Both the position numbers and the translations under genes were made by a program. A DNA stretch of 64,000 nt. Origin: Verrucomicrobiales bacterium (GTDB lineage: Bacteria > Verrucomicrobiota > Verrucomicrobiia > Verrucomicrobiales > DEV007). The stretch lies in the NCBI GenBank assembly GCA_016795385.1, contig JAEUHI010000050.1, positions 62,001 to 126,000 of the forward strand, written 5' to 3'. The notes beneath the pieces are model-generated. The model had not been told where the DNA came from, did not search any database, and was given only the letters and a program-made list of their open reading frames with translations. This document shows, piece after piece, positions 1 to 64,000 of the stretch (the first letter of the stretch is position 1; each line of letters starts with the position of its first letter).

Positions 1-276
1 GATTTCCTGGGGCTGGGGTTCCTTCACTTTCACGATGAGGTCGGCGGCGGCAAAAACCTCGGCGGCGGTGGCGGCGATTTCGGCTCCGGCCTCGAGGTAT
101 TCGCTGTCGGCATAAGCGGCACCGGCTCCCGCCCCGGTCTCGACGATCACCCGCACGCCTTGTCGCACGAGCTGCCGCGCCCCTCCCGGCGTCAGAGCGA
201 CGCGGTTTTCCTGGCTCTTGATTTCACGGGGGCAGCCGACGATGGCGGCCGGGGACAGGGAGAGAGTGTCGTTCAT
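1..276 (-). CDS. ald: Alanine dehydrogenase, N-terminal part (runs off window)
   Basis: This is the first 92 codons of a minus-strand gene whose 3' end lies outside the window. The ATG is at 276. Near the start it reads CPREIKSQENRVALTPGG, the hallmark N-terminus of alanine dehydrogenase and PntA-type proteins. It continues with VETGAGAGAAYADSEY and ends at VKVKEPQP. Alanine dehydrogenase interconverts L-alanine and pyruvate plus ammonia with NAD in the cytoplasm. The substrate-binding Arg and Lys of the first lobe fall in this part. A transhydrogenase alpha subunit shares the fold, but the spacing and the KVKEPQP end favour Ald. It is divergent from the secreted-protein pair that follows. 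Confidence 0.85.
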   Translation of the reverse strand, partial: MNDTLSLSPAAIVGCPREIKSQENRVALTPGGARQLVRQGVRVIVETGAGAGAAYADSEYLEAGAEIAATAAEVFAAADLIVKVKEPQPQEI

Positions 277-448
277 GGAGCTCTATGACCAGTTTACGAT
301 CCAATCGTCCGTCTCAAAAGCCCGAAAATCCCTCCCTGCCTGCGTACCGTCACCCAGGAATGACGCCATCCCTCCGGGTGAGCTTTCCATTTTCAATTTC
401 GACCGGCGTGCTACCTTTGCGTTCCTTCCTTACCCTCCTTTTCCTTTT

Positions 449-1693
449 ATGGCGATTCTCCGCCAGCCGATTTCCGTTTCATCCGTCACTCGACATCTCC
501 ACTGCTTCGTGATCGGGCTTCTGCTCCCTGCCCCGTTGTGCGCCCAGGTGGGTGAAGAATCGACCGGCGTGCTGCCTTTGGGCGCGGCGGGCAATCAATC
601 TTCCGCCTGGAGAAAAGAGTCGGTCGGCCCGTGGGGCAAACTCGAGTATTTCCCGGTCGTGCTCGAGCCGCCGGCTTCCCATTTGTGGGAGGCGCTCTAC
701 GACGAGCGCTCCTACTGGAACTTCGACAAGCTTGAGCAGGCCGAAGCCCGGACACTTCTAGAGACGCTGGGGCTTTCCGCGGAAACCCTGGCCCTCATCG
801 ATGCCGAGGGGATCTGGAAGACGGGCACTCAGGGGCTCGAGCTGGAGTTCGGAGACCAGGTGGTGGAGAGCCTCACCGCGGAGAATCGCGCCGCCCTTGC
901 GAAGTGGTTCCGGCTCAACAGCAATCTTTTCTTCTCCAAGACGATCATCAATTTCGAGGGTGGGGATTTCTCGTTTTTCGAAAACCGGCTCGTCGCGCCG
1001 GAAACCCTGGCCCTTGTCAAAAAGCTCTCGTTCAGCCGCCGCAACGTCCTCAGCCTGATGGACAGGGCCTACATTCTCCGCCAGATCGAGGATGATGCGG
1101 AAAAAGAGCGTTTCCTCCGCGCGACTTTCGCAACCCGGGGGCTCATCGTCCGACTCGTGATGGATGGCAGCGTGGATCTCGAGTCGATGATCCGGTATTG
1201 GTCGTGCGACGGACAGAACACCGGGTTCGAGCCCATCCTCCGTGGCGTGCAGAATGTCGAGGGGGTGAACAAGATCGACCTTGTCCAGATCCTGCCCCCC
1301 GTGCCCCGCCGTTACCTCTACGGATTCACGAATCTGCGGGACGTCAGCCCGAACAACACACCCGACTGCTTCTGGACGTCGGTCCAGTTTTTCCGCCGTC
1401 AGGTCTCCCCGCGCCTCCTCGACCCCCTCCGCCTCATGCATCACATCGAGGGCGATTTCCAGCGGATCGAGACGGAAGATCTGCGCTTCGGCGACCTCGT
1501 CTGCATGTTCGACGAAACCGACAACAGCTTTCTCCACAGTTATGTCCATATCGCCGGCGACGTCGTTTTCTCCAAAAACGGTGCCAGCTTCGCCCGACCC
1601 TATGTGCTGACCCTCAAGTCCGATATGCTCTCCGTCTATCTCGACGAGTCGCGCTACCGCGTCGAAGTCTATCGCCGAACCCCGCAACCGTGA
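449..1693 (+). CDS. Secreted protein of unknown function, copy 1 of a tandem pair (possible NlpC/P60-like C-terminus)
   Basis: 414 aa. The ATG at 449 gives an N-terminal hydrophobic signal (CFVIGLLLPAPLCAQ). The open frame continues upstream to 218 but that would overlap the ald start, so I reject it. The first conserved block is GPWGKLEYFPV near residue 57. The C-terminal quarter holds PDCFWTSVQFF, then LRFGDLVCMF, then HSYVHIAGDVVFSKN. The order Cys, GDL, HxxxHIA is what an NlpC/P60-type cysteine peptidase or amidase core shows, so a peptidoglycan or cell-surface hydrolase is possible. That is inference: I do not recognise the family. The next gene is a diverged paralogue starting 2 nt after this stop, so the two are surely co-transcribed. 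Confidence 0.75.
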   Translation: MAILRQPISVSSVTRHLHCFVIGLLLPAPLCAQVGEESTGVLPLGAAGNQSSAWRKESVGPWGKLEYFPVVLEPPASHLWEALYDERSYWNFDKLEQAEARTLLETLGLSAETLALIDAEGIWKTGTQGLELEFGDQVVESLTAENRAALAKWFRLNSNLFFSKTIINFEGGDFSFFENRLVAPETLALVKKLSFSRRNVLSLMDRAYILRQIEDDAEKERFLRATFATRGLIVRLVMDGSVDLESMIRYWSCDGQNTGFEPILRGVQNVEGVNKIDLVQILPPVPRRYLYGFTNLRDVSPNNTPDCFWTSVQFFRRQVSPRLLDPLRLMHHIEGDFQRIETEDLRFGDLVCMFDETDNSFLHSYVHIAGDVVFSKNGASFARPYVLTLKSDMLSVYLDESRYRVEVYRRTPQP

Positions 1694-1694
1694 G

Positions 1695-2918
1695 ATGCCC
1701 ATGAGACTCCTTCTTTGGTGGGGCATCTTCGTGATGCTGTCTTCATCGGCCTCCGGCCAGCAATCCGACGGCGGGGACGAGCCCGTCACGCCCTCTCCCG
1801 CGCACCGGCGTCCTGTCGTGGCGCTGCCCCCGGGCCCTTGGGGAACACTCGAGTATTTTCCCATCCCCCTCGCATGCCCCCCGTCTTCACTCGCCTACAT
1901 GCCCACTCCTTCCCAGCAGGTGGAATGGGTGTTCCATGCCCGCACCCAGGCCGGCCTCGAGGCGGAAATGCTCGCTGCCGGGGTCACTCCAGCAGAGATC
2001 GCGCTGCTCTTGAAAGGGGCCAACGTCCTTTCCGATCCGGAGTTGATGCGGGTCTTTCCCAACGATGAAGCCGTCCTCGGGATGAGCTTCCAGACCCGGG
2101 CAAAACTCTACCAGCGTCTCGGCCAGATCCCTGAAAATCGTTTCTACGCCCGGCCCATCTACATTCCGACGGAGAATCTCTCCGCGTGGTTCGACGGCAC
2201 CGGGATCCCACGAGCGGTGATCGAGGACATTGCCAAGCTCGCCTATCCGACGCCCCGGGGGAGAGGCTTCTTTTTCTCCGACCTGCCCTTCACCCTGCGT
2301 CGGGCCGACTCCACCGGAGACGAACGCCTCCTGCTCTCCGGCCTGACCCGGCGTGAAGGACTCGTGGTGCGGCTTCGACTCACCCGTGAGACGCTCACCC
2401 CCGAAATCGCCGATTACTGGCACGCCGGATACAAAAACAAGGCGGTGATGCCGCTCCTCGATGCGGTCGTCCAATCGAATGACGGGGCCGCCCTCGACAT
2501 CGCCCATCTCCTCCCCGCGACTCCACGGCAATACCTCAATCGCTTCCCCGATCCGTCGGAAGCCGTCGACGGCCGCCTGCCCGACTGGTTCTGGACCTGT
2601 TACAATTTCTTCCGCTTCGCCCCCCGCGATGTGTATGCCGATTCTCCGGAGCGCGACGCCCTCATCCTCGAAGAGTTCGAGCCCAGCCTGCCTCCTCTGC
2701 AATTCGGCGACATGTTGTTGTTGAACTCCGGGTCCCGCATCATCCACGGATGCATCCACATCGCCGACGACATCGTCTTCACGAAAAACAGCTCGGACCT
2801 CTTTTCACCCTGGGTCCTCATGCGGCTTGAGGACGTCGTCGCCTCCCGCGATCTCCTCGGCGACGTTTCGCTGAGCGCCTACCGGAAAAAGGACACCGCA
2901 CCGCGGTCGATTCCCTGA
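1695..2918 (+). CDS. Secreted protein of unknown function, copy 2 of the tandem pair
   Basis: 407 aa with a short signal peptide (LLLWWGIFVMLSSSASGQ); ATGs at 1695 and 1701 are both possible starts. It is a paralogue of the preceding gene. Shared landmarks are GPWGTLEYFPI near residue 49, PDWFWTCYNFF, LQFGDMLLL and HGCIHIADDIVFTKN near the end. In this copy the aromatic block carries its Cys four residues later than copy 1 (DWFWTC against DCFWTS), so if a Cys is catalytic the two copies do not use the same position. Length and domain order are otherwise the same, pointing to a tandem duplication followed by divergence. Function unknown. Confidence 0.75.
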   Translation: MPMRLLLWWGIFVMLSSSASGQQSDGGDEPVTPSPAHRRPVVALPPGPWGTLEYFPIPLACPPSSLAYMPTPSQQVEWVFHARTQAGLEAEMLAAGVTPAEIALLLKGANVLSDPELMRVFPNDEAVLGMSFQTRAKLYQRLGQIPENRFYARPIYIPTENLSAWFDGTGIPRAVIEDIAKLAYPTPRGRGFFFSDLPFTLRRADSTGDERLLLSGLTRREGLVVRLRLTRETLTPEIADYWHAGYKNKAVMPLLDAVVQSNDGAALDIAHLLPATPRQYLNRFPDPSEAVDGRLPDWFWTCYNFFRFAPRDVYADSPERDALILEEFEPSLPPLQFGDMLLLNSGSRIIHGCIHIADDIVFTKNSSDLFSPWVLMRLEDVVASRDLLGDVSLSAYRKKDTAPRSIP

Positions 2919-2950
2919 GCATCCTTTGGGGGTATCCTTGATCGACAGGA

Positions 2951-2978
2951 TTGACTTTTATGGTTTTTCTGTTTTGAT
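2951..2978 (+). promoter_or_regulatory. Possible sigma-70 promoter ahead of the lipoprotein gene
   Basis: TTGACT at 2951-2956 is followed after 16 nt by TTTGAT at 2973-2978. The stretch is markedly AT-richer than its surroundings and lies 64 nt before the next start. The -10 matches only four of six consensus bases, so this is weak. Confidence 0.3.
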
Positions 2979-3041
2979 CTACTTATTATCAAGGGATCTG
3001 AAACATCTCAGTTCGGGGCGACCGTCATTTTCTTCCAGATC

Positions 3042-4028
3042 ATGATCCTGGCGGGATTGTTTTCCGCCTCATGCACGACGGCGAAGAAGAAGTCGGATCT
3101 CGACAGCTTGGCTACCGAAAATCCCCTCAACGGCGTTCTCACCGTGGCCCGGCCCGTCTCGGAGGATACCCTCGCCTCGCTCAAAGCGATCGCCGACTCG
3201 TCCGCCTCCCAGCTCCCGCCTGATTTGGCCGAACTCCCGGATTCCTCGTCCACCGTCGGGGAATCATCCGAAAACGCTTCCGTGGAAATTCCCGAGGAGA
3301 GCGCCGCCCCTCCCCTACCGGCGTTGGTCGAAACCATCCCCGCCGACTGGAAACGCCCCGGCCTCAATCCGGACGAGGTCAATCCGGGTGATCTCTTTTT
3401 CGATCATCAAGGCCCGGTCCTGCGAAAGACCTTCAGCCTGCTCGACGAGCTCCCCGCTGACGGACGCGGCGCTCTTTTGAAACAGTTCACCCGATCCCAG
3501 ACCCTCCGCGTCCCCGTCACCGTCTCGCGCAAAGAGCTGACCACTCTGACCGCGGCAGTCGGCCCGGATCTGGAAATGCCGACGCGGAGCGTGGCGCTCG
3601 ACTTTCACACGACCACCCACGAAGTCGATCCGGATCAGCTCCTTCTCCTTTTCGACCAGATCTCGAAGGGAGAAAGTGCCGGAGCGATCGCCTCGGCCGG
3701 GAACCTCGCGCGTCTGAAAAAACAACTCGAAGCCACCCGGAAGCGGCTGCGGGCAGGCGAAACCATCCACCTCGTCACCGCGGTTTCCGAATCCAACACG
3801 ATCCGGGCGACTTATCCGGGTGCCCCTGTCGGCAAAAGGGATGCCACACCGATCCGGAACGCCGTCGCCGCGCTTTATCCGCACCTCCGGGATCTCGACG
3901 CCGTGAAGACGGACGAGTCGGTCGAGATCAGCGGAAATCCACGGATCGTGTGGGAGTTCAAGACACGCGAGATCAAGCTCGAGGGTGAGCGCCTCGTTCT
4001 CGGTCCGGAATCGCAGACGGGATTCTGA
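3042..4028 (+). CDS. Putative lipoprotein of unknown function
   Basis: 328 aa. The N-terminus MILAGLFSASC followed by TTAKKKSD looks like a short lipoprotein signal, with Cys 11 as the lipid anchor. The lipobox is imperfect (Ser at -3). Residues 40-110 are Ser/Glu/Pro-rich and probably a flexible linker. The rest is a mixed-charge globular region ending at PESQTGF. I recognise no catalytic motif and no family. It sits alone, 124 nt after the secreted pair and convergent with msrA 10 nt further on. Confidence 0.65.
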   Translation: MILAGLFSASCTTAKKKSDLDSLATENPLNGVLTVARPVSEDTLASLKAIADSSASQLPPDLAELPDSSSTVGESSENASVEIPEESAAPPLPALVETIPADWKRPGLNPDEVNPGDLFFDHQGPVLRKTFSLLDELPADGRGALLKQFTRSQTLRVPVTVSRKELTTLTAAVGPDLEMPTRSVALDFHTTTHEVDPDQLLLLFDQISKGESAGAIASAGNLARLKKQLEATRKRLRAGETIHLVTAVSESNTIRATYPGAPVGKRDATPIRNAVAALYPHLRDLDAVKTDESVEISGNPRIVWEFKTREIKLEGERLVLGPESQTGF

Positions 4029-4038
4029 TCCCCTCCCC

Positions 4039-4881
4039 TCACTCCATCCCGAGCTTCTTCAGCTTCGGCGAGATCACCACGCGGCAGTAAGGATTCGTGT
4101 CCTTGTTCTGCACGTAGTAGTTCTGGTGGTATTCCTCGGCCACCCAGAACTTGGAAGCCTCGGAGATCTCCGTGACCGAGGGATTTTCATACACTTTGCT
4201 CGCGTCGAGGGCCGACTTCGACTGCATCGCGATGTTCCGCTGCTCCGGAGTGTGATAGAAAATCACCGACCGGTACTGCGGTCCCTTGTCGGCGCCTTGT
4301 TGGTTGAGCGTCGTCGGGTCGTGGGCCTGCCAGAAGACATCCAGGATTTCCTCCAACTTGATCTTCGCGGGATCAAACGTCACCTGGATCACCTCGGCGT
4401 GGCCGGTGGTCTTGGTGCAGATCTGCTCGTAAGTCGGATTCTCGACATGGCCGCCCATGTAGCCCGAGACCACATCGGTGACCCCTTCGAGCCTTTCCAT
4501 CACCGCTTCCGTACACCAGAAGCAGCCGCCTCCGAGCGTGATCACTTCCTTGCCTTGGGCCACTTCGGTTCCTTCTTTCATGGGAGTCTTGTCTGAGGAT
4601 ACGGCGGCGGGGGCCGCCTCGGTCGGCGCCGGTGTCGGTGCGGCCGCGGCAGGCGCCGGAGCTGACTCAGTTGGCTTCACGGATTCGGCGGGCTTTTCAG
4701 GAGCTTCCACCGGGGCGGGCGCCGGCGCAGGGGCGGGAGCCGTTTCAGGAGCAGCCGCTTCCGTGGCCGGTGCCTTTTCCTCCGGCGGCGCAGGCTTGTC
4801 CTGACAAGCACACAAAAAGAGAACCGGAGCGAGGATCGCGGGCGCGAAGCGGAGGAACCAGGTCGGGGGGGCAATCGTCAT
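4039..4881 (-). CDS. msrA: Lipoprotein-anchored peptide-methionine (S)-S-oxide reductase
   Basis: 280 aa from the ATG at 4881. Residues 1-26 are a lipoprotein signal with lipobox LCAC (Cys 26). Residues 27-100 are an Ala/Pro/Glu linker that would span the periplasm. The catalytic domain starts with GGGCFWC (nucleophile Cys 120). It continues through the usual GYMGGHVENPTYEQIC, HAEVIQVTFDP and FYHTPEQ blocks and ends with a YCRVVISPKLKK tail. The enzyme reduces S-methionine sulfoxide in oxidised proteins. There is no MsrB domain, so R-sulfoxides must be handled elsewhere. An upstream in-frame extension to 4929 lacks a signal peptide and is rejected. Confidence 0.92.
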   Translation of the reverse strand: MTIAPPTWFLRFAPAILAPVLFLCACQDKPAPPEEKAPATEAAAPETAPAPAPAPAPVEAPEKPAESVKPTESAPAPAAAAPTPAPTEAAPAAVSSDKTPMKEGTEVAQGKEVITLGGGCFWCTEAVMERLEGVTDVVSGYMGGHVENPTYEQICTKTTGHAEVIQVTFDPAKIKLEEILDVFWQAHDPTTLNQQGADKGPQYRSVIFYHTPEQRNIAMQSKSALDASKVYENPSVTEISEASKFWVAEEYHQNYYVQNKDTNPYCRVVISPKLKKLGME

Positions 4882-5043
4882 GCCGGAAACGTGGTCCCGC
4901 TCGCGCCCTCGCGCAATCCCTTTGCGCACCCAGCCCCTGCCTGCATCGCGTGATTTCGAGGACGCCCGCCCGGATCACAGCACTTTTGAACAACTCCTCT
5001 TTTCACAAATGCAAACCTTTTTTCACGAATCGAACCAAAATCT

Positions 5044-5071
5044 TTGACTAATCCGATAACTTCTCTATAAA
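5044..5071 (+). promoter_or_regulatory. Sigma-70-type promoter for the RHH gene pair
   Basis: TTGACT (5044-5049), 16-nt spacer, TATAAA (5066-5071). It is followed by a 36-nt leader with the ribosome-binding site GGGAAG at 5098-5103, before the ATG at 5108. The match is close to consensus, and the region is AT-rich in an otherwise GC-rich window. Confidence 0.6.
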
Positions 5072-5107
5072 AATGCCATTGTTATTCCGTTTTTGACGGG
5101 AAGAAAC

Positions 5108-5320
5108 ATGGCCAGGCCCAAGAACACGACCGAGACGGTTCAGATCACGATCTCCACCACCCAACAGGTGAAGGATCTGCTCGAAGAGCTGTCCCGGTCG
5201 GGCTTCTACGGAAAAAACGCCGCCGAGACCGCGCACATCCTCTTGAAAGAAAAAATCAGGGATCTGCAGGTGAGCGGCCAGGCTCCTGGACCGGACTTCT
5301 CTTCGTCGCGGGCGAAATGA
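5108..5320 (+). CDS. Small ribbon-helix-helix-like DNA-binding protein
   Basis: 70 aa. The ATG at 5108 has a good Shine-Dalgarno. An earlier TTG at 5093 in frame is less likely. The pattern TVQITISTTQQVKDLLEELSRS (a beta strand, then a helix), next GFYGKNAAETAHILLKEKI, fits the CopG/ribbon-helix-helix family of small dimeric repressors. Such proteins usually regulate their own operon or act as antitoxins. The stop codon overlaps the ATG of the next gene by 4 nt (ATGA), so the two are translationally coupled. Confidence 0.7.
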   Translation: MARPKNTTETVQITISTTQQVKDLLEELSRSGFYGKNAAETAHILLKEKIRDLQVSGQAPGPDFSSSRAK

Positions 5321-5595
5321 CAATTCCACGACCTCTCAACACCACCGCCCACTCAACCGCCATGTATCTCCCCGAGCCCGCCGACCACTCCAGCAGCTCC
5401 CAAGCTCTCGCCCTGCTCTCCGCCGCGGCGATCGCCCCCTCACAGATCTGTGAGAACGATCCCGAGACGAAGCAGGCCTTTGAGGACAGCCTCCGCGCGC
5501 TCGCCGAAGACATCGTGAAATTCCATCCCGGTCTCGCCCATCTCCTCATCGGGATGAGCGCCACCCCCTGCCCTTTTGTCCACGGGCAAAACTGA
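5317..5595 (+). CDS. Small protein of unknown function, coupled to the RHH gene
   Basis: 92 aa, starting in the ATGA overlap at 5317. An internal ATG at 5362 (MYLPEPAD) is a possible alternative start. The sequence has a helical middle (SQALALLSAAAIAP) and an acidic helical segment (TKQAFEDSLRALAEDIVKFHPGL), with no signal peptide or membrane helix. I recognise no family. Its place directly behind a ribbon-helix-helix gene suggests a partner of that regulator, possibly a toxin-antitoxin-like pair, but no toxin motif is visible. Confidence 0.55.
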   Translation: MTIPRPLNTTAHSTAMYLPEPADHSSSSQALALLSAAAIAPSQICENDPETKQAFEDSLRALAEDIVKFHPGLAHLLIGMSATPCPFVHGQN

Positions 5596-5616
5596 TTCTC
5601 CGGCCATCTCCGGGCC

Positions 5617-6528
5617 TCAAGCCCAGAGGTTGAGCAGCACCACGCCCGCCACGGCGACGACCGCGCCGATGAGGGCGAGGCGACTCGGATGATCACCCTC
5701 CGTGATTCGCGCCAGCGGCAACATCACGATCGGAGTGAGGGCGACCACCGCCAGAACGATCCCGCTCTCGAGATCCTGCAACGCCCACTGGAAACAGCTC
5801 ACCCCGATCACCGGACCGAAGAGCGCGGCACCAAAAAGCCACGGCGCCACCCGGCGATCGAAGGGTGTCCGCCAGTTTTCCCAGTTTTTCCGGTCTCCGA
5901 AAAAGCGGATCAGCGCCACCGCGACCGCTGAAAACACGAGCCCCGCGAGCACCCGCTGAAAGGCCGCGGTGATGCCTGATCCGCTCGCGCCGAGTTCCAG
6001 GGCTACCGCCTCGGCCTTGCGACTGATGACCGCGCCCGTCCCTTGGCCGAAGCCCGCGACAATCGCGGCGACGATGCCCACCCAGTACCGGCCGCGCAAA
6101 TTCACCTTCGCACGCGATTTCGAACCCGGCCGGATCGCCATCACCACCCCCGCGAGAATCAAAAGGGCGCACACCACGACGCGGATGCCCACCCCATTGC
6201 CGAGCCAGAGCCACTCCAGCACCATCGCAAAGAGCGGGGCGAGGCAGAGATTCAAGAGGATCGTCAGGCGTGATCCGATCCTCTCGTAGGCGGTGAAAAG
6301 CGCCACATCACCGAGACCGAAACCAATCAGACCACTGACAAAAAACCATTGGAAAGAGGCCCAGCGGATCGCATCCGGCGTGAGGATCGCCACCAGGAGG
6401 CCGAGCACGACCGCCGCGAGTCCCAGCCGCATCAGATTCCCCCATGCACCGCCCAGCAACACGGCGGTCCGCTGCCCCGTCACCGCGGAGAAGGCGAAAA
6501 ACAGCGTCGTGAGAATGGCGGCGATCAT
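5617..6528 (-). CDS. EamA/DMT-family membrane transporter
   Basis: 303 aa with about ten hydrophobic segments spread over the whole length and two internally similar halves, the usual layout of drug/metabolite (EamA) exporters. Typical pieces are FFVSGLIGFGLGDVALFTAYERIGS in the first half and FGAALFGPVIGVSCFQWAL in the second. It ends LPLARITEGDHPSRLALIGAVVAVAGV, the standard last-helix region. The family exports amino acids, nucleosides or related metabolites across the inner membrane; the substrate cannot be read. It is divergent from the aminotransferase gene, with 99 nt between them. Confidence 0.85.
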   Translation of the reverse strand: MIAAILTTLFFAFSAVTGQRTAVLLGGAWGNLMRLGLAAVVLGLLVAILTPDAIRWASFQWFFVSGLIGFGLGDVALFTAYERIGSRLTILLNLCLAPLFAMVLEWLWLGNGVGIRVVVCALLILAGVVMAIRPGSKSRAKVNLRGRYWVGIVAAIVAGFGQGTGAVISRKAEAVALELGASGSGITAAFQRVLAGLVFSAVAVALIRFFGDRKNWENWRTPFDRRVAPWLFGAALFGPVIGVSCFQWALQDLESGIVLAVVALTPIVMLPLARITEGDHPSRLALIGAVVAVAGVVLLNLWA

Positions 6529-6627
6529 ACCGGAACTCCGCCGCCACCGCCTCGCGGGGCCGAATCGGAAGTTGCCAAGGCAACGGCATCCGTCCAGCTT
6601 TGTAAAGCCCGCTTTCCCCGTTCCTCG

Positions 6628-7446
6628 ATGTCATCATCATCCCCTGCCCTACGACTCGTTCACAACGGCGCGCTTCGTCCCGCCGACGCGGCGCTGTTGA
6701 CCGCATCGGACGGCCTCGCCGTCTGCGGCAGGGGCGTCTTCGAGACGATCGCGGCCTATCGCGGGATTCCCTTCCTCCTCGAGAGCCATCTGGAACGACT
6801 GCGTCGCGGCGCGGAAGTCTTTTCCCTCGCCTGCCCTGACGATGCGGCCATTCGACAGGCCATTGGGCAGGTTCTCGATGCGAATGATCTCCTCGCCGAA
6901 AAGGCCCGCGTCCGTGTCACCCTTTCCTCACCCGCCGATGGCAGGGAATCCTGGTGGGTCGAGGCGACGCCGCCGCCGCCCCATCCTCCAAAAGCCCGAG
7001 TCATCACCGGGCCCTTCGTTCGCAACGAACGCAGTCTCCTCGCCGGACTGAAGACGATCAACTACGGCGACAATGTCGTCGCCCTCGCCGCCGCCCGCCG
7101 CGCCGGCGCTGATGAAGCCCTCTTCGCCAACAGCCGGGATGAACTCTGCGAAGGCACCTGGTCGAATGTGTTTGTCAGGATCGACGGGCGATGGATGACC
7201 CCGCCTCTCTCCTCCGGTTGCCTCCCCGGCATCACGCGGGAACTCGTGATCCGGCTGTTTGCGGAACAAGCCATTCCCTTCGCCGAGTCAACCCTGTCCT
7301 ATGCCGCACTCGACCGGGTCGAGTCCGCCTTTCTCACCTCGAGCCTCCGCGAGATCCAGCCGGTCGCGGCGATAGACGGGAGGGATTTGGAGAATGCCGC
7401 CGAAATGATCATTCTGCAGTCCGCCTACCGGTGGCTGACCGCTTGA
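6628..7446 (+). CDS. Class IV PLP-dependent aminotransferase (ADC lyase/branched-chain/D-amino acid type)
   Basis: 272 aa from the ATG at 6628. It begins LVHNGALRPADAALLTASDGL and GRGVFETIAAYRG, the fold-type IV opening. The PLP lysine is in LKTINYGDNV near residue 138. The cofactor-phosphate loop is EGTWSNVFV, followed by PPLSSGCLPGITRELV, all diagnostic of class IV aminotransferases. Length fits aminodeoxychorismate lyase (PabC), but D-amino acid and branched-chain transaminases share these motifs and the product cannot be settled. No PabA/PabB neighbour is present to support a folate role. Confidence 0.85.
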   Translation: MSSSSPALRLVHNGALRPADAALLTASDGLAVCGRGVFETIAAYRGIPFLLESHLERLRRGAEVFSLACPDDAAIRQAIGQVLDANDLLAEKARVRVTLSSPADGRESWWVEATPPPPHPPKARVITGPFVRNERSLLAGLKTINYGDNVVALAAARRAGADEALFANSRDELCEGTWSNVFVRIDGRWMTPPLSSGCLPGITRELVIRLFAEQAIPFAESTLSYAALDRVESAFLTSSLREIQPVAAIDGRDLENAAEMIILQSAYRWLTA

Positions 7447-7582
7447 CGCGCCCGCGTCCATGGCCCCAAAGCCCCGTCCGGACAGCCGGAATCGCGTGAT
7501 TTGTTCGAACGCGGGACAAACGTAAGCTGTCTTGATGGTGAGCCTGCATGCAGGATTCCAGCCCGACTCCCCTTCCCCTCAC

Positions 7583-8944
7583 ATGATCACTTCCGTCAAT
7601 CGCCGCGTTTTCCTCAAAGGCATTGGAGCAGGACTTGCCCTGCCCTCCTTCGAGACCTTCTTCAACGCCTCCGTCGCCAAGGCCGAGGCCGCCAAAGGTC
7701 TCGCCACCACCGCGAGCGGCGCGCCTCTCCGGACCGCCTTTCTCTATAAACCCAACGGGATGAACATGGAGAAATGGGCGCTCGCCGGAAATGGCACCGA
7801 GTTCACCTTCGGCCCCACCCACGAACCCTACACGAAGTTCAAGGACCAGCTCCACGTCTTCGGCCAGCTCGCCCACCTCAACGGCACCGCGGGCATGGAC
7901 GGCGGAGGCGACCACGCCCGCGCCAACGCCACCTTCCTCACCGGCGCACGCCCCCGCAAGACCGCGGGTGCCGACATCAAGCTCGGTGTCTCCGTCGATC
8001 AGGTGATCGCCAACGCCATCGGTGACAAGACGCGCTTCTCCTCGCTCGAGCTTTCATGCGACGGCATCCGCAAGAGCGGGGTCTGTGATTCGGGTTACTC
8101 GTGCGCTTATCAGTTCAATCTGTCCTGGCGTTCGGATGTCACTCCGATGACTCCCGAATCCAATCCGCGCCACGTCTTCGAGCGCCTCTTTGGATCCGGT
8201 TCGAAGGAGGAACGCCAGAAGAATTTCACCCTGCGCAACCAACGTCAGCGCTCCATTCTCGACTTCGTGATGGAAGACGCGAAGAAGCTCAACAGCCAGC
8301 TCGGGCGGAACGACCAGCTCAAGCTCGATGAATACATGACCGGCGTCCGCGAGATCGAGCGCCGCATCGAGAAGTCGGAGAAATTCGGCCTTCCCGAGGC
8401 CCCCGAAATGGAAATGCCCGAGGGCACTCCCGGCAGCTACGAGGATCACGTGCGCCTCATGATGGATCTCCTCGTCCTCGCCTTCGAGACCGATTCCACC
8501 CGGGTCGCCACCTTCCTCCTTGCCCACGACGGCAGCAACCGCAGCTTCAAGGAAATCGGCGTGCCGGATGGCCACCACTCCATCTCGCACCACCAGAACA
8601 ATCCCGAAGCCCTCGACAAGCTCGCGAAGATCGACCTGTTCTATTCCCGCCAATTCACCTACTTCCTCGAACAGCTCCAGTCGCGCAAGGACGTCGACGG
8701 AAAGTCGCTCCTCCACAATTCCATGATTGTCTGGGGCAGCGGGCTGGCCGATCCCGACCGTCACCGCCACACCGATCTGCCCATCATCCTCGCCGGCAAG
8801 GGCGGCGGCACGATCGCGACGGGACGGCACACCGTCGCGGGCCAGGATACGCCGATGAGCAATCTCTTCCTCAGCCTCCTCGACCGAGTCGGGGTGAAAG
8901 AAGAACGCTTTGGCGACTCGACCGGTCGTCTCTCGATCGGGTGA
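7583..8944 (+). CDS. DUF1552 family Tat-exported protein
   Basis: 453 aa. The ATG at 7583 places a Tat-type signal at the N-terminus (NRRVFLKGIGAGLALPSFE). The upstream in-frame ATG at 7532 would bury it. Body features include FLYKPNGMNMEKWAL, GGDHARANATFLTGARP, SCAYQFNLSW, and a terminal half with HDGSNRSFKEIGVPDGHHSISHH and VWGSGLADPDRHRHTDLPI, typical of DUF1552. These resemble the sulfatase-like DUF1501 proteins common in planctomycetes and verrucomicrobia, where a DUF1592 heme protein usually sits next door. No such partner is present here. Function unknown. Confidence 0.85.
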   Translation: MITSVNRRVFLKGIGAGLALPSFETFFNASVAKAEAAKGLATTASGAPLRTAFLYKPNGMNMEKWALAGNGTEFTFGPTHEPYTKFKDQLHVFGQLAHLNGTAGMDGGGDHARANATFLTGARPRKTAGADIKLGVSVDQVIANAIGDKTRFSSLELSCDGIRKSGVCDSGYSCAYQFNLSWRSDVTPMTPESNPRHVFERLFGSGSKEERQKNFTLRNQRQRSILDFVMEDAKKLNSQLGRNDQLKLDEYMTGVREIERRIEKSEKFGLPEAPEMEMPEGTPGSYEDHVRLMMDLLVLAFETDSTRVATFLLAHDGSNRSFKEIGVPDGHHSISHHQNNPEALDKLAKIDLFYSRQFTYFLEQLQSRKDVDGKSLLHNSMIVWGSGLADPDRHRHTDLPIILAGKGGGTIATGRHTVAGQDTPMSNLFLSLLDRVGVKEERFGDSTGRLSIG

Positions 8945-8957
8945 GCCGCGCCACCCC

Positions 8958-9845
8958 TCAGCGGACCGCGGTGGAGGTTCCCGGTATTTCCTCGGGCTCG
9001 ATCCCGACGCGCCGGAGTGCGGCGTGTCGTTCTTCCTTCGTCATTCCCGGGATCAGTTCCTTGATGAGATTGGTGCCGTTCGGCTCGCCCTGCGTCATGC
9101 TCTGCCAGAGCCAGTAGTAGGCCTCGACGACATCGCGTTTTCCGACAAGCCCACTCGCGAGGAGCCGCCCCAGGCTCGCCTGCGCCTTGGCATTTCCTTT
9201 CTCGGCGGATTTCCGGTACCAATCCAGCGCGGCGGTACGGTCGATCTTCACACCGATCCCCCATTCGAGCATCGTGGCATAGAGATTCTGCGACCAGACA
9301 TTTCCTCCCTCCGCCGCTTTGCGCGCCCAAGCGAGAGCCTTCTCCGGATCCTTCTTCAAACCGTGGAGACCGAAATGGTAAAACTCCGCCAGCTTGGCCT
9401 GCGCCTCGGCCGAGCCGCCGTCCGCCGCTTTTTCGACCCATCCGAGCGCTTCAGTCCGCGCCGTTTCCCCGGTTTGCTGGAAGAGGATCAAGCCCAGATT
9501 CAGTTGCGCTGAAACCACCTCGTGTTCAGCCGCCCTTCTCATCCACCGGATCGCCTCGTCGGTGTCTTTCGCGACACCCTCCCCTTTCGAAAGGAGATAT
9601 CCATAATATCCCTGTGCCTCCGGATGCCCCGCCTCCGCCGCCAGACGGATCCAATGGGCGGCTTTGTCAGGATCGGCGGTCACTCCGTCCCCCCGATGGA
9701 GTTTGCGCCCGGTTTCATACTGCTCCTCCGGTGTCGACGGCGGTGTCACCTCCTCTGCCGCAAACCCTCCCGAAAGCGGGAAGAACGCCACCAACACCGC
9801 GACGGCAGCCGCACGGAACTTCATCTGTTTCATAGTCGTGTCCAA
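8958..9845 (-). CDS. Secreted Sel1-repeat protein
   Basis: 295 aa, with a signal peptide (AAAVAVLVAFFPLSGGFAAEE); ATGs at 9845, 9833 and 9824 are all plausible starts. From residue 40 to 265 it consists of about six Sel1-like repeats, for example YETGRKLHRGDGVTADPDKA, GYYGYLLSKGEGVAKDTDEA, YATMLEWGIGVKIDRTAALDW and SLGRLLASGLVGKRDVVEAY. Sel1 repeats are alpha/alpha solenoids that bind other proteins. It is probably a periplasmic or surface scaffold. It converges on the DUF1552 gene with a 13-nt gap. Confidence 0.85.
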   Translation of the reverse strand: MDTTMKQMKFRAAAVAVLVAFFPLSGGFAAEEVTPPSTPEEQYETGRKLHRGDGVTADPDKAAHWIRLAAEAGHPEAQGYYGYLLSKGEGVAKDTDEAIRWMRRAAEHEVVSAQLNLGLILFQQTGETARTEALGWVEKAADGGSAEAQAKLAEFYHFGLHGLKKDPEKALAWARKAAEGGNVWSQNLYATMLEWGIGVKIDRTAALDWYRKSAEKGNAKAQASLGRLLASGLVGKRDVVEAYYWLWQSMTQGEPNGTNLIKELIPGMTKEERHAALRRVGIEPEEIPGTSTAVR

Positions 9846-9950
9846 TAAACACCGGCACCCCCGCCCTTCAGTGCCGTCAATGTGACGTTTCCGTAACTCT
9901 CTGACTACGTGTCAATATCGTTACCCGAACGGTTTTGAAGGAAGCAATCG

Positions 9951-10016
9951 CCGGACCGTAGGTGGGCAGCGTCGGGGGCTACCTCGGTCCGGACCCGTGA
10001 TCGACACGATTCACGG
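9951..10016 (+). promoter_or_regulatory. Structured leader candidate upstream of the PstS-like gene
   Basis: Two strong hairpins lie in the 254-nt gap between divergent genes. The first pairs CCGGACCG (9951-9958) with CGGTCCGG (9985-9992) and, after one bulged T, AGGT (9960-9963) with ACCT (9981-9984), around a 17-nt loop. The second pairs CCGTGA (9995-10000) with TCACGG (10011-10016). No T-run follows, so these are not simple terminators. They would lie in the 5' leader of the gene at 10100 if it is transcribed from the gap. I recognise no known riboswitch class. Confidence 0.4.
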
Positions 10017-10099
10017 CCGGTCGAGAGCTCGCATGAAGCGAACCAGTCCCGCGGCACCCTAGCAAAAACAAAAAGAAACAACCTCAGCTCCTCAAAGCC

Positions 10100-11335
10100 A
10101 TGAAATTCAAGATCAGCCTCCTCGCGGGGCTCGCGGCCCTCGGGTTTGCCTCCAGTGCCTCGGCCCAGACGGTCATCAACATCACCGGTGCGACCGCCTT
10201 CCGCGCCGCCGCCCACAACGCCATCCTCAGCATCCTCAGCGATGGCGGCGCCACCCAGGTGAAATACTGCTGGATTGGCAGCGCCGGCACCAACGGATTC
10301 CTCAACTCCAACAAGATCATTGCCGAAGGCACCATCGGTGGACAACCCTACATCATCCGCACGAACCAGAACGGATCGACCCAGGGCATCGCCTCGGTCG
10401 CGACCCAGACCACTCCTCCCTCGGCCTATCTTTCCGTTTCGCTGACGGCTGCCGATCGTGTGGTCGGCGGCACGAACCTCGCCTCCGACGCAGGCAAAAC
10501 CGAAGCCGGTGTCATCGGCCGCTTCGCGTTCTCCGACGTGGATCAGGCGATCTCGAACAACCCCACTCCGGTGCTCCCCGGTGCGCCGGTGGGTGTGGTG
10601 CCCTTCGTCTTCATCGCAGGTGTCGGCGCTCCCGCCGGTCTCACCAACATGACCGACCAGCTCCACGATGCCCAGTGGTCGACGGGTCAGCTCCCCTTGA
10701 GCATGTATACCGGCAACCCCGCCGACACGCGCCTTGTGCTCAACACCGGTCGTAACAACGGTTCCGGCACCCGTGCGACGATCCTCGCCGAGACCCAGTA
10801 CGGTCCCTTCACCAGCGTCGTGCAGTGGGGCGGCCCGAACAGCGCCGCGAACGTCGCCGGCAGCGAAGGCACCGGAACCGTCAACTGGCTCCAGAATCTC
10901 GGTAACAACGGCTACAGCTCGAACAGCTGGGTCCGCCAGGTCCTTGCCCGCACCACCACCAACGTCACCGTCGGCACCGATGGTTCGGGCAATGGCGGAA
11001 CTGCCGGCCAGAACATCGTGATGGTCAGCTACCTCACCCTCTCCGATGCCGCCGCCATCACCACCATCACCGGCGGTGCCGGTGTCGGGGCCCGCGCCCT
11101 CACCTACAACGGTGTTCCCTACAGCGAAGCGAACGTCAAGAACGGCAGCTACACCCTCTGGGGTTACCAGCAGTTCTACGCTTCCGCCGACATCACCGCC
11201 GCCGAGCAGATCTTCTTCGACGCCTTCACCGCGGCGATTCCCCCGACCCTCGATCCGCTTCTCACCGGTATCCCGATTCCGGACATGAACGTCACCCGCA
11301 ACGGCGGCGACGGCGGTCCGATCACCCCGAACTGA
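10100..11335 (+). CDS. Secreted PstS-like periplasmic-binding-fold protein
   Basis: 411 aa with a clear signal peptide ending at SSASAQ. The mature N-terminus VINITGATAFRAAAHNAI resembles the start of phosphate-binding PstS-type proteins. GSTQGIASVA, VIGRFAFSDVDQA, VGVVPFVFIAGVGAP, LTNMTDQLHDAQWSTGQLPL and GRNNGSGTRATI fall in the same order as the PstS ligand loops, with NGSGTR matching the usual SGT anion-binding loop. So a type II binding-protein fold is well supported. Phosphate as the ligand is only an inference. No ABC permease or ATPase genes accompany it. It is followed by a surface-type protein 63 nt downstream. Confidence 0.65.
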   Translation: MKFKISLLAGLAALGFASSASAQTVINITGATAFRAAAHNAILSILSDGGATQVKYCWIGSAGTNGFLNSNKIIAEGTIGGQPYIIRTNQNGSTQGIASVATQTTPPSAYLSVSLTAADRVVGGTNLASDAGKTEAGVIGRFAFSDVDQAISNNPTPVLPGAPVGVVPFVFIAGVGAPAGLTNMTDQLHDAQWSTGQLPLSMYTGNPADTRLVLNTGRNNGSGTRATILAETQYGPFTSVVQWGGPNSAANVAGSEGTGTVNWLQNLGNNGYSSNSWVRQVLARTTTNVTVGTDGSGNGGTAGQNIVMVSYLTLSDAAAITTITGGAGVGARALTYNGVPYSEANVKNGSYTLWGYQQFYASADITAAEQIFFDAFTAAIPPTLDPLLTGIPIPDMNVTRNGGDGGPITPN

Positions 11336-11398
11336 TCGTTCAAGGTCCCCACGGACCCCAGTTGAGTTCCCTTGCAATCTTCATCCCATGAAATCCAG

Positions 11399-13420
11399 AT
11401 GAAATCCTTACTACGAAATCTTCTCCTCCCCGTTGCGGGACTCGCCCTCGCGGCGACTGCCGCCACGGCGGCCCCGTGGCCTCCGGCCGCGGGCGACCTC
11501 ATCCTCGGCGTCCGGGCGACCGGCGGCACGGGGGCCACGACCAACGTGTTCTTCAATCTCGGACCGGCTCACACCCTCCGTGACAACCCGAACCCGGCCG
11601 GTACGCTCGTCAATCTCGATGCGGAATTGACCTCAGCATTCGGTGCCGGTTGGAGCGCTCGCAACGACCTCTACTTCGGCGTTTTCGCGAACCGCAGCAA
11701 CAAGTTCCCCGGCGGTATCGATCCCGGTCCGACAGAAAACGGTGATCCCTCAGCGACCGTCTATGCCTCCAAAGGCACGACAGTGGCGGGTTCGGCGACG
11801 CCGTGGGCAGGCTACAGCCAGACCGCCCTTGTTAGCGCCGCTACGAGCCACCAGGGTATGATCACTGCCATCGCCACCGTCGCCGCCAACGGCAACAACG
11901 TGATGACGATGACGCAGGCCGCCAATCCGGTGCCATGGAACAACGGCTGGACCGCCTGGAACCCGGTTCCGGGTGCCGCCTTCAACCAGTTCACCGGTGG
12001 GATCCAAGCCCAGATCAACGCGACCGCCGCCCTCGTCGATGTCTTCCGCATCGTCAGCACGAGCGGCACGGGCTCCTACGTCACGACCGTTTCGCTCGCC
12101 GCGAACGGTGATGTGACCGCGGCCCGCGCCGGTGGTGCCACGAGCTACTTCACCGTCACCGCCACGGCGACGAACGGTGCGGTCTCCGGGGCCGGCACGA
12201 TCGTCTACGCCCAGGGTTCGACCGCCCGTCTCACCGCCGCTCCCGCCACCGGGTTTGGGTTCGTGAACTGGTCCGGCGACGCCTCCGGCTCGGCCAACCC
12301 GCTCAACCTCGTGATGGACAGCAACAAGAACGTGACCGCGAACTTCGCTCCCTTCCCGAGCGTGACCTCGCCGACCGCGACGGACATCACCGGCACCGAT
12401 GCGACCCTTGGCGGCAACATCACCAGCGACGGCGGTCAGGCGCTCACCGAGCGCGGTGTCGTCTTCGCCATCAACAGCGTCAATCCCGCCCCCCAAATCG
12501 GCGGCTCCGGCGTCACCAAGGCCACCGCCTCGGGCACCTCCACCGGCGTCTTCACGACGACGGTCAACGGCCTCACCGCCGGCGGTGTCACCTACGCCTA
12601 CGCCGCCTTCGCGACCAGCGCGGCCGGCACGGGCTACAGCACGGTGGGCCGTTTCACCACCGACACCACGGTCACCTTCACCGGTGGCGTGGGCTCGGTC
12701 ACGGGACGTGAAATCCTCGCCGGCGACTCGCATCTGTTCCGCTTCAACGTGGCCACCGACACGGTCGCCGACTTCAGCGGGACCGGCGCGACGAACACGG
12801 GCTGGGAACTGCGTGACAGCAGCAACGGCCTCGTCGCCTCCGGCACGGGCAACGTGACCTACGCGGACGTCCTCACGGCCGGCGATTACACCCTGCGCCT
12901 CACCAACACCGGTGGCACCGCGGAAACCGTCTCGTTCGACCTCGATGTGTCGAACGCAGTCGAACCGGTTGCCGACGTCTCCGTGGGCACCTCGGCCGCC
13001 GCTCCCATCGGAGCGAACGTCTATTCGCCCACCGCCCAGTCGGTTGCCATCACTTCGAAAAAGGCCAACGCGGTCTCCGGCTTCTTCGCCGTGGATAACG
13101 ATGGTCCGCTCGACGATACCTTCAAGGTGCAGGGCTCTCCCGGAAACGCTCTCTTCGCGGTGAGCTACTTCCAAGGCACCACCAACGTCACCGCCCAGGT
13201 CATCGCCGGGACCTTCACCACGGCTTCGATCGCAGAAGGTGACGCCGCGATCGGCTTCCGTGCCGGGATCACCCCGAACAAGAAGAAGATCGTCAAGAAG
13301 GGCAAAAAAGGCAAAAAAGGCAAGACCTTGAAGAAGACGAACACCTCGCTCATCAAAGTGACGGCCGATTCCAACGCATCCATCACCGACTCGGCCACGA
13401 TCGTCGTGAGGACGCAGTGA
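11399..13420 (+). CDS. Large secreted protein with InlB-type repeat and Lys-rich C-terminus
   Basis: 673 aa from the ATG at 11399, with a signal peptide ending ATAATAAPW. A TTG start at 11372 would only add nine residues. Residues ~30-220 are a Gly/Asn/Thr-rich domain of unknown type. Residues ~255-315 read as a divergent InlB B-repeat (SARLTAAP-like, GFGFVNWSGDASG, NKNVTANFAP). Residues ~320-420 look fibronectin-like (DATLGGNITSDGG, YAYAAFATSAAG). Near residues 620-650 comes a run of KK/GKKGKK units, then a short Ser/Thr end. Probably surface-exposed. It follows the PstS-like gene and ends at a strong terminator, so the two may form one transcript. Confidence 0.75.
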   Translation: MKSLLRNLLLPVAGLALAATAATAAPWPPAAGDLILGVRATGGTGATTNVFFNLGPAHTLRDNPNPAGTLVNLDAELTSAFGAGWSARNDLYFGVFANRSNKFPGGIDPGPTENGDPSATVYASKGTTVAGSATPWAGYSQTALVSAATSHQGMITAIATVAANGNNVMTMTQAANPVPWNNGWTAWNPVPGAAFNQFTGGIQAQINATAALVDVFRIVSTSGTGSYVTTVSLAANGDVTAARAGGATSYFTVTATATNGAVSGAGTIVYAQGSTARLTAAPATGFGFVNWSGDASGSANPLNLVMDSNKNVTANFAPFPSVTSPTATDITGTDATLGGNITSDGGQALTERGVVFAINSVNPAPQIGGSGVTKATASGTSTGVFTTTVNGLTAGGVTYAYAAFATSAAGTGYSTVGRFTTDTTVTFTGGVGSVTGREILAGDSHLFRFNVATDTVADFSGTGATNTGWELRDSSNGLVASGTGNVTYADVLTAGDYTLRLTNTGGTAETVSFDLDVSNAVEPVADVSVGTSAAAPIGANVYSPTAQSVAITSKKANAVSGFFAVDNDGPLDDTFKVQGSPGNALFAVSYFQGTTNVTAQVIAGTFTTASIAEGDAAIGFRAGITPNKKKIVKKGKKGKKGKTLKKTNTSLIKVTADSNASITDSATIVVRTQ

Positions 13421-13473
13421 GCCGCGCGAACGGTTGATCCGGGGTCCCATCCCCCGGTCATCTCTTTTACTCG

Positions 13474-13504
13474 AAAGGGCGGATCTCCGGATCCGCCCTT
13501 TTTT
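13474..13504 (+). terminator. Rho-independent terminator after the InlB-repeat gene
   Basis: A perfect 12-bp stem (AAAGGGCGGATC, 13474-13485, with its complement 13490-13501) closes a 4-nt loop and runs into six Ts at 13499-13504. It lies 54 nt after the stop at 13420 and insulates the ars genes downstream. Confidence 0.9.
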
Positions 13505-13574
13505 GTGATTTCACGCTGTGATCTTGCCACACGGGCGAGCTGGACTTATCCGTCCCGTAGCCAATCCGTCGTCC

Positions 13575-13877
13575 ATGCCCAGCCCTCCCTCCCGCACCGA
13601 CCGACGTGTCGCGATCATCAAGGCCCTTGCCCATCCGTCGCGTCTCCTCATCGCCGAGTCCCTCCAATCGGGTGAGCAATGCGTCTGCGACCTCCGCGAA
13701 CTTGTGGGAGGGGATCTTTCCACGGTTTCCAAACACCTCACGGTCATGCGCGAAGCGGGCCTCCTCGAGATGGAGAAACGCGGTCTCAATGTCTATTACC
13801 GTCTCCGCTGCCCCTGCCTGCTCAGTTTTTTCGAATGTGTCGATTCCCTTGCCGCCGAAGCGGGCAAGAGAAAGTAG
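13575..13877 (+). CDS. arsR: ArsR-family metalloregulator
   Basis: 100 aa from the ATG at 13575. It is a winged-helix repressor with the ArsR signature: AHPSRLLIAESL, then EQCVCDLREL with Cys 36 and Cys 38 in the metal-binding helix, then LSTVSKHLTVMREAGLL as the DNA-reading helix. Three more Cys lie near the C-terminus (CPCLLSFFEC), so arsenite could be bound in more than one geometry. It is expected to repress its own operon until As(III) or Sb(III) binds. arsD and arsA follow on the same strand. Confidence 0.92.
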   Translation: MPSPPSRTDRRVAIIKALAHPSRLLIAESLQSGEQCVCDLRELVGGDLSTVSKHLTVMREAGLLEMEKRGLNVYYRLRCPCLLSFFECVDSLAAEAGKRK

Positions 13878-13928
13878 AAGCGGCGTCCCGCCGCTTTCCC
13901 ACCATGCGACTCTCCGAGTTTTCCCTTT

Positions 13929-13948
13929 ACTTGGCGTTTTCGCCAAGT
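13929..13948. promoter_or_regulatory. Inverted repeat between arsR and arsD
   Basis: ACTTGGCG (13929-13936) and CGCCAAGT (13941-13948) are perfect complements around TTTT. The repeat sits 11 nt before the arsD start. It could be an ArsR operator, a processing or attenuation hairpin, or a weak stop site. The spacing to arsD leaves room for little else. Confidence 0.45.
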
Positions 13949-13959
13949 AGTCTAATCCC

Positions 13960-14283
13960 ATGACCCGACTCATCCAAGTCTACGATCCGCCCATGTGCTG
14001 CTCCACCGGCATCTGCGGCCCGGAGATCGATCCGGCTCTCGTGAAATTCGCCGCCCTTCTCTCCCATCTCGGAGAATCGGGCATCCGGGTGGAACGCTAC
14101 AATCTCGGGCAGCAGCCCATGGCCTTTGTCGAAAATCCGAAGGTGAAGGCACTCCTCGACGAAGACGGGATGGAGGCCTTGCCCCTCGTCTTTTGGGACG
14201 GCGAACTGAAAAGCAAGGGCCGCTATCCCGATGATGGAGAACGCGTCGCCTGGGTCCGCCAAGCGCTTTCCACCGAAGCCTGA
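13960..14283 (+). CDS. arsD: ArsD arsenite metallochaperone
   Basis: 107 aa. The first 20 residues carry the ArsD motif DPPMCCSTGICG, with Cys 13, Cys 14 and Cys 19 matching the three As(III)-binding cysteines of the E. coli protein. The rest is a thioredoxin-like fold (RVERYNLGQQPMAF, ALPLVFWDGELKSKGRYPD). ArsD hands As(III) to the ArsA ATPase, encoded 9 nt downstream, and can act as a weak co-repressor. Lengths and order agree with a classical arsRDA operon. Confidence 0.95.
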   Translation: MTRLIQVYDPPMCCSTGICGPEIDPALVKFAALLSHLGESGIRVERYNLGQQPMAFVENPKVKALLDEDGMEALPLVFWDGELKSKGRYPDDGERVAWVRQALSTEA

Positions 14284-14291
14284 CGAGTCCC

Positions 14292-16091
14292 ATGAAACTC
14301 CCGCTCTACCAGCCCGATCCCGCCAGCGCGACCCGCTTTCTCTTTTTCACGGGCAAGGGCGGTGTGGGGAAAACCTCCCTCTCCTGCGCGACGGCACTGA
14401 TGCTTGCGGAGGCGGGCAAACGCGTCCTCCTCGTCAGCACCGACCCGGCCTCGAATCTTGACGAGGTCCTCGAGACACCGCTTTCCGGGAAGCCTGCTCC
14501 CGTCGCGGGCGCGCCCGGACTCGACGCCCTCAACATCGATCCCGTCGCCGCGGCGGAAGCCTATCGCGAGCGGGTCATCGGTCCGATGCGGGGCCTCCTC
14601 CCCGAGGCGGCGCTGCGCAGCATGGAGGAACAACTCAGGGGCTCCTGCACCGTGGAGATCGCGGCCTTTGATGAATTCTCCGGCTTCATCGGCAATGCCG
14701 AAGCAGCGAAAGACTACGACCACATCGTCTTCGACACGGCTCCGACGGGACACACCCTCCGGCTCATGAGCCTGGCGAAGGCCTGGGATTCCTTCCTCGA
14801 TCAAAACACGAGCGGCACCTCCTGCCTCGGTCCCCTCGCCGGTCTCGAAAAGCAGCGCGCGGTTTACGAGGCGACGGTCGCGACCCTTGCCGACGCGACC
14901 GCGACGACCTTGGTTCTCGTGAGCCGACCCCAATCCTCCGCCCTCGCCGAAGCGGCCCGCACCTCGTCGGAGCTCCAGCAACTCGGGATCACCAACCAGC
15001 GGCTCGTTCTCAACGGCGTCTTTCACACCGACTGCCCCGATGACCGGATCGCACTCGCGATGGAGCAACGCGCACAAGGGGCGATGGAGTCGGCGAAGAC
15101 CTTCATCGAGAGCCTTCCGAGCACCCAGGTGCCGCTGCGCCCCATCAACATCCTCGGTCTCGCCGGCCTCCGGGCGCTTCTCGACCCCGCCCTTGGCGAG
15201 TCGATAACAACTTTCTCCTTGTCCGCTTGGAGCCCGCCCCGGATGGAATCGCTCGCCGATCTCGTCGACGACCTCGAAAAAAATGGCCACGGGGTGATCA
15301 TGACGATGGGCAAGGGAGGCGTCGGTAAAACGACCGTCGCCGCCGCGATCGCCGTTTCCCTCGCGCGTCGTGGACATCGCGTTCATCTCAGCACCACCGA
15401 TCCTGCCGCCCACCTCGAACAAACGCTCGCCGGAGAGGTCGAGGGACTGAGCGTCTCCCGGATCGATCCGCACGCCGAGACCGCGGCCTATCAGGCCGAG
15501 GTGATGCGCACCACGGGCGAGACACTCGATCCTTCCTCACGCGCGCTCCTCGAGGAAGATCTGCGCTCCCCCTGCACCGAGGAGATCGCCGTTTTCCGCG
15601 CCTTCGCCCGCGAGGTCGCCGGCGGGACGGATCGTTTCGTTGTGCTCGACACCGCCCCGACCGGACACACCCTGCTCCTCCTCGACGCGAGTGAATCCTA
15701 CCAGCGCGAACTCGAGCGCCAGGCTCGCAACTCACAACCGGAGGCCGTGGTGAACCTGCTCGCCCGTCTCCGCGATCCCGGATTCACGCGTTTACTCCTC
15801 GTCACCCTCGCCGAGGCGACTCCCGTCCACGAAGCCGCCGCGCTGCAGGAAGATCTGCGGCGGGCCGGGATCGAGCCCTTTGCCTGGGTCGTGAACCAGA
15901 GCTTGTTGGGCTGCGGGACGTGCGATCCGATCCTCCAACGCCGCGAACAGGCGGAGCACCGTTATTTCGATGAAGTCGCCAAGGTTCACGCTACCCGGAT
16001 CGCCACGATCCCCTGGCAAGCGGAGGAGCCGACCGGACCGGAAGCTCTCTCCACCCTCGCCGCGCTCCGGACCTTGAACGCCCCCGTCTGA
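14292..16091 (+). CDS. arsA: ArsA arsenite-efflux ATPase
   Basis: 599 aa with two homologous halves. P-loops GKGGVGKT lie at residues 21-28 and 340-347, and each half has a DTAPTGHTL switch. The three metal-site cysteines of E. coli ArsA are all present: Cys 119 (GSCTVEIAAFDEF), Cys 178 (TSCLGPLAGLEKQ) and Cys 428 (SPCTEEIAVF). ArsA is the soluble ATPase that energises an ArsB or Acr3 permease for As(III)/Sb(III) extrusion. No permease gene follows, which is unusual. The protein looks intact and functional. Confidence 0.96.
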   Translation: MKLPLYQPDPASATRFLFFTGKGGVGKTSLSCATALMLAEAGKRVLLVSTDPASNLDEVLETPLSGKPAPVAGAPGLDALNIDPVAAAEAYRERVIGPMRGLLPEAALRSMEEQLRGSCTVEIAAFDEFSGFIGNAEAAKDYDHIVFDTAPTGHTLRLMSLAKAWDSFLDQNTSGTSCLGPLAGLEKQRAVYEATVATLADATATTLVLVSRPQSSALAEAARTSSELQQLGITNQRLVLNGVFHTDCPDDRIALAMEQRAQGAMESAKTFIESLPSTQVPLRPINILGLAGLRALLDPALGESITTFSLSAWSPPRMESLADLVDDLEKNGHGVIMTMGKGGVGKTTVAAAIAVSLARRGHRVHLSTTDPAAHLEQTLAGEVEGLSVSRIDPHAETAAYQAEVMRTTGETLDPSSRALLEEDLRSPCTEEIAVFRAFAREVAGGTDRFVVLDTAPTGHTLLLLDASESYQRELERQARNSQPEAVVNLLARLRDPGFTRLLLVTLAEATPVHEAAALQEDLRRAGIEPFAWVVNQSLLGCGTCDPILQRREQAEHRYFDEVAKVHATRIATIPWQAEEPTGPEALSTLAALRTLNAPV

Positions 16092-16123
16092 CTTTCTCCT
16101 TCACCCTTCTTCCACCACTGCCC

Positions 16124-16342
16124 ATGACCTACCTCTACGAAACGATTCCCTCCCGCGAAGGCGAAGAAGTGAAACGCTACGAGATCCAGCAGAGCATCCA
16201 CGACCTCGCCCTCACCACCCATCCGGAAACCGGAGAGCCGATCCGGCGCGTCATCCTCGGAGGGTGGGGTCTGATCACCGGAAAATCGTCCCGGCAATCG
16301 CCTGGCGGCGGTACGTGCACCCCGGGCGGGGGATGCTGCTGA
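16124..16342 (+). CDS. Small FmdB-like protein with degenerate zinc ribbon and C-terminal Cys cluster
   Basis: 72 aa, 32 nt after arsA on the same strand. It follows the FmdB/small zinc-ribbon template (YLYETIPS, YEIQQSIHDLAL, EPIRRVILGGWGLI), but the CxxC pairs that hold zinc in that family are missing (HPETG where CPECG is expected). Instead the tail ends CTPGGGCC, three cysteines within eight residues. Such a tail could bind a soft metal such as As(III). Position in the ars operon suggests an accessory role in arsenite handling. Function not known. Confidence 0.6.
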   Translation: MTYLYETIPSREGEEVKRYEIQQSIHDLALTTHPETGEPIRRVILGGWGLITGKSSRQSPGGGTCTPGGGCC

Positions 16343-16351
16343 CACGCTCGC

Positions 16352-16939
16352 TCACTTCAAGCGCAGCAACACCTCGTTCCGCCGCATCGGTCCGGGAGTC
16401 CAGGGAGGATCATAGCCCGCGTGGATGGGATTGCCCTCGGCTTCGAGACCCAGGGAGGCGAGCTTGGCCCGTAGCAGCTCGAGCTGCTTCGTGCGATCTT
16501 CCGCTTTGGCCACGCCCTTGTAGCGGATCACCGCGTATTTGCCACCCGACATCCGATCAAGCTTCACCGACTCGTCCGTCGGCTGCGGCGCCCCTGCTTC
16601 CGCGACATCCGCGGGCACCACGAACTGCATCTCGCCCGGCTCACCATCGGCCGTGGCCGGCATGAAGACCGGCGTCGTCATTTCGATCTTCCGCTCTCCG
16701 GCGTTCTTGCCCGAGATGTATTGGAAAAGTTTGCCGAAACTCCCGTTCTGGGCGCCGTCCTTCATCGGAGTGGAGACGACGACATGCGCTTCGTAGCGGC
16801 GGATCTCGAAATCGCCGTCTTTCTCCACCACCTCGTATTTCGCCGTTTCATACCCCGCCCGCGAGGTCACGACAAAGCCGGTGGCCACGGCGATGCCAAG
16901 GCCACCCAGGATCCAAAGAGAGAGACGACGGGTTTTCAT
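16352..16939 (-). CDS. SOUL family heme-binding protein, membrane-anchored
   Basis: 195 aa from the ATG at 16939; a TTG two codons upstream is unlikely. Residues 5-25 form one hydrophobic anchor or signal (LSLWILGGLGIAVATGFVV). The rest is a SOUL/HBP domain: YEVVEKDGDFEIRRYEAHVV, FGKLFQYISGKN, KIEMTTPVFMP, GGKYAVIRYKG, and a PWTPGPMRRNEVLLRL end that is highly typical. SOUL proteins bind heme or porphyrin. HemQ is encoded 1.5 kb away, but no direct link is shown. It converges on the ars operon with a 9-nt gap. Confidence 0.92.
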   Translation of the reverse strand: MKTRRLSLWILGGLGIAVATGFVVTSRAGYETAKYEVVEKDGDFEIRRYEAHVVVSTPMKDGAQNGSFGKLFQYISGKNAGERKIEMTTPVFMPATADGEPGEMQFVVPADVAEAGAPQPTDESVKLDRMSGGKYAVIRYKGVAKAEDRTKQLELLRAKLASLGLEAEGNPIHAGYDPPWTPGPMRRNEVLLRLK

Positions 16940-16985
16940 GGACAAGGTTACGAACGCCAGCAGACCTCTGACTTCTGATTTCCGC

Positions 16986-17342
16986 TCACCGCTCCCTCGC
17001 CCGGGTGATCTCGACGCTGACGCGATCGCAGTCGGGCAGGATGAATTTCTCGACTTCCAGCGTCACCGCGCAAACCCCGTCAAACGCCGTGACCGCGGCG
17101 GCGAGGTCTTCGGCGAGCGTCTCGATGAGTTTTCTCTCGCCGCTCGCGGCGACTTCACGGAGCCGCAACGAGACGCGATAATAATCGATCGTGTCCTCGA
17201 TGCGATCGTGAAAACCCTTGAACGATTTGTCGAGGGTGATCGCGACATTCACCGCGACACTCTGCGGCAGCGCGCGCTCTTCATCGGGCACGCCGACACG
17301 GGTGACGAGACGGAGTCCCTTGATGTGGATGCGGTCGCTCAT
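16986..17342 (-). CDS. folB: Dihydroneopterin aldolase family protein
   Basis: 118 aa from the ATG at 17342 (IHIKGLRLVTRVGVPDEER). An upstream extension to 17375 runs into repeat sequence and is rejected. Length and order fit FolB: the GVPDEERALPQ opening, DTIDYYRVSLRLREV, KLIETLAEDLA and VEKFILPDCDRVSVEITR, with the conserved Glu in LIETLAE. FolB splits 7,8-dihydroneopterin to 6-hydroxymethyl-dihydropterin and glycolaldehyde in folate synthesis. The usual catalytic Lys-Pro is replaced by KFILPD, so a related tunnelling-fold activity cannot be ruled out. Confidence 0.85.
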   Translation of the reverse strand: MSDRIHIKGLRLVTRVGVPDEERALPQSVAVNVAITLDKSFKGFHDRIEDTIDYYRVSLRLREVAASGERKLIETLAEDLAAAVTAFDGVCAVTLEVEKFILPDCDRVSVEITRARER

Positions 17343-17362
17343 GAATGAAGAAGAGGGAGTTG

Positions 17363-17546
17363 GCCTACGGAACACACGGAAAACGCGGAAAGGGATGATA
17401 CATGGCTGGTAGGTGCGTAATTCCGAGAATCGTTCCCTGAGGATCTGCTCCGGACCTCAATGATTCAGTGTGTTCCGTTTATTTTGATGCCAACGGCATC
17501 TATCTCGGTCCTCTGTAGTTCAGTGTTTTCCGTGTATTCCGTAGGC
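17363..17546. repeat. Inverted repeat pair in the folB-DUF721 gap
   Basis: The 24-nt segments at 17363-17386 and 17523-17546 are inverted copies of each other, 22 of 24 positions matching, with core ACGGAA-ACACGGAAAA. A third partial copy (TTCAGTGTGTTCCGTTTA) starts near 17463. A 17-nt imperfect direct repeat of the type GCTCGAT-GTA-GCCCCT lies at about 17560-17605. The 136 nt between the arms is non-coding. I see no ORF or tRNA. This resembles dispersed 'cacggaa' repeats of verrucomicrobial and planctomycete genomes; that comparison is from memory. Confidence 0.6.
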
Positions 17547-17601
17547 AAACCCTTCTTCGCTCGATTGTAGGCCCCTCCTTCCCGCTCGATGATAGCCCCT
17601 T

Positions 17602-17970
17602 TTATCCGAGCCGGAAGCGGATTTCGCGGATCTTTTCGGGTCCGAAGCGCTCCTGCATGCGCCTCAGCAGCTCGCCCTTCATCCGTTCGAGCTCATAGTG
17701 CACGGTGGAGTGCAGCACCTGGATGGCGAGGACGCGCCGCTCCAGGGAAATGGGCCGGGCGTTCGCGGCGATGAAGCCGTCGACCATCTCGTTCCACGCG
17801 TCGAAGACCATTTCCTCGTTGAAGCGGTCGTTCAGACCGAGGCCCTTCATGGTCTTGCCGACAGCGTCGGAGAGGGTCGACTCGTATTTCGAGACATCCT
17901 GCGGCTCCCAATATCCCCGCCATTCCGCGAGAACGCGGTCTTTGAGGGGGCGGCGGGGACGATAACGCAT
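17602..17970 (-). CDS. DUF721 (DciA-like) protein
   Basis: 122 aa. The N-terminus is basic (RYRPRRPLKDRVLAEWRGYW). The C-terminal half is a DUF721 domain: FDAWNEMVDGFIAANARPISL, then VLAIQVLHSTVHYELERMKGELLRRMQ and FGPEKIREIRFRLG. DUF721 proteins with a KH-like fold include DciA, which loads the replicative helicase DnaB in most bacteria lacking DnaC. This is the most likely role, unproven here. It is followed on the minus strand by a gap and folB. The ferredoxin terminator lies just upstream. Confidence 0.8.
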   Translation of the reverse strand: MRYRPRRPLKDRVLAEWRGYWEPQDVSKYESTLSDAVGKTMKGLGLNDRFNEEMVFDAWNEMVDGFIAANARPISLERRVLAIQVLHSTVHYELERMKGELLRRMQERFGPEKIREIRFRLG

Positions 17971-18005
17971 GGCGACAGGTTAACCCGACCGGATCACGTT
18001 GCCAC

Positions 18006-18041
18006 AAAAAAGCCGCGTCCCGAGGAAGGAGCGCGGCTTTT
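18006..18041 (-). terminator. Rho-independent terminator of the ferredoxin gene
   Basis: AAAAGCCGCG (18008-18017) pairs with CGCGGCTTTT (18032-18041). Read on the minus strand the hairpin is followed by six Us (complement of 18006-18011). It lies 28 nt after the ferredoxin stop at 18070. Confidence 0.85.
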
Positions 18042-18069
18042 GGATCGCGAAAAACGCGGAAGAAGAGGA

Positions 18070-18309
18070 TCAAGCCTCGTTGCCGTTGCAGCCGATCGCC
18101 TCGACGGGACAGCCTTCCATGGCCTCTTCGCAGAGGGCGCGCTCTTCGGCGGTCTCGGGCTGCTTGTAGACGTAGGAGTAGCCGCCGTCTTCGTTGCGGG
18201 TGAAATTGGCGGATGCCGTCTCGCGGCAGAGGTCGCAATCGATGCACTGGTCATCGACATAAAATTCGCCGGAAACGTTGTCTGCGTAGCGGTTTTCGAG
18301 GTCTGCCAT
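18070..18309 (-). CDS. Small 4Fe-4S-type ferredoxin
   Basis: 79 aa from the ATG at 18309. The cluster ligands are CIDCDLC near residues 22-28 and CP (in EEAMEGCPVEAIGC) near residue 67, giving C-x2-C-x2-C...CP, one [4Fe-4S] cluster. The sequence in between (FTRNEDGGYSYVYKQPETAEERALCEEAMEG) resembles the compact ferredoxins of planctomycetes and verrucomicrobia. It is a soluble one-electron carrier; no partner is visible. hemQ is divergent, 151 nt away. A longer ORF extending to 18780 is not supported. Confidence 0.9.
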   Translation of the reverse strand: MADLENRYADNVSGEFYVDDQCIDCDLCRETASANFTRNEDGGYSYVYKQPETAEERALCEEAMEGCPVEAIGCNGNEA

Positions 18310-18460
18310 CGGATGGTTTTTGTGAGGGTTACGGCCCGTCAGGGTCCGTGAAAGCGGCGCAAAACTAGGATTTTTTTTGATTGGACGCAACCGATTTCGT
18401 TGGCTTGTTGAAGTGGTCCCGCCTTTCCCGGAACGGCGGCACCGGAAAGAACCTGCTTTT

Positions 18461-19306
18461 ATGAATCCCCATCCTTCTGCCACCGCCGCCACCGATCCCG
18501 ACCGTGTCATCCCCCGCGAGGGCTGGCACGTCATCCATTTGTTTCTCCACGTCGAACAGGCGCAGTGGTCGCTCTTCTCCGACGAAGAGAAACTCGAGGC
18601 GAAAACGAACCTCTCCGAGCTCGTGCAGGAGATCCGCTCGACCGAGTCGACCCAGCTGCTCACCTTTTCGATGGTGACTCCGAAAGCCGACATCGGTTTC
18701 ATGCTCCTGACCGACGATCTGCACAAGGCGAACCGTTTGGAGAAACAACTTTGCCGCGCCCTCGGTCCGGATGTGCTCACCCCGGTCTACAGCTACCTGA
18801 GCATGACCGAGCTCAGCGAATACACGACCACGGAGGAGCAATACACCGCCGACCTCACCCGCGACGAGGGGATCGCCGCCGGCACTCCCGAGATGGAAAC
18901 GAAGCTCGAGGAATTCCGCAAGCGGATGAAGAAATACAACAGCGACCGGCTTTATCCGAACATGCCCGACTGGCCGGTTTTCTGTTTCTACCCGATGTCG
19001 AAACGCCGCAGCAGCTCGCACAACTGGTTCCACCTCGATTTTGAAACGCGCCGCACCCTGATGGGCGGTCACGCCCGGGTCGGACGCGGCTACGCCGGAC
19101 GCGTGCGCCAGCTCGTCACGGGATCGACGGGACTCGAGGAATGGGAATGGGGTGTCACCCTCTTTTCCCACAACACGCAGGACATCAAGGAGATCGTCTA
19201 CGAGATGCGCTTCGATGAGGTCAGCGCCCTCTATGCCGAGTTCGGTGACTTTTACATCGGCCTTCAGCTCCCGCTCGACGAACTCTTCCGTCGTGCGGGG
19301 CTGTGA
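18461..19306 (+). CDS. hemQ: Coproheme decarboxylase HemQ (chlorite dismutase family)
   Basis: 281 aa from the ATG at 18461. The C-terminal half carries the HemQ landmarks: YPMSK with Tyr 177 and Lys 181 (equivalents of the catalytic Tyr and Lys of Gram-positive HemQ), NWFHLDFETRRTLMGGHARVGRGY with proximal His 204, then GLEEWEWGVTLF and IVYEMRFDEVSALYAEFGDFYIG. It would oxidatively decarboxylate coproheme III to heme b, the last step of the coproporphyrin-dependent pathway. Classical chlorite dismutases have a distal Arg instead of this Tyr/Lys pair, so HemQ is preferred. Confidence 0.93.
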   Translation: MNPHPSATAATDPDRVIPREGWHVIHLFLHVEQAQWSLFSDEEKLEAKTNLSELVQEIRSTESTQLLTFSMVTPKADIGFMLLTDDLHKANRLEKQLCRALGPDVLTPVYSYLSMTELSEYTTTEEQYTADLTRDEGIAAGTPEMETKLEEFRKRMKKYNSDRLYPNMPDWPVFCFYPMSKRRSSSHNWFHLDFETRRTLMGGHARVGRGYAGRVRQLVTGSTGLEEWEWGVTLFSHNTQDIKEIVYEMRFDEVSALYAEFGDFYIGLQLPLDELFRRAGL

Positions 19307-19320
19307 GCATTTCCTGAAGA

Positions 19321-22300
19321 TCAGAGACTCCGCAGGTAGGCCGCGATGTCGGCGATCGCCTGCGGGGTCAGCCCGAGATTCGCGGGATCGTACATCAGTG
19401 AGCGGCCGAGCGGCTCGACGGATTTGACGCGGCTCTTCGGGATCGTCTGCACGACGCCGCCCATGCATTTGACGATGAGCGGATCGCCGTTCGAGAGCAC
19501 CATGCCGGTGACGACGGTGCCGTCGGTGGTGACGATCTTGCTGCCCTCGTAGCCGTGGGAAATATCAGCGGAGGGATGGGCGATCGCATCGAGAATGACC
19601 TCGAGCGGCTGTTGCCGGCCGAAGGTGGTGAGATCGGGTCCGAAATCGAGACCGGCCTCGCCGACCTTGTGGCAGGTGTAGCACACCGCGACGGAGGCCT
19701 GGCCCTTTGCCTTGTCGCCCGAGAGCTTCATCAGCTCCGCGGTCGCGGGCATGGGTGCGGCACCGGCCACGGCGGGCGGCATCTCCACGGCGGTGATGGT
19801 GACTTTGTCAGGATCGTAGAGGCCGCGGGCCTTCATCGCCTCGTCGACGCCGTAGCTCTTCCAGAGATTGCCCTTGCGGTTCATCAACCACCACTGGGCG
19901 AGGTCCTTCATCGGGAAATCCTTGTCATTCGCGAGCTCGATCATGTGACCGACAGCCTCGGGGCTCTTCACGAAGGCGAGGGCGGTGAGCATGCGCTTGC
20001 GTTCGTCTTCGGAAAGTGACGCCAACCGGGCGCGGGCTTTGAAGTCCGCGGCGGCGGCGGCGGGGTGGAGACGCCAGGCGAGCCAGGAGAAAGAATCACT
20101 CCATGCTTCGGGCGATCCGCCGAGTTCCTTCGCGAGCGCGGCGTAGACTTCGGCTTCCTTGCCCTTGCTCCCGGTCCCGAAGGCTTCGAGGTAACTGCGG
20201 TCCTTGCCATCGAAGCCCTTTGCCACGGCGAGGAGAACGTCGAGACTTTGATCGATCGGCAGATCGCGCATCATGAACGCGGCTTCGGCGCGGATCATGG
20301 GTGAGGCATCGGCGGCCATGGCCTTCGCCATCGCGGCGGGTTCGTGGCCGATGAAACGCAGCGAGCGATAAGCGACGAGACGGGTCATGGCGTCGTCCGA
20401 CGAAAGCAATTCGCGGACCTTGGCCAAGCCCTCGTTCCCCATCTGGGCAAGCAGCCAGATGGCGCGGGCGGCGATGTGGGGATTCGGATCGGACAGCAGA
20501 GCCGCGACCGCAGGCACGGATTTTGCCCCCGACTCGCGCAGCCTGACAAAACCACCATAGCGCACGTTCGGCGCGGGGCTTTTCAAGGCGGCGACTTGGC
20601 CTTCGACGGTCGCAAGATCATTCTGGGGGACGACCGCTTTGAACCCCTTCGGCGCGACCCGGTAAATCGTTCCCGAAATCCCTTCGTCGAGGGTGCCGTG
20701 GCCACCGACACGACCATCGAACCAGTCGGCCACGTAGATCGCGCCATCGGGTCCGACGGTGACATCACTGGGACGGAACATGGTCTTCAGTTCCCCCGAG
20801 GGTTTGCCGCCGAGGAAGTCGGAGCCGGCCCATTCCTGCTCCTTGTTCGAGGTCATGAAATCAAAACGCTCGAGCTTGTAGCCCGCGCCGTCGGGCACGG
20901 GCAGGTAACCGAAGACGACGTTCTTCCCGGCCTCACAGGCGAGGAGGAGGCCGTTCCATTTCGCGTCAAGTGCGCCATTTTCGTAGTAGGCCACGCCGGT
21001 GGGCGATCCTCCGCCGTAGACATCGCCGGCCGGCATGGTGCCCGGGTCTTCCTGACGCCATTCGGCGGTCGGAGTATCCTGTCCGGGGCGTTTGTCGGCT
21101 CCCCACGAGCGCTGTCCATCAGCCGAGGCGAAACCGGCGTTGCCGCCCTCGAGCACGTGACTGACGCGGCAGGCGGGCGGGTCGTCGTTGTCGCTCTGGA
21201 AGGCATCGCCGAAGGAGGTCACGGCCTGCTCGTAGCTGTTGCGGAAGTTGTGCCCGAGGATGGTCACGTTCGTGCCATCGGGATTCATCCGGGCAAGGAA
21301 ACCGCCGATCCAGACGTGGCCGTCATCGCTGACGCGTCCGGCGATGTCCTGGAGCTGGTAGGGGCTGCCCATGTAGAAATTCTTGCCCGATCGATCGGTG
21401 AACTTCGCACCCATGTTCCCCTGGTTGAAATACCACTGCCCATTCGGTCCGGCGGTGACGCTGTGGAGGCTGTGGTCGTGCTGTTTTCCGGCGAATCCGG
21501 TGAGCAGCACCTCACGCGAATCAACGCCCTCCTCGAATTTGCCGTCGCCGTTTTGGTCCGTGTAAACGAGCAGGTCCGGCGGCTGCGAGACGAGGATGCG
21601 ACCATCGAGCACGGCAACGCCGAGCGGCGAAGCGAGCGCGGGCTCCTGCACGAAGACGGAGACCTTGTCGGCCGAGCCCGAGCCGTCGCTGTCCTCGAGA
21701 ATGACGACCCGATCGCCTTCGGGTTGGCGGCCGCCTTTGCCGCGGTAGTTCACGCCCTCGGCCACGTAGAGGCGACCCTGTGCGTCGAAGTCGATATTCG
21801 TCGGATTGTGCAGCATCGGCGTCGTCGCCCAGACCGTGACCTCGAGTCCCTCGGGCACGGTGAAAAGATCGGTTGGCACGACCTTCGGCGCGTCGGGATC
21901 GTAGCCGCCCGTCGAGGCCGCCGGGGGCTTCTGTGTGTAGACGCGGAATTTCACATTCGCCGTGCTCGGCTTGCCGTCGCGGATCATGCCGCCGTCGTCG
22001 ATCGCGGCGAGCGCCTCGAATTTTGCGACGCCCTCGGGCAGGTCGAAGGCGATCGTGGAAGGGCCGTGCGTGCCGATCCCCTTGGCGTGCACCTTGCCCT
22101 CGACGCTGAGCGGCTTGCCACTCTGGTTGAGATCCTTGAGCGTCTTGCCGTAGCCGCTCTTCGCCTCTTTCCAATCCAACCCGGTCAGGTCGCGGACCGA
22201 ACCGTCTTTCATCACCAGCTTTGGCTCGATCCAATTGGCCCAGTCGCAGGCGAGACCACCTTCGTCCGAGACGACGAGGTAGAGTTCCTTCGCGCCGGCG

Positions 22301-22434
22301 ATGTCCGCCGAGACCGGCACGAGGCGCGGCTGGCTCTTCGCATCGAGGACGGGAGTTTCAACAACGGGCTTCACCTGCTGCGCGAAGGCGGCGGCGGCAA
22401 AGAACGGGAGCAGACCAACAAAACGGGGTGACAT
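19321..22434 (-). CDS. PVC-type secreted heme-binding CxxCH protein with NPCBM and HEAT repeats
   Basis: 1037 aa from the ATG at 22434, with a signal peptide (VGLLPFFAAAAFAQ). An upstream extension to 22656 is rejected because it loses the signal. Residues ~40-190 are an NPCBM-type carbohydrate-binding domain (GKTLKDLNQSGKPLSV, HAKGIGTHGPSTIAF). Residues ~210-600 form a soluble-dehydrogenase-like beta propeller (NIDFDAQGRLYVAEGVNYRG, VGPDGAIYVADWFDG). HEAT-like repeats span ~650-850. The C-terminus has one c-type heme site CYTCH (Cys 918, His 922). This is a well-known secreted architecture in planctomycetes and verrucomicrobia; substrate unknown. Confidence 0.9.
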   Translation of the reverse strand: MSPRFVGLLPFFAAAAFAQQVKPVVETPVLDAKSQPRLVPVSADIAGAKELYLVVSDEGGLACDWANWIEPKLVMKDGSVRDLTGLDWKEAKSGYGKTLKDLNQSGKPLSVEGKVHAKGIGTHGPSTIAFDLPEGVAKFEALAAIDDGGMIRDGKPSTANVKFRVYTQKPPAASTGGYDPDAPKVVPTDLFTVPEGLEVTVWATTPMLHNPTNIDFDAQGRLYVAEGVNYRGKGGRQPEGDRVVILEDSDGSGSADKVSVFVQEPALASPLGVAVLDGRILVSQPPDLLVYTDQNGDGKFEEGVDSREVLLTGFAGKQHDHSLHSVTAGPNGQWYFNQGNMGAKFTDRSGKNFYMGSPYQLQDIAGRVSDDGHVWIGGFLARMNPDGTNVTILGHNFRNSYEQAVTSFGDAFQSDNDDPPACRVSHVLEGGNAGFASADGQRSWGADKRPGQDTPTAEWRQEDPGTMPAGDVYGGGSPTGVAYYENGALDAKWNGLLLACEAGKNVVFGYLPVPDGAGYKLERFDFMTSNKEQEWAGSDFLGGKPSGELKTMFRPSDVTVGPDGAIYVADWFDGRVGGHGTLDEGISGTIYRVAPKGFKAVVPQNDLATVEGQVAALKSPAPNVRYGGFVRLRESGAKSVPAVAALLSDPNPHIAARAIWLLAQMGNEGLAKVRELLSSDDAMTRLVAYRSLRFIGHEPAAMAKAMAADASPMIRAEAAFMMRDLPIDQSLDVLLAVAKGFDGKDRSYLEAFGTGSKGKEAEVYAALAKELGGSPEAWSDSFSWLAWRLHPAAAAADFKARARLASLSEDERKRMLTALAFVKSPEAVGHMIELANDKDFPMKDLAQWWLMNRKGNLWKSYGVDEAMKARGLYDPDKVTITAVEMPPAVAGAAPMPATAELMKLSGDKAKGQASVAVCYTCHKVGEAGLDFGPDLTTFGRQQPLEVILDAIAHPSADISHGYEGSKIVTTDGTVVTGMVLSNGDPLIVKCMGGVVQTIPKSRVKSVEPLGRSLMYDPANLGLTPQAIADIAAYLRSL

Positions 22435-22456
22435 GGGCGCGATCGTAGCGGGGGGA

Positions 22457-24070
22457 ATGGCTCCGGGCAAGGGCGGAAATCCGGAGCGTAAGACCGAGGG
22501 GATTCGACATTTCCCCCGGTCCGTGCCATCGATAGGGATCGACGAACCGGTGCCATCTCCCGCTCCGCCCGCCTGCCGCCCCCGCTGGCGCTGCCTCGTT
22601 GTCGTCTTTCTCCTGATGTTCCTCGCGCAGGCGATCGGCAGCGCTTTCAACATCACCTACAACCTGATCCACATCCCGCCGCTCCTCACGCCGGACCAGG
22701 AGGCGGCTTTCAGATCGTCCATCGCCATCTTCAACGCGATCGCCTATCCGCCTCTGGTGCTGCTCTGGGCCTTCCTCGTCTTCCGACTGCGATCCCCCAT
22801 CCTGACAAACGAACATCTCCACGAACGCCAGCGCCAGGTGCTGCGTCTTCCCAACCAGGCCGCGGCCATCGCCGCAGCGGGGTGGCTCCTCAGCATCCCG
22901 GCCCTCTTTTTCGGATTGAAACGATCCGGAGAATCGGTCAATCCCCACGTCTGGTTCCACTTCCCTGTCTCGATCTGCATCGCGGCCGTCGTCGCCCTGA
23001 CGATCGGATTTTTCTCGATCGACTGGGCGCGGCAGCGGCTGCTCTTTCCCTGCTTTTTTCGCAATCTCAGTCCCGCCCGGATCGAGGGTGTGGCCCGGCT
23101 CAACATCGCGGGACGCGGCAAACTCTGGACCCTCGCCGCGAGCATTTGTCCGATATTTTCCCTGCTCCTCCTCCTCCTCGATCCCACTCCCGAGCGGGCC
23201 GACGTGTGGTTCGCCATCGCCGTGGCCGGCGCGGGCATTCTCTGTGCCGTGGTCAGCTCCGTGCTGATGGCGCGGCTCGTCGTGACACCGGTGCAGGAGC
23301 TGCGCCGCGCCGCCGAGCGTGTCGGACGGGGCGATCTGAGCGTGACGATGGACCCGCTCCGCGCCGACGAGTTCGGCGTGCTCGCGGATGAGTTCAATGC
23401 CATGGTCGCGGGACTGCGGGAAAAGGAACATATCGCCGGCACCTTCGGCCGCCATGTCGGACGCGAGATCGCCGAGCAGCTCCTCCGCAACGAGGAGGAA
23501 TTGCAGGGCGTCGAACGCATCATCTCCGTGCTCTTCGCCGACCTGCGCGGCTTCACGACGCGTTGCGAATCTCTCCCCCCGGTGAAGGCGGTGAAGTTGC
23601 TGAATCTGTATCACGAGCACATGACCGGGCTCATCGAGGAGCACGGCGGCATGGTGAACCAGCTCATCGGCGACGGGATCATGGCCCTCTTCGGTGCGAC
23701 GGGACGCTCGGACCACCACGCCCGCGACGCCATCGCCGCCGGACGCGCGATGCTGCTCGGACTTCCGGCGCTGAACGACAAGCTCGCCCGCGAGGGATTC
23801 GAGCCGGTGAAGATCGGCGTCGGCATCCACACGGGTCCCGCCGTCGTCGGCACGATCGGTTCACCCCGCCGCATGGAATACACCGCCATCGGCGACACCG
23901 TGAACACCGCCTCGCGCATCGAGAGTCTCACGAAGGATCTCGGCCATCCCCTCCTCGTCTCCACCGGAGCCTGGGAAGCCACCGAGCCCAAACCCGCGGG
24001 CGACAAACTTCCGCCTGTTGAAATCCGTGGGCGCAGCGCCGAAATGGTGCTTTACGCCATCCATGTCTGA
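22457..24070 (+). CDS. Membrane class III adenylate/guanylate cyclase with HAMP domain
   Basis: 537 aa if the ATG at 22457 is used. An ATG at 22433 overlaps the divergent gene's start, and GTGs at 22523 and 22550 are also in frame, so the N-terminus is uncertain. Six transmembrane helices occupy about residues 35-280. A HAMP domain follows (TPVQELRRAAERVGRGDLSV), then the catalytic domain with both metal-binding Asps (FADLRGFT and IGDGIMALFG). The purine-specifying Lys is replaced by Gln 402 (VNQLIGD); Thr 476 (YTAIGDTVN) is at the second position. It makes cAMP or another cyclic nucleotide; the Gln makes the choice open. The layout resembles mycobacterial Rv1319c-type cyclases. Confidence 0.88.
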   Translation: MAPGKGGNPERKTEGIRHFPRSVPSIGIDEPVPSPAPPACRPRWRCLVVVFLLMFLAQAIGSAFNITYNLIHIPPLLTPDQEAAFRSSIAIFNAIAYPPLVLLWAFLVFRLRSPILTNEHLHERQRQVLRLPNQAAAIAAAGWLLSIPALFFGLKRSGESVNPHVWFHFPVSICIAAVVALTIGFFSIDWARQRLLFPCFFRNLSPARIEGVARLNIAGRGKLWTLAASICPIFSLLLLLLDPTPERADVWFAIAVAGAGILCAVVSSVLMARLVVTPVQELRRAAERVGRGDLSVTMDPLRADEFGVLADEFNAMVAGLREKEHIAGTFGRHVGREIAEQLLRNEEELQGVERIISVLFADLRGFTTRCESLPPVKAVKLLNLYHEHMTGLIEEHGGMVNQLIGDGIMALFGATGRSDHHARDAIAAGRAMLLGLPALNDKLAREGFEPVKIGVGIHTGPAVVGTIGSPRRMEYTAIGDTVNTASRIESLTKDLGHPLLVSTGAWEATEPKPAGDKLPPVEIRGRSAEMVLYAIHV

Positions 24071-24089
24071 AGTTTGATCCTGACATTTG

Positions 24090-25043
24090 ATGAACCGCCT
24101 TCTCTCGTCGCTGCTCATCTTGGGGCTCGCCTCCGTCGCCACCTCGTGCTCCAACCGGCTCGCGCCACACCGGGACCTCCTCGTCGGTAGCGCGGCGACC
24201 GAGGCTCCGCCGCCTCGCGCGGACCAGGTCAGCGTGACTTATCTCGGGGTGAACGGTTACCTGATCCGTTCCGGGGCGACCGCGATCCTGGTTGATCCCT
24301 TCTTTTCACGAGTGCCGATGCGTCACGTCGTCTTTAAAGTGCCGGTGCAATCCTCCGACACCGCCATCGCCCACGCTCGCAGGGCCGGGGCGCTCCCAGG
24401 GCGGATCGATGCCTTTCTCATCACCCACTCGCACTTCGACCACGCCCTCGATGTTCCGGTCCTGCAGAAGCAACTCGGCGGGAAAGTGATCACCTCGGAG
24501 ACCGGTGCCTATCTCTGCGAAGCGATGGGCACGTCACGGAGCGATCTGCGTCCTTCCCGGCCCGGTGACTTGCTCCACGCCGGTGCCGCCAAAATCCGCG
24601 TGCTGGCGGCGCGGCACGATCTTGTCCTGGGGAGTCTGCCTTATCCGGGATTGATCAACGCTCCTCTGGAAGCGCCCCCTTCCACCGCCGCGGACTGGCG
24701 ACTCGGCACGCCCCTCGCCTATCTTATCGAACTCGCCGGTAAACGGATCTATGTCGAATCGGGAGGAGTGGTCGGTCATCCTCCGGCCGTTTCCGGCGTG
24801 GATCTCGCCATCGTCGGCACCGCCGTGGGCGATGGGAAGGGCCGCTACGCCGAAGCGGTGCGCGCCCTGCAGCCCCGCTTTGTCCTCCCGAGCCATCAGG
24901 ATGATTTCTTCAATCCGCTCGAGTCGGGCTTTCATTTCTCGGTGCTCTCGGATTTCCCGAGGATCAAGGCGACACACGCCGTAGAGGCATTGCCGGGCCG
25001 GCTCATCCTGATGGATTATTTCCACTCCTGGCCGCTGCCCTGA
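24090..25043 (+). CDS. Metallo-beta-lactamase-fold lipoprotein hydrolase
   Basis: 317 aa from the ATG at 24090. The lipoprotein signal ends LASVATSCS, with Cys 20 as anchor. The MBL fold follows: VSVTYLGVNGYLIRSGATAILVDP, then THSHFDHALD (HxHxDH), a distal His region (ARHDLVLG) and a final SHQDDF. Zinc-binding residues look complete. The family includes exported RomA/UlaG-like and NAPE-PLD-like hydrolases; substrate unknown. It begins 19 nt after the cyclase stop, so the two may be co-transcribed, which might tie it to the same signal pathway. Confidence 0.85.
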   Translation: MNRLLSSLLILGLASVATSCSNRLAPHRDLLVGSAATEAPPPRADQVSVTYLGVNGYLIRSGATAILVDPFFSRVPMRHVVFKVPVQSSDTAIAHARRAGALPGRIDAFLITHSHFDHALDVPVLQKQLGGKVITSETGAYLCEAMGTSRSDLRPSRPGDLLHAGAAKIRVLAARHDLVLGSLPYPGLINAPLEAPPSTAADWRLGTPLAYLIELAGKRIYVESGGVVGHPPAVSGVDLAIVGTAVGDGKGRYAEAVRALQPRFVLPSHQDDFFNPLESGFHFSVLSDFPRIKATHAVEALPGRLILMDYFHSWPLP

Positions 25044-25127
25044 AAAACGTTTTCCGGGAACGTCGCCCTCCGATCCGACCAGCACCCTCTTGATAATCCA
25101 AGGGAAAGGTCCACATTGGCCCCTCCC

Positions 25128-26405
25128 ATGAATTTCAGCGATCTCCGCGCGATCCTCCAATACGTGCCGCAATTCCGCGGACGTACCTTCGTGGTCGCGC
25201 TGGACGGTGCGGTGATCGAATCGACGGATTTCTCCAACATCCTTCTCGACCTCGCCGTCCTTCGATCGCTGAGCGTGAAGGTCGTCCTCGTCCACGGGGC
25301 CGCCGCCCAGATCGAGGCGCTCGGAAAAAAGCGCGGCGTCGTCCTCTCGAACATCGATGGCACCGGGATCACCGACGAGCTCACCCTCGAGGTCAGCATG
25401 GACGCGATCTCGCGCCTTTCGAATGCGGTGATGCAAAGCCTCACCACCGTGAAGATCAAGGCCGCCACCGCCAACGCGATCCACGCCCACCCGTCCGGCA
25501 TCATCAAGGGGATCGACCATGGTTTCACCGGCACGGTGGAGAAGATCGACGCGGGCGTGCTCCAGAGCTTCCTCGATCAGGATATCCTGCCCGTCGTGCC
25601 GCCGGTCGGCTTCGACGCCGACGGCCAGACCCTGCGCGTCAATTCCGATGCCGTCGCCCGCGAGGTCGCCACCGCCCTGGGAGCTTCGAAAATTCTCTTT
25701 GTATCGCTCGACGATCCCCGCGATGAGACGGGCGGCCGGGAGAAACAATGGACCGCCGAGGATGCGCTCGCCTTTACCGAAGGCCGCCCCAACCTCCCCG
25801 CCGGAATGCTCTCGAAGCTGCGACAAGCCGCCCGCGCCACGCGCGATGGCGTGCCGCGCGTCCACCTCATCGGCAGCCGGAACCAGGATGCCCTCCTCGC
25901 CGAACTCTTCAGCAACGAGGGCGTCGGGTTGATGGTCTATTCCGACGCCTACCAGAAGATCCGCTCCGGCACCCACGCCGACATCGACGAGCTCTACCTC
26001 CTCATCCACCGCGCCGTCGAGGACGAGGAGCTGATCGAGCGGAGCCGAGCCGAGATCCAGTCCGCGATCCACGACTACATCGTGATCGAGATCGACGGCA
26101 ACATCGTCGGCTGCGTCGCCGTGCATCCGCATCCCTCCGGCGACCGCGGCGAGCTCGCCTGCCTCTACGTGAAGCGCGGCCACACCGGCCAGGGCTACGG
26201 CAGCACCCTCGTCAACGCCGCCGTCGATCGCGCCCGCCAGCTCGGCTTCGATCGTCTCTACGCCCTCTCGACCCAGGCCGCCGGCTACCTCGAGCGCGAA
26301 GGTTTCGCCCGCACCCAGGATCTCGCCCTGCTCCCCGAAGAACGCCGCGACAAGTGGGCGAAAAACGGACGGAATGCGGTGTTGTTGGTGCGTCGGTTAG
26401 GGTGA
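25128..26405 (+). CDS. argA: Amino-acid N-acetyltransferase (N-acetylglutamate synthase)
   Basis: 425 aa from the ATG at 25128; a TTG four codons earlier is unlikely. The N-terminal half is an amino-acid-kinase fold (FRGRTFVVALDGAVIE, VKVVLVHGAAAQIEALG, ILPVVPPVGFDADGQTLRVNSD). The C-terminal part is a GNAT domain (HDYIVIEIDGNIVGCVAVHPH, ACLYVKRGHTGQGYGSTLV, RLYALSTQAAGYLEREGF), the full layout of classical ArgA. It acetylates glutamate with acetyl-CoA at the first step of arginine synthesis and is normally feedback-inhibited by arginine through the kinase-like part. No other arg genes are adjacent. Confidence 0.95.
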   Translation: MNFSDLRAILQYVPQFRGRTFVVALDGAVIESTDFSNILLDLAVLRSLSVKVVLVHGAAAQIEALGKKRGVVLSNIDGTGITDELTLEVSMDAISRLSNAVMQSLTTVKIKAATANAIHAHPSGIIKGIDHGFTGTVEKIDAGVLQSFLDQDILPVVPPVGFDADGQTLRVNSDAVAREVATALGASKILFVSLDDPRDETGGREKQWTAEDALAFTEGRPNLPAGMLSKLRQAARATRDGVPRVHLIGSRNQDALLAELFSNEGVGLMVYSDAYQKIRSGTHADIDELYLLIHRAVEDEELIERSRAEIQSAIHDYIVIEIDGNIVGCVAVHPHPSGDRGELACLYVKRGHTGQGYGSTLVNAAVDRARQLGFDRLYALSTQAAGYLEREGFARTQDLALLPEERRDKWAKNGRNAVLLVRRLG

Positions 26406-26735
26406 ACCGATTTCAACGAGACATTCACCTCCCTGAAGAAGGGACAAAGCCGTATTCAGATGCCGGCCCAGAATCTCCTGTAGCGCTTTTTCGGAAGTAT
26501 TGCCGCAAGTGAGCCAGAGGACGCGTGGCGGACTCCCCTTCCTTTCCAGCAGCTGAACGAAATCGCTGTCCTTGGTCACCACCACGGCATCAGCAAGCCT
26601 GGCTGCCGAGAATATCTCTTCATCAGACGAATCGCGCAGGCCAATTTCCCTAAGGGCCAACGCGGTAACTGAAAAATTTTCGCTGATCCATCGGGCGGTG
26701 CGCGGTGAAAGTTGTGCGTCCACCCAGAGTATCAT
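26397..26735 (-). CDS. DUF5615 PIN-like toxin
   Basis: 112 aa. It starts ILWVDAQLSPRTARWI and has ALREIGLRDSSDEEIFSAAR, DAVVVTKDSDFVQLLERKG and PRVLWLTCGNTS, all typical of DUF5615 (Mut7-C-related PIN-like) proteins. Acidic residues of the nuclease-like centre are Asp 6, Asp/Glu in SSDEE and the DSDF pair. It is usually the toxin half of a toxin-antitoxin pair with DUF433, which is encoded just upstream with a 4-nt overlap. The 3' end overlaps the argA end by 9 nt (convergent). Confidence 0.88.
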   Translation of the reverse strand: MILWVDAQLSPRTARWISENFSVTALALREIGLRDSSDEEIFSAARLADAVVVTKDSDFVQLLERKGSPPRVLWLTCGNTSEKALQEILGRHLNTALSLLQGGECLVEIGSP

Positions 26736-26956
26736 GCCACCAGGAGAGGATGATCGATGCGGCGCCGAGCATAGACCAGGCTCGCCTTGATGTCGTCCGC
26801 TTCAAGATCCGGCATTTCATCAAGGATCTCAGCTGCGTCAAGACCGGCCGCAAAAAGGTCCAAGACATCGCTTACGCGGATTCGCATGCCTCGTATGCAG
26901 GGACGACCACCACATTTTCCTGGATCGACCGTGATACGTTCGAGTAGGTCATTCAT
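26732..26956 (-). CDS. DUF433 antitoxin
   Basis: 74 aa. It reads RITVDPGKCGGRPCIRGMRIRV, VLDLFAAGLDAAEILDEMPDL and DIKASLVYARRRIDHPLL, the DUF433 consensus, with a small winged-helix-like fold. This family is the antitoxin partner of DUF5615 toxins and should bind and neutralise the toxin and repress the operon. Its stop overlaps the toxin start at 26732-26735 (ATGA). Confidence 0.9.
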   Translation of the reverse strand: MNDLLERITVDPGKCGGRPCIRGMRIRVSDVLDLFAAGLDAAEILDEMPDLEADDIKASLVYARRRIDHPLLVA

Positions 26957-26993
26957 GCAGATCTTCTATCAGGAAATCCGATGGGAGTCAATT

Positions 26994-28232
26994 TCAATAC
27001 GACCCTTGTTCCGCCCCGTGCGCCCGCACCACGAACAAGGTCGTGTCATCCCCGCCCGCTTCTTCCGTGGCCCAGTCGAGGAGCCGTTTCGCGACGAATT
27101 CGGCCGATTGTCCGAGCTTCGCGGCATCCTCAAAACACTCGGCGATGTTCTTGTTCCAGAGTCCGTCAATGACGCCGTCGGAACAGATCAAAAACCAATC
27201 CCCCGGCTCGATCGAGGCGGAGGCGACCTGAGGGGTCACGAATTGACACCCTCCTCCGATGGCCTGCTGCAGCACGTTTTTCCGGGGATGCATGCGGGCC
27301 TCCCGTTCGTTGAACTTGCCCGCCCGGAACTGGGCGCCCACATAGGTGTGATCGAAGGTGAGCTGCTTCAGCTCTCCGTTCCGGTATTGGTAAAAGCGGC
27401 TGTCGCCGACATGGGCGAAGGTCACGCGCGTGCGGTAGAAGAGACCACAAACGACCGTCGCGCCCATTCCCGTCAGCTTGGGATCGCGGTTGCCGACGCG
27501 GGTGACGTAATCGTGCAGCGACTTCACCGCGCGTTCGAGGAGCGATTCCGGATCGGCGGCCCCGTGGAAATCGCCCATCATCGCCGGCAGGAAACGACGC
27601 AGTTCGCGCACCACGAGCGAACTCGCCACCTCGCCGGCGGCCGGACCACCCATGCCGTCACTGACCGCGAAAATGAGACCGTTCCCGTCGATCGATTGCT
27701 TGCCGCAAAGCTCGACGCTGTCGGCCCAACCCATCGCCGAAGAAAAGACCGCGAGCGAGTCCTGGTTGCCGGGTCGGCGCAGACCATCGCGTGAGAGACC
27801 GCACCACTCGAGGGCTCGATGGGCCTCGTCGCCGTCGCTCCGATGTTTGGGATCCTCGAGGATCTTCGCGAGTTCGAAATCAATCACGCAGAATTGCCCC
27901 ATGCGGGAGTTGTAGGTGATGTTCCGCGGAAAGGGATCGTCATGCACGATGCCGAATTCGACCTCCAGCATCTTGAAAAGCTCCGAGGCCCGTTCTTCGC
28001 TGATGCTGCTTTCGGCCGGGGCGCCGCAATTGGTCGTCACGATCGTGAGCGTCTCGGGATCGCTGTCGAGAAGCCGCGGCACGATTTCGCAACCCCGTGC
28101 CTCGAGCGCTTTCAACACCTTCACTTCGTTCTCGAACCGCTCTTCTTTTCCAGTGCCCCGGAAGGTTTTGTGGACACGGCCGTCGTAGCCGACTTTGACG
28201 ATGGAGCGGATGCCGTCTTTGGCGATTTTCAT
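26994..28232 (-). CDS. Fusion of a small atypical kinase-like domain and a PP2C phosphatase
   Basis: 412 aa. Residues 1-~135 look like a compact kinase: Lys 22 on a VHKTF strand, RFENEVKVLKAL helix with the matching Glu, hinge TTNCGAP, catalytic loop HDDPFPRN (His 97, Asp 99, Asn 104, five residues apart as in kinases) and VIDFE with Asp 118 in place of DFG. Residues ~145-405 are a PPM/PP2C phosphatase: RPGNQDSLAV, SDGMGG (191-196), TFAHVGDSRFYQYR, FLICSDGVIDGLW and GGDDTTLFVV. All metal-binding Asps are present. One polypeptide thus has both a putative kinase and a phosphatase. The kinase may act on small molecules or proteins; not known. Confidence 0.85.
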   Translation of the reverse strand: MKIAKDGIRSIVKVGYDGRVHKTFRGTGKEERFENEVKVLKALEARGCEIVPRLLDSDPETLTIVTTNCGAPAESSISEERASELFKMLEVEFGIVHDDPFPRNITYNSRMGQFCVIDFELAKILEDPKHRSDGDEAHRALEWCGLSRDGLRRPGNQDSLAVFSSAMGWADSVELCGKQSIDGNGLIFAVSDGMGGPAAGEVASSLVVRELRRFLPAMMGDFHGAADPESLLERAVKSLHDYVTRVGNRDPKLTGMGATVVCGLFYRTRVTFAHVGDSRFYQYRNGELKQLTFDHTYVGAQFRAGKFNEREARMHPRKNVLQQAIGGGCQFVTPQVASASIEPGDWFLICSDGVIDGLWNKNIAECFEDAAKLGQSAEFVAKRLLDWATEEAGGDDTTLFVVRAHGAEQGSY

Positions 28233-28304
28233 GCAGGGAGGGTTGAAACGGGGGGTGACCGAGACCTTAGAGGTTCACCCGTCCTCCTTCAACCTTCCAT
28301 TCTT

Positions 28305-28400
28305 CTTCTCCTCATACTCCCACTCCTACTCCTACTCAGCGAGCGTCAGTGGCCGTCCGGTTTTGAGTATGAGTATGAGGTAAGAGTAAGAGTAGGAGGA
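28305..28400. repeat. Imperfect inverted, tandemly repetitive element between two minus-strand genes
   Basis: Pyrimidine-rich TACTCC/ACTCCT repeats at about 28305-28337 face purine-rich GAGTAT and AAGAGT repeats at about 28365-28400 on the other side of a GC-rich 27-nt centre. The arms could form a long imperfect hairpin. It fills most of the 174-nt gap between the kinase-PP2C gene and the ABC gene. It resembles short 'actcatactc' tandem repeats I associate with verrucomicrobial genomes (recollection). It could end transcription of the ABC gene. No ORF here. Confidence 0.55.
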
Positions 28401-28406
28401 AAGCCC

Positions 28407-29090
28407 TCACACCCGCTCATCCTCGATGATCTCACCATCCCTCAGGTGGATCTTCCGATCGACACGGTCGAGGAGCCGGTCGTCATGCGTCGAAAAGACA
28501 AACGCCGCGCCCCGGTCCTGGTTGATGCGCCGCATCAGGTCGATGATCAGGTTGGCGTTGTGCGTGTCGAGATTCGCGGTTGGTTCGTCCGCGATGATGA
28601 GCGAGGGATCCGTCACGAGCGCTCGCGCGATGGCAACGCGTTGCTGCTGGCCTCCGCTCATCTTCTGCGGACGATGGTGCATCCGGTCGGAGAGCTCCAC
28701 TTCTCCGAGCAGTTTCTCCGCCCTTGCTTTGGCCTCGGCTTTGGCGACACCGTGGATCTGGAGAGGCAGCATCACATTCTCCAGCGCCGTCAGCACGGGG
28801 ATGAGATTGAAGTTCTGGAAGACAAAACCGATCGAGGCGTTCCTCAGTTCGCTGCGCCGGGCGTCGGTGAGTCCCGCCGCCGGAGTGCCACCGACGTAGA
28901 CTTCGCCCGAAGTCGGTGCATCGAGCAGGCCGATCAGGTTGCAGAGGGTTGACTTTCCGGAACCCGACGGACCCCACACCGCAATGAATTCGTGCTCCTC
29001 GATCACGAGACTGATATCCCGCAGGGCCGACACTTCCGTGTCACCGAAATGGTAGGTTTTTCTGAGATTTTTAGTCTCCGCAACTTTCAT
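28407..29090 (-). CDS. LolD/MacB-family ABC transporter ATPase
   Basis: 227 aa from the ATG at 29090. Walker A is GPSGSGKST, the Q-loop FVFQNFNLIPVLTALENV, the signature MSGGQQQRVAIARAL, Walker B SLIIADEPTANLD, and the switch His lies in STHDD. FQNFNLIP and the tail RDGEIIEDERV mark the LolD/MacB/FtsE group, which moves lipoproteins, lipids or peptides by mechanotransmission. No permease gene is beside it: on one side is a repeat and the kinase-PP2C gene, on the other a divergent glycosyltransferase. Its membrane partner must be encoded elsewhere. Confidence 0.9.
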   Translation of the reverse strand: MKVAETKNLRKTYHFGDTEVSALRDISLVIEEHEFIAVWGPSGSGKSTLCNLIGLLDAPTSGEVYVGGTPAAGLTDARRSELRNASIGFVFQNFNLIPVLTALENVMLPLQIHGVAKAEAKARAEKLLGEVELSDRMHHRPQKMSGGQQQRVAIARALVTDPSLIIADEPTANLDTHNANLIIDLMRRINQDRGAAFVFSTHDDRLLDRVDRKIHLRDGEIIEDERV

Positions 29091-29152
29091 GGGTCCACGG
29101 GTCATTAACGCTTGCAGTCTAGTCGCCCCGGCCCATTTTGCACGGGTTTTCC

Positions 29153-31369
29153 ATGATCGAAAAGTCCTTGCTGGCATTCTGGGGAGTCTGGCTCCTCCTG
29201 ATCCTGATCGCGGCCTTCCGCGTCTTCGGGTTCTCGTTCGCCCGTCGCCGTCAGGATCGCCGTTGGAAGGACGGCTCCGGCCCCCAGAAGCCGGTCGCCC
29301 TCATCGTGCCGGTGAAGGGATTCGACCTGCAATCGACGCCCCGGTTTTTCGACGCGATCTTCGGGCAGACCTATCGCGATTACCGCGTCATCGTCTGTTT
29401 TGAAAGCTGGGACGACCCGGTCGCCCGTTGGCTTTGCGAGCACCTCGAGCTCGATTCCCGCCACCCGGTCTGGACCCATCCCGATCCGACGAGCGGGCTC
29501 CGTGGTGTCACTCTCGTCTGCGGCGGCATTGCCGAAAACGAGGGTCAGAAAGTGCACAATCAGCGCGCCGCCTTCCGCGATCTCTCTTCCCGCGACGCCA
29601 TCATCGCCTTTGCCGACGCCGACATTCTCTGCGGCCCCGACTGGCTCGCGCGTCTCGTGGCACCGATCAACCGGGGACCTTACGAACTCTCCACCACCTA
29701 CCGCTGGCTCGTGCCGCGGCGCCCTACCCTGCCGAACCAGGTCGCGTGCATCATCAATGCCTCGATCACCACCCAAGGCGGAGCCGAGTGGTCCACCGTA
29801 CTCTGGGGCGGTTCGATGGCCCTATCCCGCGAGGTCTTCGACGAGCTCGACGTCCCCACCCTGCTCGCGGGATCTCTCAACGACGACCTCCGCCTCTCCA
29901 AGGCCGCCCGCAAGACCGGCCGGAAGATCGCCTTTGTCCGCTCGCTCATTCTTCCGACCCCGATCGATTTCACCTGGAGCACCTTCTTCGAGTTCGCGCG
30001 ACGCCAGTACACCCAGGTGAAGTTCTTCAGCCCCATCCTCTACACCGGCGTGAATTTCGTGCTCGGCTTTTATGTTTTGGGCGCGATCAGCATCGTCGCC
30101 GCCCTCATCTACGGCTATTTCTTTGCGTGGATCCCCGTGGCCGCGGCCTATGTCATCGATCAGTTCCGGTCGCTCGCACGGCAACAGGTCTACCTCTCCC
30201 TCTTCAAGGAAAACGGCATCCGACAGAAACTCTTCGCCGCCGGCTGGCTCGAGCACATGCTCACCCCTTTCTGGATGACGCTGCACTGGCTCCTCCTCGC
30301 CAGCACCTGGACACAAAACCGGCTCACCTGGGCAGGCGTGCGTTATCAGATTCTTTCCAAATCAAAGACCCGCATTCTCCATCGCACCGCCACGGCGACA
30401 CCGCTTCCGGCCGGTGCTCCGGGTCTGGCGATGCTCACGGCCCTGCATGATCGTCGCCGCAGCACGATGACCCAGCCTATCCCGCCCATCGGATCGGCCA
30501 CCACACCTCTCGAACCCGTCGCCACCTACACCGTGCCCGATGAAAGTGAGCCCGTCGAGGTTGTGGCCACCGAGGCACCGGTCGAGGTCGTCGAAGAAAT
30601 CGCCGCGTCTCTCGAGGAAAGCCCGGTCGCCGGGGAAGCCGCCATTGATGCCCTCGCTGGGATGGTTCCCGACGCGGTGGAGCCCGCGATTTTCGCTGCC
30701 GTCGCCGAGGCCGCGTCGGCGATCGTTCCGCTGACGGTCAGCTATCACCTCCGTCGCGAGCGCGTCCGATCCATTCCGGCAAAAGAACGCGGTGCCCTGA
30801 GTGCTTCCGAATTCCGCCTCGGGAAAACGCGCGCCCTTCCCCACCGGCTCCACACGACCCCGGCTCCCGCTGCAGAAGCGCCGCGTCCGGCGGCAACTCA
30901 GACAACGCTCCCCACGCTCCCCACGTTCCCCGCCCGGCTCTCGCCCCGGAAAGGCCGCGTCCTCACCGCTGTCGAACGTGCCCTCGACAAGACCCGTCAC
31001 CACGGGGCCTCGCATGCTTCGAAGACGACGCTTTCCCCTGCACGCGCCCACCTGTCGCGTCCCCAGCCGCCGGCTCGACTCGAGAGGGTTCGCTCGCGCC
31101 TTCGACCCTCTTGGGTGGCCGCGCCGACGAAACCGGGCTCCGCGTCCGCACCAGCGCCAGCCCGGAAGGTTCCCGCTTCCCGTCCCATCCCGCGTTTTGC
31201 CTCGAGCCGCCCCACCGCGGCCCGCAGTGCCTTGCCGGGAGGAAATCTCGCCGCGTTCGCCCCCGGTCGGGGTGTCCCGGCACGATCGCTGCGTCCGCTT
31301 TCCTCCGGGCGCACCGGATGCCGACCCATCGCCCGACCCGTGCCCGCCGGGGCATCCGCCAGACCCTGA
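29153..31369 (+). CDS. Membrane glycosyltransferase (ceramide glucosyltransferase/HpnI-like) with long basic tail
   Basis: 738 aa from the ATG at 29153. Residues 5-25 are a membrane anchor. The catalytic domain at about 45-290 has KGFDL, FADADILCGPDW (155-157 DAD) and SLNDDLRLSKAARKTGRKIAF, with a FARRQYTQ tail in place of the usual QxxRW. Membrane helices follow at about 300-395, and the GT part ends LTWAGVRYQI near 400. The rest, about 330 residues, is Ala/Pro/Arg/Ser-rich with no visible fold. GT21/HpnI-type enzymes glycosylate lipid acceptors on the membrane. The tail is unusual for the family. Next gene: a very acidic small protein. Confidence 0.85.
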   Translation: MIEKSLLAFWGVWLLLILIAAFRVFGFSFARRRQDRRWKDGSGPQKPVALIVPVKGFDLQSTPRFFDAIFGQTYRDYRVIVCFESWDDPVARWLCEHLELDSRHPVWTHPDPTSGLRGVTLVCGGIAENEGQKVHNQRAAFRDLSSRDAIIAFADADILCGPDWLARLVAPINRGPYELSTTYRWLVPRRPTLPNQVACIINASITTQGGAEWSTVLWGGSMALSREVFDELDVPTLLAGSLNDDLRLSKAARKTGRKIAFVRSLILPTPIDFTWSTFFEFARRQYTQVKFFSPILYTGVNFVLGFYVLGAISIVAALIYGYFFAWIPVAAAYVIDQFRSLARQQVYLSLFKENGIRQKLFAAGWLEHMLTPFWMTLHWLLLASTWTQNRLTWAGVRYQILSKSKTRILHRTATATPLPAGAPGLAMLTALHDRRRSTMTQPIPPIGSATTPLEPVATYTVPDESEPVEVVATEAPVEVVEEIAASLEESPVAGEAAIDALAGMVPDAVEPAIFAAVAEAASAIVPLTVSYHLRRERVRSIPAKERGALSASEFRLGKTRALPHRLHTTPAPAAEAPRPAATQTTLPTLPTFPARLSPRKGRVLTAVERALDKTRHHGASHASKTTLSPARAHLSRPQPPARLERVRSRLRPSWVAAPTKPGSASAPAPARKVPASRPIPRFASSRPTAARSALPGGNLAAFAPGRGVPARSLRPLSSGRTGCRPIARPVPAGASARP

Positions 31370-31393
31370 CAGACCGACCCCACGACCCAGCCC

Positions 31394-31777
31394 ATGCCCG
31401 ATTTTTACGAGGAAGACTTCGTCTACATTGATCGTTGCGCCTTCGTGGTGCGACCGACGTGGAAATTCGCGGCCTGGCTCAACCAGCTCGACAGCGATCC
31501 CGTCGAGGATGAAAACCAGATCTTCATCCAGACGGTCTACCTCGTCGATTTCAACGAACGCCTCGACGCCCGCACCACCACCGACCTGCTCGAGGCCTAC
31601 TACCTGGATATCGCCTCGAGCGAATTCGGGGCCTGGTGGACGGATGAGCAGGATTGGCCGCCCATCCGCAGTCTCAACGATTTCTTCGAATACTTCGAGT
31701 GCGCACCCTCCGAGACCGTGATCGACCTCGCCGCCGATGACGATTACGAGGACCCGGACGAGGACGACCAATTCTGA
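31394..31777 (+). CDS. Small acidic protein of unknown function
   Basis: 127 aa. It starts DFYEEDFVYIDRCAFVVRPTW, has YYLDIASSEFGAWWTDEQDW in the middle, and ends with a run of Asp/Glu residues (about 14 in the last 25). No signal, membrane segment or known domain is visible. It begins 24 nt after the GT gene, so the two are likely co-transcribed. A positively charged tail (GT) next to a strongly negative protein could suggest an interaction, but nothing shows this. Confidence 0.6.
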   Translation: MPDFYEEDFVYIDRCAFVVRPTWKFAAWLNQLDSDPVEDENQIFIQTVYLVDFNERLDARTTTDLLEAYYLDIASSEFGAWWTDEQDWPPIRSLNDFFEYFECAPSETVIDLAADDDYEDPDEDDQF

Positions 31778-31792
31778 ATCCGGGGATTTGGC

Positions 31793-31820
31793 TTGTCCTC
31801 GACGGGGCTGGAGCTATAAT
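31793..31820 (+). promoter_or_regulatory. Sigma-70-type promoter for the CAP gene
   Basis: TTGTCC (31793-31798), 16-nt spacer, TATAAT (31815-31820), 24 nt before the ATG at 31844. The -10 is a perfect consensus. It suggests the CAP protein and following lipid genes have their own transcript start. Confidence 0.6.
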
Positions 31821-31843
31821 CTCCATATTCTTACCTTTCCCGA

Positions 31844-32311
31844 ATGAAGTCGCTCCGCCCCCTGCTTCCCGTCGTGTTGCTTTTCGGATTGATGGCCCCT
31901 GTCGCTCCCGAAGCCTCGGCCGCCAAGTTCACCGGTTACCAGAAAAAGCTGCTCCGCCTTCACAACGAGGCCCGGAACAAGAGGAACCTGCCGCCTCTCC
32001 GCCTGCGCGGAGCGCTCAACACCGCCGCCGTCAAATACGCGCTGGTGATGGATACGAACAATCACTTCGACCACACCGGTCCCGCGCCCGATTTCACCAC
32101 TTTCGACCAGCGCATCAAGACGGAGTGTCCCGATTGCTTCACGACGATGGGTGAAAACATCGCCTTCGGTCAAGCCAATGAGGCCGCCGTCACCACCGCG
32201 TGGATGAAGTCTCCCGGCCACCGGCGCAACATCCTCAACCGCAGTTTCCGCTTCGTCGGCTTCGGCCGCGCCGGTTCCGAGCCCTACTGGGTGACCAATT
32301 TCGGAGGATGA
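31844..32311 (+). CDS. Secreted CAP/SCP-domain protein
   Basis: 155 aa with a signal peptide (LPVVLLFGLMAPVAPEASA). The CAP fold follows: RLHNEARNKRNLPPLRL, NTAAVKYALVMDTNNHFDHTG, TMGENIAFGQ, TAWMKSPGHRRNILN and FVGFGRAGSEPYWVTNFGG. The CAP-type His and Glu (HFDH, GEN, GHRRNI) are conserved. Bacterial CAP proteins are secreted and of unknown activity. The stop overlaps the next ATG by 4 nt (ATGA at 32308), so it is translationally coupled to the CDP-alcohol phosphatidyltransferase. Confidence 0.92.
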   Translation: MKSLRPLLPVVLLFGLMAPVAPEASAAKFTGYQKKLLRLHNEARNKRNLPPLRLRGALNTAAVKYALVMDTNNHFDHTGPAPDFTTFDQRIKTECPDCFTTMGENIAFGQANEAAVTTAWMKSPGHRRNILNRSFRFVGFGRAGSEPYWVTNFGG

Positions 32312-32967
32312 CCTCCGCGCGACGACCACTCCGCACCCGTGACTCCCGCTGGGCGGGTGGCCTCTCGCGTGCCCTGCTGCGACTCGGCCTGCGGCCAAAC
32401 CAGGTCTCCGTCCTCAGCGTCGTCTTTGCCGCGGGAGCCGCGGTGGCCCTCGTGTTTCTCTCCCGGGGTGCGGGTCCGGCGTGGCTCCTCTGGATCCTCG
32501 CCGCCGTCGGCATCCAGCTGCGCCTCCTCTGCAATCTCATGGATGGCATGCTCGCCGTCGAAGGCGGTCTGAAAACCCCGGATGGCGATCTCTACAACGA
32601 GTTTCCCGACCGCCTCTCCGACCCGCTCCTCCTCGCCGCCCTCGGCTATGCGGGAGGCGACGACACGACCCGTCTCCTCGGCTGGCTCTGTGCTATCGGT
32701 GCCCTCCTCACCGCCGCGATCCGCCTCCACGGCGCCACCCTGACAGGACAACACGATTTCCGCGGCCCCATGGCGAAACCCCAGCGCATGGCCCTCGCCA
32801 CCGGCGCCTGCCTCCTCATGGCGGGCCTGGATCTCGCAGGCGGGGCCGCAAAGGAAATCGCGCCGCTGCCCTGGATTCTCGGCTTGCTTCTCGCCGGAAT
32901 CGTCGTCACCATCGTGCGCCGCCTCGTTGCCCTCTCCCGGCTGCTCCACGGGCGCGCCCGATCCTGA
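32308..32967 (+). CDS. CDP-alcohol phosphatidyltransferase with variant active-site motif
   Basis: 219 aa from the ATG at 32308, about six membrane helices. The family motif DxxDGxxAR...GxxxDxxxD appears as NLMDGMLAVEGG...GDLYNEFPDRLSD, with Asn 76 for the first Asp, Val for Arg, and Asn 97 for the third Asp. Asp 79, Asp 101 and Asp 105 remain. It would transfer a phosphoryl-alcohol unit from a CDP-linked donor to an alcohol, or the reverse, in the membrane. It is followed by an acyltransferase and a CdsA-like gene, an arrangement like E. coli ynbA/ynbB. The substrate cannot be read. Confidence 0.82.
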   Translation: MTSARRPLRTRDSRWAGGLSRALLRLGLRPNQVSVLSVVFAAGAAVALVFLSRGAGPAWLLWILAAVGIQLRLLCNLMDGMLAVEGGLKTPDGDLYNEFPDRLSDPLLLAALGYAGGDDTTRLLGWLCAIGALLTAAIRLHGATLTGQHDFRGPMAKPQRMALATGACLLMAGLDLAGGAAKEIAPLPWILGLLLAGIVVTIVRRLVALSRLLHGRARS

Positions 32968-33563
32968 TGCGTTCCTTTCTCGCCGCCCTCGTCCGCCTCG
33001 CCACCGGAGTCCGCCTCCTCCCGGCCACCCCCCACGGCACGGGTCCCGCGATCTACTTCGCGAACCATGCCAGCCACATGGATTTTGTCGTCGTCTGGGC
33101 GGCGCTGCCCGATGACGTGCGCGAAGTCACCTCCCCCGCCGCGGCGGAGGACTACTGGGCCGCGACCCGCCTGCGGCGCTGCATCGCCTGCGAGCTGTTC
33201 CGCGCCGTCCTCATTCCGCGGAAGGATGTGAACCGCGGCAACCACCCCGTCGAACGTCTCGGTACCGCCCTCGAGGCCGGTCGATCCGTCATCCTCTTTC
33301 CCGAAGGTACCCGCTCCGTCGATGGCGGGACGATGGAATTCAAATCCGGTCTCTATCACCTCGCGCGGCGGTATCCTGACATTCCCCTCATCCCCGTGCA
33401 CCTCGAGAATCTCTCGCGCATCCTCCCCAAGGGCTCGCGCCTGCCCGTGCCCCTCATCGCCCAAGCCCGCTTCCTGCCGCCGATGCAGCTCCTGCCCGAG
33501 GAACCGAAGCCCGTCTTCCTCGCCCGCGCCCGCGCCGCCCTCGAGGGCACGGAGCACCCCTGA
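32967..33563 (+). CDS. PlsC-like lysophospholipid acyltransferase
   Basis: 198 aa, starting 1 nt into the previous stop (TGATG). The catalytic block is FANHASHMDFVVVW (HX4D) near residue 31, then RAVLIPRKDVNRGNHP, then SVILFPEGTRSVDG (EGTR). A short LIPVHLENLSRILPKG follows. These are the four acyltransferase motifs of PlsC and its relatives, which add an acyl chain to lysophosphatidate or other lysolipids. At 198 aa it is short but complete. There is no separate membrane helix at the N-terminus beyond a weak hydrophobic stretch. Confidence 0.88.
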   Translation: MRSFLAALVRLATGVRLLPATPHGTGPAIYFANHASHMDFVVVWAALPDDVREVTSPAAAEDYWAATRLRRCIACELFRAVLIPRKDVNRGNHPVERLGTALEAGRSVILFPEGTRSVDGGTMEFKSGLYHLARRYPDIPLIPVHLENLSRILPKGSRLPVPLIAQARFLPPMQLLPEEPKPVFLARARAALEGTEHP

Positions 33564-33572
33564 CCTCCGCCC

Positions 33573-34559
33573 ATGGATCCCGAAACGAAACGACTCCTCG
33601 GCCTCGTCGGCGGCATCCTCGTGATCGCCTCCATCATCGGTTTCATCCTCTCCCGGCGCGCGCGCTCGGAGGCCGCCAAGGCCACGATCGCGAACCTCAA
33701 CGCCCGCATCCGCTCGTGGTGGGTCATGGCCGCGATTTTCAGTGCGACGATCCTCCTCGGTCCCACCTTCACCACCGTGCTTTTCGCCCTGCTCTCCTTT
33801 CTTGCGATGCGCGAATTCATCACCCTCACGCGCACCGACCGCGCCGACCACGAGGTGCTTTTCTGGGCCTTCTTCATCATCCTGCCATTGCACTATCTCC
33901 TTGTTGGGATCGGCTGGTACGGGATGTTCACCATCTTCATCCCCGTCTACGCTTTTGCCTTCATCCCCTTCCGCCGCGTCCTCACGGGTGAGACGAAAAA
34001 CTTCCTCGCCAACACCTCGCGCATCCAGTGGGCCCTCCTCATCTGCGTCTATGCCGTCAGCCACATGCCCATGATCCTGGCGCTGCCATTGCGCGACTAC
34101 GAGGGCGAAAACGCGAAGCTGCTCTTCTTCTTCGTCCTCACCGTGCAGCTCAGCGATGTCCTCCAATACGTCTGGGGCAAGACCTGTGGGAAACGCCCCG
34201 TCGCCCCGCGTGTGAGTCCGCACAAGACCTGGGAGGGCACCGTAGGCGGGATCGGCACCACCGTCCTCATCAGCAGCCTGCTCTGGTGGGCGACGCCATT
34301 CTCGCCCTGGCAGGCCGGACTCATGGCCCTGCTCATCTGCCTCGCCGGCTTCTTCGGCGGCCTCGTCCTTTCCGCCATCAAACGCGATCTCGGGGCGAAG
34401 GATTGGGGCGGCTCGATTGCCGGGCATGGTGGCTTTCTCGATCGCATCGATTCGCTTTGCTTCGCCGCGCCGCTCTTCTTCCACATCACCGGCTTCTGCT
34501 TCGGCACCGGGATGGATCCCCGTCCGCCCGCCTGGATCCTCGAGTGGCTCGGTCGGTGA
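33573..34559 (+). CDS. CdsA-like phosphatidate cytidylyltransferase
   Basis: 328 aa with about eight membrane helices. The CdsA signature is present near residues 270-290: SAIKRDLGAKDWGGSIAGHGGF then LDRIDS, matching the S-x-KR-x4-KD...HGGxxDR pattern. VSPHKTWEGTVGG upstream is also conserved. It would convert phosphatidate and CTP to CDP-diacylglycerol. It starts 9 nt after the acyltransferase, so the three genes form one unit. A second, stand-alone cdsA may exist elsewhere. A dedicated copy here suggests the cluster makes its own CDP-lipid. Confidence 0.92.
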   Translation: MDPETKRLLGLVGGILVIASIIGFILSRRARSEAAKATIANLNARIRSWWVMAAIFSATILLGPTFTTVLFALLSFLAMREFITLTRTDRADHEVLFWAFFIILPLHYLLVGIGWYGMFTIFIPVYAFAFIPFRRVLTGETKNFLANTSRIQWALLICVYAVSHMPMILALPLRDYEGENAKLLFFFVLTVQLSDVLQYVWGKTCGKRPVAPRVSPHKTWEGTVGGIGTTVLISSLLWWATPFSPWQAGLMALLICLAGFFGGLVLSAIKRDLGAKDWGGSIAGHGGFLDRIDSLCFAAPLFFHITGFCFGTGMDPRPPAWILEWLGR

Positions 34560-34616
34560 GGATTTCCCCTTTCCATCGCCGCCACGGAGCCGATACTGGG
34601 GAGGCCAGGCCACGTC

Positions 34617-35645
34617 GTGAACTTCGAGCTCAAAAAGAAAAAGTTCTATCCCGTCCGGGAATCCCTCCTGCCGTATCTGCAGGAGTACGGACGCCTCCTC
34701 CAGGTACCACCGATCTATGAGGAGCTCCATCGCTTTTCCCAACTCTTCCCCCTCTACGACCGCGAGGGACAGGATACCCTCTGGAAAACCGCCTTTTACG
34801 AGCCGACGATCCGGAAAGAACTTTCCCGCCAGCTCATCCAGATCTATTCGCTGCTAAAGACGAACGAGCTCCGCTCGCGCGAGCACCTCGTCCTCGAGCG
34901 CGTCGACTTTTGTGATTTCGGGAACTCGCGGCCCTTCCGCATCCGCATCGTCAACCAGTTCAACGACAACTACGACCACTTCTACGTGAAGATCGCCGAT
35001 GCCTCGCGCATCTACGGGCTCGAGCTCGAGCACGTCCTCTCGCCGAACCGCATCAACTACCTCGTCAACGGCAACACCCTCATCGAGGAGCACATCGCCG
35101 GCGTTCCCGGCGACGTCTTCATCCACCAGTATTTCGACCGTCCCGAAACGAACCGGGTCCGCGTCGCGAAAGAGTTCGTGAAGTTCAACGAGCGCAGCTT
35201 CATCCGCCTCCTCGGCGACATGCGCGCCTACAATTACGTCGTCGACATCACCCCCGATTTCGAAGACGCCCAGTACCGGGTGCGGGCGATCGATTTCGAC
35301 CAACAGTGCTACGAGGGGGCCAAGGAAATGTACCTGCCTCAGACCTTTCCCGAGAACCAGCCGGTCGTCGAGCTCTGCACCACGCGCCTGAATTACCTGA
35401 CGATGCGCCAGTACCAGGACGAGGAGCGCACCCTCATCGAGCGCCGTTGCCAGATCGCCCACAAACGCCTCGCCTTCCTTTGGGAAAACATGTGCCGGGA
35501 GGAGATCGCGCCCGAAGAGCATATCCTGCGCCTCCGCGACGGACTCAATCAATACCACGAGACCAGCGCCTTTTCCGGCTGCGAGACGATGGGCCAGCTC
35601 ACCCGGATGAACCTCGACGTTTCACTGGCAAAAACCAACACTTGA
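34617..35645 (+). CDS. Uncharacterised protein with kinase-like landmarks
   Basis: 342 aa; the start is GTG at 34617, with a GGGGAGG ribosome-binding site 12 nt upstream. I recognise no family. In order it shows HFYVKIADAS (possible strand lysine, Lys 125), LIEEHIAGVPGD (hinge-like, 156-166), LLGDMRAYNYVVD (Asp 201 and Asn 206, five apart, like a kinase catalytic loop) and RAIDFDQQ (Asp 226, like DFG). The N-terminal 100 residues are helical and the C-terminal part is Glu/Arg-rich. So a kinase-like fold is plausible but unproved. It sits between cdsA-like and methyltransferase genes, 57 nt after the former. Confidence 0.6.
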   Translation: MNFELKKKKFYPVRESLLPYLQEYGRLLQVPPIYEELHRFSQLFPLYDREGQDTLWKTAFYEPTIRKELSRQLIQIYSLLKTNELRSREHLVLERVDFCDFGNSRPFRIRIVNQFNDNYDHFYVKIADASRIYGLELEHVLSPNRINYLVNGNTLIEEHIAGVPGDVFIHQYFDRPETNRVRVAKEFVKFNERSFIRLLGDMRAYNYVVDITPDFEDAQYRVRAIDFDQQCYEGAKEMYLPQTFPENQPVVELCTTRLNYLTMRQYQDEERTLIERRCQIAHKRLAFLWENMCREEIAPEEHILRLRDGLNQYHETSAFSGCETMGQLTRMNLDVSLAKTNT

Positions 35646-35714
35646 GCCATCCTTTCCCGTGTTCCCGCTCTCCGGGATCATCCCGCACCGCACCCGACCT
35701 TCCTCCGCTTGTTT

Positions 35715-36332
35715 ATGAATTCCTCCACCGACACCGCGCCCGTCGACAACGCGTTCTCGCACCACACCCAGTTTCTGAAGGCCTTTTTCCGCAGCTCCGC
35801 CCATGTCGGGGCGATCGCTCCGAGTTCAGGCGAGCTCTCCGCCATCCTTGCCGACACCGTGGACTGGGATCGCGTGGAGTGCGTCGTCGAATACGGACCC
35901 GGCACCGGCGTGGTCACCGAGGAGATTGCCCGCCGCCTGAAGGGCCGCACCCGCTTTTTCGCGATCGAGCGCGACCCCGCCCTCGCCGCCATCGCCCGCC
36001 GCCGCTGTCCGAGTGTCGAAGTGATCGAGGACTGCGTCACCCGCGTCCCCGAGCTCTGTCGTGAACGCGGCATCGAGAAGGTCGACGCCATTCTCAGCGG
36101 CCTGCCCTGGGCCTCCTTTCCCTCTTCGCTCACCGAGGAAATCCTCGCCGCCACCTTCGAGGTGCTGCCGGAAGGCGGAAGGTTCGCCACCTTCGCCTAT
36201 TGGCAGGGCCTCCTCATGCCCGGCAGCCGCCGCTTCCGCCAGCTCCTCCGCGAGCAGTTCGGCTCGGTCGAGCGGAGCGAGACCGCCTGGCGCAATCTGC
36301 CGCCCGCCTTCGTCTACCGCTGCGTCAGATAA
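35715..36332 (+). CDS. Class I methyltransferase of the phospholipid N-methyltransferase (PmtA-like) type
   Basis: 205 aa from the ATG at 35715. It begins FLKAFFRSSAHVGAIAPSS and has VVEYGPGTGVVTEEIARRL (SAM-binding GxGxG), FFAIERDPALAAIARRR and ILSGLPWASFPSS. The opening with GAIAPSS and the SGLPW block are typical of PmtA-type enzymes, which methylate phosphatidylethanolamine or related lipids. rRNA adenine methyltransferases share the fold but not this opening. Placement behind the lipid genes supports a lipid substrate. It is 69 nt after the kinase-like gene. Confidence 0.85.
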   Translation: MNSSTDTAPVDNAFSHHTQFLKAFFRSSAHVGAIAPSSGELSAILADTVDWDRVECVVEYGPGTGVVTEEIARRLKGRTRFFAIERDPALAAIARRRCPSVEVIEDCVTRVPELCRERGIEKVDAILSGLPWASFPSSLTEEILAATFEVLPEGGRFATFAYWQGLLMPGSRRFRQLLREQFGSVERSETAWRNLPPAFVYRCVR

Positions 36333-36359
36333 GAGGGTCAGATGCCCGACCCAACAGGG

Positions 36360-36809
36360 TCAGGTCGGATCACTCAGCGCGTAGCGTTTCCGCCAGCTCT
36401 CCGGAATCGCGAGCCGCAGGCCGTAGAGGTAACGGATCAATTGCCCCTGATGAGCGGCCTCGTGCTCGAGCCAATCGAGCAAAAAGCCTTGTTGCTCCGC
36501 CGAAAAGCCATCGATCAGAGGAAAGACATCACGGGCTTCCCGGGCCGATCGCGCCAAAGCGGCTGCGACCGATTCCTTTTCCAGCGGCGCCACGAGCGAG
36601 CAGGAAAAGCCGGCCCATCCTCCCGTTTGAATGGCGAGGGTGTAGCTCTCCCGCGCGCCCACGACGCACCAGAGTTGCAGCCCGATCGCATTGGAAGGAA
36701 GTCCGGGCAACGATTCCCCAAGCACCGCCTCATCGAGCGAAGCGACGAAGTCGTCGTAGAGCGTGAAGGAACGCTCGAGCCGCGAGGCGAGGACGGTGGC
36801 GAGGGACAT
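36360..36809 (-). CDS. DinB-family protein
   Basis: 149 aa from the ATG at 36809 (GTG one codon earlier possible). It reads SFTLYDDFVASLDEAVLG, IGLQLWCVVGARESYTLAI, a middle helix and DWLEHEAAHQGQLIRYLYGL near the C-terminus. This four-helix layout, with an H...E/H-xxxH-Q end (HEAAHQGQ), fits DinB/DfsB-type metal-binding proteins, often thiol-dependent enzymes. The true activity is not evident. Confidence 0.72.
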   Translation of the reverse strand: MSLATVLASRLERSFTLYDDFVASLDEAVLGESLPGLPSNAIGLQLWCVVGARESYTLAIQTGGWAGFSCSLVAPLEKESVAAALARSAREARDVFPLIDGFSAEQQGFLLDWLEHEAAHQGQLIRYLYGLRLAIPESWRKRYALSDPT

Positions 36810-36901
36810 CACGGTCGATCGTGCCAGAAAGTGGCGGGCTTGTCACGCCTGTCATGCCAATCCGCTTTACAAGCTCCCCCCGGATTCCCTACCCTCACCC
36901 C

Positions 36902-37966
36902 ATGACCGCCATCGCCCCGCTCCCCTCCTCCACCTCTGCCTCTGCCTTCCGTCCGCGCAATGGGGCGATCCTCACGACGGGTATACTCTTCGGAATCATC
37001 GGCCTGATGCTCGGCGGATCGGGAGCGATGACGATGGTGCAGACGCTGATGATGAGCCAACTCGCCAAGACCGATCCGAAGGCGATGAGCGAGTTCGGCG
37101 GCATGCAGGACATGATGTGGACGGCCTCGATCGTGAATCTGGTGATCTACGGCGGCCTCGGCCTTCTTTTCATCGCGGTGGCCTACGGATGCTTCGCGGG
37201 GCGCCGCTGGTCGCGTCCTTTTGCCCTGACCCTGGCATGGGGGTGGATCTACATGGGAGTGACGATGTTCCTCTCGCTGGCGGTCATGATGGGCGGAATG
37301 CGGGACATGATGTCGGGGATCATGGAGAGCGCTGCCAAAACCTCGCCCCAGGCACCGCCGATGCCGGCGATGGATGGATTTTTCACCATCATCATGGTGA
37401 TCTACTTCGTGATGATCGTGCTCTTCATGATCGTCCTTCCGGCGGTGATCGTCTGGCTGCAATGGGGGGCGGAGGTGCGCCTCACCCTCGAGTCCCGTGA
37501 TCCGGTGCCTCGCTGGACCGATCGCCAACCGGCTCCTCTCCTCGGCATGGCGATCGCGGCGGCGCTCTTCGGACTCTGCTCGCTGCCCTATCTTTTCATG
37601 ATGGGCAGCTCGTTTTTGAAACCCTTCCTCCCGGAAGGCCCGCTCAAGCATTTTTGGATCGTCGTGCCCTTCGTCTGGGCTTACATCGCCTGGGGCAGCT
37701 ACCGGAGGCAACTCGCCGCCTGGATCCTCGCGCTGGGCCTGCTCGCGGCGGGGACCTGGATCGGCGTCCACACGATCCAGAGGATCGATTGGGCCGACGC
37801 CTTCTCACAAATGGGCATCCCCGGGATGGAGCCGGGCGATCTCGCGAAGTGGATGGAGAGTCTTTTCCAACCCACCCGCATGCTCGTGATGATGGTCGGC
37901 TCGATCCTGCCCTTGCTCGGCTACCTGATCTGGGTGCTGCGGTATTTCCGTCGCGTCGAGTTGTGA
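36902..37966 (+). CDS. Met-rich multi-pass membrane protein of unknown function
   Basis: 354 aa from the ATG at 36902. Six to eight hydrophobic helices alternate with short loops. Methionine is frequent, for example SLAVMMGGMRDMMSGIME and GGMQDMMW. I recognise no family and no catalytic motif. It has its own upstream gap, and the Gfo/Idh/MocA gene converges on it 19 nt later. Met-rich loops can bind Cu(I), but membrane-protein Met content alone is weak evidence. Confidence 0.65.
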   Translation: MTAIAPLPSSTSASAFRPRNGAILTTGILFGIIGLMLGGSGAMTMVQTLMMSQLAKTDPKAMSEFGGMQDMMWTASIVNLVIYGGLGLLFIAVAYGCFAGRRWSRPFALTLAWGWIYMGVTMFLSLAVMMGGMRDMMSGIMESAAKTSPQAPPMPAMDGFFTIIMVIYFVMIVLFMIVLPAVIVWLQWGAEVRLTLESRDPVPRWTDRQPAPLLGMAIAAALFGLCSLPYLFMMGSSFLKPFLPEGPLKHFWIVVPFVWAYIAWGSYRRQLAAWILALGLLAAGTWIGVHTIQRIDWADAFSQMGIPGMEPGDLAKWMESLFQPTRMLVMMVGSILPLLGYLIWVLRYFRRVEL

Positions 37967-37985
37967 GAACTCCGGGGGCGGACGG

Positions 37986-39110
37986 TCACCCGATCTTCAC
38001 CCGTTGACCGTTCTCCATTGAGGCGGCGGCGGCTTCGAGAACTTTCAGACTCTTCACACCGTCGCGGAAATTCGGCTCGACACTACCGCCCCGGGCACAG
38101 GCGTCGAGGAAATCGACGGCGGCATGCACGAAGGCGTGTTCGTAGCCGATGATGTGTCCGGGCGGCCACCATTTGCCGACATAGTCGTGGCAGCTCTCGG
38201 TGACGAGGATATCGCGGAAGCCACGACGATCGGCCGGGTCGCCCTCGGAGTAGAACTGGAGACGGTTCATGTCCTCCATGTCCCAGGTGATGGCGCCTTT
38301 GCTGCCATAGACCTCGAAGGTGTGACGGTTGCGGCGTCCGGTGGAATAGCGGGTCGTCTCAATCGTGGCGAGGGCGCCGTTCCGGAATTCGCCGGTCATG
38401 AGAGCGGCACACTCGACCTCGACCTGGCCGGTCTTCGAGGGATCTTCGGCAAGGGGACGCTCTTTCGTGAATTGTTTGCCCCGGCAATCAATCTCGGCGA
38501 AATCGCCGACGAGGAAATGGGCGAGGTCGATCGCATGCGAACCGAGATCCCAGAGCGGACCTGCAGCGGCGGCGGCTTTGCGCAACTTCCAATCGAGGGG
38601 ATGCTGCGGATTGACGAGCCAGCTCTGCTGGTAGGCGCCGCGCCAGTGGTAGATCTCGCCGAGTTCGCCCTCGTCGATCATGCGTTTGGCGAGAAGGACG
38701 GCGGGGCAGCGGCGGTAATTGTGGTTCAGATAGTGCACGACACCGGCTTTCTCGGCGGCGGCGAGCATGGCCTCGCCCTCGGCGAGGGTGTTGGCGAACG
38801 GCTTTTCGCAGAAGATGTGTTTGCCGGCCTCGGCGGCGGCGATGGCCATCTCGGCATGGAGGTAGGTCGGGGTGGCGATGTCGATCGCATCGATGTCGTC
38901 GCGTCGCAGCACCTCGCGCCAGTCGGTGGCGATCTCGGCCCAGCCCCAGCGGTCGGCGAAGGCCCGCAGTCCGGCCTCGTCGCGGCCGCAGGCGACCTGC
39001 ATCACCGGCCGGGCGGCGGGATCAAAATACTTCGCGACCTGATTCCAGGCGTTCGAATGGGCTCGGCCCATGAAGCGGTGGCCGACGATGGCGATGCGGA
39101 GTTCCTTCAT
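37986..39110 (-). CDS. Gfo/Idh/MocA family oxidoreductase
   Basis: 374 aa from the ATG at 39110; an extension to 39683 would cross the whole antiporter leader. The N-terminus RIAIVGHRFMGRAHSNAW is an NAD(P)-binding GxxxxGxxH. Then DIDAIDIATPTYLHAEMAIAAAEAGKHIFCEKP carries the conserved EKP. LNHNYRRCPAVLLAKRMIDEGELG and DLGSHAIDLAHFLVGD give the typical DxGxHxxD active-site block. These enzymes oxidise or epimerise sugars or inositols. Substrate unknown. Confidence 0.9.
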   Translation of the reverse strand: MKELRIAIVGHRFMGRAHSNAWNQVAKYFDPAARPVMQVACGRDEAGLRAFADRWGWAEIATDWREVLRRDDIDAIDIATPTYLHAEMAIAAAEAGKHIFCEKPFANTLAEGEAMLAAAEKAGVVHYLNHNYRRCPAVLLAKRMIDEGELGEIYHWRGAYQQSWLVNPQHPLDWKLRKAAAAAGPLWDLGSHAIDLAHFLVGDFAEIDCRGKQFTKERPLAEDPSKTGQVEVECAALMTGEFRNGALATIETTRYSTGRRNRHTFEVYGSKGAITWDMEDMNRLQFYSEGDPADRRGFRDILVTESCHDYVGKWWPPGHIIGYEHAFVHAAVDFLDACARGGSVEPNFRDGVKSLKVLEAAAASMENGQRVKIG

Positions 39111-39429
39111 ACGTGGCAGGCGATAGCGCGTCCCGGAGGCGGAGGAAAGCGTTTTTTCCCGGCCGCGGGACGCTTTCTTCGTGAAGCGATTCGACGGATC
39201 CGGCACGAAATTCGCTAGATCGGCTCCATCCGGAGACAGCCGCCCGTGCCCCCCGGACGGAAGCCTCCCCGCATCTGAAAACCTTCTCGTATACAAAACA
39301 TCCCTCACCGAGAAAACCGCTTTTTTCCCGTCGATTTTTTCAAAAGCCCTCCTAAGCTCGCCCTCGCCCGGGATCGTGGTCCGCCCACAGAAGCCCCTGA
39401 CATTCCTCCCTCTTTTTGAAAGTCCACCC
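39111..39429. other. Divergent intergenic region (319 nt)
   Basis: No ORF or tRNA is seen. It holds a GC-rich hairpin at 39145-39177 (GAAAGCG with CGCTTTC, enclosing CCCG/CGGG) and, further on, the multi-stem candidate RNA described separately. The last 130 nt before the antiporter start are pyrimidine-rich and unstructured to the eye. Confidence 0.7.
39199..39257 (+). promoter_or_regulatory. Candidate structured leader RNA upstream of the antiporter
   Basis: A nested fold is readable: TCC (39199-39201) with GGA (39255-39257), GGCACG (39202-39207) with CGTGCC (39245-39250) and, inside, CGGCT (39221-39225) with AGCCG (39238-39242), capped by a small TCC/GGA hairpin. A CCCC bulge lies on the 3' side. 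It ends 172 nt before the antiporter ATG. Li+/Na+-responsive leaders (nhaA-I type) are known upstream of Na+/H+ antiporter genes, including some verrucomicrobial ones. I cannot match this to their consensus by eye. Confidence 0.4.
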
Positions 39430-41022
39430 ATGAGATTGATTCTGTTACTGGCCGGTTTGTTGTTATTCCCGACCTTCGCCGCGGAAGCGGCCGGATCGCA
39501 CCACGAGACTCCCGGCTTCATCACGGAGATGGCGGGCTTTTCCGCCCAGGAGCAGGCCCAGGGACTGACGGGGATCCGGGAAAAGCTGGCCTTCCGGATC
39601 GGGCAGGAACCCTTCCTGCTGGTCTCGACGATTCTCTTCTTCCTCGCGATCCTGCACACCTTCGCGGCGGTGCCGATCACCAAACTGGCCCACCGGGTGC
39701 AGCATGATCACGACGCGCGGATCCGCCGCGAGCGCGAAGCGATCGGCGAATCGACCCATGCGCACAATCTCGTCAGCTTCAAGGCGACGATGCTGCACTT
39801 CCTCGGCGAGGTGGAGGCGGTCTTCGGCGTCTGGGCGGTGGCCCTGCTCGCGGCGATGTTCTGGTTCTACGATCTCGGCACGGTGGAGGCCTACATGACC
39901 TCGGGGGTGAATTTCACCGAGCCGCTGTTCGTGGTGGTGATCATGGCCCTGGCCTCGACCCGTCCGGTGCTTCGCTTCGCGGAGGGCTGCCTCGGATTTT
40001 TCGCCCGGCTCGGCCGGGAAACGCCGGCGGCGTGGTGGATGTCGATCCTGATCGTCGGTCCCCTCCTCGGATCCTTCATCACGGAACCCGGCGCGATGAC
40101 GATCTCCGCAATGCTCCTCGCGAAAAAATTCTACCGTTTGAAACCCTCGGCCTTGCTTTCCTACGCGACCCTCGGCCTGCTTTTTGTGAACGTATCGGTC
40201 GGAGGAGTGCTGACGAATTTCGCCGCCCCACCGGTGCTGATGGTCGCCCAGAAATGGGATATCACGACGCTGGAAATGCTGGTGCATTACGGCGACAAGG
40301 CGGCCATCGCGATCACGCTGTCGACGCTGCTCTACTACTTCGTTTTCCGGAAGGAATTCGTCCACCTCTCCCGCATCGCGGGTGACAGCGATGGCGATGG
40401 AGTCGGCGACGTGCACGACAACAACCGTCCCATTCCGAGGTTCATCACCCTCACCCACCTTGGATTCATGGCCTGGACGGTGCTGGTGGCCCACTCGCCT
40501 TCGCTCTTCATCGGCGGTTTCCTCTTCTTCCTCGCCTTCTCCCAGGCGACGGCCCACCACCAGCACGCGATCAACCTCCGCGGACCGATCCTCGTCGGCT
40601 TTTTCCTCTCGGGCCTCGTCATCCATGGCGGCCTCCAGGGCTGGTGGCTCGCTCCCATCATCTCGAGCCTCACGGAGTGGCCGCTTTTCATTGGATCGAC
40701 GATTTTGACCTCGTTCAACGACAACGCCGCGATCACCTTCCTCGCGAGCCAGGTCGATGGCCTGACGCCCGCTTTGAAATACGCCGTGCTCGCCGGTGCG
40801 GTGACGGGGGGAGGTCTCACCGTGATCGCGAACGCTCCGAATCCTGCGGGACAGGCGCTCCTCAGCCGTTTCTTCGGCGAAGGCGTCTCGCCGGCGAAGC
40901 TGGCCCTCGCCGCCCTGATCCCCACTCTCATCGTGGCCGCCTTGATGATGCTGTCGCCCGACAAGGGGATCGACCGGATGTTCGCTCCGGAGGTGGAGGC
41001 CGCGGCTCCCGCGCACCACTGA
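39430..41022 (+). CDS. Putative Na+/H+ antiporter (DUF1504 type)
   Basis: 530 aa from the ATG at 39430, with a signal-like first helix and about twelve further helices. Conserved stretches are FKATMLHFLGEVEAVFGVW, FVVVIMALASTRPVLRFAE, GPLLGSFITEPGAMTISAMLLAKKFY, GGVLTNFAAPPVLMVA and FNDNAAITFLASQVDGL. The family is annotated as a Na+/H+ antiporter on the strength of distant similarity to other ion transporters; the TEPGAMT and FNDNAA blocks are likely ion-binding. The reaction would be exchange of Na+ or Li+ for H+ at the inner membrane. Confidence 0.85.
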   Translation: MRLILLLAGLLLFPTFAAEAAGSHHETPGFITEMAGFSAQEQAQGLTGIREKLAFRIGQEPFLLVSTILFFLAILHTFAAVPITKLAHRVQHDHDARIRREREAIGESTHAHNLVSFKATMLHFLGEVEAVFGVWAVALLAAMFWFYDLGTVEAYMTSGVNFTEPLFVVVIMALASTRPVLRFAEGCLGFFARLGRETPAAWWMSILIVGPLLGSFITEPGAMTISAMLLAKKFYRLKPSALLSYATLGLLFVNVSVGGVLTNFAAPPVLMVAQKWDITTLEMLVHYGDKAAIAITLSTLLYYFVFRKEFVHLSRIAGDSDGDGVGDVHDNNRPIPRFITLTHLGFMAWTVLVAHSPSLFIGGFLFFLAFSQATAHHQHAINLRGPILVGFFLSGLVIHGGLQGWWLAPIISSLTEWPLFIGSTILTSFNDNAAITFLASQVDGLTPALKYAVLAGAVTGGGLTVIANAPNPAGQALLSRFFGEGVSPAKLALAALIPTLIVAALMMLSPDKGIDRMFAPEVEAAAPAHH

Positions 41023-41122
41023 TCGCGTGCGCGAAGCCCTGTCCGGCTGGCGCAAGGACGCCCTCCGCACATTTGTGAAAAAAGGGGTGCGGAACCGCAT
41101 TTGTTGTTCATATTGACAGACC

Positions 41123-43270
41123 ATGTCCCTGTTCGCCGCCGACCAGCATCTCCTCCGCGATCCTGTCGCGGCACTGGAGCGGCATTTCGGCTTCCGCGAA
41201 TTCCTCCCGGGCCAGGAGCCGGTCGTCTCCTCTCTCCTCGCCGGCCGCGACACCCTCGCGGTGATGCCGACAGGCGGCGGGAAATCCCTCTGTTATCAAC
41301 TCCCCGCGATGGTGATGGAGGGCGTAACGCTCGTCGTCAGTCCGCTCATCGCCCTGATGAAAGACCAGGTCGACGGACTTGTCCGCAAAGGCGTGCCGGC
41401 AACGATGGTGAACAGCACCCTTTCCCCGGCGGAGCAGGCCGACCGCCTCCGTGAAATGAGCGCGGGGAAATTCAAACTCGTCTACATCGCCCCCGAGCGT
41501 TTTCGCAGCAGCGCCTTCATCCGAGCTTTGAAAAACGTGCCCATCGCTCTCGTCGCGGTCGATGAGGCGCACTGCCTCAGCCAGTGGGGACACGATTTCC
41601 GGCCCGATTATCTCCGTCTTTCCGAGGCCCTTGAAGTGCTTGAGCATCCGCAGACGGCCGCCTTCACCGCCACGGCCACGCCCGAGGTGCGGGCCGACAT
41701 TCTCAAGGTGCTGAAGCTGCGCGATCCCTTCGTCTCGATCAGCGGATTCGAGCGTCCGAACCTGAGCCTGAAGGTGACCCATTGCGACGGTCACCGCGAG
41801 AAATACGCCCGCCTCAAGGATCTCGTGGAGACGCACCGGACCGGCATCGTCTACTGCTCGACGCGGAAAAAGGTCGAGGAAGTGAGCGCCACCCTCTCCG
41901 GCATGGGGGTGAAACTGGTCGCCTACCACGGCGGGATGGAGGACAAGGACCGGGAATGGGCGCAGAATGTCTTTCTCGACCGCAGCTACGACGTCGTCGT
42001 GGCGACGAACGCCTTTGGCATGGGGATCGACCGGTCCGACGTGCGTTTTGTCGCCCACTTCGACGTGCCCGGCAGCATCGAGGCCTATTATCAGGAAGCC
42101 GGCCGCGCCGGCCGCGACGGTGAGCCCTCGGAGTGCGAACTGCTCTTCAACTACGCCGACACCCGCACCCAGGAATTTTTCATCGACGGCAACAATCCCG
42201 GACCGGACGTGATCCGCAGTCTCTACGCGGTGGTGCGCCGGCTCTCCGGGTCGGGGAACGAAGGGGTGCTGCTCACCATCAACGAGTTGACCGAGACGCT
42301 GAATTTGAAAAACAGCATGCAGGTGAGCAGCGCGATCTCGCATCTCGTGCGGAGCGGTCACCTCGAACGCTATGACGTGCCCGGCGAACGCGCCCGCGGA
42401 ACCCGCCTCGTCGATCCTTCGATCAAGCCTGACGATCTGCCCATCGACGAGGCCGCCCTCGACGAAAAAGACCGCCGCGACCGTGCCAAGCTCGAGGCCA
42501 TGATCAAGTTCTGCTACGACCAGCAGACCTGCCGCCAGCAGTGGATCCTCGAATATTTCGGAGAGAGCGATTCGACGCCCTGTGGCACCTGCGACATCTG
42601 CGCGGAGGATCGCTGGCACGACCAGCGTGCGCCCACCGCGGAGGAATTTGTGATCGTGCAGAAGGCGCTCAGCGGCATCGCGCGGACCTGTGCGAAGACA
42701 CCTGTCGGCGATTGGGAGGGCCGCTTTGGGAAAGGCAAGATCGTCTCGATGTTGACCGGGGCGAAGTCGGCCGATCTCTCCGCCTCGCGTCTCGACACGC
42801 TCAGCACCTTCGGCATTCTCAAAGCCGAGGGATCGGCCTATGTCTTCGCCCTGCTCACGGAGATGGAAAAGGCGGGCCTCATCGCGGTGCGCAAGACCCC
42901 CTACCCGCTCCTCGGCCTGACGCGGCGCGGGGCCGCGGTCATGAAGGGGGACAACCATTTCCGCATGGGCTGGCCCGACCGAACCAAGAGCGCGAAATCC
43001 GGGAAAGAGAAAGAGACCGTCCACGGTCTCGATGAGCTTGCCTTTGACGAGGACCTCTTCGACAAGCTGAAGGAAGTGCGCAAGCGTCTCGCCGAAGAGG
43101 CGGGCAATGTGCCGCCCTACGTGATCTTCGGGAACACCGTGCTCGAATGTTTCACCCGGCTCCGGCCCACCAGCGAAGCCCAGGCCATGAAGATCCACGG
43201 CGTCGGCAAGGTCAAGGCCGAGCGCTATTTGGCGCCTTTCCTCCACGCGATCCGGGAGTTCGGCGAGTAG
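41123..43270 (+). CDS. recQ: ATP-dependent DNA helicase RecQ
   Basis: 715 aa. The helicase core has LPGQEPVVSSLLAGRDTLAVMPTGGGKS (Walker A at 49-55), VAVDEAHCLSQWGHDFR (DEAH), TATATPEV, GIVYCSTRKKVEEV, and NAFGMGIDRSDVRFVAHFDVP and QEAGRAGRDGEPS in the second domain. A zinc-binding region follows (CRQQWILEYFGE...CGTCDIC, four Cys), then an RQC winged helix. Near the C-terminus is an HRDC domain with NVPPYVIFGNTVLECFTRLRPTS. Full-length RecQ with RQC and HRDC. It unwinds DNA for recombination and fork repair. Confidence 0.96.
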   Translation: MSLFAADQHLLRDPVAALERHFGFREFLPGQEPVVSSLLAGRDTLAVMPTGGGKSLCYQLPAMVMEGVTLVVSPLIALMKDQVDGLVRKGVPATMVNSTLSPAEQADRLREMSAGKFKLVYIAPERFRSSAFIRALKNVPIALVAVDEAHCLSQWGHDFRPDYLRLSEALEVLEHPQTAAFTATATPEVRADILKVLKLRDPFVSISGFERPNLSLKVTHCDGHREKYARLKDLVETHRTGIVYCSTRKKVEEVSATLSGMGVKLVAYHGGMEDKDREWAQNVFLDRSYDVVVATNAFGMGIDRSDVRFVAHFDVPGSIEAYYQEAGRAGRDGEPSECELLFNYADTRTQEFFIDGNNPGPDVIRSLYAVVRRLSGSGNEGVLLTINELTETLNLKNSMQVSSAISHLVRSGHLERYDVPGERARGTRLVDPSIKPDDLPIDEAALDEKDRRDRAKLEAMIKFCYDQQTCRQQWILEYFGESDSTPCGTCDICAEDRWHDQRAPTAEEFVIVQKALSGIARTCAKTPVGDWEGRFGKGKIVSMLTGAKSADLSASRLDTLSTFGILKAEGSAYVFALLTEMEKAGLIAVRKTPYPLLGLTRRGAAVMKGDNHFRMGWPDRTKSAKSGKEKETVHGLDELAFDEDLFDKLKEVRKRLAEEAGNVPPYVIFGNTVLECFTRLRPTSEAQAMKIHGVGKVKAERYLAPFLHAIREFGE

Positions 43271-43319
43271 TGCGGTGCGCGGCGTTGGGATCGGAAGACC
43301 CGCGAACTTTTTAAGCGTT

Positions 43320-43360
43320 CCATAATTTTATGGATTTTATGGAAATTTCGCGGAAATTTT
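43320..43360. promoter_or_regulatory. AT-rich repetitive operator/promoter-like stretch
   Basis: Just before the gene at 43364, TTTTATGGA occurs twice in tandem (43326-43334, 43335-43343), CCATAA-TT-TTATGG forms an inverted repeat (43320-43333) and GGAAATTT occurs twice further on (from 43341 and 43352). It could be a binding site for a regulator. Nothing specific is recognised. Confidence 0.35.
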
Positions 43361-43363
43361 CGT

Positions 43364-44521
43364 ATGTCCGCCTTCCTTCATCTCTTTGACCACCTCGACC
43401 AGATCGAGGCGATGGCAGGGGAATGGATGGCCTTTTCGAAGCGTTGCCGTCTTGCGGCCCCCTTTTGTGGTCCCTTGGCGTGGATCGCGTGGTTCCGGGC
43501 GCATCCGGGACTGCAGCCCGCGGTCTATGAGTGGCGCGAGGCAGGCGAACTGCGCGCGCTCGTGCCGCTCTATCGACGGGGGCACCGTCTCGAAATGGCG
43601 GCGAGCCCGCACCTCGATTACCAGGATGTCGCCGCGACCGACACCGATACCGCCGTCTCGGCCCTTCTCGCCATCGCGACCCGGGAAGGTGGGTCGTCCT
43701 CGCTGGTTTTTCCCAAGGTGGCTGCGGGATCGCGTCTGGAAGGGGCCCTGGAAGATCCCCGAATCGCCGCCGGCACGCACCACGAAGCCCGCTACTGGAG
43801 TTTTTGCACCGTCGCGAATCTCACCTCTTCCTCCGATCGCGATTTCTTCCAGGCAATCCCGGCCCGGCAAAGAAAGGATTACCGCAATGCCACCCGCCGC
43901 ATCGCCGAGGCGTTTCCCGGACACGTCGTCGAGCACCACGGGCCCGGACAGTTTCCGGCCGAGCTCATCGATGAGATCGCGATTCTGCACCGGGCGAACC
44001 AGTACCGGAAAAAGGGCGAGTCGGTCTTTGCGGATCCCGCCTACCTCCGGTTTCTGAAGGAGCAAGCCGGATCCCCGGTGCCGCTGTGTCTCTCGCTGAT
44101 CCGCGAATCCACCGGCGGCCCCCTCATGGCCTTCCACCTCGGCTACTTTTCCGGGGGCACCTTCTATTACTATGTGACTTCCTACGGCGCCGGATACGGT
44201 CACCTCTCCCCCGGCCGCTGGCTGCTGGTCGATGCCTTGCGGCACTGGCACGCCCATTCCGGAGGCGGAGCGCTGCGACTCGATCTCCTCTGTGGCGAGG
44301 AGGATTACAAATCCCGCTGGTCGACGGAAGGCTACGAAGTCAGTCGCGTCGTGCTGATCCCGAAACGATTGTTGAATCTGCCACGCATCCTCGCTTACTC
44401 CGCCGTCTACGGACTGAAGAATGCGAAAAACCGCCACCTGTTGGGCCGTCATTCCGGAGGACGTCCGGACGGCGGGCGGACGCCACGGCCCGAGCCGGGC
44501 GATGTCGTGCTGCCGGGCTGA
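43364..44521 (+). CDS. GNAT-fold acetyltransferase of the CelD/BcsL type
   Basis: 385 aa. Typical blocks are IAWFRAHPGLQPAVYEWRE with LVPLYRRG at the start, ARQRKDYRNATRRIAEAF in the middle, and SPGRWLLVDALRHWH, LDLLCGEEDYKSRW near the end. The GEEDYKxRW motif is diagnostic of the CelD/BcsL group found near exopolysaccharide genes. They transfer acyl groups to sugars or amino acids. No polysaccharide genes are adjacent, so the substrate is open. Confidence 0.85.
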   Translation: MSAFLHLFDHLDQIEAMAGEWMAFSKRCRLAAPFCGPLAWIAWFRAHPGLQPAVYEWREAGELRALVPLYRRGHRLEMAASPHLDYQDVAATDTDTAVSALLAIATREGGSSSLVFPKVAAGSRLEGALEDPRIAAGTHHEARYWSFCTVANLTSSSDRDFFQAIPARQRKDYRNATRRIAEAFPGHVVEHHGPGQFPAELIDEIAILHRANQYRKKGESVFADPAYLRFLKEQAGSPVPLCLSLIRESTGGPLMAFHLGYFSGGTFYYYVTSYGAGYGHLSPGRWLLVDALRHWHAHSGGGALRLDLLCGEEDYKSRWSTEGYEVSRVVLIPKRLLNLPRILAYSAVYGLKNAKNRHLLGRHSGGRPDGGRTPRPEPGDVVLPG

Positions 44522-44577
44522 TCCCACGGCGCGAAAACGGTCTTTCCAATCCGGATCGAATCCGCTATCCCTGCGGC

Positions 44578-45294
44578 ATGAACCGCCACATCCTCTCCCC
44601 GCTCTGCGCCCTCCTCGCTCTCTCGACGCTCACCGCCGATGATCGCGGCGAACTGATCTTCTCGGATGACTTCGAACGGAGCGAGTCCCAGGAGGTCAAG
44701 GACGAACCCGGCAAAGGCTGGGGCACGAACAGCAAGAGCCGGGCGAAGGGGAACAAGCAGGTCGATCTCCGCGACGGGGCGATGTACATCTACATCCACG
44801 CGGAGGCGGACCATGCCGTCTCGGTGACCCAGCCCGCGCCCTTTACCGACGGAGCGGTCGGTTTGCGTTTCAAGCTGGAGGATCCCAAGGATCAGCTCGG
44901 CCTGAACTTTGCCGATCTGGAGTTCAAGGAGGTACACGCCGGGCACCTCTTCGCCGCCCGGGTCGAGGCGAAACGGGTGGTTTGTCAGGATCTGAAGACG
45001 GGCAACATGCGCCTCGACATCCGCGAGGCGAGACAGGCGAAGACTCCCCTCACCGACGAACAAAAGGCCGCGCTCGTCGGCAAGGAAAAGATCTTCCCCC
45101 GCCCGACCTCGCTCAACGAGTGGCACGATCTGATCGTCTCGGTGACCGGCGATGAAGTCACCGTGACGATCGATGGAGAGGAGGTGGGACGATTCTCTTC
45201 ACCGGGCATCGCCCACCCCACGAAACGCCTCCTCCGCCTCTCGGTGCCGCGCAACGCGGTCGTCGATGACGTGAAGATCTGGCGGAAAAAATAA
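44578..45294 (+). CDS. Secreted ConA-like (DUF1080/3-keto-disaccharide hydrolase type) protein
   Basis: 238 aa with a signal peptide (LCALLALSTLTAD). ELIFSDDFERSESQ, GAVGLRFKLED and LNEWHDLIVSVTGDEVTVTIDGEEVGRFSSPGI show the ConA-like sandwich of DUF1080 proteins. The family is abundant in PVC bacteria and includes 3-keto-glycoside hydrolases and lectins. Key acidic residues cannot be confirmed by eye. It starts 56 nt after the acetyltransferase, on the same strand. Confidence 0.75.
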   Translation: MNRHILSPLCALLALSTLTADDRGELIFSDDFERSESQEVKDEPGKGWGTNSKSRAKGNKQVDLRDGAMYIYIHAEADHAVSVTQPAPFTDGAVGLRFKLEDPKDQLGLNFADLEFKEVHAGHLFAARVEAKRVVCQDLKTGNMRLDIREARQAKTPLTDEQKAALVGKEKIFPRPTSLNEWHDLIVSVTGDEVTVTIDGEEVGRFSSPGIAHPTKRLLRLSVPRNAVVDDVKIWRKK

Positions 45295-45315
45295 GCACCG
45301 AAGGAACGGCTCTGC

Positions 45316-45858
45316 TCACTCGGCCAGCGCCTTCTCGATCGCGGCGACGACTTCCGCGTCATCGGGCTTGGTGCGAGTCGCAAAGCGGCGGATGAGCTTG
45401 CCATCCTTGCCGATGAGGAATTTCTCGAAATTCCATCCGATGTCGCCCTGCTTGTCGGGATTCTCGGCGGAGGTCAGGTAGGTGAAGAGCGGCGCCTTGT
45501 CGTCGCCTTTCACGGAGACTTTCGAAAACATCGGGAAAGCGACGGAATAGTTCGAGGTGCAGAACTCGGCAATCTCCTCGTCCGTGCCGGGCTCCTGCCC
45601 GCCGAAGTTGTTCGCGGGAAAGCCCATCACGACGAGGCCCTTGTCCGCATACTTCGCGTAGATCGACTGGAGCGGATCATACTGTGGGGTCGCGCCGCAC
45701 TTGGAGGCGACATTGACGATGAGGAGGACCTTGCCCTTGTAGCTGGAAAGGTCGATGTCCTCGCCCTTGATGTTCTTGACCTTGAAGTCATGGACGGAAT
45801 CCTCCGCGAGGAGGGGCATGGCGGCGAGCGCAAGGGCGGCGATGAGGAGCTTTTTCAT
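45316..45858 (-). CDS. Periplasmic glutathione peroxidase-family protein
   Basis: 180 aa with a cleavable signal (LLIAALALAAMPLLAED). The GPx core shows NVASKCGATPQY with the catalytic Cys near residue 54, FPANNFGGQEPGTDEE with the Gln, and GWNFEKFLIGKDG with the Trp/Asn. So the Cys-Gln-Trp-Asn tetrad is complete. It reduces hydroperoxides using thiols, most likely thioredoxin rather than glutathione, in the periplasm. It and the SDR gene upstream lie in the same direction. Confidence 0.93.
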   Translation of the reverse strand: MKKLLIAALALAAMPLLAEDSVHDFKVKNIKGEDIDLSSYKGKVLLIVNVASKCGATPQYDPLQSIYAKYADKGLVVMGFPANNFGGQEPGTDEEIAEFCTSNYSVAFPMFSKVSVKGDDKAPLFTYLTSAENPDKQGDIGWNFEKFLIGKDGKLIRRFATRTKPDDAEVVAAIEKALAE

Positions 45859-45911
45859 GGATGTGGATGGATGGGATTGGGAAACGGAAGGTCTACGTGC
45901 GGACGACGGGA

Positions 45912-46688
45912 TCAGTTGCGGAGATTCATGTAGCCGCCGTCGATATTGAAGGTCTGCGCGGTGATGTAGGAAGAGTCATCGGAGCAGAGGTAGAGCGCGA
46001 GTTTCGCGATCTCGCCGGGACGGGCCATGCGTCCGATGGGCTGCACCTTGGAAAGCTTCTCGAACATCTCGTCGCGGTTGTCGGGGTAGTTTTTCGCCAG
46101 ATACCCGTCGACAAAGGGCGTATGGACGCGGGCCGGGCAGATCGCGTTGCAGCGGATGCCATGCTGCAGGTAATCGGCCGCGACGGAGAGCGTCATGGTA
46201 TGGACGGCCCCCTTGCTCGCGGAATAGGCGAAGCGGTCTTTCAATCCGGTGATCGCGGCGATGCTCGACATGTTGAGCACCACGCCTCCGCCGCCCTCGA
46301 CCATCACGGGCAGGATCGTCTGGAGACAGAGGTAGACGCCCTTCACATTGACACGCATGACGCGGTCGAAATCGCTTTCGGCGGTGTTCGTGGCCGTGCC
46401 GATGTTGGCGATGCCGGCGTTGTTCACCAGGATCGAGATGCCACCGAAGGCCTCGCGGGCCTCGGTCACGGCCGCCTCGACGGAGGATGGATCCGAAACG
46501 TCGCAGCGGAAGAACTTCGCCTTACCTCCGGCGGCTCCGATGGCGGAGACCGTCTCGCCGGCGGCGGTTTCATCGAGATCAAAAATGGCGACCGAGGCAC
46601 CAGCCGCGGCGAAGGTTTCACTGATGGCCCGGCCGATCCCGGACCCGCCGCCGGTAATGACGGCGGTTTTGTTCGCAAGAGAAGACAT
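45912..46688 (-). CDS. Short-chain dehydrogenase/reductase
   Basis: 258 aa from the ATG at 46688; an extension to 46772 would overlap the next gene. The classical SDR motifs are all present: TGGGSGIG (residues ~11-18), CDVSD, NNAGIANIG, NMSSIAAI with the catalytic Ser and YSASKGAV with Tyr and Lys, and PARVHTPF. The tail IDGGYMNLRN is usual for the FabG-like family. Substrate unknown. It is downstream of the low-complexity secreted gene. Confidence 0.93.
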   Translation of the reverse strand: MSSLANKTAVITGGGSGIGRAISETFAAAGASVAIFDLDETAAGETVSAIGAAGGKAKFFRCDVSDPSSVEAAVTEAREAFGGISILVNNAGIANIGTATNTAESDFDRVMRVNVKGVYLCLQTILPVMVEGGGGVVLNMSSIAAITGLKDRFAYSASKGAVHTMTLSVAADYLQHGIRCNAICPARVHTPFVDGYLAKNYPDNRDEMFEKLSKVQPIGRMARPGEIAKLALYLCSDDSSYITAQTFNIDGGYMNLRN

Positions 46689-46768
46689 GGGCGCAATCGT
46701 GAACCGGATCGGCCCGCCCCGCAACGCGAATTGTATACCTTCTTCGAGGTTGCGACATTCGCCGCGGC

Positions 46769-47518
46769 TCACTTACCGCCTTTGAGGAACGAACTGAGCG
46801 TTCCAGCGTTGTAGGCGGCTTCGGCGGCCTGGAACCACGCGACGAGCGAACTCCATCCGCTGGACTTGGGAGCGGAAACGCTGCCCGAGGTCCCGCTCGT
46901 ACCCGTCGACCCCGTCGCACCGGTTGACACTCCCCCGACTGCCTCGGTCGTCGTTCCGGCAGACGTTGTGAGATTTCCGGTCAAAGGTGTCGTTGCCGTG
47001 CCCGTGCCTGCCACATTCGTGCCTTCGGTCGTCCCCCCGCTGGACGCCGCGACCTCAACTCCAACGGAGATTGGATTGGTCGACGCCGAAGCAGTGCCGT
47101 CGAAGAGACTGTTGAATTTGCCGACCATGTCGACCAGGCTGTTCGTCTCAGGAGAAGGAGGCGCGGCATCGCTGTTGCTGCCGACCTGGTTCAGCGGAGA
47201 CTTTGCAGATTCCTCGGCGTTTCCTTGATTGCCGGTATTGAGATTTCCTCCGGAGTCCTCCGCCCCCATGGAAGCCGCCCCGGGCATCGGAAGATAACCG
47301 AAAACCCGGGTCTGCTGCTCGCTCGAAAGCAACGCGAGAGTCTTCGCAAGGCGGCGGCAATAATCCTCGTAGTCCCTCGCCGAGAAACCGGAACTCACCG
47401 CACATTGCACGGCGAGGACCGACTGCGAAGCCTCGTTATCCCGGATCTGGGAAAACGACGTGGCTGGCGCTGCGAGAAGCCCGAATGCCAAAAAAGAGAC
47501 GAGTCGGAGAGCTTTCAT
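46769..47518 (-). CDS. Secreted low-complexity protein of unknown function
   Basis: 249 aa. Signal peptide (LVSFLAFGLLAAPATSFS). Residues ~25-85 form a small helical segment with two Cys (VQCAVSSGFSARDYEDYC) and YLPMPGAASMG. The rest is Ser/Thr/Gly/Ala/Asn-rich (TGATGSTGTSGTSGSVS). Near the end SSLVAWFQAAEAAYNAGTLSSFLKGG is a short helical tail. I recognise no family. Probably surface-associated. It is divergent from the VWA gene across an AT-rich gap. Confidence 0.65.
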   Translation of the reverse strand: MKALRLVSFLAFGLLAAPATSFSQIRDNEASQSVLAVQCAVSSGFSARDYEDYCRRLAKTLALLSSEQQTRVFGYLPMPGAASMGAEDSGGNLNTGNQGNAEESAKSPLNQVGSNSDAAPPSPETNSLVDMVGKFNSLFDGTASASTNPISVGVEVAASSGGTTEGTNVAGTGTATTPLTGNLTTSAGTTTEAVGGVSTGATGSTGTSGTSGSVSAPKSSGWSSLVAWFQAAEAAYNAGTLSSFLKGGK

Positions 47519-47723
47519 ACCAATAGGTTCGGATGGTTATTTTAATAATTGCATTTAATTATGGTTTTATCAATTTTTTTTCACGAGTTATTGTCGTTTT
47601 TGAGAAAGCTCTCTAAATATTTAAGTTTTCCGGATCACTCGTCTCGATTGCCGTCTCTTACTTCCGCCACTTTGGACTTTCCCCTGCGGCCCGATCTCCT
47701 AGACTGCGTCCAGATCCTCTGGC
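47519..47723. other. AT-rich divergent intergenic region
   Basis: 205 nt with unusually low GC for this window (TTTTAATAATTGC and AATTTTTTTTCACG style). No gene or tRNA. It contains promoter-like pairs for both directions, for example TTGTCG at 47591-47596 and TAAATA at 47614-47619 on the plus strand (17-nt spacing; weak -10). Confidence 0.6.
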
Positions 47724-50417
47724 ATGACCTTCGCCGCGCCCCAGTTCCTCTTTTTGATCCCGGTCTGGGTGTTGCTCGCCTGGCGTTTTCGCCGCCTCGA
47801 GCTGTGGCGTCCGCTGCGGGTCATCTTCCTCGCACTGTTGACACTGCTGATGTGCGATCCACGCATGGTGTTGAAATCTGGCGGCATTGACCTGTGGGTG
47901 CTTTTCGACCGTTCGCGCTCGGCTCAGGATCTCGTGGACGCCGCTGAATCGGAGTGGCGGGCTCTCCTCGAACGATCCCGCCCCGGCGAAAGCCACCGGT
48001 TGCATCTCCTCGACTACGCCTCCGAAGTGATCCCGCTGGGGAACGCCGAGAGTGCGGTCTACCCGGGGAATCGCGATCAGACCCGCACGGATTTGGCCTT
48101 GCTCGAGACCCTCGCACGGATGGACCCGGCCCGGCACAACCGGGTGCTGCTGTTCACCGACGGTTACAGCACCGAACCACTCACCGGAGCCGCGGCGAAA
48201 TTGATCGCCGCGGGTGTCCCGCTGGATTACCGGCTCGTCCGCGCCCCGGAATCGACCGACTACCAGGTCGCGGAACTTTCCATGCCCGAACGCGTCCAGG
48301 TGGGCGAGCCGTTTCTCGTCGATATCCGTCTCGTCGGAAATGCCGACGGTCCCGTGCCGATGGAGATCTTCCGCGGAGACGCCCGTCTCTACCAAGGAGA
48401 GGTGGCCGTGAAAGAGGGGACGGGACGCTTTCGATTCTCCGACCGTGTCGCCGAGCCCGGCGGCCATCGCTACCGCGTCACGATCGCACCGGCAAAGGAT
48501 GCCCACTCCGGCAACAACGCCCACGAACGCTGGATCGAGGTCTCGGCCGGTCCCCGCCTTCTTCTCGTCACCGCCTATCAGGAGGATCCCATCGCCCCGG
48601 TCCTGCGGGCACAAGGATTCGAGGTAGCCGTGGTCCAGGATCCCCTGACCTTGAACCCCGGAGTCCTCAGCGGAGTCAAGGCGGTGATCCTCAACAACGT
48701 GCCCGCCTACGAGCTCCCCGGCGATTTCCTCGGTGCCCTCCCCTTTTATGTCAGCGACCAAGGCGGCGGCCTCCTCATGGCGGGTGGCCACCGCAGCTTC
48801 GGATCGGGCGGCTACTACGAGTCGGCGATCGATCCCCTGCTCCCCGTCTCGATGGAACTGAAGAGCGAACATCGCAAGCTCGGCGTGGCCATGGCCATCG
48901 TCATGGATCGATCCGGCTCGATGGCTGCGACGACCCCTAGCGGACACACCAAAATGCAGCTCGCAAACGAGGGTGCGGCGCGCTCCGTCGAGTTGCTTGG
49001 CACGATGGACGCCGTCACCGTTTTCGCCGTCGACAGCCAGGCCCACCAGATGGCTCCCCTGCTGAATGTCGGGAAGAGCCGCGGTGAATTGAACGACCGG
49101 ATCCGCCGCATCGAATCGATGGGCGGCGGCATCTTTGTTTATGAAGGACTCAAAGCCGCGTGGGACGTGCTGAAAAGCGCCCCGCTCGGGCAGCGGCACG
49201 TCATTCTTTTCAGCGACGCGGCCGACTCGGAGGAGCCCGGGGATTACATCAAGCTGATCGAGGAGATGCGGGCGAATGGGGCGACCCTCAGCGTCATCGG
49301 GATGGGCACGCGCTCCGATCCCGACGCGGCCCTGCTCGAGGACATCGCGAAACGTGGCGAAGGCCGCATCTTTTTCACCGAGGTACCCGGCGAGTTGCCG
49401 AACATCTTCGCCCAGGAAACCGTCACCGTGGCGCGCTCCTCCTTCATTGAGGATCCCACCGGAGCGAAGACCACGGGACGCTGGCAGGAACTCGCCCGCC
49501 GCGACGCCGCCTGGCTGCCCGAAGTCGACGGCTACAATCTCAGCTACCTGCGCGAGGGGGATCAAGCCGCGCTCATCTCCACCGATACCTACGCCGCTCC
49601 CCTCGTCGCCTTCGGCCGGCGCGGGATCGGGCGCACCGCCGCCGTCTCTTTCCCGCTCGGAGGCGACTTCTCCAGGAAGACAAGAGGCTGGGAGCAATAC
49701 GGCGACTTTCTCCAAACCCTCACGCGCTGGCTCATGGGCGATGAGGTGCCGCCGGGGCTCGGTCTGCGCCACCGTCTCGACGGATCGCAGTGGACCCTCG
49801 ACCTCTATTACGACGCCGATCCGTGGGAGTCGCGCCTCAGCGCCAGCCCACCGCGCGTCATCCTGCAAAACGGTTATCGCGATGGCCTGCGTCGCGAGCT
49901 GACCTGGGAGCGGCTCGCCCCCGGCCATTTTTCCGTGACCACTTCGCTGGAGGAAAGCACCCCCATCCGCGCCGCCATCCAGGTCGGAGGTGCCGCCCTC
50001 CCCATCGGGCCCGTCGTCGTCGGATCGGGGGCGGAGTGGCGTTTCGACCGCGAACGCCTCAGTGAGTTGCGCGAGACCGCGACCGCGAGCGGCGGCGGCG
50101 AACTCGTCGATCTCGCAAAGGCCTGGCGACGCCCCACCGATCCCGGGCTCGAGCCCATTTTCCTCCCGCTCGTCGCCGCGGCGCTCGTGATCTTCCTACT
50201 CGAAGCCCTCATCACCCGCACCGGTTGGAAGCTGCCGATTTTCAGTTTCCCCAGACCCCGGGCCCGCCGCCCCAAACCCGTTCTCGCCTCCCCCGCTCCG
50301 GCACCAGCCCCCGCCTTCGAGGCACCGCCCAAGGAAACCGCCACTCCTCCGACGCCCGCGACGGACGAGGGGGATACGCGAAAAAGTCGCTTCCGCCGGG
50401 CCAAAAAAGGACTTTAG
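47724..50417 (+). CDS. Large membrane protein with two VWA domains and a glutamine-amidotransferase-like domain
   Basis: 897 aa. Two N-terminal membrane helices are followed by a first VWA-like domain with DRSRS (DxSxS at about 55) and VLLFTDGYS. A beta-rich middle has the FRGDARLYQGEVAVKEG part. A GATase1/ThuA-like fold region follows (LLLVTAYQEDP, VKAVILNNVPAYELPG, GGGLLMAGGHRSFGSGGYY). The second VWA has DRSGSM near 395 with VILFSDAADSEEPG. A helix near 820 (LVAAALVIFLLEALI) anchors the C-terminal Pro-rich tail. Similar proteins are common in PVC bacteria, often near MoxR ATPases; none is here. Function unknown. Confidence 0.85.
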   Translation: MTFAAPQFLFLIPVWVLLAWRFRRLELWRPLRVIFLALLTLLMCDPRMVLKSGGIDLWVLFDRSRSAQDLVDAAESEWRALLERSRPGESHRLHLLDYASEVIPLGNAESAVYPGNRDQTRTDLALLETLARMDPARHNRVLLFTDGYSTEPLTGAAAKLIAAGVPLDYRLVRAPESTDYQVAELSMPERVQVGEPFLVDIRLVGNADGPVPMEIFRGDARLYQGEVAVKEGTGRFRFSDRVAEPGGHRYRVTIAPAKDAHSGNNAHERWIEVSAGPRLLLVTAYQEDPIAPVLRAQGFEVAVVQDPLTLNPGVLSGVKAVILNNVPAYELPGDFLGALPFYVSDQGGGLLMAGGHRSFGSGGYYESAIDPLLPVSMELKSEHRKLGVAMAIVMDRSGSMAATTPSGHTKMQLANEGAARSVELLGTMDAVTVFAVDSQAHQMAPLLNVGKSRGELNDRIRRIESMGGGIFVYEGLKAAWDVLKSAPLGQRHVILFSDAADSEEPGDYIKLIEEMRANGATLSVIGMGTRSDPDAALLEDIAKRGEGRIFFTEVPGELPNIFAQETVTVARSSFIEDPTGAKTTGRWQELARRDAAWLPEVDGYNLSYLREGDQAALISTDTYAAPLVAFGRRGIGRTAAVSFPLGGDFSRKTRGWEQYGDFLQTLTRWLMGDEVPPGLGLRHRLDGSQWTLDLYYDADPWESRLSASPPRVILQNGYRDGLRRELTWERLAPGHFSVTTSLEESTPIRAAIQVGGAALPIGPVVVGSGAEWRFDRERLSELRETATASGGGELVDLAKAWRRPTDPGLEPIFLPLVAAALVIFLLEALITRTGWKLPIFSFPRPRARRPKPVLASPAPAPAPAFEAPPKETATPPTPATDEGDTRKSRFRRAKKGL

Positions 50418-50468
50418 CGATTTCGTTTCCGCTGCCTTGCCGTATCCTCGCCACGCCATTTTCCCAAC

Positions 50469-51455
50469 ATGAAAAAACGAACCCTCGCCATCGCACTCGG
50501 AGCCCTCACCTCCGTCTGTCTTCTCGTCGCCCAGAACCCGGCCCAGCCGGAGAAACCCAAGACGTGGGAAGAGAAGGCCGCCGAACGTTTCGGTGCCAAT
50601 CCCAACGCCGATCACAAGGCGCAGATCGAGGCGAATCTCCCGGCCGCCACCGTCCAACCCAAGGCTCCGCGCAAGGTGCTTGTCTTCTACCGGTGCGAAG
50701 GCTTCATCCACACCTCGATCCCTTTCGGCAACCACGCCGTCAAAGCCATCGCGGAAAAATCCGGTGCCTTCACCGCCGACTTCGCCGACCAATATGACGT
50801 CTTCACGAAAGAGAACCTCGCCAAATACGACGCGATCATTTTTAACAACACGACCGGCCTGAAGCCCGACGATGCGCAAAAAGCCGCCATCCTCGATTTC
50901 ATCAACGGTGGCAAAGGCATCGTCGGATTCCACGCCGCCGCCGACAACTTCAACGGATGGGAAGAGGGCATCGCCCTCATCGGAGGCATCTTCAACGGAC
51001 ACCCCTGGGGCGCCGGCGGTACCTGGGCCTACAAGGTCGAAGATCCCTCGCACCCGCTCAACGCCGCCTGGGATGGCAAGGGCTTCTGGCACAAGGACGA
51101 GATCTATTGGTACAAACCCGAGAATTTCCAAGGCCGTGACAAGCTGCGCGTCCTCCTCAGCCTCGACATGTCGAAGGCCGAAAACCAGAAGCCTCTCGAG
51201 AATGAAAAAGACAAAGCAAAACTCGGCTCCACCTCACCCGCCGACGTCGACGTGCCCGTCTCCTGGTGCCGCGAGGTCGGCAAAGGCCGGCTGTTTTTCA
51301 CCAACCTCGGCCACAACGATCTCACCTTCGCGAACCGGGCGGCGCTCCAGCACATGCTCGACGGCATCCAATTTGCTCTCACCGATCTCGATGCCGACGC
51401 GACGCCCTCTGGCAGCGTGAAAGTCGAGATCGCGACCGCACCGGAGAAACCGTGA
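50469..51455 (+). CDS. Secreted ThuA-domain protein
   Basis: 328 aa with a signal peptide (LAIALGALTSVCLLVAQ). The ThuA/trehalose-utilisation fold runs from residue ~70: KVLVFYRCEGFIHTSIPFGN, YDAIIFNNTTGLKPDDAQ, GKGIVGFHAAADNF, and a His/Asp block (HPWGAGGTWAYKVEDPSHPL, VSWCREVGKGRLFFTNLGHND). The GFHAAADNF His and the GHND region are the usual active-site landmarks of the superfamily; reactions are unknown for most members. It starts 51 nt after the VWA gene. Confidence 0.88.
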   Translation: MKKRTLAIALGALTSVCLLVAQNPAQPEKPKTWEEKAAERFGANPNADHKAQIEANLPAATVQPKAPRKVLVFYRCEGFIHTSIPFGNHAVKAIAEKSGAFTADFADQYDVFTKENLAKYDAIIFNNTTGLKPDDAQKAAILDFINGGKGIVGFHAAADNFNGWEEGIALIGGIFNGHPWGAGGTWAYKVEDPSHPLNAAWDGKGFWHKDEIYWYKPENFQGRDKLRVLLSLDMSKAENQKPLENEKDKAKLGSTSPADVDVPVSWCREVGKGRLFFTNLGHNDLTFANRAALQHMLDGIQFALTDLDADATPSGSVKVEIATAPEKP

Positions 51456-51500
51456 GTCGACCCGGTCGAGTCCGCGAGACAACCCTCCTTGATCCTGACA

Positions 51501-52268
51501 ATGCTCCAAGACTTCCTTCGATTCGCTGAAGCGACCGCCCGCGAGGCCGGAGCACTCACCTTGGAGTATTTCCTCACCGACGCGGCGCGACCGGAATTCA
51601 AGGCCGACGACACGCCCGTGACCGTCGCCGATCGGCGGGCCGAGGAGTTGATCCGCGCCCGCATCGCCGGGACCTTTCCCGGGCACGAGATTGTCGGCGA
51701 GGAATTCGGCGCCTCTTCGGGAAGCTCGGAGTATCGCTGGATCATCGACCCCATCGACGGGACGAAATCCTTCACCCACGGCGTGCCGCTCTACGGCGTG
51801 CTCCTCGCCCTCGAGATCGGTGGAAAGGTCGAGGTCGGCTGCGCCCACTTCCCCGCGCTGAACGAAACGATCTCCGCCGCAACCGGCTGCGGGGCCTGGT
51901 GGAATGGCAAACCCACCCGCGTCTCGGACGTCACCGAGCTGAATCGCGCCGTCTGCGCCCATATCGATACCGCCTACTTCGGCAAGAACGGCAAAGGGGA
52001 AAAATGGGACCGGCTCCAGAAGGCGGTCTACTACAACGCCGGATGGTGCGACGCCTACGGATATCTGCTCGTCGCCACGGGGCGCGCCGAGATCATGCTC
52101 GATCCGGTGATGGCGGTATGGGATTGCGGACCCTTCCCGCCCATTTTCCGCGAAGCCGGTGGCTATTTCGGCGATTGGTCGGGGAACGAAGGCCGCATCG
52201 ACGGCGGCGAAGCGCTCGCGACGAATGCGGCGCTGAGGGACCAGGTCGTCGCCTTGTTGCAAGGTTAG
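51501..52268 (+). CDS. Inositol monophosphatase family enzyme (HisN-like)
   Basis: 255 aa from the ATG at 51501 (a TTG 12 nt earlier is possible). Metal site 1 shows in FPGHEIVGEEFGA and WIIDPIDGTKSF (residues ~55-95), and the second metal region is MAVWDCGPFPPIF near 205. All Asp/Glu of the IMPase fold are present. The closest textbook relatives are inositol monophosphatases and bifunctional HisN histidinol-phosphatases; DPIDGTKSFTHGVPLYG suggests the latter. It follows thuA by 45 nt in the same operon. Confidence 0.88.
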   Translation: MLQDFLRFAEATAREAGALTLEYFLTDAARPEFKADDTPVTVADRRAEELIRARIAGTFPGHEIVGEEFGASSGSSEYRWIIDPIDGTKSFTHGVPLYGVLLALEIGGKVEVGCAHFPALNETISAATGCGAWWNGKPTRVSDVTELNRAVCAHIDTAYFGKNGKGEKWDRLQKAVYYNAGWCDAYGYLLVATGRAEIMLDPVMAVWDCGPFPPIFREAGGYFGDWSGNEGRIDGGEALATNAALRDQVVALLQG

Positions 52269-52276
52269 GGTGAAAC

Positions 52277-54571
52277 ATGAAGAGATTTCGCGACATCTCC
52301 GCGGCATCGAAAGTCCTCGCGCTGACGGCCTTCATCGGGCTGCATTTCCCTGTCGCCTCCGCGGAAGCGCGGGACTGGGTCGTCAATCCCGAGACGGGAG
52401 CCGACACCAACGATGGATCGGCCGCAGCTCCGCTTGCCACGATCCAGAAGGCCGTGGATCAGGCGGGGCCCGGCGATCGCGTCCTCCTCTTCCCGGAAAA
52501 TGCCGTCTACCGCCAGAGCCTCGACCTCAGCGCGGCCCCCACCGGCCTCGTCCTCGTCGGGAATGGAGCCACCCTCGACGGGGAAGGCCAGCGGGAGCAC
52601 GGCATCTTCGCGAAAGGCGCGAGCCGCAATGTGAAGATCTTCCAGATCGCGGTGAAGAACCACAGCGGCGACGGCATCTTCCTCGCCGGACAGAGCCGGG
52701 GCTTTCAATTTTTCGGCATTCTCTCGCAGGATAACACGGGTGCCGCATTCACCGCACGCGATGATGCGGAATGCTGGCTCCAGGGATCCGGTTTCATCGA
52801 CGACGAGACCAGCTTTGGCTCGCACGACTCCGCCGAGACTTACCACACCGGGAGCCGCTTCAGTGGCCCGGTGCAACTCCGGGGAGGGCGCCACAGCCTG
52901 GGGGAATGCGAATTCTTCACCTTCTCCTCATCGCTCTTCCTTTCGATCGGCGGCCTTTCGGGAACGGAGGATCAGCCTTACGACGCGAGCGCCAGCCTCG
53001 TCATCCAATCGCTCGTGGTGAAGGAAACCACCCCCGGGATGCGTCCGCGTTTCGAGATCGGCCCGGGTAGCTTCGTCTATCACGATGCCGATTCCAAGGA
53101 GTCTCTGGACCGGCTCGAGATCTCGGTCCATCCCTCCTCCGAGTTCACGGAGAGCCTCTATCACACCTATCCCATCGGCCGCGATGCCTCGGGGTCTCCG
53201 ATCATGGCCTGGGCCGGCGGGGGGACGCGCTACCTCCCCTCGAACGCGTATCGCATCCTCCATTTCGGGAAATACGTGCCCCAGGAGGTGGCCCCCAAAC
53301 TTTCCCCCGACAACGATTGGCTCGGCCTGCTCGCGCCCCTCGATACGACCGCCTTCCCCCCGACAGGTCCCGCCTACGCCGGAGCCCAGTCATCGGCCCA
53401 CGCCATCTGGAGGTGGATCGGTCTCGCCGCGCCCGATGCGGTCTTCGTGCCGGACACCGCGGAAGGCCGGGCCTTGGGAGAAGCCCTCCGGAATCATCCT
53501 CCCGCGGGGGTGGGCATGGTCGATGTGTTCCTCGTCAAAGAGGGCGAAGACGGCGTGCAGGAGATGGTCGTCCTCCCGAAAATCGATTCCCCCTTCCCCA
53601 CCGCGAAGCAAGAGATGCTCGCGCGCGTTTCCCGGAGTCCCGAGGAAGTGCTGCATCAGATCGCGGCCCACTATGGCGACCGCTTCGGCGGATCCTACAT
53701 CGAAGCGCTCGCCGTGATCGCCCGGGCCGAAGGTGGCCTCACCCACCGCGCGGCGGAGTTGGCCAAGACACAACTCGAAACCAAGGCCGATCTCCCGAAG
53801 AACGGCGGCGACATCGCCGGGACGCTTTTGTACGCGATCCTCGACGAACCTTGGGCGAAGGATCGCGTCCTCGCCGTCGCCGACATGGCCTTCGATCCCT
53901 CCGGCAATCCCCTCGAAGCGATGCCCACCCACAACGAGATGAGCGACGCCGTCTTCATGGCCTCACCCGTGCTCGCCCACGCCGGGAGGATCTCCGGGGA
54001 AAAGCGTTATTTCGATGCCGCCCTGCGGAACTTCCGCTTCATTGCCGCACTCTGCAGCCGCGAGGATGGCATCTACCGCCATTCCCCGCTCGACGAGGCG
54101 GCCTGGGGTCGCGGCAACGGCTTCCCCGCCCTCGGCCTCGCCCTGACATTACAAGAATTCCCCGAAGACCACGAAGGTTACCCGGAGATGCGCGACGCCC
54201 TCGTCGCCCATCTCGAGGCTCTCGCCAGACATCAGGACAACGACGGGATGTGGCACCAGATCATCGATCACCCCGACAGCTATGCCGAACTCACCTCCAC
54301 CGCGATGATCGCCTACGCGATCGCCGTGGGCCTCGAAAAGGGATGGCTTCCCGAGTCCGGATGGGAGTCGCGTCTCGATGCGGCGTGGTCGGCGGCGAAG
54401 ATGTATGTCGCCACCAATGGACGTGATTTCGTGAATGTCTGCACCGGCACCGGCAAGCAAAAGACCCTCGAGGATTATTACCTCCGCGAAGCCATTCTGG
54501 GTCCCGACGGACGCGGCGCCGCGATGATGATGTTGCTCTCTGCCAAGCTGATGGAGATGGAAGCGCGTTGA
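52277..54571 (+). CDS. Secreted beta-helix protein fused to a GH105-type hydrolase
   Basis: 764 aa. Signal peptide (VLALTAFIGLHFPVASA). Residues ~30-230 are a right-handed parallel beta-helix (DWVVNPETGADTNDGSAAAP, ATIQKAVDQAGPGDRVLLFP), like pectate-lyase-type repeats. From ~430 to 760 there is an alpha/alpha barrel of the GH88/GH105 type: HNEMSDAVFMASPVLAHAG with the catalytic-type Asp 557, AAWGRGNGFPALGLAL, NDGMWHQIIDHPDSYAELTSTAMIAYAI. GH105 enzymes remove unsaturated uronic acid from rhamnogalacturonan or other uronate oligomers. The fusion in one protein is unusual and may combine pectin binding and hydrolysis. It ends the four-gene unit. Confidence 0.85.
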   Translation: MKRFRDISAASKVLALTAFIGLHFPVASAEARDWVVNPETGADTNDGSAAAPLATIQKAVDQAGPGDRVLLFPENAVYRQSLDLSAAPTGLVLVGNGATLDGEGQREHGIFAKGASRNVKIFQIAVKNHSGDGIFLAGQSRGFQFFGILSQDNTGAAFTARDDAECWLQGSGFIDDETSFGSHDSAETYHTGSRFSGPVQLRGGRHSLGECEFFTFSSSLFLSIGGLSGTEDQPYDASASLVIQSLVVKETTPGMRPRFEIGPGSFVYHDADSKESLDRLEISVHPSSEFTESLYHTYPIGRDASGSPIMAWAGGGTRYLPSNAYRILHFGKYVPQEVAPKLSPDNDWLGLLAPLDTTAFPPTGPAYAGAQSSAHAIWRWIGLAAPDAVFVPDTAEGRALGEALRNHPPAGVGMVDVFLVKEGEDGVQEMVVLPKIDSPFPTAKQEMLARVSRSPEEVLHQIAAHYGDRFGGSYIEALAVIARAEGGLTHRAAELAKTQLETKADLPKNGGDIAGTLLYAILDEPWAKDRVLAVADMAFDPSGNPLEAMPTHNEMSDAVFMASPVLAHAGRISGEKRYFDAALRNFRFIAALCSREDGIYRHSPLDEAAWGRGNGFPALGLALTLQEFPEDHEGYPEMRDALVAHLEALARHQDNDGMWHQIIDHPDSYAELTSTAMIAYAIAVGLEKGWLPESGWESRLDAAWSAAKMYVATNGRDFVNVCTGTGKQKTLEDYYLREAILGPDGRGAAMMMLLSAKLMEMEAR

Positions 54572-54579
54572 GCCGGCAC

Positions 54580-57570
54580 TCAGTTCCGGAAGCTCAATAC
54601 GAACGGCCCCGCCAGTTTCACCGCCGCGGTCAATCCCTGCTCCTCGCGGATCCGTTTCAACGCGGCCGCCTGCACCGCAGGAGCGGCCTCGACGGGCGAA
54701 ATCCCGCCTCCCTCGAGGGCTTGGTAGAATTCAAGCATATAGCTGGCTGTCTCCGCGTCCGCCACCGGCCAGAGGGTGAGTAGAAGATGCTGCGCCCCTG
54801 CTTCAAGCAACCCCCGCCTCATCCCCAACACTCCCTCGCCGGAGCGTGCCTCCCCGAGCCCGGTCTCACAGGCGGACAAGACCACGAGCCAGGTGCCGGC
54901 GAGGTCGAGACGCGCCATTTCCGCGGCGGTTAGGATGCCGTCGTTCGAGGTTTCGAGAATGCGACCGGCGCTCCATTCCCGCAAGGTCGCCGCCGCGCCG
55001 GTCAGAGCGATGCCGCTGCGATGCATCGGTTGATCGAGAACGACGTCGGAAAAGCTTTCCAACACGGGTGCGCGGGCCGCCTCCCCTGCCTCCAGCCAGT
55101 AGCCGCGCGCCCGCTCCAGCGCGTCGGTGCGGCCGGTCCGTGGCAAATAAAATCCGTGCGTGGCGAGATGGAGAACGCCGGGAGATCTGACCGCGTTCAC
55201 CGCTTTCTCGTCCGCCGATGTTTCCAGATGGCTCGAGATCTGCCAACCCCACCGGCCTGCGACGAGTTCGCTCAGCGCGGTCGCTTCCTCCTTCGTGCCC
55301 GGCAACGGGGACAGCCCGATCCGCCCGAGGACGCCGCGCATCGCGATTGCGGCGCCTCCTCCGGAATCGCGCACCGCCGCCACCGCCGTGGTCGACGGTG
55401 TCTCGAAGTCCGGATTTGCCACGATCTCCATCGCCTCCCGTCGCTCGGGACGGGTGGTCCGGAGAAGATCGCGACCACTCGAAACATAGGTGATCGGCCA
55501 GACCTCTCCCACAAGACGACCACCTGGCCCTAACAGAGTGGCAAAAGAGAGGAAATTCAGATCACCGTCGGGCGAGAGGATGAGAGGCTTTCCTTCCTCC
55601 GGCAGATGAGGGACGAGCGGATCCCAGATCCCTCGGCCGAGGGCGGTGAGAAAGGCCTCCATCTCCCCGTCGGCTGGCTGGGCCCGGACCGCCCGGGCGT
55701 AGAGCGCCATCGCCTCCTCTACCGCGGCCGCCGGATCGAGCGGCACCCAGACCGGAGGACCATCCGTCCGGATCACGATCGCTCCGTAGCGGTTCTCGAA
55801 CCGGCCCGGGGCGTTGAAGTGGCGGTAGCGGATGAACTCGATCAACGCGCCCCCCTCCGGCAGGACCTCCACCACCTCGGCCAGATCCGTGCGGATCGCC
55901 TTGCGGGATCGCCGCGGCCCGTCCGCTCCGGCTCCGGCGATCATGCGCGATTCCAACTCCGAGATCCTGCTCCGCAATCCGGCGATCCTCTCTTCCGATT
56001 CGGTGCCTCCGGCGAGGAGATGCTCCATCAGGCGGCGACGGACGACTTCGAGCGCTTCGATCGTTTCCGCCAGATCGGGATCCGTGTTCCTCGCCGCGAT
56101 GCCGCGGTCTTCGAGGAGGGATTCCAGAACGACTCCCTTCGTGCGCAACACCACCGTGGCGAGTTCCTCCGGCAGATCGAGGCTCGCAAACAAGCTCCAT
56201 GGATCCACCGAGGATCGGTAGGCGAGGCGCATCGGCTCGTCGGCAAAGGCAAGGACCTCCTCGAGATGCCGCATTCTCATCGCGAGCACCTCCCTCGCGA
56301 GGCGCCCGGCCTCCGCTTCATCCCCTGCGAAATGGACGAGCAGCGCACGGCTTTCCTCGATCTCCATCACCGCCGGATGGCCTGGCGGGAAATGTTGTTT
56401 TGTCAGGGCGATGGCTTCCAGATAATGATCAGCGGCCGCGGCGGTGTTGCCGAGGATCGCCTCCAGGTCGCCGACCAGCTTCAAACTTTCCCCGGGACGG
56501 ATCACGTTGAAATCGAGGGTCAGGAAACGCTGCGGACCATCCTTCCCATCGCGCTCCGCGAGACCTTCGAGCATCAGCCCGAGAGCCTCTTGCTCCCGCC
56601 CCGCCGCTCGAAAGATGAGTGCGGCGCGCTCGTGCATGAGATAATGCGCGCTCGCCTCCACGTTCTTGAGGGATTTTCGGATGGTCTCCGGTGGCACCGG
56701 GCCGCCGGGCTGCATCGCCTCCTCCGCCCACCGGCGATAGAGCGGCAGCATCTCCCGGGCGGATTTTCGCGACTCTTCACAGAATCCGACCGCCTCCTCG
56801 TGTCGCTCCCTCAGGCTCGCAATCTCCGCCAAGTCCATCAGGAGATTCGATCGGGCCCGGAGCCAGTTCATTTTCGTACGGTCCGAGGAGGTGTTTTCGA
56901 CGCCTCCCGCTTCGCGCACGATCTCGGCCCAGGCCCCGTCGATCTCCTTCACCCGGGCGACAATCGCCTCCGCGGCCCGCGTGTAATCTCCGGTCGCCCG
57001 ATGAAAGGTGCCCGCCAGGGACGTCACCTCCGCCGCGAGAATCTGATGAGCTGCCATCACTCCCGTCTCGCCCTGCTTTTTCCAGGAAGGTGGGATCGCA
57101 TCAGCTTCCTCAAACGCCCGCGTCGCCCGCTCGAGATCACCCGCGGCGAGGTGGAAATTCATCAAGCCCCTCAGACTGAGCCGCACGCGCTCGTCGACCA
57201 TCGCTTGCATCGGTGGCATCGCCTGGGCCGGCAATCCCGGGGGAAGTCCGATCGCCTTGGCCTGTTCCACACTCGCGAGCAGATCCGCCTCGGCTCCGGC
57301 GAAATCCCCGCGGTTGTAGCGCAGCGAAGCCCGGTTGTGAAGGGCGGAATTCAGTTGCACCCCGAGGGAAAAATCCTTCGCCGAAGGCTGCAGCGCATCG
57401 ACGAGTTTGCCCGCGGTGGCCTCGGCCCGGGCAAGCTCGCCGGCAGTCCGGCTCGCCGCGAGTTCCTTCCATAGGGCCGGGACATCCCCTTGCGCCTGGG
57501 CCCGCGCCGCGGAGTGACCTGCGGTGAAGACCGCGGCGAGAAGGAGGGATCGGACCATGGAAACCATCAT
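54580..57570 (-). CDS. Secreted TPR-CHAT domain protein
   Basis: 996 aa (ATGs at 57570, 57567 and 57558; the last gives the cleanest signal, SLLLAAVFTAGHSAARAQ). Residues ~30-480 are helical repeats of the tetratricopeptide kind (NRASLRYNRGDFAGAEADLL, AAADHYLEAIALTKQHFPPGHPAV). From ~590 a CHAT peptidase domain follows with LHLATHGFYLP (His 805) and VVLSACETGLGEARSGEGV (Cys 901), the complete catalytic dyad. CHAT proteins are caspase-like peptidases, often tied to programmed responses. Here it is exported and has no evident partner except the divergent repeat protein at 57662. Confidence 0.93.
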   Translation of the reverse strand: MMVSMVRSLLLAAVFTAGHSAARAQAQGDVPALWKELAASRTAGELARAEATAGKLVDALQPSAKDFSLGVQLNSALHNRASLRYNRGDFAGAEADLLASVEQAKAIGLPPGLPAQAMPPMQAMVDERVRLSLRGLMNFHLAAGDLERATRAFEEADAIPPSWKKQGETGVMAAHQILAAEVTSLAGTFHRATGDYTRAAEAIVARVKEIDGAWAEIVREAGGVENTSSDRTKMNWLRARSNLLMDLAEIASLRERHEEAVGFCEESRKSAREMLPLYRRWAEEAMQPGGPVPPETIRKSLKNVEASAHYLMHERAALIFRAAGREQEALGLMLEGLAERDGKDGPQRFLTLDFNVIRPGESLKLVGDLEAILGNTAAAADHYLEAIALTKQHFPPGHPAVMEIEESRALLVHFAGDEAEAGRLAREVLAMRMRHLEEVLAFADEPMRLAYRSSVDPWSLFASLDLPEELATVVLRTKGVVLESLLEDRGIAARNTDPDLAETIEALEVVRRRLMEHLLAGGTESEERIAGLRSRISELESRMIAGAGADGPRRSRKAIRTDLAEVVEVLPEGGALIEFIRYRHFNAPGRFENRYGAIVIRTDGPPVWVPLDPAAAVEEAMALYARAVRAQPADGEMEAFLTALGRGIWDPLVPHLPEEGKPLILSPDGDLNFLSFATLLGPGGRLVGEVWPITYVSSGRDLLRTTRPERREAMEIVANPDFETPSTTAVAAVRDSGGGAAIAMRGVLGRIGLSPLPGTKEEATALSELVAGRWGWQISSHLETSADEKAVNAVRSPGVLHLATHGFYLPRTGRTDALERARGYWLEAGEAARAPVLESFSDVVLDQPMHRSGIALTGAAATLREWSAGRILETSNDGILTAAEMARLDLAGTWLVVLSACETGLGEARSGEGVLGMRRGLLEAGAQHLLLTLWPVADAETASYMLEFYQALEGGGISPVEAAPAVQAAALKRIREEQGLTAAVKLAGPFVLSFRN

Positions 57571-57661
57571 GCGTCAAAGGGACGAACCAGACAATCCTCG
57601 AATGCCGCAAAAAGCATTGCCGTCGCGGCGGGAATCGGATAGGAAAAGCTACACCAGAGTG

Positions 57662-59311
57662 ATGAAAGGCATTTTTCCGTTTCTCCTCGTTTCGTTGTCG
57701 GTGACCTGGGTCGCTCGCGCGGAACTGCCCATCACCGCTCTCCTCCTCAGCGATGATCCGGCACCGGGGATCGCCAACTCCGGCACCTACGACTTTTTCA
57801 CCATCCCCAGCGGTGCCGCCGACGGTCAACGGATCGCCTTCGGTTGCTTCGTCATCGCTACGGGCGTCACGGCCAACAATGATGTCGCCGCCTATTCCGG
57901 TCCCGCTGCCGCACCCGTCCTCGTCGGCCGCGAAGGTTCTCCACCCGACCTGAGTCCCTCGGGAGAGTATTTTGAGTTCCTTCGTGCGCCCTCGATCAAT
58001 GCCTCGGGCACCGCCTTGATCTTCGGCGATCTTTCCTGGATCGGCGACGCCGTCGGGGCCTATCGCCGCAGCGCCGGTGGCGTCTTTGAGAAGATCATCG
58101 AAACGAACGACTCCGTCGACGGGCTTTCAGATCGACGCCTCGACAAGCAAATCTTGGGAAATCGCGCCGCGATTGACGGCGCAGGCAACGCCTACCTCCT
58201 CGTCGATCTCTATGGATCGAACATCAACTCGTTCAACAAGATCGCCATCATCCGCGCGGCACCCGGCTCCGCGACCACGCTCGTGCGCCAGGGAGTGACA
58301 GCTCCACCCGGCATCCCGAATCCGTCCTCCGCGATCTTTTTCAGCACCTTTCTCTACCTCAATGCCAACGCCTCGGGGAAGATCGCCTTCCTCGGCTTTA
58401 TCACCAACAGCTCCGCTTCGGCCGATTCCGGGATCTGGACCGATGCGCCCGGCACCCTCTCCCTGCTGGTGCGCGAAGGCGATCCCGCGCCCGGAATCAC
58501 CGACGCTGTCTTCGCCGACTTCCCCTACGCCATTGGCATCGGTGATGATGGCACCGTCGGGTTCCTTGCCAGACTCGGCGGTACCGGCGTGACCGTGGAC
58601 AATGAATTGACCGTCTGGACCGGCCGCCCCGGAGCCTTGAAACTGGTCGCCCGTGAAGGCGATCCCGCCCCCGGATTGGGAACCAATGTCGTCTTCGATA
58701 CCTTTCTCCAGGCCGCCTACGAAACCGGTCCTGCCGTGAATCCCTACGGCCATGCCGCTTTCGTCGCGCGCCTCCGGGGTCCCGGCATCACGAATGCGAA
58801 TGATGACACGATCTGGGTCGAAGACGGCGACGGCACCCTCCGTCTCGTCGTGCGCGAAGGCTCCGTGCTGCCCAGCGTCGGCACCACCACCGCTGCAATC
58901 GGCACCAGCAATCCCGCCCTTTTCGCTCCCTTCACCCTGCATCCCATCGGAGGTTTCGCGAGCACGACGCGGATCGTATTCGCCGCCGAGACGGCTGCCG
59001 GTGCGAACGAGGGGATCTACGCGGCCACCGTCCCTGACGAAACAACCTCGCCGATGATCCGGATCAATGGACCGAAACGCCGGCTCACGAGCAGACCTTC
59101 CTTGCGCCTCTCGGGCTCGGCATCGGACAATCTCCTCCTCGCCGGGATCGAGGTGAAAGCCGGATCCGCTCCAACGAAACGCGCCTCCGGCACCGCAAGA
59201 TGGTCAGCCAAGGTGCGCCTCAAAGAGGGCAGCAACCGCATCAACGCGATCGCTCTCGATCGTGCCGGCAACGCTTCGCCCCCCGCCAAAGTGATCGTGA
59301 GAAAGCTCTGA
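57662..59311 (+). CDS. Secreted REGDPAPG-repeat beta-propeller-type protein
   Basis: 549 aa from the ATG at 57662; an upstream extension to 57524 is rejected since it starts inside the divergent CHAT gene. Signal peptide (LLVSLSVTWVARA). At least five copies of a ~70-residue unit carry VREGDPAPG or a variant (VGREGSPPD, VRQGVTAPPG, VREGDPAPG, AREGDPAPG, VREGSVLP), with IAFLGFI/FVARLRG-type strands between. The C-terminus is an Ig-like domain (SGSASDNLLLAGIEVKAG, VRLKEGSNRINAIALDRAGN). This repeat family is common in PVC bacteria (DUF7453-like). Probably surface-exposed; function unknown. Confidence 0.8.
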   Translation: MKGIFPFLLVSLSVTWVARAELPITALLLSDDPAPGIANSGTYDFFTIPSGAADGQRIAFGCFVIATGVTANNDVAAYSGPAAAPVLVGREGSPPDLSPSGEYFEFLRAPSINASGTALIFGDLSWIGDAVGAYRRSAGGVFEKIIETNDSVDGLSDRRLDKQILGNRAAIDGAGNAYLLVDLYGSNINSFNKIAIIRAAPGSATTLVRQGVTAPPGIPNPSSAIFFSTFLYLNANASGKIAFLGFITNSSASADSGIWTDAPGTLSLLVREGDPAPGITDAVFADFPYAIGIGDDGTVGFLARLGGTGVTVDNELTVWTGRPGALKLVAREGDPAPGLGTNVVFDTFLQAAYETGPAVNPYGHAAFVARLRGPGITNANDDTIWVEDGDGTLRLVVREGSVLPSVGTTTAAIGTSNPALFAPFTLHPIGGFASTTRIVFAAETAAGANEGIYAATVPDETTSPMIRINGPKRRLTSRPSLRLSGSASDNLLLAGIEVKAGSAPTKRASGTARWSAKVRLKEGSNRINAIALDRAGNASPPAKVIVRKL

Positions 59312-59314
59312 AGG

Positions 59315-60217
59315 TCATTCGCTGCCCCCCTTGGGACCAGCTTGGGTACGGAGCGGAATCCCCGCGTGATGTTCCATCCACCGCTCCAGCGCGACCGCGA
59401 ACGCCTCGGCGAACCGGCGGCGATTTTCCTCCGTGTCCCTCACGCCGGGCCTCGGACATTCGATTTGCAGAGCGAAGAAGCCGTCGTCCGCCCCACCACT
59501 GCGATAGCGGGCGGTATTGTATCCGCCCCGGAAATAGGGCTCCTCCCCGGGATCCGGGCTCGTCGGCGATGGCACCGAAGGATAGCCGGCCGACTCTAAC
59601 AAACCACCCAAACTGAGCGGACCGCGCACGAGGGCTTCAAAGGTGCCTGGAGTCGTTTTCGCGAGCGCGGCGATTCCGGAGATCGGAGCCAAGGCAGCAA
59701 AAGCAGGCCCTTGCTCACGCAATTGTTCCTCGCTCAGCAGATAGCCGATTTCCACCTTGGGAGCGGGATGGGAATGGCCATGCAGATCCAGAAAGAGCCC
59801 GTGTCGCGCCGCGGACCGTGCCTTTCCAATCGCTTCGTGAAAGGCACGCCAGGTCGCGAGGGCTTTGGGATTTCCACCCGTGCCGGTGAGAGCGTCGCGG
59901 TTGCAGTCGACCTTCTTCCGGTGGAGGTGACAGAGAATCAAATGCGGTCGTGCCCCGGTGCGACGGGTGATCGCATCGGCGAGGTCGACCGCCAGCAAGT
60001 CCGTCTCGGCATCGCGGGTCGTGACCCCGTCTTTTCGATCCGGAATGTCAGCCGGCTCGAGTTGTCCGCCGTGGGGTGCCGCGATGATGAGCGGCAACGT
60101 GCCCGGGATATACTCCACCGTCCGGCCGACAAAAAAAATCGAATCTGGCGCCTCCTCGGCCCGCGGCGAGGCCGATGCCAACATCACGATCAACGCACTG
60201 ACGACGCGCCAAACCAT
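59315..60217 (-). CDS. Secreted N-formylglutamate-amidohydrolase-like protein
   Basis: 300 aa from the ATG at 60217, with a signal peptide (VVSALIVMLASASPRAEE). Blocks seen are GTLPLIIAAPHGGQLEPADIP, DLLAVDLADAITRRTG, PHLILCHLHRKKVDCNRDA, FLDLHGHSHPAPKVEIGYLL and ALQIECPRPGVRDTEENRRRFA. The PHGG and DLHGH motifs match the FGase family of metallo-hydrolases that act on N-formylglutamate or, in some lineages, on peptides or peptidoglycan fragments. Its export argues for an extracellular substrate. An extension to 60577 runs antisense to the next gene and is rejected. Confidence 0.82.
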   Translation of the reverse strand: MVWRVVSALIVMLASASPRAEEAPDSIFFVGRTVEYIPGTLPLIIAAPHGGQLEPADIPDRKDGVTTRDAETDLLAVDLADAITRRTGARPHLILCHLHRKKVDCNRDALTGTGGNPKALATWRAFHEAIGKARSAARHGLFLDLHGHSHPAPKVEIGYLLSEEQLREQGPAFAALAPISGIAALAKTTPGTFEALVRGPLSLGGLLESAGYPSVPSPTSPDPGEEPYFRGGYNTARYRSGGADDGFFALQIECPRPGVRDTEENRRRFAEAFAVALERWMEHHAGIPLRTQAGPKGGSE

Positions 60218-60240
60218 CGAGACATCATAAGCGCATCCAT

Positions 60241-61029
60241 TCACTTTGCCACCCCCTCTCCCTCGTGACCCGTGGCCCGTGACCCGCGCCCCTCTCCGCA
60301 AACCGCGCAATCGGGCCGACGCTGCATCGCGACACGGCGGAAGCGCATCGTGGCGAGGTCCATCGTCAGCATCGTGTCGGCCAGCGGCTCGCCGAGGCCG
60401 GTGGCGAGCTTGATCACCTCCATCGCGCCGAGACAGCCGACCGTCCCGCTGACGGCGCCGAAGACGGGGAACTGTCGTTTCCAATCCGCCGGCACCTCCG
60501 GCACCTGGCACTCGAGGCAGCCGGTTCGGCCCGGCAGGAAGGTCGTGATCTGCGCGGTCAGCGCATACATCGCGCACTCCACGAGCGGCTTACCGAGGGC
60601 GAAGGCGGCGCGGTTCAGGGCGAGGCGTTCCTCGAACATCGGAGCGGCGTCGACGAGCAGGTCGGCGCCTTCGACGAGGCGTCTCACGTTGTCTTCCCTG
60701 ACATTCTCACCAAAACCGATCACCTCGCAGCGCGGATTCAATTCGCGGAGCCGCCGCTCGATACTCTCGATGCGCGGCTTGCCGAGATGGTCGTGGGTTT
60801 GCAGGAGCTGGCGGTTCAGGTCGGAGGCCTTCAGGTTTCCCGCATGGGCGAGGATGAGCCGGCCCACTCCGGCAGCCGCCAGCTCCAGGGCGACGACTCC
60901 GCCGAGCCCGCCGACCCGCGAAATGAAGACGGTCGTGTCCTTGAGCCGACCCTGTCCGGTCTCGCCCATGCCGGGCACCCACATCTGCCATTCGTAGATG
61001 GCGCGCTCCTCGTCGGTGAGTTCGCTCAT
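60241..61029 (-). CDS. MoeB/ThiF/HesA-like E1-type protein with variant nucleotide site
   Basis: 262 aa. The Rossmann opening is SRVGGLGGVVALELAAAGVGRLIL then AHAGNLKASDLNRQLL. In canonical MoeB/ThiF the last part reads LDxDxVxxSNLxRQ; here both Asps are missing (His and Gly). The zinc pair is CLECQ...CAVCG, and AMYALTAQITTFLPGRTGC is the stretch before the first zinc pair, as in MoeB. It would adenylate a MoaD or ThiS-like C-terminus for molybdopterin or thiamine synthesis. As the last gene of a molybdate-type transport operon (4-nt overlap with the ABC ATPase), a MoeB-type role fits, but the changed ATP site may mean altered chemistry. Confidence 0.82.
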   Translation of the reverse strand: MSELTDEERAIYEWQMWVPGMGETGQGRLKDTTVFISRVGGLGGVVALELAAAGVGRLILAHAGNLKASDLNRQLLQTHDHLGKPRIESIERRLRELNPRCEVIGFGENVREDNVRRLVEGADLLVDAAPMFEERLALNRAAFALGKPLVECAMYALTAQITTFLPGRTGCLECQVPEVPADWKRQFPVFGAVSGTVGCLGAMEVIKLATGLGEPLADTMLTMDLATMRFRRVAMQRRPDCAVCGEGRGSRATGHEGEGVAK

Positions 61030-61688
61030 CTCAGCGTGGGTTTGGCGAAAACGCGTCCTTCTTCGAGTCGGAAATGCATTTCGCCCAATCCCTCCGCCTC
61101 GCGTCGGGAATGGGTCACGTGGAGCACGGTGATGTGGTGCTCGCGCTGGGTCCGTTGAAGCAATTCCATGAGGTCATCCTGCGTTTCCTCGTCGACCGAG
61201 GCAAGCGGTTCGTCGAGGAGCAGCACCGACGGCTTCACGACAAGGGCCCGGGCGAGGGCAACGCGCTGTCGTTCACCGCCGGAGAGTCCCGGGGGCAGCC
61301 GGTCGAGCAGGGCGGAGACACCGACACCTTTCGCGGCTTCGAGAACGCGGGGCTCGATCTCCGCGGCAGGCACTCCGCGCATGCGCAGCCCGAATCCGAT
61401 TTGTTCGCGCACGGTCAGAGTCGGAAAGAGCGCTCCATCCTGCGGCACGTAACCGATGCCGCGCTCTCCCGGCGGGAAGGATGTCACCTCGCGATCGTCG
61501 ATCCAGACCGTTCCTGAACTTGGGGCCCGCAAGCCACAGAGAATCTCGAGCAGCGTCGTCTTGCCCGATCCGGTGCGCCCCATGAGGACGGCATAGGATG
61601 CCGAAGGAATCTCGAACGAGACCCCGTCCAGGATAGGCGCACGGCCTTTCCCAGGAGGAGCCCACGTAATGTTCTCGAGCCGGATCAT
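61026..61688 (-). CDS. ModC-like ABC ATPase
   Basis: 220 aa. Walker A GRTGSGKTT, Q-loop YVPQDGALFPTLTVREQI, signature LSGGERQRVALARAL, Walker B VLLLDEPLASVDEE, switch His in VLHVTHSR. It lacks the C-terminal MOP domain of full-length ModC, as is usual for the WtpC/TupC/short ModC group. It powers uptake of molybdate or tungstate with the membrane and binding proteins encoded directly upstream. The stop overlaps the moeB-like ATG and its start overlaps the modB stop, each by 4 nt. Confidence 0.9.
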   Translation of the reverse strand: MIRLENITWAPPGKGRAPILDGVSFEIPSASYAVLMGRTGSGKTTLLEILCGLRAPSSGTVWIDDREVTSFPPGERGIGYVPQDGALFPTLTVREQIGFGLRMRGVPAAEIEPRVLEAAKGVGVSALLDRLPPGLSGGERQRVALARALVVKPSVLLLDEPLASVDEETQDDLMELLQRTQREHHITVLHVTHSRREAEGLGEMHFRLEEGRVFAKPTLR

Positions 61689-62470
61689 ACCCGTTCCCCC
61701 GTCATCTTCACCGCGACGAGGACGATCATTGAAATCGCGATCATGAGCAGGCTCACGGCGACGCCCTGCTCGAGTTCTCCGACGCTCCAGGCGAGCCAGA
61801 CGCTCGTGGGAAGGACCTCGGTTTTCATCCGGGTCGCTCCGGCGAAAACGAGGATGGGTCCGAACTCACCGAGACTGCGCGCCCACGCCACGCTCGCGGC
61901 GGCGAAGATCCCGCCCCGTGCCGCCGGAAGGGTGACGTGGCGAAAGGCCTGCGCCGGCGTCGCTCCGAGCGTGAGCGCGACCTGTTCCGGCCTCGGAGAG
62001 AGATGGTCGAAGACATTGCGCATCGTCCGGATCGCGAAAGCCGCGGCGATGACGAACTGCGCGACGATGACCCCGCCAACGGTGTAAGTGAGCGGGATGG
62101 CCTGCTCGATGAGCCCGCCGGCCCGGGTCTGGAAAAAGATGAGCAGACAGATCCCCACGACCATGGGCGGAAGCACGATCGGAATGTCGAGCGCCGCATC
62201 GACGAGGGCGTGGCCCGGGAAACGCCGCCGCGACATGAGATAACCGACGGGGACGGCGACGGCGGCGGAAAGCAGCGCCGAGGCCGTGCAGGTGACGAGA
62301 CTGAGCAGGGTCGCGTAGCGGATCTCGCGCGAAAGGAGCACCTCCATCACTTCGCCAGGCGAGGTGTAGGTCGCGGTCGCGGCGAGCATCGCGAACCAGA
62401 AGCCGAGATAACCCGCGGCGACGAGTCCGAGGACGATCCAGAAGGGGGAAACACGGTGGACCGGGCTCAT
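61685..62470 (-). CDS. ModB-like ABC permease
   Basis: 261 aa from the ATG at 62470, with six membrane helices. The inner-membrane-permease (EAA-type) block is ALTLGATPAQAFRHVTLPAARGGI. LDIPIVLPPMVVGICLLIFF and ARSLGEFGPILVFAGATRMKTEVLPTSVWL are typical of ModB/CysT-type permeases, GEFG being diagnostic for molybdate/sulfate systems. It forms the channel for the anion. A longer reading to 63220 is a shadow of modA. Confidence 0.92.
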   Translation of the reverse strand: MSPVHRVSPFWIVLGLVAAGYLGFWFAMLAATATYTSPGEVMEVLLSREIRYATLLSLVTCTASALLSAAVAVPVGYLMSRRRFPGHALVDAALDIPIVLPPMVVGICLLIFFQTRAGGLIEQAIPLTYTVGGVIVAQFVIAAAFAIRTMRNVFDHLSPRPEQVALTLGATPAQAFRHVTLPAARGGIFAAASVAWARSLGEFGPILVFAGATRMKTEVLPTSVWLAWSVGELEQGVAVSLLMIAISMIVLVAVKMTGERV

Positions 62471-63996
62471 TGCTTCAGCCACGGCGGCACGTCGAATTGA
62501 TCGCTTGCCACGGCCTCCCCGTCGCCCCGCCAGCGGAATCCGGCGGCCTCGAAGGCTTCGGAACGGGAACGGAGAAAGCCTAACAAACGACCCGCGAGCC
62601 GTGCGTTCGGGGAATCCGCACGAACCGCGAAGGGTTGCACCGCCTTCGAGAACTCCTCCGGCAACGGGATCAGGTCGAAGTGCTCGGGATGCGGGGCCAC
62701 GTTCACCTCGTAGACGACGATGGCGTCGAGACTGCCGGCCCGCATCTGGTTGACGAGGAAATCGGCGGTCGGCACCTCGACGACGACGTTCTTCCGCACG
62801 CTTTCGAGCAGTCCGGTTTGGCGCAGCATCGCGCCGGTCATGAAGCCGAGGGTGCTCTGTTCGGCGTTGCACAGTCCCACGCGAAGACCGCCGCGGGCGA
62901 GGTCGGAGAGCGTCTTGATCCCGGCGGGATTGCCCTCGGGCACGGCGATGACGATGGCCGTTTCCGTCAACAGGACGGCCTCGGGAAACTGCTCGGCCAC
63001 CGGCGGTACGAAACAGACGTCGCAGGCATAATAAACATCGGGGAACTTCGGATTCGCGGTGTCGCCCATCGCCTTCATTGAGGCACAGAGGATGCCGCAG
63101 CCGTTGTAGACGGTGGTGAGATCGACGCCCTCGCGGTCGGCGAATTCCTTGAGGACCGGTTCGATCGCGAGACGGTTGACCCCGCCGCTGTAGAGCACGA
63201 GCGAAGGCTTCTCCGTCCACGGATCGCCACCCGCGGGGGTGAAGCCGTGTTCACCAAAGATCTTTCCGCCGCGATCGGGCGCGGCGAGATACCGGGCAAA
63301 ACGCAGGGCCGCGACGGGATCCTGACAAACCGACAGAACGGCGGCCGAGGCGTTCTCGCGGTGCGAGGAAATTTCCGGCAACTCGACGGCCTCGAGTCCC
63401 TCGAACTGCTTCACGACCGCGTCCCAGACGATCGCGGCATCGATCGCGCCGAGCTGCAGGTCCGCGGCGAGTTCGGTGACGGTCGGCTTCATGACCACGG
63501 CCTTGGCGGCGAGGCGGTCCCATTCCGCGCCGAGGAGCCGCTTCGAAACCTTGGAAATGCTCGCAGCTTCGGGATTGGCGAGGGCGAGGCGCACGTCCTC
63601 GCGGGCGAGATCGGCAAGGGCGCGGATCGACTTGGGATTGCCGACCTTCACCGCGACGACGGGACGCTGAATGGCGAGCGGCAGAGCCTCGGCGACGAGC
63701 TTCCTCTTTTCCGCATCGGCAAGCGAGCCGTCGTCCGCCGCGATGAAGAGGTCGCCGCGTTTCGCAACCTCGATCTGGCTGAGGAGCGTGCCGGTACCAC
63801 CGTATTGCAGGTTCACCTCGACGCCAAATTCCTTCCCGTAGGCCGCGGCGATGGCCTCAACCGGCTTCTTGAGTCCGGCCGCGCAGTAGACGGTCAGCGA
63901 TGCATTGGCATCTCCTTCAACACGCCGCATCATCACGAGCGCAAGCACCGCGAGGGCGAGGGCAAAACAGGCAAGAGCGAGGAGGCGTCGTGGCAT
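62467..63996 (-). CDS. Double-domain ModA/TupA-type molybdate/tungstate-binding protein
   Basis: 509 aa, twice the usual ModA length. Residues 5-25 are a signal anchor. Residues ~33-260 are one ModA-type lobe pair (LTVYCAAGLKKPVEAIAAAYG, QYGGTGTLLSQIEVAKRGDLFIAAD, LALANPEAASISK). Residues ~270-495 repeat the order (LVLYSGGVNRLAIEPVLKEFA, TVYNGCGILCASMKAMG, LRVGLCNAEQSTLGFMTG). The second copy has five Cys, rare for a periplasmic binding protein. So two binding modules in one polypeptide feed the same permease. Stop overlaps the modB ATG by 4 nt. The operon order modA-modB-modC-moeB-like supports molybdate/tungstate. Confidence 0.9.
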   Translation of the reverse strand: MPRRLLALACFALALAVLALVMMRRVEGDANASLTVYCAAGLKKPVEAIAAAYGKEFGVEVNLQYGGTGTLLSQIEVAKRGDLFIAADDGSLADAEKRKLVAEALPLAIQRPVVAVKVGNPKSIRALADLAREDVRLALANPEAASISKVSKRLLGAEWDRLAAKAVVMKPTVTELAADLQLGAIDAAIVWDAVVKQFEGLEAVELPEISSHRENASAAVLSVCQDPVAALRFARYLAAPDRGGKIFGEHGFTPAGGDPWTEKPSLVLYSGGVNRLAIEPVLKEFADREGVDLTTVYNGCGILCASMKAMGDTANPKFPDVYYACDVCFVPPVAEQFPEAVLLTETAIVIAVPEGNPAGIKTLSDLARGGLRVGLCNAEQSTLGFMTGAMLRQTGLLESVRKNVVVEVPTADFLVNQMRAGSLDAIVVYEVNVAPHPEHFDLIPLPEEFSKAVQPFAVRADSPNARLAGRLLGFLRSRSEAFEAAGFRWRGDGEAVASDQFDVPPWLKQ

Positions 63997-64000
63997 CGGT

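Follow-up and report, generated by a model that had tools for sequence, protein, structure and literature searches.

A putative minimal Arc1/Ynb-type phospholipid cassette lies within a resident gene row of a Verrucomicrobiales bacterium

Overview

We analyzed a row of eight genes, termed GT, SAP, CAP, CDPPT, PlsC, CdsA, KIN, and MT in their order of occurrence, within a 64,000-nt stretch of DNA (the window) from a Verrucomicrobiales genome that is 94% complete (G000). The eight genes constitute two unrelated units, a resident GT-SAP-KIN-MT row and a CAP-CDPPT-PlsC-CdsA cassette that interrupts it. We consider it fairly probable that this two-unit reading holds with the CDPPT-PlsC-CdsA trio as a minimal auxiliary phospholipid pathway of the Arc1/Ynb type.

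Gene organization of the window

All eight co-directional open reading frames (ORFs) listed by a preceding sequence-only reading were found on the plus strand (Table 1), and both overlaps that it had reported were verified, 4 nt between CAP and CDPPT (ATGA) and 1 nt between CDPPT and PlsC (TGATG). Its family names for GT, CAP, PlsC, and CdsA are backed by profile searches, and that of MT is backed loosely, while Pfam and NCBIfam profile searches returned no family match for SAP. Judged by eye, CAP likely carries a signal peptide. The promoter-like site before CAP is the single one in the 28900-36450 region, where 0.8 such sites are expected by chance. Two neighboring minus-strand ORFs at 26397-26956 are DUF5615/DUF433-like by eye and represent a possible toxin-antitoxin pair.

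Table 1. Features of the eight-gene row and its surroundings, with positions in the window
Feature	Position	Strand	Description
GT	29153..31369	+	GT21/HpnI-like glycosyltransferase with disordered tail; resident, outside the cassette
SAP	31394..31777	+	Small acidic protein, 34 D/E vs 6 K/R; resident
CAP-CDPPT-PlsC-CdsA cassette	31778..34553	+	No counterpart at the equivalent position of G035 (sister species)
Sigma-70-like promoter	31793..31820	+	TTGTCC-16-TATAAT, directly 5' of CAP; weak evidence
CAP	31844..32311	+	CAP-domain protein, PF00188 2e-16; cassette accessory in this genus
CDPPT	32308..32967	+	YnbA/Arc1A-type CDP-alcohol phosphotransferase (predicted)
PlsC	32967..33563	+	Lysophosphatidate acyltransferase-like, PF01553 1e-20; motifs NHASHMD and FPEGTR
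CdsA	33573..34559	+	Second CDP-diacylglycerol synthase (predicted), PF01148 2e-64; YnbB/Arc1F clade
KIN	34617..35645	+	GTG start; kinase-like, family unassigned; resident, conserved across the order
MT	35709..36332	+	TTG start; OlsG/PmtA-like methyltransferase, under curated cut-offs; resident, adjoins KIN

Two units rather than one locus

The assignment of all eight genes to one locus is contradicted by synteny, which places the cassette between SAP and KIN of the resident row. The gene order LolD followed by GT-SAP-KIN-MT occurs with the cassette absent in the sister species G035 (locus L097) and in four further congeners (L100-L103), and SAP lies between GT and KIN in five congeners. Comparison of the window with L097 by blastn revealed collinear matches at 27010-31777 and 34554-39156 and zero match between them; the resulting surplus of the window, 31778-34553 (2.78 kb), corresponds nearly to the base to CAP-CDPPT-PlsC-CdsA. 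The SAP-KIN gap of L097 contains a small ORF that by eye resembles MazG, and 46 bp similar to the motif region of CDPPT; the local score of this similarity is 42, whereas 500 shuffles reached at most 34. The G035 site thus seems to keep a CDPPT remnant, which points to probable loss of the cassette in this species. Repeats at the cassette ends showed no convincing insertion signature, and the GC3 values of cassette and resident genes are alike, giving no sign of recent foreign origin.

In the congener G051, the CAP-CDPPT-PlsC-CdsA genes and KIN are located on separate contigs. CAP also precedes CDPPT there (locus L038) and is 72% identical to the window CAP; this genome accounts for the one case in which CAP adjoins a cassette among the named cassettes (the best 80 of at least 577 candidates). 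A single pathway of all eight genes, in which GT would glycosylate, KIN phosphorylate, and MT methylate the product to give a non-standard phospho- or glycolipid, would agree with the co-directional genes, the small gaps, and the tight overlaps within the cassette. However, this scheme is very unlikely, given the five congeners that have GT-SAP-KIN-MT with no cassette in between and the finding that GT, SAP, KIN, and MT homologs stand beside 0 of the same 80 related cassettes (the best of at least 577 candidates); the location of the sole promoter-like site right before the cassette also argues weakly against it.

The KIN result bears further on the proposal that a core of CDPPT, PlsC, CdsA, and the kinase-like gene is kept together in other genomes, which holds for the first three genes and fails for KIN. 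The latter is conserved independently of the cassette. Of 94 genomes of the order, 58 contain KIN, mostly with 54-96% identity over near-full length; the family is mostly single-copy, occurs in 24 of 30 genera sampled, and is missing from all g12 genomes (2.2-3.5 Mb). The label "kinase-like" stems from motifs recognized by eye; searches with KIN were negative against Pfam and NCBIfam and gave nothing significant in the PDB, and its single-sequence structure prediction had a pLDDT of 39.

Conservation of the CDPPT-PlsC-CdsA trio

The predicted functional core of the cassette is the CDPPT-PlsC-CdsA trio. The idea of such a module for an extra phospholipid was borne out as regards its presence and its joint conservation. 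PlsC and CdsA adjoin CDPPT in 20 of the 31 fetched loci of the order, a count that leaves out the loci of a divergent CDPPT paralog, and the trio stands together in 63 of 80 named loci (the best 80 of at least 577 confirmed candidates). Among the matches listed, trio-bearing records span about ten phyla, although some of these records are metagenome bins whose taxon labels may be wrong; the record titles name Verrucomicrobiota, Pseudomonadota, Bacteroidota, Planctomycetota, and Acidobacteriota, as well as Bdellovibrionota, Actinomycetota, Campylobacterota, Omnitrophota, and Gastranaerophilales. Rhizobial plasmids bear the trio with matching annotation. Several related loci contain a CDPPT without adjacent PlsC or CdsA, and no CDPPT relative was found in viral contigs and phages. 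The g17 genus has a CDPPT without PlsC or CdsA alongside (L045, L048, L053, and L073) in a conserved neighborhood, with an MFS transporter gene among its members in L045.

Exactly two CdsAs were found in G000 and in each of 12 further cassette genomes, compared to one each in G035 and G061, congeners without the cassette. The housekeeping CdsA shares its family and signature with the cassette CdsA, but the cassette copies form a separate clade, and in the CdsA tree a branch supported at 100/99 sets them apart together with YnbB. Besides the housekeeping CdsA, G000 encodes three canonical CDP-alcohol transferases. In the transferase tree, which has poor inner resolution and several long branches, these three are split by a 99/99 branch from the transferases of the trio, YnbA/Arc1A, and the genus paralog.

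Kinship with the ynb and arc1 clusters

The term "undescribed," which had been applied to the locus, is too strong, since the same gene set is represented by E. coli ynbAB(CD) and P. aeruginosa arc1. The E. coli ynbABCD cluster encodes homologs of CDPPT (31%, E 3e-7) and of CdsA (YnbB, 41%, E 4e-64) and has the same Asn-Asn motif in its transferase; however, it has YnbC and YnbD and lacks PlsC, which is present in the window trio. Two genomes, G025 and G085, combine a window-type CDPPT, CdsA, and PlsC with ynbC and ynbD homologs that come after them, which links the module to ynbABCD.

In Pseudomonadaceae, the order CDPPT-ynbC-ynbD-PlsC-CdsA was observed in 12 of 14 fetched ynbC neighborhoods. 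The L243 locus, fetched as a ynbC neighborhood and belonging to P. aeruginosa or a closely related bacterium, contains the cluster CDPPT-ynbC-ynbD-X-PlsC-CdsA. The deletion primers for PA2541, whose sequences are printed in the published study (PMC8926400), map to L243 positions 4894, at the start, and 5533, at the stop, of the CDPPT ORF 4906-5541; since they bracket this ORF, arc1A corresponds to a YnbA-type transferase, and the gene order agrees with arc1A-F. No genome matched a PA2541 upstream primer when this was used as a search pattern. According to the arc1 literature, five of the six arc1A-F genes are phospholipid-related, the cluster is controlled by Gac/Rsm, and its mutants are less fit under T6SS attack; the other five PA numbers were assigned from the gene order and from this five-of-six statement. 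Our search of the literature on ynbA-D and the PA numbers yielded nothing relevant beyond the arc1 work.

Like the window, the P. aeruginosa arc1A-F cluster (PA2541-PA2536) combines a homologous Asn-Asn transferase, PlsC, and CdsA. The window CdsA and PlsC are 52% and 45.5% identical to the proteins at the Arc1F and Arc1E positions of L243, respectively, and the window CDPPT shares just 36% identity with Arc1A over 87 residues. The arc1 cluster additionally has YnbC, YnbD, and a small protein, whereas the window trio is minimal; the window differs further by the upstream CAP and by a Val at the motif position where Arc1A and YnbA retain Arg. In its membership, the window contains a YnbA/Arc1A-type transferase clustered with a YnbB/Arc1F-type CdsA, as in the module at large, and a PlsC within the cluster, as in the arc1 type. 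Searches of G000 for YnbC gave neither a PF12147 match nor a match to the YnbC of L043, although absences in this genome could be assembly gaps, as it is 94% complete. PF12147 was likewise not found in the majority of the cassette genomes that were searched; YnbC is therefore not essential to the core. The window cassette, judged by its homologies, is a minimal variant of the known Arc1/Ynb-type phospholipid module and not a full arc1 or ynbABCD cluster.

Fold and altered motif of CDPPT

CDPPT has no Pfam match but matches the NCBIfam models of archaetidylinositol- and phosphatidylinositol (PI)-phosphate synthases and, by PDB profile search, solved structures. Its AlphaFold model (pLDDT 91) has the superfamily fold, with query TM-scores of 0.66-0.75 against the structures of PI-phosphate synthases and AF2299. 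The changed motif noticed in the sequence-only reading was confirmed as N-x2-D-G-x2-A-V-x8-G-x3-N-x3-D, compared to the canonical D-x2-D-G-x2-A-R-x8-G-x3-D-x3-D. The first and third Asp (D1 and D3) are replaced by N76 and N97 and the Arg by V84, and the second and fourth (D2, D79; D4, D101) are retained. CDPPT, which fails the canonical motif but has the fold, is therefore filed as a superfamily variant rather than a canonical member.

Each of the 78 ORFs examined from the named loci (the best 80 of at least 577) has Asn at D1 and D3. The count is partly biased for D3, since Asn at this position was demanded by one of two search patterns, whereas neither pattern covered D1. Both positions are also Asn in the orthologous loci of the order, which were found without patterns, and in YnbA and the Pseudomonas Arc1A-type proteins, which keep the motif Arg. 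A genus paralog of CDPPT (L064, G000:C49:71415-71981; L065-L068) has a more decayed motif, with Glu at D101 in the aligned rows, and a conserved neighborhood that includes an Amidase_3 gene in L064.

In canonical enzymes, the motif Asp residues at D1 and D3 bind metal, and the Asn-Asn change could abolish the usual metal-dependent catalysis. The recurrence of this change in the named-locus ORFs, the pattern-free order loci, and YnbA/Arc1A would suit a CDPPT that is non-catalytic for phosphatidyl transfer and acts as a CDP-diacylglycerol sensor or scaffolds PlsC and the second CdsA. We regard such a role as quite unlikely, because 37 sequences show no variation at D79, D101, the glycines, and many polar positions, and the predicted fold resembles those of active enzymes. 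The Asn-Asn motif need not mean a dead protein, as the deletion of arc1A has a published phenotype; this phenotype speaks against an inert protein without establishing catalysis, and loss of a scaffold could give one too.

Proposed pathway

Based on homology, we propose that PlsC would acylate lysophosphatidate to phosphatidate, from which the second CdsA would form CDP-diacylglycerol with CTP, and that the YnbA/Arc1A-type transferase would then move the phosphatidyl group onto an alcohol, probably not inositol phosphate, to give a distinct product. The trio would run alongside the housekeeping CdsA and the three canonical CDP-alcohol transferases.

The nearest NCBIfam and PDB neighbors of CDPPT, being archaetidylinositol-phosphate and PI-phosphate synthases, would fit a PI-phosphate synthase pathway, and the fold and D2/D4 are common to CDPPT, the PI-phosphate synthases (PgsA1, 6h53/6h59; PIPS, 6wmv), and AF2299 (4o6m). 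They differ at D1 and D3, which are Asn in the window CDPPT and Asp in the solved enzyme of the profile alignment. However, inositol-1-phosphate synthase (PF07994) was not found in G000, where import or an assembly gap is possible, nor in 9 of 12 other cassette genomes searched, in a search whose controls were positive, which makes inositol phosphate an unlikely acceptor. E. coli has ynbA and is not known to make PI. Altogether, we consider PI-phosphate synthesis extremely unlikely.

The role of the proposed pathway is probably conditional envelope-lipid synthesis or repair, modeled on the defense of arc1 against lipase effectors. In P. aeruginosa, arc1A is required for full resistance to lipase effectors, and defense against T6SS lipase effectors has been published for arc1A in this species only; since arc1 contains YnbC and YnbD, this phenotype might not carry over to the minimal trio. 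The same resistance, together with the apparently intact PlsC and CdsA, would also be compatible with a pure repair module, in which, after attack by phospholipases, lysophosphatidate and phosphatidate would be turned back by the trio into ordinary phospholipids or CDP-diacylglycerol and no new lipid would be made. We find this unlikely, as it does not account for a transferase that is dedicated to the module and has an invariant motif of its own, and the accessible part of the arc1 study ties lysolipid accumulation to Arc3A and Aas (PMC8926400).

Biological significance

The arc1 cluster has been flagged as a defense cluster by two published screens, in which the lipid made is not stated. We tentatively suggest, as a possibility on the lower side of even, that a transferase family whose metal site is rewired to Asn-Asn, and which has a PlsC and a CdsA of its own to supply it, may produce an undescribed phospholipid for envelope defense or repair in about ten phyla. 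Since the compact trio recurs across about ten phyla, its product can be sought in harmless bacteria, and the conserved Asn-Asn motif offers an exact site for testing.
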